Below, piece after piece: positions 1 through 23,453 of a stretch of DNA of 23,453 nucleotides. Where the stretch lies: IMG/VR virus record IMGVR_UViG_3300025849_000227, positions 1 to 23,453 of that record. One strand, 5' to 3'. A program made the translations under genes and the position numbers. Source of the stretch: a virus. The stretch's first letter is position 1; the number at the start of each line of letters is the position of its first letter. The notes beneath the pieces are model-generated. The model made no database searches and had not been told where the DNA came from. It worked only from the letters and a program-made list of their open reading frames with translations.

Positions 1-2
1 TT

Positions 3-1982
3 GGAATTAATGTGTATAGCAATGATCCTGCAACATTACCTCACAACGAAGAAGAGTTGGCTTTACGAATGCAATTAGAATACAAACAATCTATAGAAAT
101 TGCACAGGAGCAGGCTATTCACGTTGTTTTAAATACTAATAAATATGACCTATTAAAAAGACGTATTAATTATGATTTAACTGTAATTGGTATTGGAGCG
201 ACAAAAAATACATTTAATAAAGCTGAGGGAATTAAACTAGAGTATGTTGACCCCGCTAATTTAGTATATTCATATACAGATTCACCTTATTTTGATGATA
301 TATATTATATTGGAGAAATAAAAAGTGTTACATTAAATGAATTAAAAACACAATTTCCTGATTTAGATAATGAAGAACTTCAAAAGCTTAGTAAGCAAGG
401 AAGTCAAACTTCTGCTGCTCATAATAGGTTTATAAATGAGGACAGTACATTAGATGCAAACACAATACAAGTTTTATATTTTAATTTTAAAACATATAAG
501 AACGAAGTATTTAAAATAAAGAAAACAGCAACAGGTGCTGATAAAGCTTTAGCTAAAAATGATCAATTTAATCCTCCTAAGGATAAAAGAGCTGATTTTG
601 AAAAAGTTTCTAGGTCTGTTGAAGTTATATATGATGGTGCGTTTGTAATTGGTGTTGGAAAATTACTTAAGTGGGAAATGGCTAAAAATATGACGCGCCC
701 AAAAAGTGATACGTCTAAAGCTATGTTTAATTATAGCGTTGTAGCACCAAGAATATACAAAGGAAGAATTGAATCTTTAGTTAGTAGAATTACAAGTTTT
801 GCTGATATGATTCAATTAACACATTTAAAACTACAGCAAGTATTGTCAAGAATGATTCCTGATGGAGTCTATTTAGACGCTGATGGCTTGGCTGAAATAG
901 ATTTAGGAAATGGAACAAATTACAATCCTCAAGAAGCATTAAATATGTTTTTCCAAACAGGTAGTGTAATTGGTAGATCTTTAACAGCCGACGGAGACAT
1001 GAATGCGGGCAGAATGCCTATTCAAGAGCTAACCTCTAATGGTGGTAATAATAAAATAAATTCTCTTATAAGCACTTATAATTATTATCTACAGATGATA
1101 CGTGATGTTAGTGGATTAAACGAAGCAAGAGATGGTAGTAAGCCAGATGCTAACGCTTTAGTTGGTATTCAAAAAATGGCTGCAGCTAATTCTAACACAG
1201 CTACTAGGCATATATTACAAGGAAGTATGTATTTAACTGTTAAAACAGCAGAAGCTATTAGTTTGCGTATATCCGATATATTAGAATTTTCACCAACTAG
1301 AGAATCTTTTATATCTAGTATAGGTAGATTTAATGTAGCAACATTAGAAGAAGTAGCCAATATGCATATGCATGACTTTGGCATTTTTATTGAGTTAGAG
1401 CCAGACGCAGAAGAAAAGCAGCTGCTTGAAAATAACATACAACAAGCTCTTTCTAGAGACCAAATATATCTTGAGGATGCTATTGATATTAGAGAAGTTA
1501 AAAATTTAAAACTAGCTAATCAATTATTAAAAGTACGTAGACGTAAAAAATTAGAGCAAGATCAAAAAATTTCACAAGCTAATATTCAAGCTCAAGCTAA
1601 TGCTAATTCACAAAACACTCAGGTAGCTGCTCAAATGGAAGTTCAAAAGAACGAAGCTCTTACTGCACAAAAAGTAGAGTTAATACAAATAGAGTCAGAG
1701 CTTGAAATGCAAAAAATGCAAACTGAAAAAGAACTTAAGAAAGAACTTATGAAATATGAGTTTGATCTTAATATTGCTATTAAGCAACAAGACAATGATC
1801 TTTTAGATAAAAAAGAAAAATATAAAGAAGATCGGAAAGATGAAAGAACTAGAATACAAGCTGGTCAACAATCTAAACTAATTGAGCAAAGAAAAGATCG
1901 AAAAGGAGAGCAAGAGTTTGAATCCGCTGGTAATGATACCATGGGTAGCGGATTTAATTTAGAAATGTTTGAACCAAGATAA
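3..1982 (+). CDS. Portal protein (5' end cut by window)
   Basis: Probable portal: the ring of twelve subunits at one head vertex through which DNA is packaged and leaves. The reading frame is open to the first bases of the window. The GTG at 12 has no sign of being a real start, so an N-terminal part is missing; 656 residues are visible from that GTG. The stretch at visible residues 72-105 (EGIKLEYVDPANLVYS, then IYYIGE) looks like the conserved middle of portals from marine and crAss-like podoviruses. From about residue 505 to 630 the protein is a charged, Gln/Lys/Glu-rich helix or coiled coil, as expected of a portal barrel or C-terminal crown, and it ends in a short conserved-looking tail (NLEMFEPR). 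Its place directly before scaffold-like and capsid genes supports the call. Function rests on remembered family patterns and gene order. Confidence 0.82.
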   Translation, partial: GINVYSNDPATLPHNEEELALRMQLEYKQSIEIAQEQAIHVVLNTNKYDLLKRRINYDLTVIGIGATKNTFNKAEGIKLEYVDPANLVYSYTDSPYFDDIYYIGEIKSVTLNELKTQFPDLDNEELQKLSKQGSQTSAAHNRFINEDSTLDANTIQVLYFNFKTYKNEVFKIKKTATGADKALAKNDQFNPPKDKRADFEKVSRSVEVIYDGAFVIGVGKLLKWEMAKNMTRPKSDTSKAMFNYSVVAPRIYKGRIESLVSRITSFADMIQLTHLKLQQVLSRMIPDGVYLDADGLAEIDLGNGTNYNPQEALNMFFQTGSVIGRSLTADGDMNAGRMPIQELTSNGGNNKINSLISTYNYYLQMIRDVSGLNEARDGSKPDANALVGIQKMAAANSNTATRHILQGSMYLTVKTAEAISLRISDILEFSPTRESFISSIGRFNVATLEEVANMHMHDFGIFIELEPDAEEKQLLENNIQQALSRDQIYLEDAIDIREVKNLKLANQLLKVRRRKKLEQDQKISQANIQAQANANSQNTQVAAQMEVQKNEALTAQKVELIQIESELEMQKMQTEKELKKELMKYEFDLNIAIKQQDNDLLDKKEKYKEDRKDERTRIQAGQQSKLIEQRKDRKGEQEFESAGNDTMGSGFNLEMFEPR

Positions 1983-2017
1983 CAAATACCCAACAATTAA
2001 TTTTATAATATTTTATC

Positions 2018-3238
2018 ATGTCAGAAGAAACAACAAACCAAGAAGAAACTTTGCAGGAAACTGTAGAAAGTCAAACAGAAGTTCAACAAGAAGTTGCACA
2101 AGATGATGTACCGAAAAACGTATCAGTTGATGAGGATGGTACTATTAAGATTGACTTAAGACAACAACCAGAAACACAACAAGAAGATGCCGTTCAAGAG
2201 CAAGAAACAACAAGCGTGGATGTGGGCGAACAAACCACAAATAGCGAAGAAGTGGACAAAGAAGTACGGGCCGATAACGATGAAAGTCCAGTCGTCGAGC
2301 TCGTGCAAGATGAAGAAGTAGAAAATGTTCAAGAAACAATATTAGCGGATAAAATAAAAGATATTCCTAATAAGCTTAAAGAGCAAGAGGAAGACGTAAG
2401 TAATACTAGAGAGCTTCCTGAAAATGTAGATAAGCTAATAAGCTTTATGGAAGAAACAGGTGGAACGCTTGAAGATTACATAAGTTTAAATAAAGATTAT
2501 GGTGCAATGGAAGATATGGAAGTACTTCGCGAGCACTATAGAAAAAGTAAACCGCACTTGGATGAAAGTGAAATTAATTTTTTAATTGAAGATTCTTTTT
2601 CATATGATGAAGACATTGATGATGAAAGAGATATTAGACGTAAAAAATTATTATTAAAAGAAAGTATTGCTGAGGCAAAATCAAATCTAACTAGTTTAAA
2701 GGGTAAATATTACGATGATCTTAAGTTAAGCTCAAAGTTAACTCCAGAACAAATAGAGGCGGTTGAGTTTTACAATAGTTATAAAGAAGAACAGGATTCT
2801 GTTCAGCAGCAGTCGCAAAAACAAAGAACTGTATTTGAAGAAAAAACAAATAATTTGTTTTCTGAAAGTTTCAAAGGTTTTGAATACAAAGTAGGGGATA
2901 AAAAATACAGATTCAATGTTAAAGATGTAAACAATGTTAAATCTACTCAGTCAGATATTAATTCGTTAGTTAGCAAGTTTGTTAACAATAATAATGAAAT
3001 GTCAGACGCAGCAGGTTACCATAAAGCATTATTTACAGCGATGAATGCTGACTCTATTGCTAATCATTTCTATGAACAAGGTCGAGCAGATGCAATTAAA
3101 ACGCAAATGCAAGAATCTAAAAACATAGATATGGGACCACGGGGAACGCATGAAGCGGTAACCACGGACTCAGGGGTTAAAATTAGAGCTGTTGCAGGAG
3201 ACGATTCTTCGCGATTAAGAATAAAAATGAAACAATAA
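2018..3238 (+). CDS. Acidic scaffold-like protein
   Basis: Probable head assembly scaffold, 406 residues, between the portal and major capsid genes, which is the usual scaffold position in T7-like phages. Residues 1-120 are very acidic and low in complexity (Glu, Gln, Val, Thr, Asp). Residues about 120-285 look helical and charged, with a Gln-rich stretch near 265. The C-terminal 120 residues are better ordered in composition and contain HFYEQGRADAIK, followed by a basic end (SSRLRIKMKQ). A basic C-terminal tail is typical of scaffolds that bind the inner face of the capsid. The start follows an A/T-rich leader with no Shine-Dalgarno. The bases around 2211-2310 are much richer in G+C than the rest of the gene. 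No catalytic motif is visible. It could instead be a stable minor head protein. Confidence 0.7.
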   Translation: MSEETTNQEETLQETVESQTEVQQEVAQDDVPKNVSVDEDGTIKIDLRQQPETQQEDAVQEQETTSVDVGEQTTNSEEVDKEVRADNDESPVVELVQDEEVENVQETILADKIKDIPNKLKEQEEDVSNTRELPENVDKLISFMEETGGTLEDYISLNKDYGAMEDMEVLREHYRKSKPHLDESEINFLIEDSFSYDEDIDDERDIRRKKLLLKESIAEAKSNLTSLKGKYYDDLKLSSKLTPEQIEAVEFYNSYKEEQDSVQQQSQKQRTVFEEKTNNLFSESFKGFEYKVGDKKYRFNVKDVNNVKSTQSDINSLVSKFVNNNNEMSDAAGYHKALFTAMNADSIANHFYEQGRADAIKTQMQESKNIDMGPRGTHEAVTTDSGVKIRAVAGDDSSRLRIKMKQ

Positions 3239-3257
3239 TTTTAAAACCTAAAATAAA
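3239..3257 (+). promoter_or_regulatory. A/T-rich translation leader of the capsid gene, no Shine-Dalgarno
   Basis: The 19 bases between the scaffold stop and the capsid ATG are almost all A and T (ending CCTAAAATAAA before ATG) and contain no GGAGG-like core. The most highly expressed gene of a phage would be expected to have a strong ribosome site, so the absence points to a host that starts translation without Shine-Dalgarno pairing, as Bacteroidetes do. The same kind of leader precedes the other starts at 2018, 4753, 5651, 6344, 7238, 15284, 15610, 16416 and 17759. Confidence 0.5.
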
Positions 3258-4679
3258 ATGGGATTATTTAACACTGGTGGATCGTTTCCTGCGGGATTAA
3301 CACCATCACCAACTAAAACACTATTTGCAGGTAACTACCTGACATTTGACTCTGCCTCTGGAGGTGGAACTTTTGCACAACAATTCTTACCAGACGTATA
3401 TGAAAAAGAAGTTGAAAGATACGGAAATCGTTCTGTAGCTTCTTTCTTACGTATGGTTGGAGCTGAAATTCCTTCTGCTTCAGATCAAATTATTTGGTCA
3501 GAGCAAGGAAGATTGCATATTGCTTATGATGATGCAACTCTTACTGCTGCAACAAGCGTTGTTGCTAAAGCTGGTCATGCTGTTCGTTTAGGACAGACTG
3601 TTGCTATTTCTCAAGGGCTTACAACTGTTAAAGCCGTAGTTACTGTTGTAGCTGCTGGACAATTTACTGTTGCACCCTACACCGCAGAACATCTTGATGA
3701 TGCAGGCTTAGCTGACGGAACTGCTAAAGTATTTGTTTACGGTTCTGAATTTGCTAAAGGAACTGCTGGAATGCAAGGATCTGTAGATGCTGGTTTCCAA
3801 CAATTCAGCAATTCACCAATTATTATTAAAGACAAGTATTCAATTTCAGGATCTGATGCTGCTCAAATTGGGTGGGTAGAAGTAACTACTGAAAATGGAG
3901 CGTCTGGATATTTATGGTATTTAAAATCTGAGCATGAAACACGCTTACGTTTTGAAGACTATTTAGAAATGTCTATGGTAGAAGGTGAAAAAGCTGCTGC
4001 AGGTTCTGGAGCTCTTGGAGCAAGTTACAAAGGTACTGAAGGTCTTTTCGCTGCAATTGAAGGAAGAGGTAATATTTATCAAAACTTTAATTCAGGTGAA
4101 GCTACTTTAGCAAACGCTGGATCAGATCGTACTGCTTTACAAGATTTTGATGAAATTCTTAAGAACCTTGACAAGCAAGGAGCTATTGAAGAAAACATGC
4201 TTTTCTTAAACAGAGCTACCGCGCTTGCTTTTGATGATATGCTAGGAGCTGTAAATGCTCACTATAATGGTGGATCTTCTTTTGGAGTATTCAACAACAG
4301 TGAGGATATGGCACTTAACCTAGGATTTAGCGGTTTCCGCAGAGGATCTTACGACTTCTACAAAACTGACTGGAAATATTTAAATGATGCTGCTACACGT
4401 GGACTTACTGAAGATATTGATGGTGTACTTGTGCCTGCTGGTACTTCGACTGTATACGATCAGCAATTAGGTAAGAACATTAAGCGTCCTTTCTTACATG
4501 TACGTTACCGTGCTTCAGAAGCTGATGATAGAAAAATGAAATCTTGGATCACTGGATCTGTAGGTGGAGTTTATACTTCTGACGTTGATGAAATGAACGT
4601 TAACTTCTTGTCAGAAAGATGTTTATGTGTTCAAGGAGCTAACAACTTTACTTTATTCAAGTCTGTTACTCAATCATAA
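3258..4679 (+). CDS. Major capsid protein
   Basis: Major shell protein of the head, 473 residues. The N-terminal part carries GGGTFAQQFLPDVYEKEVERYGNR-type sequence (residues 35-58), then FLRMVGAEIP and SDQIIWSEQGRLH (63-87). I recall this arrangement from marine phage capsid proteins with an HK97-like fold. Residues about 92-162 are Val/Ala/Thr-rich and beta-like, and look like an inserted domain on the capsid core. The rest alternates long helical and beta segments (LRFEDYLEMSMVEGEKAA, 230-247). Codon choice is less A/T-extreme than in neighbouring genes, as expected for high expression. The gene follows the scaffold by 19 bases and is followed by a terminator-like hairpin, which also fits a capsid gene. 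The exact capsid family cannot be fixed without a search. Confidence 0.88.
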   Translation: MGLFNTGGSFPAGLTPSPTKTLFAGNYLTFDSASGGGTFAQQFLPDVYEKEVERYGNRSVASFLRMVGAEIPSASDQIIWSEQGRLHIAYDDATLTAATSVVAKAGHAVRLGQTVAISQGLTTVKAVVTVVAAGQFTVAPYTAEHLDDAGLADGTAKVFVYGSEFAKGTAGMQGSVDAGFQQFSNSPIIIKDKYSISGSDAAQIGWVEVTTENGASGYLWYLKSEHETRLRFEDYLEMSMVEGEKAAAGSGALGASYKGTEGLFAAIEGRGNIYQNFNSGEATLANAGSDRTALQDFDEILKNLDKQGAIEENMLFLNRATALAFDDMLGAVNAHYNGGSSFGVFNNSEDMALNLGFSGFRRGSYDFYKTDWKYLNDAATRGLTEDIDGVLVPAGTSTVYDQQLGKNIKRPFLHVRYRASEADDRKMKSWITGSVGGVYTSDVDEMNVNFLSERCLCVQGANNFTLFKSVTQS

Positions 4680-4687
4680 TTACTAAT

Positions 4688-4730
4688 GTAAAGAATGGGG
4701 CGTCTCTGGGCGTCCCTGCCTTTACTTTTT
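4688..4730 (+). terminator. Terminator-like hairpin after the capsid gene
   Basis: GTAAAG (4688-4693) pairs with CTTTAC (4720-4725). A 3x3 internal mismatch follows, then GGGGCG (4697-4702) pairs with CGTCCC (4711-4716, one G-U pair) around an 8-base loop. Five T residues follow at 4726-4730. This is the form of an intrinsic terminator. Because essential genes continue downstream on the same strand with no visible promoter in the gap, it probably acts as a partial terminator or as a 3' end that protects abundant capsid mRNA. The core contains GGGCGTC twice (4698-4704 and 4708-4714), so a smaller alternative hairpin is possible. Confidence 0.68.
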
Positions 4731-4752
4731 ATAAATCTTATTATATTATATC

Positions 4753-5589
4753 ATGGCAAAAAAACAATCAATGGACAGCGTTATAGACGCTCCACAACAA
4801 GAACAACCTGTTAGTATTAATACACCAAAAACAGAAGTTAAAAAACCAAAAAATACTTGGGCTATTAAAGATAGAACATATGTATTAACTGGAGATAAAA
4901 CACCAATATCCTTTACATTAGCTTCAAAGCATCACGCTAGGCATCCTTTAATGTGGTTTGATGAAGAAAAAGGTTATTCAAGAGAATTAAGATATGCCTC
5001 AAATCAAAAATCACCGTTTAGAGATGAACAAGATGGTTTTTCAACATTAAAGCATATTGTATTTAAAGATGGTTCATTATTTGTATCAAAAGCAGATCAA
5101 GCATTACAAATGTTGCTTTCAAATTACCATCCACAAAGAAATAAAACATATAAAGAATTAGATGCTGTGGCTACAGCTAAAGATGATCTTCACGATATTG
5201 AAGTTGAAATTCAAGCTTTAGTACTAGCTAGAGATTTAGATATTGATCATGCTGAAGCAGTATTGAGAGTTGAGCAAGGTTCAGCTGTATCTAAGATGAC
5301 TACTTCTGAAATAAGAAGAGATTTATTGTTATTTGCAAAGTCTCAGCCAGAATTGTTTATTGACTTAGTAGAAGATGAAAATGTTCAATTAAGAAATATA
5401 GCGATAAAGGCTTCTGAGGCAAATATAATTACACTTGCTGATGACAATAAAACGTTTAAATGGGCGTTGAATCAAAAGAAAATTATTACTGTTCCTTTTG
5501 ACGAAAATCCATTTTCAGCAATGGCTTCTTACTTCAAAACAGATGAAGGGTCAGAAGTATTTAATTCTATACAAAAGAAACTTAAATAG
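4753..5589 (+). CDS. Conserved capsid- or neck-associated protein, function unknown
   Basis: A 278-residue soluble protein that I link only to a family of hypothetical marine phage proteins. Residues 1-33 are a polar, Lys/Gln/Pro-rich tail. Residues 35-135 form a compact unit with several His, Arg and aromatic positions (NTWAIKDRTYVLTG, SKHHARHPLMWF, YASNQKSPF). Residues 140-225 are helical and contain a Lys/Arg-plus-Leu stretch (SEIRRDLLLFAK). The end reads like a conserved domain (ITVPFDENPFSAMASYFKT). No signal peptide or membrane segment is seen. It sits between the capsid gene and the connector genes and has a hairpin on each side, so it may be expressed at its own level. A head decoration, head completion or neck role is inferred from position only. 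It is the only gene here that ends in TAG. Confidence 0.6.
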   Translation: MAKKQSMDSVIDAPQQEQPVSINTPKTEVKKPKNTWAIKDRTYVLTGDKTPISFTLASKHHARHPLMWFDEEKGYSRELRYASNQKSPFRDEQDGFSTLKHIVFKDGSLFVSKADQALQMLLSNYHPQRNKTYKELDAVATAKDDLHDIEVEIQALVLARDLDIDHAEAVLRVEQGSAVSKMTTSEIRRDLLLFAKSQPELFIDLVEDENVQLRNIAIKASEANIITLADDNKTFKWALNQKKIITVPFDENPFSAMASYFKTDEGSEVFNSIQKKLK

Positions 5590-5598
5590 TTACCTTAA

Positions 5599-5635
5599 TA
5601 GTGGCGTGGCCATCTTAAGGGTGGCCATACTACTA
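5599..5635 (+). promoter_or_regulatory. Intergenic RNA hairpin without a U tract
   Basis: TGGCCA at 5607-5612 and again at 5622-5627 is self-complementary, so the two copies pair into a stem around a short loop. TAGT (5599-5602) and ACTA (5632-5635) can extend the stem with some wobble and mismatch. No run of T follows, so a simple intrinsic terminator is unlikely; an mRNA processing or stability element, or a brake between genes, fits better. CCTTAA (5593-5598) can also pair with TTAAGG (5615-5620), giving a structure that excludes the first. Confidence 0.5.
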
Positions 5636-5650
5636 TAAATAATAAAAAAT

Positions 5651-6340
5651 ATGATCAGCATAGATACGGTTTACCAAAGAGTATTAGCTATTCTTAATAA
5701 AGAGAATAGAGGTTATATGACACCGCAAGAGTTTAATCTTTTAGCCAATCAAGCACAATTAGATATATTTGAGCAATATTTTTATGATCTCAATCAATTT
5801 AATAGAGCTGGTCAAATTAACAATGAGCACGCTAATATTATTTCAAATATTAAAGAAAAAATTGATTTGTTTAGAGTTGATGAAGTAACTTTAAATTACA
5901 ATATAAGTTTTGAATTGCCTGTTGATTTATATAGACTAAGTACGGTAACATACAATTCGTTTACAGAAGTTGAGGCTACTCAAAAAAATGAATTAATATA
6001 TATAGTTAATTCACCATTAACAACTCCCACAACATCATATCCTATATTTTTAAGAACAGGAAATAAAATAAAAGTATATCCAGAAACTATAACTAGTAGT
6101 ATTACTTGCTCATATATTAAAAAGCCAAGTAGTATTAATTGGACATACTTTGAAGTTAATAATACACCTTTGTATAATTCAACAGCTGTTGACCACCAAG
6201 ATTGTGAGCTACATGACTCAGAAGAAGTCAACTTAGTTAATAAAATATTAACATATGCTGGTATTATTGCAAAATCTCCAGATGTATACCAAGCTGCTGA
6301 GACAAAAGAAAATAAAAAAATAACACAAGAAAAATCTTAA
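5651..6340 (+). CDS. Head-tail connector / neck protein
   Basis: A 229-residue protein just before a gp11-like tail gene, in the place of a head-tail adaptor. The N-terminal 40 residues (MISIDTVYQRVLAILNKENR, then FNLLANQAQLDIFEQY) look like the helical start seen in adaptor/ring proteins of short-tailed phages. The middle is beta-rich with short hydrophobic strands (LPVDLYRL-like, IKVYPETI). The end is helical and charged (SEEVNLVNKILTYAGIIAKS, then a Lys/Glu-rich tail); I recall this ending from marine and crAss-like phage structural proteins. The ATG follows an A-rich leader of AATAATAAAAAAT. Only three bases separate it from the next gene, so the two are probably translated together. The ring position is inferred from order. 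Confidence 0.6.
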   Translation: MISIDTVYQRVLAILNKENRGYMTPQEFNLLANQAQLDIFEQYFYDLNQFNRAGQINNEHANIISNIKEKIDLFRVDEVTLNYNISFELPVDLYRLSTVTYNSFTEVEATQKNELIYIVNSPLTTPTTSYPIFLRTGNKIKVYPETITSSITCSYIKKPSSINWTYFEVNNTPLYNSTAVDHQDCELHDSEEVNLVNKILTYAGIIAKSPDVYQAAETKENKKITQEKS

Positions 6341-6343
6341 TAA

Positions 6344-7234
6344 ATGGCTTTAGCAACTTCTTCACCTTTCGAATATTATAATAGCCTAAATAAGGGAAAT
6401 TATCAATTTATAACATTATCTGATATTATAAATAACTTTATTGTTTCAAACATAGGGGATGATAAAATAATAAAAAGCGCCAAAAGAGCTGAGGTTGCAT
6501 TTCATGCTCAAAGAGCAATTCAAGAAATGAATTATGATGTTTTAGGCATTATTAAAACACAAGAAGTTGAAATTCCACCTTCATTATCATTGCCAATACC
6601 GCATGACTTTATAAATTATATAGAGCTGGTTTGGATTGACAACGGTGGGTTGCAGCATCCCATAAAAGAAAGTGCTGTAAGTTTTGAGCCTGTTTCAATT
6701 TTACAAGATGATAAATATAATTATTTGTATGATGAAGAAGGCAATTTATTGGTGGCTGAAGAATCTATAACAAGGTCAAGGTTTAAAGCCGCAAGAAGTG
6801 GCGATTCAAATAGCCAAAACTCAGAAACTAATTTTTTAGAAGAAGGATATGGATATAATGTTGACTACGGTAAAAGATATGGTTTAAATCCAGAAAGTGC
6901 AACTAAAAATGGATTTTTTACAATAAATAATAATCTTGGTGTTTTTAGTTTTACAAGCGACCTGACTGGAAAAATTATTGTAATAAAATATTTATCTGAT
7001 GGTTTATATTCTGAAAACGAAATGAAGGTTCATAAATTTGCAGAAGAGGCAATATATAAAAGTATAGCTTGTGGTCTAGCATCAGCTAAATCAAACTTGC
7101 CGGAATATCAAATAAATAGACTAAAAAAAGAAAAAAGAGCAACAACGCGTAATGCTAAAATACGATTAGCTAAAATTAGCCCGGCTGATATTATTCAAAC
7201 TATGCGCGGTAAATCTAAACAAATTAAACACTAA
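6344..7234 (+). CDS. Tail tubular protein A-like connector (T7 gp11-like)
   Basis: Likely a gatekeeper ring protein joining portal and tail hub, 296 residues. Residues 20-60 (FITLSDIINNFIVSNIGDDKII, then AEVAFHAQRAIQEMNYDVL) match the pattern I recall at the start of T7 gp11/P22 gp4-like proteins of crAss-like and marine phages: a short acidic helix, then an Arg/Gln-rich helix ending in the tyrosine segment. A beta segment (IPHDFINYIELVWID) follows at 80-100. The end carries a basic helical tail (RLKKEKRATTRNAKIRLAKI). The gene is 3 bases after the preceding stop and 3 bases before the hub gene, making a tight connector-hub set. No Shine-Dalgarno is present. Confidence 0.68.
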   Translation: MALATSSPFEYYNSLNKGNYQFITLSDIINNFIVSNIGDDKIIKSAKRAEVAFHAQRAIQEMNYDVLGIIKTQEVEIPPSLSLPIPHDFINYIELVWIDNGGLQHPIKESAVSFEPVSILQDDKYNYLYDEEGNLLVAEESITRSRFKAARSGDSNSQNSETNFLEEGYGYNVDYGKRYGLNPESATKNGFFTINNNLGVFSFTSDLTGKIIVIKYLSDGLYSENEMKVHKFAEEAIYKSIACGLASAKSNLPEYQINRLKKEKRATTRNAKIRLAKISPADIIQTMRGKSKQIKH

Positions 7235-7237
7235 TAC

Positions 7238-10200
7238 ATGGCAGAATTAAAGCACACTTTTCAGTCCGGAAGGATGAACAAAGACTTTGATGAAAGGTTA
7301 CTTCCAAATGGTGAATATAGAGATGCTCTAAATATTCAAATATCTTCTTCAGAAGGCTCAGATGTTGGCGCTATTGAAAACATACTAGGTAATAAAAAGT
7401 TATCTAGTATTAATTTAGAAAATGCTAAAACAATTGGAGTAATTGCCCACACTTTAAAAGATAAAATATATTGGTTTATTTGTGCAGATAATATTGATGG
7501 CATATATGAATTTGATCAACAACAAGGAACAATATTACCTATACTTATTGATAAAAAAATAACGTTATCTAAGGTATTAACTTCAATAAATGTTGAATCA
7601 AATAGTGATAATGAATTAGTACTTGATAATATATTAACAACTGAGTTAAAAGAGCTGTGTGGCGCTTTGCCATTAAACAATGATGATGAAGTATTGGTTA
7701 ACAACAACCTAGACTTAACCTGTGCAGATCCTTATATTAAACTTTCAATACCTAAAAATTCGGTATTAAGAAAAGAGAATAATAAATATGTATTTAAGAA
7801 TGTAGAGTATAATGGTCAATCTTATGGTAAGATAGATTTAAGCTTTGTGTATAGCACAGACTCTGTTTTAAATTTTTCTAAAAGCAATTTAATTACAGGT
7901 GTAAACATCATTGATGATATGTTATTCTGGACAGACAACTTAAATCCTCCAAGAAAAATAAACATCCCTACGTTTAAAAAGTTTTCTAACACTGTGTACC
8001 CAAATACGCCCGGTATTTTTAATACTCAAACAGTAGTAGTATTTGACAAAAAAGACACGAATGGAAATGTTACACAAGGTAATAGAACTTTTACTGAAGA
8101 AGATATAAAAGTAGCTAAAAAAGCCCCTTTATTTGCTCCATCTTTGCTGTTAGAAAAATTCTTAGGTAATGGAATTTATGAAATAAATAAAAAAATAAAT
8201 TTTTACCAGCAATCATCAGCTGGTGTAGCCGGACAGGGTAACAAAGTGATAGGTGTTGGTGATGATCTTACTCTATCTGGTTTAACAACATTACCTAGTT
8301 GGAGTGTTGGTAACAGTATAAGATTAACTGGAGATGAAATAAGTGGAAACGGGGAACTAAATAGCATAGGTACTTTAAAGTCTATTGGTGTGGATAGTGC
8401 TGTAATAACTATAACAAGTCAAGATAATATACCTACTATTAATGATTATTCTGTTAAACTAGAATTAATAGTAAAAGATCCTATATACGAATTGGAATTT
8501 GTTAGATTTGGATATAGATGGAAATATAAGGATGGTGAATATTCTGCATTATCTCCATTTTCAGAATCTGCTTTTATACCCGGCGAATTTGATTATGATG
8601 GTAAAGAAGCATTCAATAAAGGAATGCAAAACAACATAAGAAAAATAACATTGTCTAATTTTGATTTAGGAGACGACAATATTGAAGAAATTGAAATATT
8701 ATTTAAAGAAACAAGAAATCAAAATATATACACATTACAAGCTGTAAAAAGATTAGGTTTTTTAAACAATTATGAAATAACTAAAAAACAAATACATTCT
8801 GTATTGCCTAATGATCAATTGCTAAGGAGTTGGGATAATGTACCAAAAGTTGCTAAAGCACAAGAAGTTACAGCTAATAGGATAATATATGGTAATTACA
8901 AGCAAAACTATGATATATATAATGAACCTATTTTTGATATATATTTAGGTGCAAGAAGTGATAACTTTAAAAGATCAATAAAATCAAACAGACCATATCA
9001 AGTAGGAGTTGTTTATATGGATAGTGATAACAGACACTCTCCTGTGCTTTCAAATCAAACAGGTACAGTTTTTGTTGATAAAAATCAATCTGTTTTTGAA
9101 AACTGCTTTAACATATCTTTAAAAAACAATCCACCCGCTTGGGCAAAATATTTTAAATATTATATAAAAGACACTTCCAACGAATATTATAACTTAACAG
9201 CTGACAAATTTTACCATGATACCGAAAATGGATATAGTTATATTTCTTTTCCATCTACAGAACGAAATAAAATAACAGATAAAACTTATTTATTATTAAA
9301 AAAGCAGCACGGGGCAAATAAAGCTGTTTTAAACACTAACAATAGATATAAAGTTATTGATATATTTAATGAACCACCTGATTTTGTATCTGAAATTAAA
9401 AAACAAGTATATAGCCTTTCTAATATACAATTTGGAGCTGGATTGCAAATTGAAACCCCTAAAACAACCAAAGCTGACAATTTAACGCCTACTGAAAATA
9501 GTACAAAAATTGTTATTTTAGCCGCTAATAACGGAGATCCTGACAATACACCATTAGGTATATCTAACACAGATAAAGAACAAATTTTAAAAAATAGATA
9601 TATACAATTTCAAATAGGGGGTCAAACAAGCAGACCATATAAAATAAAAAAATTAAATTATAATAATTTATTGGTTGACGATTTAGAGCTTACTATTGAT
9701 GAGTCTTTTGGAAATGATGTAAATTTTATATATAACGCAGATGACACATTAAAAGACGGTATATCTATTAATATATTAGAAGTAAAAAACGAAAAAGGAG
9801 CAAAGCAATTTGATGGAAGATTTTTTATTAAAATTAGAACAAACGCAACTTTATTAAACTCTGAAGTTTCTTCTAATATAGTAGGAGAATATCAAAATGT
9901 AGATTCTTACCAATTAGATGGAAACCATGCCTACAAAAACAACAGACAGCGTTCTAAAAATAATGCAGACGAAAACCCGCAATATCCAATTTGGGTTGCA
10001 AGGGGTGGTTTAAAAACAAATGCGTTTACATTAGCTGGTATTAATGGAAAATTTAGTATTCAATTTGAAGAGGCTACTGTAAACCAAGATGAATCAATTA
10101 TTAAAAAATTTAGTGTTGGAACTAAATTACAATTTGGCACTGATGAAACTATTTATGAAATAAGTAAAGCTGTTTTTACTAAACTTGAACTAAATAATAA

Positions 10201-13200
10201 AAAGGAAGTATCTAAAGTGTCTTTAGAATTTGCAGACGCAGAGGGTAATAATTTACCTTTAAAAGAGGAGGTGGTGATACCACAGCAGCACGCAAAAGAA
10301 AAAGTTACATTAAATATAGTTGAATCGGTTGACGATGAAAAAGCTTTTTTTACTAAGAATCCAGCAATATTCGAAACAGAACCATTAGAATCTATTACAG
10401 AGCTTGATCTTTATTTTGAAACAGAAAAAGCATATCCAATTAGTGAACATGGCAAAGTGCAATCATTAAAATGGTATAATACTTTTTGTTTTAAAAATGG
10501 GGTTGAATCTAATAGAATTAGAGATGATTTTAATAATATTTATATAAGCACTGGTATTAAGGCTTCTGCTACTTTATCAGAACAATTTAAAGAAGAACAC
10601 AAGTTTAATGGATTAATTTGGTCTGGAATTGTTAATTCAAGAACAGGCATTAACAAATCAAATGAGTTTAATCAAGCTAATACAATAACTAAAGATTTAT
10701 TACCATCATATGGTAGTATTCAATTACTAGACGCATGGGACGATCAAATAATTATTCTTTGTGAAGATAAAATTGTTAGAGCTTATGCTGATAAGGATAT
10801 ATTATATAATGCAGATGGTAATCCAAACGTAGTAGCAACTAATAGAGTAATTGGAGCAATACAGCCTTATTCAGGAGAATATGGTATATCAAACAATCCA
10901 GAGTCTTATGCTAAATATGGCTTTAGAGCTTATTTTACTGATAAAATGCGTGGAGAAGTGTTAAGGTTATCAAGAGATGGTCTTACTCCTATTAGTAAAT
11001 TAAATATGTCTTCTTTTTTTAAAGATAGGTTTTTTAGCAAAGGCTGTTATAACTCAAATACAGAGTTAACTGATATTCTTGGATCTTACGATAATTACAA
11101 TGATTTGTATAACGTTTCTTTTGCAAATCAAGATACGGTTTGTTTTGATGAAAATGTTAGCGGGTGGGTAACACGAAAATCTTTTGTTCCAGAAAATGCA
11201 ATTTCCTTAAATAATAAGTATTATACATTTGTAAATGGAGAACTTTGGGAACAAGACACTAAGGATGTTCCTTATAATAATTTTTATGATACACAATATA
11301 ATTCTTTAGTTGAGCTAGAAATTAATGATAACCCTTCAGTTATTAAAAACTATAAAACACTAAGTTATGAAGGAAGCTCGGGATGGACAGCAAATATTGT
11401 AACTGATCAGCAAAAATCAAATGATTTTGCGTTTATTCCTAAAGAAAACAAATACTTTACTAATATTCCAGGAGAAGTAAGAACTATTGAAAATGTTGAC
11501 CCTAAAAATTTTAACTTTCAAGGGGTTGGGCAAGCTTTATCTATAAGCGCAATTAGTGCAGCAAATAATACAAACATTACTTTTGATATATCTCCTAGTG
11601 AGACTACATCGTATAAATCATCGCCCAAGATTTTAACAAATACTCCTGGAGCAAAACTGCCTTCAACTGTTGATATAAAAATATTTTCAAAAAATAACTA
11701 TACTTTAGATGCAAGCAAGTTTAATTTAAAAAATGTTATTGCAACTAATGATGGTGAAGACGTTATTTTAACTTACACACATGGTTTAAAAATTCAACCT
11801 TCTGCAAATAAAAGTATAAACTTGGAATTATGCAAAATTAATTTTGCATCTAAAAAAGATATATCAACAACAGGTAACTATGTTTTGAGTGGTAATAATT
11901 ATACAACAACCAAGGGCAGCGGAAATTATTCTGTTATTGGTAATACTAACGTAATAAAAAATATTACCTCAAGAACAATAACTCCTGCTGATGGTTGGAC
12001 AATAACAGAGGCTGATATTGCTATTGACAATCCTAATATATTAATAACAAAACAAACAAATAAAGACGGGAGTATAACGTTATTTGAAAAAATAATTATA
12101 GGGGAAGGTAGTGAAACAAATATAAATTATACAATAACAGTAAACCCTAAAGAAGAAGTAGTCAAAACCAAAACAATACTTTACTACGATTTAGATGAGT
12201 CTAACGTAACACCTAATAACAATATTAGATTATTAGAAGTTTATGGTGATCCTGGTGCTGAATTTGCTTATATATTAACGGATACTTCTGGAGAAATTAA
12301 AAAAGAAATTAAACTTACAATGCCCAATTCTGGTGTTTATGAGGACACTTTAATTTTTCCAACCGGTACAACAGACGAAACGTTTAATGTTAAAATAAGC
12401 TCAGGAGACGGGACGGTTTTAAGTTCAGATATTGTAGATGCGGTAATATACAGAAAAGCTAAAGCAGCACTATCTTTTACTTTCATATCACAATTTAATG
12501 ATGTTGTAAGTAACAAGGTAACGCTAAAAGGTTTTACAGGTGATGTAATTAGATCCTCTTTTTCTCAAATTATACAACTTCCTACAGCGGTTTACACGCT
12601 TCAAAGACAACCCCAAAAATCTGATATTGTTTTTGATTTAGCTGGAGATAATATTAATATTTATAATCTTAATGCAGTATTAGATGATGTTGCTGATACT
12701 TTGACCATTACAGGTGAAATTGAAGTTGACAATATAATTGAAAACAATAAAGGTATATTAACCTTAGATAGTATTATAAATGAACAAATAACATTAACTA
12801 TTGATTTTTCAAATATAACAACCAACTCATTAGCTACAACAAATTATTCATGGGATCCAAATCCAACAACACATACAATAACAGGTGGTAAAAAACTACC
12901 TGCTGAAATATTAAATAGTTATAATTTTACTTTAACTCCAACGGCAGGTTATAGATTTTTAAATTCTATAACCAATGAAAGTTTTGTTTTAGTCAATGCT
13001 TCTAATAATAATGTGTTGAGTACTTATGCAAATAATAATGAATTAACATTAAGTATTGATGATGATGGATTAAAAATAGGTTTTGATACATTAAAATTCA
13101 ATCTTCCTGATTCAACACAAACAATAACTATAAGACCAACAGCGCAAATATCAGAATTAATTACTATTGACTCTTCATATAGCTTATTATACGTTCCTTT

Positions 13201-15268
13201 AGATAGTGAGGATAGACTATTCGCAAATAAACTTATACTAGGTGAGCTAACGGATGCTTCTAATCAAAACTTTTTATTCCAAAAAATATTTAAAATTGAT
13301 AGAAAAGTTTCTCAAAATGAAGATTACACTAAAATATTTTCAACAACTGGTCACACAATTAATTTATTAGATAACGAGCTTTCTTTAGCTACGGCGGGAA
13401 CATACACGGATATAAATGGTAATAGTAAAACAATAACTAGTAACATAGAAATTAATAATAATAAAACGGAATTAACTTTAAATATACTTGCCAATATAAA
13501 TGCTAATCCTGAAAAGGCTTTAGGTAGAGTAGAGTTTGATTTAGCAACAGAAGAGTCATATCAAGTTATTGAATTGCAAAAAGGTGATTGTTTCTCTACA
13601 TCATCTTCGTTCAATGCTAGATTGTTTAATATTGATCCTTTAAATGCAGACCCTGCCATAGGTGGTTATTTAACAAAATACACCTCATCTGAAGAAGGAG
13701 TAAGTAATGGGGAAGTAGAATTAGAAAATACTTATAAAATAGTTGGAACAGGTTATTTAATTAAAACAACAAAATCGGATCCATTTAGTGTGGATGTAAT
13801 AAAAGACATTGAAGAATGTAATCTTGATCAAGACGGTGATGGTGTTAATGATGATTTAGACGCATTCCCATTTGATCCTACTGAATCTTCTGATAATGAT
13901 AAAGATGGGATAGGAGATAATGCAGATCCAGATGATGATAATGACGGATGGTCTGATGCAGAAGAAAAAGCATATGGTACAGACCCTAAGGATCCTAATA
14001 ATAAACCTTTAGATACAGATGGTGATGGAACGACTGATTCATTTGACACAGATGATGACAATGATGGGTGGAGTGATACAAAAGAAGGCACATATGGCAC
14101 AGACCCACAGGATGCAAACAGTAAACCTTTAGACACAGACGGTGATGGAAATCCAGATTCAGCTGACACGGATGATGATGGGGATGGAATTAGCGATATT
14201 GATGAAATAGCCGCGGGAAGTGATCCACTCGATGCTAATAGTAAGCCACCCGCGGACACAGATGGAGATGGGATTATTGATAGCGAAGACTTAGACCCAA
14301 CTAGGCCAAGTATAAGCAGTGCAAATGATTTTTCATTTAACACTGACCATTATAGTGATAGTAGTTACAGCCCTAGAAGCAATGGTCAAGTAAGATATTA
14401 CTACAGAGGGGCTAGTTCTGGGTATATAATACCAAGATTAAACAGGTTGCCTCAAGGCATAGGTATTAGTCTTTTAACTTGGAAGGCTAGAACGGTAAAT
14501 GCACCTTGGGTAAATATTAAAAACACAACAGGACAAGTTATCGAAGATGATAAAATTCAAGATAAAAAAATATTCACAGAAGGTGATAGTGTTAATTTTA
14601 ATATTTCTGAATTAACTTCTGAAGACGATAGAGAAGGCAAAATTGCCGTAGATTTTTATTATCAAAATAAATTTATTCTAACAATAGAAGAAGACATAGA
14701 CCAAAAAGCTGCTGTTTTTACCCCTACCGCTTTAACAAGTGGAGAGGATCTACCCACTCCAACTTCAGCAAATATAGATCAAAGTTCTAAAGCATGCCAG
14801 GCTATTTTAAGACCAAGTGCTGGAGGTAAAACTTTTCCTCAAATATTAGAATATGATTTAGGATCAGGCACTGGAACTATAAATATGTATTTTAACGCAG
14901 TGCTTAAACCTGATAGATTTGTTGTTGTTTATGATGGTGAAATAAAAATTGACACTGGGTATATAACAAGACATAGAGACGGTTATGCACAAGGTGACAT
15001 AAATCTTGCTTTAGATGCAAAAAGTATTACTAGAACAAATGTAAGATCCCAAGTTTCTGCTTCGGGTAATAGTGCAAGACCTATTGTGGATGGGGTAAAA
15101 AGAAATATTGCTGGAACAGATGTTCATTGGACATGGGAAAAAAGATCAAGTGTTTCAAAAGCATATGTATATGTTTATGCTCCACTAACAGGAACAAACT
15201 GGGAGGTAGCAATGTCTTGTCCTAATGAAGACATAGAGCTTACTTTTTACAAAGCCACATCGGGATAA
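7238..15268 (+). CDS. Giant tail hub / stabilisation protein fused to a fibre-like arm
   Basis: A 2676-residue single chain, far larger than a usual short-tail hub protein. Residues 8-52 (GRMNKDFDERLLPNGEYRDALNIQ, then VGAIENILGN) and 1210-1440 (PYSGEYGISNN, FTDKMRGEVLRLSRDGLTPIS, ILGSYDNYNDLYN, TLSYEGSSGW) match what I recall of phage stabilisation/hub proteins (T7 gp12 or P22 gp10 role). From about 1445 the chain is Asn/Thr/Ile-rich and beta-like, with a probable Ig-like unit at 1650-1735 (EVYGDPGAEFAYIL). Residues 2197-2357 are a thrombospondin type 3-like calcium-binding array. The final 120 residues contain YDLGSGTGTINMYFN (2539-2553), DTGYI (2572-2576) and APLTGTNWEVAMSCP, a distal beta domain I recall in marine phage fibre proteins. 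The likely role is tail hub plus host-surface contact. There is no frameshift or internal stop. Confidence 0.75.
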   Translation: MAELKHTFQSGRMNKDFDERLLPNGEYRDALNIQISSSEGSDVGAIENILGNKKLSSINLENAKTIGVIAHTLKDKIYWFICADNIDGIYEFDQQQGTILPILIDKKITLSKVLTSINVESNSDNELVLDNILTTELKELCGALPLNNDDEVLVNNNLDLTCADPYIKLSIPKNSVLRKENNKYVFKNVEYNGQSYGKIDLSFVYSTDSVLNFSKSNLITGVNIIDDMLFWTDNLNPPRKINIPTFKKFSNTVYPNTPGIFNTQTVVVFDKKDTNGNVTQGNRTFTEEDIKVAKKAPLFAPSLLLEKFLGNGIYEINKKINFYQQSSAGVAGQGNKVIGVGDDLTLSGLTTLPSWSVGNSIRLTGDEISGNGELNSIGTLKSIGVDSAVITITSQDNIPTINDYSVKLELIVKDPIYELEFVRFGYRWKYKDGEYSALSPFSESAFIPGEFDYDGKEAFNKGMQNNIRKITLSNFDLGDDNIEEIEILFKETRNQNIYTLQAVKRLGFLNNYEITKKQIHSVLPNDQLLRSWDNVPKVAKAQEVTANRIIYGNYKQNYDIYNEPIFDIYLGARSDNFKRSIKSNRPYQVGVVYMDSDNRHSPVLSNQTGTVFVDKNQSVFENCFNISLKNNPPAWAKYFKYYIKDTSNEYYNLTADKFYHDTENGYSYISFPSTERNKITDKTYLLLKKQHGANKAVLNTNNRYKVIDIFNEPPDFVSEIKKQVYSLSNIQFGAGLQIETPKTTKADNLTPTENSTKIVILAANNGDPDNTPLGISNTDKEQILKNRYIQFQIGGQTSRPYKIKKLNYNNLLVDDLELTIDESFGNDVNFIYNADDTLKDGISINILEVKNEKGAKQFDGRFFIKIRTNATLLNSEVSSNIVGEYQNVDSYQLDGNHAYKNNRQRSKNNADENPQYPIWVARGGLKTNAFTLAGINGKFSIQFEEATVNQDESIIKKFSVGTKLQFGTDETIYEISKAVFTKLELNNKKEVSKVSLEFADAEGNNLPLKEEVVIPQQHAKEKVTLNIVESVDDEKAFFTKNPAIFETEPLESITELDLYFETEKAYPISEHGKVQSLKWYNTFCFKNGVESNRIRDDFNNIYISTGIKASATLSEQFKEEHKFNGLIWSGIVNSRTGINKSNEFNQANTITKDLLPSYGSIQLLDAWDDQIIILCEDKIVRAYADKDILYNADGNPNVVATNRVIGAIQPYSGEYGISNNPESYAKYGFRAYFTDKMRGEVLRLSRDGLTPISKLNMSSFFKDRFFSKGCYNSNTELTDILGSYDNYNDLYNVSFANQDTVCFDENVSGWVTRKSFVPENAISLNNKYYTFVNGELWEQDTKDVPYNNFYDTQYNSLVELEINDNPSVIKNYKTLSYEGSSGWTANIVTDQQKSNDFAFIPKENKYFTNIPGEVRTIENVDPKNFNFQGVGQALSISAISAANNTNITFDISPSETTSYKSSPKILTNTPGAKLPSTVDIKIFSKNNYTLDASKFNLKNVIATNDGEDVILTYTHGLKIQPSANKSINLELCKINFASKKDISTTGNYVLSGNNYTTTKGSGNYSVIGNTNVIKNITSRTITPADGWTITEADIAIDNPNILITKQTNKDGSITLFEKIIIGEGSETNINYTITVNPKEEVVKTKTILYYDLDESNVTPNNNIRLLEVYGDPGAEFAYILTDTSGEIKKEIKLTMPNSGVYEDTLIFPTGTTDETFNVKISSGDGTVLSSDIVDAVIYRKAKAALSFTFISQFNDVVSNKVTLKGFTGDVIRSSFSQIIQLPTAVYTLQRQPQKSDIVFDLAGDNINIYNLNAVLDDVADTLTITGEIEVDNIIENNKGILTLDSIINEQITLTIDFSNITTNSLATTNYSWDPNPTTHTITGGKKLPAEILNSYNFTLTPTAGYRFLNSITNESFVLVNASNNNVLSTYANNNELTLSIDDDGLKIGFDTLKFNLPDSTQTITIRPTAQISELITIDSSYSLLYVPLDSEDRLFANKLILGELTDASNQNFLFQKIFKIDRKVSQNEDYTKIFSTTGHTINLLDNELSLATAGTYTDINGNSKTITSNIEINNNKTELTLNILANINANPEKALGRVEFDLATEESYQVIELQKGDCFSTSSSFNARLFNIDPLNADPAIGGYLTKYTSSEEGVSNGEVELENTYKIVGTGYLIKTTKSDPFSVDVIKDIEECNLDQDGDGVNDDLDAFPFDPTESSDNDKDGIGDNADPDDDNDGWSDAEEKAYGTDPKDPNNKPLDTDGDGTTDSFDTDDDNDGWSDTKEGTYGTDPQDANSKPLDTDGDGNPDSADTDDDGDGISDIDEIAAGSDPLDANSKPPADTDGDGIIDSEDLDPTRPSISSANDFSFNTDHYSDSSYSPRSNGQVRYYYRGASSGYIIPRLNRLPQGIGISLLTWKARTVNAPWVNIKNTTGQVIEDDKIQDKKIFTEGDSVNFNISELTSEDDREGKIAVDFYYQNKFILTIEEDIDQKAAVFTPTALTSGEDLPTPTSANIDQSSKACQAILRPSAGGKTFPQILEYDLGSGTGTINMYFNAVLKPDRFVVVYDGEIKIDTGYITRHRDGYAQGDINLALDAKSITRTNVRSQVSASGNSARPIVDGVKRNIAGTDVHWTWEKRSSVSKAYVYVYAPLTGTNWEVAMSCPNEDIELTFYKATSG
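13931..14290 (+). repeat. Three tandem 120-base units coding calcium-binding TSP3-like repeats
   Basis: Units begin at 13931, 14051 and 14171, each opening with GATGATGA and each exactly 120 bases (40 residues, D2232 onwards). Every unit codes DDDNDG-type or DDDGDG acid clusters, then an amphipathic segment, then a GTDP/GSDP turn, then DTDGDG. Units 1 and 2 are the most alike, including the phrase KPLDTDGDG; unit 3 has drifted. The spacing of aspartates is that of thrombospondin type 3 repeats, known to bind Ca2+ and stiffen extended proteins. Related acidic sequence without the full 40-residue spacing precedes the array from 13826, and a degenerate tail runs to 14308. Confidence 0.85.
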
Positions 15269-15283
15269 ATAAATAATATAAAA

Positions 15284-15607
15284 ATGGCAGATATAACAAT
15301 AACATTTACAAATACAATAAACCAATCTTTACAGGTTGGTGATATTGTTTATTTTAAACATAATGATGATGTAGCTGAGCTAGGCTTATGCACATCTATA
15401 TCAGTCGATAGATTAAGCATAGTAGCTGATATGCCTGATACTAACATTAGACCAGAAGCTGGTGATTACTTTATGTTTGGTAAAAATAACGTAATAAATA
15501 GTAATGGCTTAATAGGCTACCATGCAACTGTTAAGTTAACAAATAACGCGACTGACTTTAAAGAGTTGTTTGCGGTAAATTCAGAAATAAATATAAGCAG
15601 TAATTAA
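15284..15607 (+). CDS. Small beta-rich virion protein, function unknown
   Basis: A 107-residue protein in the gap between the hub/fibre gene and the ejection protein genes. The sequence alternates short strands and turns (ITFTNTINQSLQVGDIVYF, LSIVADMP) and contains DYFMFGKNNVINSNGLIGYHATV, a stretch I recall from small conserved proteins of marine phages. No membrane segment, signal peptide or catalytic motif is visible. A small beta-barrel or beta-sandwich fold is an inference from the pattern. The start lies 15 bases after the hub stop, with an all-A/T leader, and the next gene starts two bases after its stop. Position suggests a small tail or internal virion part, perhaps a fibre attachment piece. 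Confidence 0.6.
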   Translation: MADITITFTNTINQSLQVGDIVYFKHNDDVAELGLCTSISVDRLSIVADMPDTNIRPEAGDYFMFGKNNVINSNGLIGYHATVKLTNNATDFKELFAVNSEINISSN

Positions 15608-15609
15608 TT

Positions 15610-16404
15610 ATGAGCAATGGAATAAGAAAACCTGTACAAACTGTAGCTTCTGCTGGTTTTAATCCTGCGGGGTTACAACCTTTTGAAACTACTGGTCCAA
15701 CGGCAATGAGTGGAGCAAATATCAATGCAGCTCTTAAGGGGCCCGCTAGCTTAGGCAACCCTCAAAGTGGGATTGGAAAAGCAATTTCAGGCACCGCTCA
15801 AAATGATGCTGGGGCTTTTGGCCAAATTGCTGAAGGATTAGCTGGCATAGCTGGAGGGATTGTTGGTGGAAGAGCTAGAAGACAAGAACAAAGAGCTGCA
15901 AGAGCTGAATTACAACAAAGACAAAGAGAATATGAATCTTTTGAGTTTCAAGATCCGAGTGCTGGTATGACAAATCCTTATGAAGATTTAACAGTAAATC
16001 AACAACAAGCACAGTTTGCTTCTCAACAACAACAGCAAGGTTTATCATCCACATTGTCTGGACTACAAAGCGCGGCTGGTGGGTCTGGAATTGGTGCTTT
16101 AGCTCAAACCTTAGCGGCACAACAATCACAAAATTTACAGGCATCATCCGCTAGTATTGGTCAACAAGAGCGAGCTAATCAAATAGCTAGAGCAAGCGGG
16201 CAACAAAATTTAGAGGCGCAAAGATCTGCTGGGCAACAATATGTACAGCAACAAGAGTTTGGCAGAACAGAGCAAATGTACAACGTATCTGCAGCAAGAA
16301 AAGCAGCGGCTGATGCGGCTAGAAAACAAGCTACTGAAGGTTTAGTTGGAGGAGTTGGAAATTTAGCTGTTGGGGCGGGCAGAATGTTAGCCGGCGGACT
16401 TTAA
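15610..16404 (+). CDS. Small internal virion (ejection) protein, T7 gp14-like role
   Basis: A 264-residue Ala/Gln/Gly-rich protein, probably packed in the head and released into the host envelope with the DNA. Two glycine-zipper hydrophobic stretches are visible: 70-87 (FGQIAEGLAGIAGGIVGG) and the last 23 residues (GLVGGVGNLAVGAG, then MLAGGL). Between them lies a long polar helix rich in Gln (RARRQEQRAARAELQQRQRE, then QQQ runs). A basic cluster follows the first hydrophobic stretch directly, as in membrane-inserting peptides. It is the first of three consecutive long helical genes, the same order as T7 gp14, gp15 and gp16. I infer the role from composition and order; no enzymatic motif is present. 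Confidence 0.66.
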   Translation: MSNGIRKPVQTVASAGFNPAGLQPFETTGPTAMSGANINAALKGPASLGNPQSGIGKAISGTAQNDAGAFGQIAEGLAGIAGGIVGGRARRQEQRAARAELQQRQREYESFEFQDPSAGMTNPYEDLTVNQQQAQFASQQQQQGLSSTLSGLQSAAGGSGIGALAQTLAAQQSQNLQASSASIGQQERANQIARASGQQNLEAQRSAGQQYVQQQEFGRTEQMYNVSAARKAAADAARKQATEGLVGGVGNLAVGAGRMLAGGL

Positions 16405-16415
16405 AATAAAATATT

Positions 16416-17756
16416 ATGGCATTAGATACAAGATTAATTGGACAAGCATTAGGTGAAGGACAGCCGGTAGATTTAGCTGGGGCTATTAGACCCGCTGTGG
16501 TTAGAGGCGAACAGGCTGTATTAAGAACTAAAGCTCAAGAGCAAAGAAGAAAAGAACTTCAAGCGCAAGCAATTTCACAATTACCACAATTAGATGAAAG
16601 TAAAGTTCCTATGCAAATGCGTGAATGGGCAATAGGACAAGCGTTAGAAGCTCGCAATGTTGCATTAAGTGCTATAAGAAATGAAGACTTAGACCCTGTT
16701 GAAAAACAAATGGCTATTAGTAATGCACAACAAAGTATAAGTAAAGTAGCCGCTAAAACAAACGATTTTAAGCAATGGATAGCTCAATTTGCTGATACTC
16801 AACCAGATGACCTTAGTAAGCTTAATAGTCCTGAATTAATGGAAAGAGTTAATGATATTTACTCTGGTAAGTTTAAAGTTGATGGTAATCAATTTGTATT
16901 TGAAGATGGCACCGTAAAAGACTTTAATTCTTTAGTTAACACAAGACATATATCAAAAAGATCGGACGCATACATGTCTCAATTAAAAGAATTAGGAAAT
17001 GAGTACGAAAAATATGGATTACAGGGGTGGGATGAAACAGCTTTTGAAAATAAAATAGATAATGAATTGGCTAGTGAAAAATATACTGACGCTGATTTAG
17101 CTAGTATTGCTGTTGATGAATTAGGATTACCTGAAAGTGAAATTAAAGCAATACAAGATGATTTTGAAGATAATGGTATATTAGACGATGTAGATAAACA
17201 ATCATTAATTACAAAAATTAAAAATCAATACAAAACTGCTGCTAAAAGTGCTTATGAAAACTCTAGGAGATTGTATAAAGAAAAAACCGCACCTAAGCCA
17301 TCTACACCACCAAAACCTACGGGAAGGGAAATTGAAAGAGTATTAACATCAGCTGCTGCTCAAGAATATAGTTTAGACATTTCTAAATTTAAAAATGAAC
17401 TTGGCATAGCTGTTAACCCAGCTGGAATAGCTATTGGTGATGCAAAAGATGCTTCTTTAGATATTGAATCAGATAATTTTCCAAATTTAGTAAACAAATT
17501 AGGTTTTAGAATATCAGGCGTATTTAGAGAAAATAAAGAAGATCCAAACTCTAATATACAATCCATAGAGCTTAAAGAGCAAGGTGGTAATAAAACATTT
17601 GAAGTTGTTCCCGGTCAAAATACAATAAGCTTTTTAGAACAAGCATTTTTAATGCAGGGTGTTAATAGAATAGAGGTTCCTAAATTAATAAATAATGTAT
17701 TATACGGAACGTTTATCCCTCCAAGTCAAAAAATAAATACAGATTACGAAGATTAA
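16416..17756 (+). CDS. Middle internal virion (ejection) protein, T7 gp15-like role
   Basis: A 446-residue, mostly helical, soluble protein. Residues 1-125 are Gln/Ala-rich helices with no hydrophobic segment (LRTKAQEQRRKELQAQAISQ). Residues about 125-290 are acidic and helical. A Pro-rich linker (APKPSTPPKPTG) lies near 292-305. The C-terminal third mixes helix and beta (EVVPGQNTISFLEQAFLMQG). It starts 12 bases after the gp14-like gene and ends two bases before the giant gene, so the three form one translation unit. In T7 the middle ejection protein helps build the channel across the host periplasm. That role is carried over here from position and helical make-up, not from a recognised domain. 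Confidence 0.6.
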   Translation: MALDTRLIGQALGEGQPVDLAGAIRPAVVRGEQAVLRTKAQEQRRKELQAQAISQLPQLDESKVPMQMREWAIGQALEARNVALSAIRNEDLDPVEKQMAISNAQQSISKVAAKTNDFKQWIAQFADTQPDDLSKLNSPELMERVNDIYSGKFKVDGNQFVFEDGTVKDFNSLVNTRHISKRSDAYMSQLKELGNEYEKYGLQGWDETAFENKIDNELASEKYTDADLASIAVDELGLPESEIKAIQDDFEDNGILDDVDKQSLITKIKNQYKTAAKSAYENSRRLYKEKTAPKPSTPPKPTGREIERVLTSAAAQEYSLDISKFKNELGIAVNPAGIAIGDAKDASLDIESDNFPNLVNKLGFRISGVFRENKEDPNSNIQSIELKEQGGNKTFEVVPGQNTISFLEQAFLMQGVNRIEVPKLINNVLYGTFIPPSQKINTDYED

Positions 17757-17758
17757 TT

Positions 17759-20700
17759 ATGATTGAAATTTATACTGTAAATGGAACAACTTATAAAGTT
17801 GGACCAAATTCAAAAGAAAAATTTTTAAATGATTTTCCCAATGCTACTTTATTAGACGAGCCGGGAAAGATACCTCCTTCGCAGGAAGAAAAGCCGGGTG
17901 TGCTTGCGGAGGCAAATGCAACACCCGAAATATCTCTTACGGGATCACCATTGGTGGATACTTCTTTGGAATCACCAAAAACTAGTATTAGAAAAAAAAC
18001 TAGAGAAGGTGATTTAAAAAGAAAAAAAGAAAAAATATTAAATAATGAAATAGAAGATATTGCAGAATCATTTGAAGCATTTAATTTAGAAGAATTGTCT
18101 AATGAAGATCGCTTATATATTCAAGATTTAGCTCAAGAGCAATTAATAAATAATGCTCCAGACTCTCAAAATTATAATTTTACAGCAGAACAAATTGATA
18201 CAGGCGCTAGAAATATTTTAAATGAAGCAAATAAATTAGCACAAGAAGAGCGGGAAAAAATTAACAGTGTTATTAATATGGACATGTCTGAATCTTTAAG
18301 CAATGCTGCTTTAAATGTTGGACAAGATGTTAAAAAAATAAAAAGTTTTTGGTCAGGTGAATCTCCAGCTTTAGACCTAGCTACTGCAGCTGTATATAAG
18401 GCTATTTTTGGGCAAGAGAATGTCGATGAATTTGTAGAAAAATATCGCGGAGTGAGCATACCCGTAATGGGGCTTCCTGTTTCATTAACAAAAGGTCTTG
18501 GGACTAAAGAGATACTTAAAAGTATACCTAAATTAAAAGCGGAGCAAGAAAAAAGAAAACAAACATTACCTATTATTGAAAGTTTTAAGCAAGGTGAAAT
18601 TCTTAAAGGAGGAGCTGCTATACTAAGTTCAATGGTGAGTATGGTTGGTTCCGCTGGTTTTGGCGCTGGTACTGTTGGTTCAGGTTTTTATGCGGATTTT
18701 GCTGCAGAAAATTATGTAACTTTTAATGAAGAATTAGCTAAAAGAGAAAATACAACTCTTGAAAATCTTATAATTGAAGGAAAAGATAATGCCAAAGCCC
18801 CCGTTGCCTTAGCTGGTATACAAGCCATGTCTGAAGTTGTTGGTTTATCATCCATGCTTTCACCTATAAAAAAGAATGGTATAAAAGTTATTTCAAATAA
18901 ATTTTTAGATTCACCATTAGGTGCTAAAGTATTAGATATATATAGTTCTGGAAAAACGGAATTTATAACAGAAAATTTTCAATTTGGGATTGATGAATAC
19001 AATAGAGTTTTAGGAAAAACTGGAGACTCCTCAAAAGCAGCATTAGCTATGGTAGAGGGTATGGCATCACAAGAAGGTCTTGAAAGTGGCTTACAGGGAT
19101 TAGGTGGCGCGGTTGGAATTAAAGGCAGCAGATATCTTTTAAAAGCAGCAAGCAATTTAAGAGCACCTGCTGACAACGAAGGTATACAAGCAGATATAAA
19201 TGAATTATCTGAATTGCAAAAACAGTATAATTCTACAGAAAGCAAAGTAGGTAAGGAAGGTATACAACAAAAAATTAATGATGTAAACAGCAGATTATCT
19301 TCAAGGATTACTAAAAGTAATGCTATAATACCTAAATTAAATAAAACAGAAATTGATGAGGTTAATTCAATGGGTGATCTTGCTAATTTGCAAGTTCAAC
19401 GCGTTAAAGAATTAAATAAAGAATTAGATGAGGGTAATATTAAAAGAAGTGATTATTTAATTGCTTTAGAAGGTTATAAGACAACTTATATTAACGCAAA
19501 AAACAGGATTAAAGGTATTGCTGATACTGCAGAAACTAAACCAGAACAAGTTGTAGCTGAAGAAATAGATACACAAGAACAAACTGCTCCATTAACAGAA
19601 GCAGAACAAGCTATACAAAAAATTATAACAAAAGAAAAAGTAGCCTCTAGCAAAGTTCAACAAATTTACAATGATAAAGGTATTGATGGTATTAACGAAA
19701 TATTTAAAGAATTTAAAGGTATAGTAGATAGAATAGTTGACAAGCGTAGAAATGCACCTAATTTTGACAGAGAATTGCTTACTTCTGAAATACAAGTAGG
19801 TAAAAGAGGTATTCTTGATTTAGTTAGGGCATACCCTAAATATGTAAAAAAACAAGAAGCTGCTAATCAACCTGTAGCTCCATTAGCTGGTTTTATAAAT
19901 AAGCAATTACCTAATAGAGCAATTGAAGCATCTCAAAGAATTTTAGGTAAAGAATTTACACAAGATGTTACTGAGGCTAAAGCTGTTACTGCTACTGAAA
20001 CTGCGGAAGATATTGTTACACAACAAGAGCAAGTAAAGCAAGAAGTAAAAACAGCATTAGCTAAGGATTTAAACTTAGATGAAACAACTCAAAATGATAT
20101 TGTAAAAGCTGTTGAAAAAACATTAGGTACTAAATTACCTGCTGTAACAGATAAAAAGTTTAGACAAGCTTTAACTACTGGTTTTAGAAATGAATTAACT
20201 AATACATTTAAAACGGTATTTGGTCGTCAAGCATCATACGAGCAATTTTTAAGAGATAATTTTGAAAAAATATATCCTGCAATTCCACAAGAAACTATAA
20301 ACCGTAATTTTAAAGAATTTAATGAAGCTGTTGTAGATCCTGAAACAGGTAAACAAGTAAGAGAAAAAACGCCTGAAGGCAAAAATGTGTTTAAAAAACG
20401 TGATATAACTAAAGCTGAATTTTTAAAATATTTTTTAACAGAAGGAAGTAACAAAGGTGCACGTAAAACTTCATTAGCGAAAGTCTTAGCTGATGAAATT
20501 GGATTAGATAATGTATTTGGAGCATTGTCAAAACCTGATATTGTTGAAAAGTTTAAAGCTATTCAAGAGTTACAAGGGCAAAAAGTTCCTAGTAATTTTA
20601 GATCTATAATATCACAAGCAATAAATAGAATTGATGATTTAATAACAGAATTAGATAAATTTGAACAAGATAAAAGTATATTAAGATCTGATTTTGGATT

Positions 20701-23453
20701 AAGTGTTCCAGCTATTAAAGTTATTAAATTATTCTTAAAAAGTGTTAAAGCTGGATTAAAAGCAGGGTTAACAATAGAAAAAGCTGTTTCTAATGCTTTA
20801 AAAAATATTGATAAATATTCTAAAGCTGAAAAACTATCGCCACAAGAGCAAACAATAGTTAAAAAAGCTGCTAAAAGTATTCCTGCTAAAGACTATACTT
20901 CTAAACCAGCAAAAGATATAATAAATAGAATTGATAAAGAATATGAACGACTATTTAAAGAGGAACAATCAAAAGCTATAGATGAAGTATTAATTCCTTT
21001 ATATAAAGATAATGTTAAAGATAAAACAAAAGAGCAAAGGATTGAATTAGCAAAAGAATTTTGGACATTATATTGGAGAACTTTTCAAAAAATAAAGGGA
21101 ACTAATGAAAAAGAAATGTATTCTATTATAAATAATATATTTGGAAAAGATTTTAAATTTACAAATAAATTAGTAGACGGTAAAAAATTTGAACCAAATA
21201 AAATTGACCAAACAAAAACAGCTCGCTTTGTTGAAAAATTTAAAAATAACAAAGAAAAAACAATAACTGAACAACATCAACAGGCTGATTATAATTTTGA
21301 TAAGTTTATTAATTTATTAATTTCTTTAAAAGAAAAATATAATAATAAAGAAATTTCTATTGATAGTGTTTATTTTTTGCTAAAATCTACCGGGGCAGAT
21401 ATGAATAGTGTTGGTAAAAGAATACAACGATTAGGCAATAACACAGATATTGAAGCTTTAAATGCAAATAAACGAATGACTTTAGAGCATAATAGTCCAT
21501 TCGATTTTACACTTAAAAATATTTTATTGCCTTTTATAATAAATGATATTAAGTCTTCAAAAGAATTAGTAAACATTTTAAAATTACAAAAATTAGAATT
21601 AATTGATAAAAACAAAGCTGATAAATTAAATAAGACAAAAGAGTTAAATTTAAAAACCACAATGCCCGATGGTTATAAAATTACAGATGACCCTATAATT
21701 AGACTTTTAAAAATATATCCTGACTTAAAAAAAGATGCAGAAAAAGAAAATGCAACATTAAGTGAGGACTTTAATAAAATTATTGAAGATAAAACTGGTA
21801 TTGCTGCTGATAAAGTTTATAAAAAAGCAAAAGCAGAAGTAGAGGGTGCAAGTAAAGGTAAATGGAAATTTTTTATTCCACCAGGGGCTGAAGATTTTGT
21901 AGGATTATTATATGCTACATTAGGCAAGGGTAAATTAGGGGATCAACAGATGGCATGGTATAAGTACAACTTATTAAATCCATATACAGATGCTCTTAAT
22001 AATATAACTCGTGATCGTGTACAATTAGCTAAGGACTTTAAAGAGCTTAAAAAGCAATTAAAAATTGTACCTAAAAACTTACGTAAAAAATTACCAGGTA
22101 CTCAATATTCTCAGCAAGACGCAGTGCGTGTTTATATTTGGAATAAGCAGGGGGTTGACATGCTTACCGAAGAAAACGGTATGGACAAAGCTGATTTAGA
22201 CCAATTAGTTGATTTTGTTGAAAAAGATTCTAATCTTTTAAAGTTTGCAGATCAATTAATGGAAATAACGCAAGGAGAGTATGCTTCTCCTGGTGCAAAA
22301 TGGTGGAACTCTGGCACTATTGATGCAGATTTATTAAAAACATTGAGCACAACAAGAAGAGCCAAATATTTAGAACAATCAGGTTGGACAGAAAATGTAA
22401 ACGCTATATTTTCAAAAGAAAATTTAAACAAGCTTGAAGCTGCTTATGGTAAACCTTATAGAATAGCCTTAGAAAACATTCTTAAAAGAATGAAAAGTGG
22501 TAGAAATAGAAGCTTTGGCGGAGATGCTTTAACTAGTAGATTTACTGATTGGATTTCCAATTCAATTGGTACTATTATGTTTTTAAATTCAAGATCTGCG
22601 GTACTTCAAACAATTTCTGCTGTAAATTTTATAAATTGGAGTGATAATAATATATTAGCCGTTGCTAAAACGTTTGCAAATCCAAAACAATGGGCTAAAG
22701 ATTTTATGATGCTCATGAACTCACCATTCTTAATTGAAAGACGTAATGGTTTAAAAATTGATGTAAACGAATCTGAAATTGCAGATCTAGCTAAGACGTC
22801 TACTAACAAAGCTAAAGCAATTATGGGCCAACTATTAAAAGCTGGTTTCTTGCCCACACAAATTGCAGATAGTTTTGCAATCGCATCAGGAGGGGCTAGT
22901 TTTTATAGAAATAGATTTAATTCTTTAGTTAAAGAAGGGTATACAAAAGAAGAAGCTGAAGCGATAGCTATGCGTGACTTTAGAGAAACAGCAACTGAAT
23001 CTCAACAATCTTCCGATCCTTCACGTATTAGTCAACAGCAGGCGGGGCCATTAGGGCGCATTGTATTGGCTTTTGCAAACACTCCAGCCCAATATGCTAG
23101 ATTAACTAAAAAAGCTGTTCTGGATATTAAGAATGGCCGTGGTGACCTTAAAACAAATGTTTCTAAGATTATATATTATATGGTTGTTCAGAACATTATA
23201 TTTACCGCTTTGCAGCAAGCATTATTTGCTGTTGCTTTTGGTGATGAAGAAGAAGAAGAAGATGAAATGAATAAAAAATATATTCGCATGGCTAATAGCA
23301 TGTCGGATAGTATTTTAAGAGGATTAGGATTTGCTGGTGCTGCTGTTTCTGTTGCTAAAAACGTAGCTATTAAAATAGCGCAAGAATCTGATAAAAAATC
23401 ACCTAAGTTTGAAGAAGCTGCTTGGAAGTTACTTGAAATATCACCACCAATAT
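17759..23453 (+). CDS. Giant internal virion (ejection) protein, T7 gp16-like role (3' end cut by window)
   Basis: The ATG at 17759 opens a frame that runs without a stop to the last base: 1898 complete codons, with the C-terminus missing. The N-terminus (MIEIYTVNGTTYKV, then FLNDFPNA) is a short module I recall at the front of large marine phage proteins. Residues 284-312 are a Gly/Ala/Val-rich possible membrane segment. Residues about 400-1200 are long charged helices. Near 1240 comes MTLEHNSPF; from 1366, SKGKWKFFIPPGAEDFVGLLY; at 1610, NSRSAVLQ; at 1748, SQQSSDPSRISQQQAG. A clear hydrophobic helix follows at 1804-1827, then an acidic run (DEEEEEDE). These C-terminal pieces resemble the giant 'polyvalent' or internal proteins of marine podoviruses. 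No lytic transglycosylase, protease or polymerase site was found. Size and last position match a gp16-type ejection protein. Confidence 0.72.
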   Translation, partial: MIEIYTVNGTTYKVGPNSKEKFLNDFPNATLLDEPGKIPPSQEEKPGVLAEANATPEISLTGSPLVDTSLESPKTSIRKKTREGDLKRKKEKILNNEIEDIAESFEAFNLEELSNEDRLYIQDLAQEQLINNAPDSQNYNFTAEQIDTGARNILNEANKLAQEEREKINSVINMDMSESLSNAALNVGQDVKKIKSFWSGESPALDLATAAVYKAIFGQENVDEFVEKYRGVSIPVMGLPVSLTKGLGTKEILKSIPKLKAEQEKRKQTLPIIESFKQGEILKGGAAILSSMVSMVGSAGFGAGTVGSGFYADFAAENYVTFNEELAKRENTTLENLIIEGKDNAKAPVALAGIQAMSEVVGLSSMLSPIKKNGIKVISNKFLDSPLGAKVLDIYSSGKTEFITENFQFGIDEYNRVLGKTGDSSKAALAMVEGMASQEGLESGLQGLGGAVGIKGSRYLLKAASNLRAPADNEGIQADINELSELQKQYNSTESKVGKEGIQQKINDVNSRLSSRITKSNAIIPKLNKTEIDEVNSMGDLANLQVQRVKELNKELDEGNIKRSDYLIALEGYKTTYINAKNRIKGIADTAETKPEQVVAEEIDTQEQTAPLTEAEQAIQKIITKEKVASSKVQQIYNDKGIDGINEIFKEFKGIVDRIVDKRRNAPNFDRELLTSEIQVGKRGILDLVRAYPKYVKKQEAANQPVAPLAGFINKQLPNRAIEASQRILGKEFTQDVTEAKAVTATETAEDIVTQQEQVKQEVKTALAKDLNLDETTQNDIVKAVEKTLGTKLPAVTDKKFRQALTTGFRNELTNTFKTVFGRQASYEQFLRDNFEKIYPAIPQETINRNFKEFNEAVVDPETGKQVREKTPEGKNVFKKRDITKAEFLKYFLTEGSNKGARKTSLAKVLADEIGLDNVFGALSKPDIVEKFKAIQELQGQKVPSNFRSIISQAINRIDDLITELDKFEQDKSILRSDFGLSVPAIKVIKLFLKSVKAGLKAGLTIEKAVSNALKNIDKYSKAEKLSPQEQTIVKKAAKSIPAKDYTSKPAKDIINRIDKEYERLFKEEQSKAIDEVLIPLYKDNVKDKTKEQRIELAKEFWTLYWRTFQKIKGTNEKEMYSIINNIFGKDFKFTNKLVDGKKFEPNKIDQTKTARFVEKFKNNKEKTITEQHQQADYNFDKFINLLISLKEKYNNKEISIDSVYFLLKSTGADMNSVGKRIQRLGNNTDIEALNANKRMTLEHNSPFDFTLKNILLPFIINDIKSSKELVNILKLQKLELIDKNKADKLNKTKELNLKTTMPDGYKITDDPIIRLLKIYPDLKKDAEKENATLSEDFNKIIEDKTGIAADKVYKKAKAEVEGASKGKWKFFIPPGAEDFVGLLYATLGKGKLGDQQMAWYKYNLLNPYTDALNNITRDRVQLAKDFKELKKQLKIVPKNLRKKLPGTQYSQQDAVRVYIWNKQGVDMLTEENGMDKADLDQLVDFVEKDSNLLKFADQLMEITQGEYASPGAKWWNSGTIDADLLKTLSTTRRAKYLEQSGWTENVNAIFSKENLNKLEAAYGKPYRIALENILKRMKSGRNRSFGGDALTSRFTDWISNSIGTIMFLNSRSAVLQTISAVNFINWSDNNILAVAKTFANPKQWAKDFMMLMNSPFLIERRNGLKIDVNESEIADLAKTSTNKAKAIMGQLLKAGFLPTQIADSFAIASGGASFYRNRFNSLVKEGYTKEEAEAIAMRDFRETATESQQSSDPSRISQQQAGPLGRIVLAFANTPAQYARLTKKAVLDIKNGRGDLKTNVSKIIYYMVVQNIIFTALQQALFAVAFGDEEEEEDEMNKKYIRMANSMSDSILRGLGFAGAAVSVAKNVAIKIAQESDKKSPKFEEAAWKLLEISPPI

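Follow-up and report, generated by a model that had tools for sequence, protein, structure and literature searches.

The DNA analysed here (the window) is a virus fragment of 23,453 bases taken in full from IMG/VR record IMGVR_UViG_3300025849_000227, and the features given below by window coordinates lie on its + strand. Genes were found in the order portal, capsid, other head proteins, a 2,676-residue protein (7238-15268) and proteins of 107, 264 and 446 residues, followed by a giant open reading frame. The portal matched PHROG 6547, and its relatives were from phages of Flavobacterium, Cellulophaga, Tenacibaculum and Maribacter and from a Manatee Spring genome (27-51% identical among the matches listed); the host is probably a member of the Flavobacteriia. 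A host assignment based on MAGs was rejected, as the module of the giant was located on five contigs (L105-L109) in Aliivibrio and Woesearchaeota MAGs, a result taken as probable misbinning. By its position the 2,676-residue protein is a probable tail protein; it carries a row of Asp-rich DxDxDG repeats (13828-14343), which we take to resemble thrombospondin type 3 calcium-binding repeats.

The last three genes of the window are consecutive, lie beside the tail genes and rise in size with the giant last, and a similar order was observed in relatives. The first of this cassette encodes a 264-residue protein (15610-16404) that is rich in Gly (14%), Ala (17%) and Gln (15%), has no Cys or His and includes two hydrophobic stretches; phmmer found relatives of it at 74 of the 87 loci, with locus L001 and duplicates counted. 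The second encodes a 446-residue protein (16416-17756) with no Cys and one His; its sole phmmer relative was in L001 (same phage), and a profile built from 68 positional equivalents failed to match it. The slot of this gene in relatives is occupied by a protein of 387-786 residues (among 60 listed, the split locus L006 aside). The giant gene (17759-23453) starts with ATG at 17759 and has no stop up to the contig end, and was thus correctly described at the outset as open-ended. Its frame (17759-23452) provides 1,898 readable residues with no Cys and two His, and about 105-110 C-terminal residues are estimated from relatives to be missing. L001, a second contig, was 100% identical to the giant over residues 1-854.

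The separate modules listed for the giant in a preliminary description of the DNA were all found to be present. The N-terminal unit of about 40 residues (17759-17878) is one of at least four kinds in the family as sorted by eye, and the N-terminus was 48% identical to L019 (residues 1-46) and 45% identical to L038 (residues 1-51). A helical region at residues 200-580 (18356-19498; model m6844785d7215, alignment A4) was 45% identical to L018 over 178-587, and residues 200-1020 were mainly helical in the predicted model (pLDDT 73), in keeping with the approximately 800 residues of helix proposed earlier. A Gly-rich hydrophobic stretch was located by hydrophobicity scan at residues 281-306 (18599-18676). 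Towards the C-terminus, a hydrophobic stretch predicted to form a membrane helix (residues 1804-1827; 23168-23239) precedes an acidic run, DEEEEEDE (residues 1829-1836; 23243-23266), and this pair was found in 78 of 86 giant frames (duplicates counted). The predicted helix is not the sole candidate, since stretches 349-367 and 1856-1874 were also above the same hydrophobicity threshold. Four patches had further been proposed to be conserved; those at 1366, 1610 and 1748 were invariant in nine aligned relatives, but the patch at 1240 (EHNSP, with E1243 and H1244) was conserved only in part, the EHxxP pattern being present in 18 of 77 unique relatives.

Most domains of the giant remained without a name, as was first supposed. 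No match was detected to Pfam (at the cut-off), NCBIfam, PHROGs or PDB sequences; the best Pfam likeness, to DEK_C, was short of the cut-off (E 0.024). Thus, the giant has no recognised enzyme domain. The full chain did not match any known polymerase, tape measure or unrelated enzyme family, and a recognisable polymerase or tape-measure identity was ruled out by the Pfam, PHROG, PDB and profile A3 results.

Related loci were collected from IMG/VR by two scans. The first, with six patterns spread over the giant, identified 11 loci; the second, with two short peptide patterns, identified 317 related stretches, 80 of which were kept. The giant family is thus common in IMG/VR, and tblastn with the giant against 50,697 phage records gave no match at E<=1e-5. 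The 80 kept loci were fetched by patterns of the C-terminal module, and 86 giant frames were chosen by a motif of the same module, so its presence in all of them is partly by construction; among the first-scan loci it was detected in 10 of 11, the remaining one (L001) ending before it. The frames of L006 and L008 are split and were left so. Removal of duplicates reduced the 86 giant rows to 77, and the HExxH and HAD counts given below are for 70 unique 5'-complete proteins of >= 1,800 residues. The conserved module spans residues 1333-1898 and on (21755-23452; profiles A2 and A3). By blastp, residues 1326-1898 were matched by 86/86 frames, residues 601-975 by 15-31 and residues 1001-1300 by 4-9, which indicates a constant C-terminal module joined to a mosaic remainder. 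Complete relatives of the giant are 1.6-2.4 times longer than T7 gp16.

The mosaic part was examined for individual elements. A zincin-like HExxH motif was present in 62 of 70 relatives and absent from the giant of the window. At the corresponding site (residues ~586-614; 19514-19600) alignment A4 revealed that the zincin domain is cleanly missing: L018 has HEVLH there and is 45-46% identical to the giant on both sides of the gap, and L001 does not differ from the window here. L021 and L067 are likewise without HExxH. Because the motif is frequent in the family, loss may be more likely than never having had the domain. A HAD-phosphatase-like motif, FDFDDT, was found in 27 of 70 relatives; in L004 it lies at residue 2079, about 175 residues ahead of the C-terminal module.

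Two further domains were delineated in the giant. The conserved helical domain at residues 625-745 (19631-19993) has a weak likeness to sigma-70 region 2, which we treat as a lead: profile A5 of this domain had a single PDB match, sigma-K (E=0.11), and hhalign with phage sigma factors aligned the expected segment, with 5 of 200 column shuffles scoring as high. Pfam sigma families gave no match to 16 members of the domain. The domain at residues 1165-1332 (21251-21754) carries the EHxxP motif and both His of the giant (1173 and 1244). Its profile, A6, had no PDB match; EHxxP is invariant in this alignment of 17 sequences by construction, as its members were chosen by the motif.

Structure prediction with AlphaFold2 gave pLDDT 73 and pTM 0.44 for giant residues 200-1020 and pLDDT 69 and pTM 0.53 for the C-terminal part of L002. 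Neither model had a convincing PDB match by Foldseek; a second look (VIA) at the middle model returned chiefly helical bundles and transporters that spanned mainly one part of it, and profile A2 had only two PDB matches (best E 2.6). When the C-terminal model was compared to BFVD, 54 matches were detected at E<=1e-3. Among the 50 listed, four were close relatives, eight were named polyvalent or PolyVal and 17 were nameless; MuF C-terminal, nuclease and acetyltransferase names and the structural proteins of Gundel_1 and elemoC were also among the matches listed. Beyond the four close relatives, the listed matches had 10-16% identity, TMq of 0.17-0.41 and rmsd mostly of about 20 A or above. By sequence, the C-terminal profile matched the giant of Gundel_1 at E 8e-10 when 44 proteins were searched, and profile A3 found none of the elemo, MW202828, phi40:1, Panino, T7, P22, N4 and crAss giants (best P22 gp16, E 0.27). 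A search with PF18857, which we take to be the family named LPD38, was negative for all 13 related records, but the control genomes were silent too, so that the search is uninformative.

Based on these fold matches, the C-terminal module was tied to the polyvalent-protein class. Similar to the polyvalent proteins of Iyer et al. 2017 (PMC5512222), the giant is a large, modular, multidomain protein encoded beside virion genes, most of its relatives carry a zincin-like motif and eight of its listed fold matches bear the class name; it differs in having no recognised enzyme domain. Signs of disparate activities were found mainly in the relatives, as HExxH and HAD-like motifs, and were restricted in the giant itself to the weak sigma region 2 likeness and EHxxP.

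Cysteine content set the cassette apart from the rest of the window. Together, the last three genes encode 2,608 residues without a single Cys, compared to 19 Cys in 4,465 residues for seven other open reading frames (Fisher 1.6e-4, with residues treated as independent and the portal, its 5' end cut, left out). A similar boundary was found in the family: giants (76 loci) had 5 Cys in 182,114 residues, the gene directly before (up1) 2 in 42,355 and the one before that (up2) 0 in 19,643, compared to 72 in 15,324 for up3 and 21 in 15,435 for up4. Downstream genes had 243 in 25,073 residues on the + strand and 1054 in 70,082 on the - strand (0.97% and 1.5%), so that genes adjoining the Cys-free block range from 0.1 to 1.5% Cys. 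These counts exclude 11 of 91 loci, namely duplicates, L001, L008 and the loci L012-L015 used as references; a giant frame was obtained for 76 of the 80 that were left. Slots were set by position only; some identical proteins were kept, the up1 of L006 is a piece of its split giant, and two open reading frames that occupy up1/up2 slots on the opposite strand, with 16 Cys among their 393 residues, were kept as separate rows.

In the 77 unique giants there were 4 Cys in 178,254 residues. Across the 86 giant genes, TGY codons occur five times in frame compared to 2,328 and 10,740 times in the other two frames; since TGY is rare in frame only, the loss of Cys acts on the protein. His is also low in the giant family (0.28%), a property particular to it and not general among the ejected proteins compared. 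Two of the four Cys of the unique giants, the only ones of the L018 giant (residue 1244) and of the L064 giant (residue 1806), lie in a shared NPWC motif, possibly a piece of a catalytic domain unable to lose its Cys.

To place this composition, proteins of other phages were compared. T7 gp14-16, N4 gp50-52 and the crAss001 cargo are described as ejected or stored cargo in PMC12633501 and PMC10172136; P22 proteins were counted as ejected based on an abstract, and those of Sf6, phiEco32, P-SSP7, phiKMV, SP6 and epsilon15 by annotation and gene order. Ejected sets had 1 Cys in 2261 residues for T7, 0 in 1309 for P22 and 0 in 4294 for N4 (together 1 in 7,864), and ejected or cargo sets 1 in 1326 for Sf6 and 7 in 7478 for crAss001, compared to 0.49-0.95% Cys for the other virion proteins of these five phages. 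In phiEco32, gp23 and gp24, the annotated ejection proteins, have 0 in 672 (p 0.07, not significant), and gp25 and gp26 are likewise Cys-free; epsilon15 gp13-17 have 7 in 2728, which is below its other virion proteins yet not Cys-free. Pooled over seven phages, ejected proteins had 16 Cys in 20,068 residues and hand-picked other virion proteins 157 in 23,816. Excluded from the ejected sets were two annotated internal virion proteins that contain Cys, P-SSP7 032 (4 in 148) and T7 gp13 (3 in 138), and from the other virion sets terminases, T7 gp7, gp7.3 and gp13, P22 gp14, Sf6 gp10, phiEco32 gp21 and gp22 and crAss001 gp33. Three sets fetched after the idea had arisen gave 1 in 2282 (P-SSP7; 5 in 2430 if 032 is included), 0 in 2416 (phiKMV) and 0 in 2487 (SP6), or 1 in 7,185 pooled. 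The lambda tape measure and the T4 internal proteins, which we assume belong in the ejected comparison, had 0 in 853 and, for the IPs with 501 residues of Alt, 2 in 889 (p 0.21, not significant; internal status of Alt from a record note). Cys-free proteins were also found outside ejected sets, namely several scaffold proteins, the N4 capsid, the Gundel_1 portal (0 in 821) and phiEco32 gp15 (0 in 722). Since some shorter proteins are Cys-free as well, the sign is strong only for a cassette taken as a whole or for a long protein. Among the cases examined, the giant family displays the most extreme exclusion.

Bacteroidota phages related to that of the window have comparable loci. Three-gene Cys-free blocks were detected in Flavobacterium phage elemo (0 in 4346), Cellulophaga phage phi40:1 (0 in 2440) and Maribacter phage Panino (0 in 2545); the MW202828 block is less clean, with a 136-residue gene (3 Cys) and a 267-residue gene (1 Cys) near the giant. 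Giants among virion genes include phi40:1 gp101 (0 Cys in 1691 residues), elemo gp18 (0 in 3694), gp74 of Tenacibaculum phage Gundel_1 (2482 residues, 0 Cys) and that of Manatee Spring MW202828 (1 in 3859). The giant of the window is linked by sequence profile to Gundel_1 only and by fold to elemoC and Gundel_1. In phi40:1, the positional equivalents gp099, gp100 and gp101 were deposited as virion proteins by MS/MS. The crAss001 proteins gp45-gp50, the virion cargo of a Bacteroidota phage according to PMC10172136, share the low Cys content but differ in that three are described there as RNA-polymerase-associated; profile search against gp45, gp47, gp49 and gp50 gave no match. Among well-known systems, T7 gp14-gp15-gp16 has the same three-gene order and size ranking with the giant last, although no sequence similarity was found and an SLT domain was detected neither in the giant nor in 15 related records. 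N4 gp52-gp51-gp50 has the same order and a protein of giant size, and the HExxH motif recurs in most relatives of the giant; by contrast to gp50, the giant of the window has no polymerase match and no HExxH.

Taken together, we favour, with a probability of about 0.8, an account in which the giant represents a new family of ejected, polyvalent-type proteins and is the largest member of a trio of ejection proteins encoded by a marine phage with a podovirus-like gene row. An alternative is a structural core or tape-like protein that is retained in the virion and avoids Cys owing to its long stay in oxidising sea water. The helical make-up would suit such a role, and scaffold proteins of several phages are Cys-free too; however, portal, capsid and tail proteins keep Cys in most of the phages compared, the HExxH and HAD-like motifs of the relatives are ill-suited to a passive core, and the same Cys-free signature is found in proteins that T7, P22 and N4 eject. 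We thus regard a retained core as unlikely. It is very improbable that the giant is an ejected N4-type virion RNA polymerase that has diverged beyond recognition: no PDB chain was matched at E<=1 and no Pfam polymerase family was detected, the C-terminal profile missed the N4 virion RNA polymerase, and separate sigma-like genes, found in two of three related IMG/VR records searched, suggest use of the host polymerase. These results outweigh a gene place and size class close to those of N4 gp50, which is likewise Cys-free and has an HExxH domain according to PMC12633501.

The third alternative concerns the cell wall. The preliminary description noted that no peptidoglycan-cleaving site is visible in the giant, which agrees with the lack of a Pfam SLT match, and suggested that such a site may lie in the missing C-terminus. 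The contig does stop inside the giant gene. In relatives, however, 96-200 residues (median 112) follow the SPP motif, the point where the contig breaks off, in 66 of 71 unique proteins with a stop, the other five having no SPP motif; and L002, 96% identical over the C-terminal module, ends 106 residues further with GWQDWEIG and a lysine-rich tail. Since tails of this length leave no room for a wall enzyme, this proposal was rejected as very improbable. The other possibility raised, a different route across the wall, was retained in a plain form, in that the wall enzyme is apparently encoded by a gene of its own. A search for SLT-type transglycosylases at E<=1e-3 gave no match in the 15 related records, with a control that was positive in 8 of 14 genomes, and a stand-alone small M15-type peptidase was found in 13 of the 15, several of which may be fragments, with M15_4 in elemo. 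The seven M15 frames that were read have 1-3 Cys each and so may encode lysis enzymes rather than ejected ones, although this argument is weak. A Glyco_hydro_108 search was uninformative, as its controls were silent too.

An ejection role for the giant in a T7 gp16-like position, as first proposed, is thus supported by the gene order, the Cys-free block, the MS/MS notes of phi40:1 and the fold match to giant phage proteins; the C-terminal wall site is the part of that proposal that failed. In the scheme that we favour, the giant would be stored in the head, leave through portal and tail before the DNA does, and remain largely unfolded while it crosses the periplasm. The 264-residue protein, in the position of T7 gp14 and N4 gp52, would probably form an outer-membrane pore, and the 446-residue protein, in that of T7 gp15 and N4 gp51, probably a periplasmic tunnel. 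The C-terminal module, with its predicted membrane helix, acidic run and, in relatives, lysine tail, may anchor the giant first to the capsid core and later to the inner membrane, such that the exchangeable N-terminal and middle part would carry effector domains into the host cytoplasm. In this phage, with the zincin missing, these would be the helical body, a possible sigma-region-2-like domain and the EHxxP domain.

With no Cys in any of the three proteins, no disulfide could trap them during passage, and we read the Cys-free block as the result of selection for chains that cross the oxidising periplasm unfolded. It may be a general rule that proteins threaded through tail and periplasm shed Cys against disulfides, so that the boundary of a Cys-free block alone would mark ejected proteins even without homologues; we rate this at slightly better than even odds. 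Such a rule has apparently not been reported, in that no account of cysteine exclusion in ejected phage proteins was found in the open-access literature. In the accessible text, no word starting with 'cys' occurs in an ejection-protein review (PMC8954989) or the N4 paper (PMC12633501), and 'cysteine' is absent from the crAss001 paper (PMC10172136), though disulfides in tail proteins are described there. Sequence comparison often fails to recognise giant ejected proteins, and a composition signature that sets them apart from other virion proteins would allow the ejectosomes of uncultured phages to be mapped even where homologues are lacking. The signature also bears on a question raised in PMC12633501 and PMC10172136, namely how proteins of this size pass through a narrow tail in an unfolded state and at which point they regain their fold.

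A further observation was made on G003, the 129.5-kb contig of locus L026, in which two similar, non-identical sigma-factor regions were located at 20865 and 83144, 62 kb apart; this contig perhaps joins two related phage genomes.
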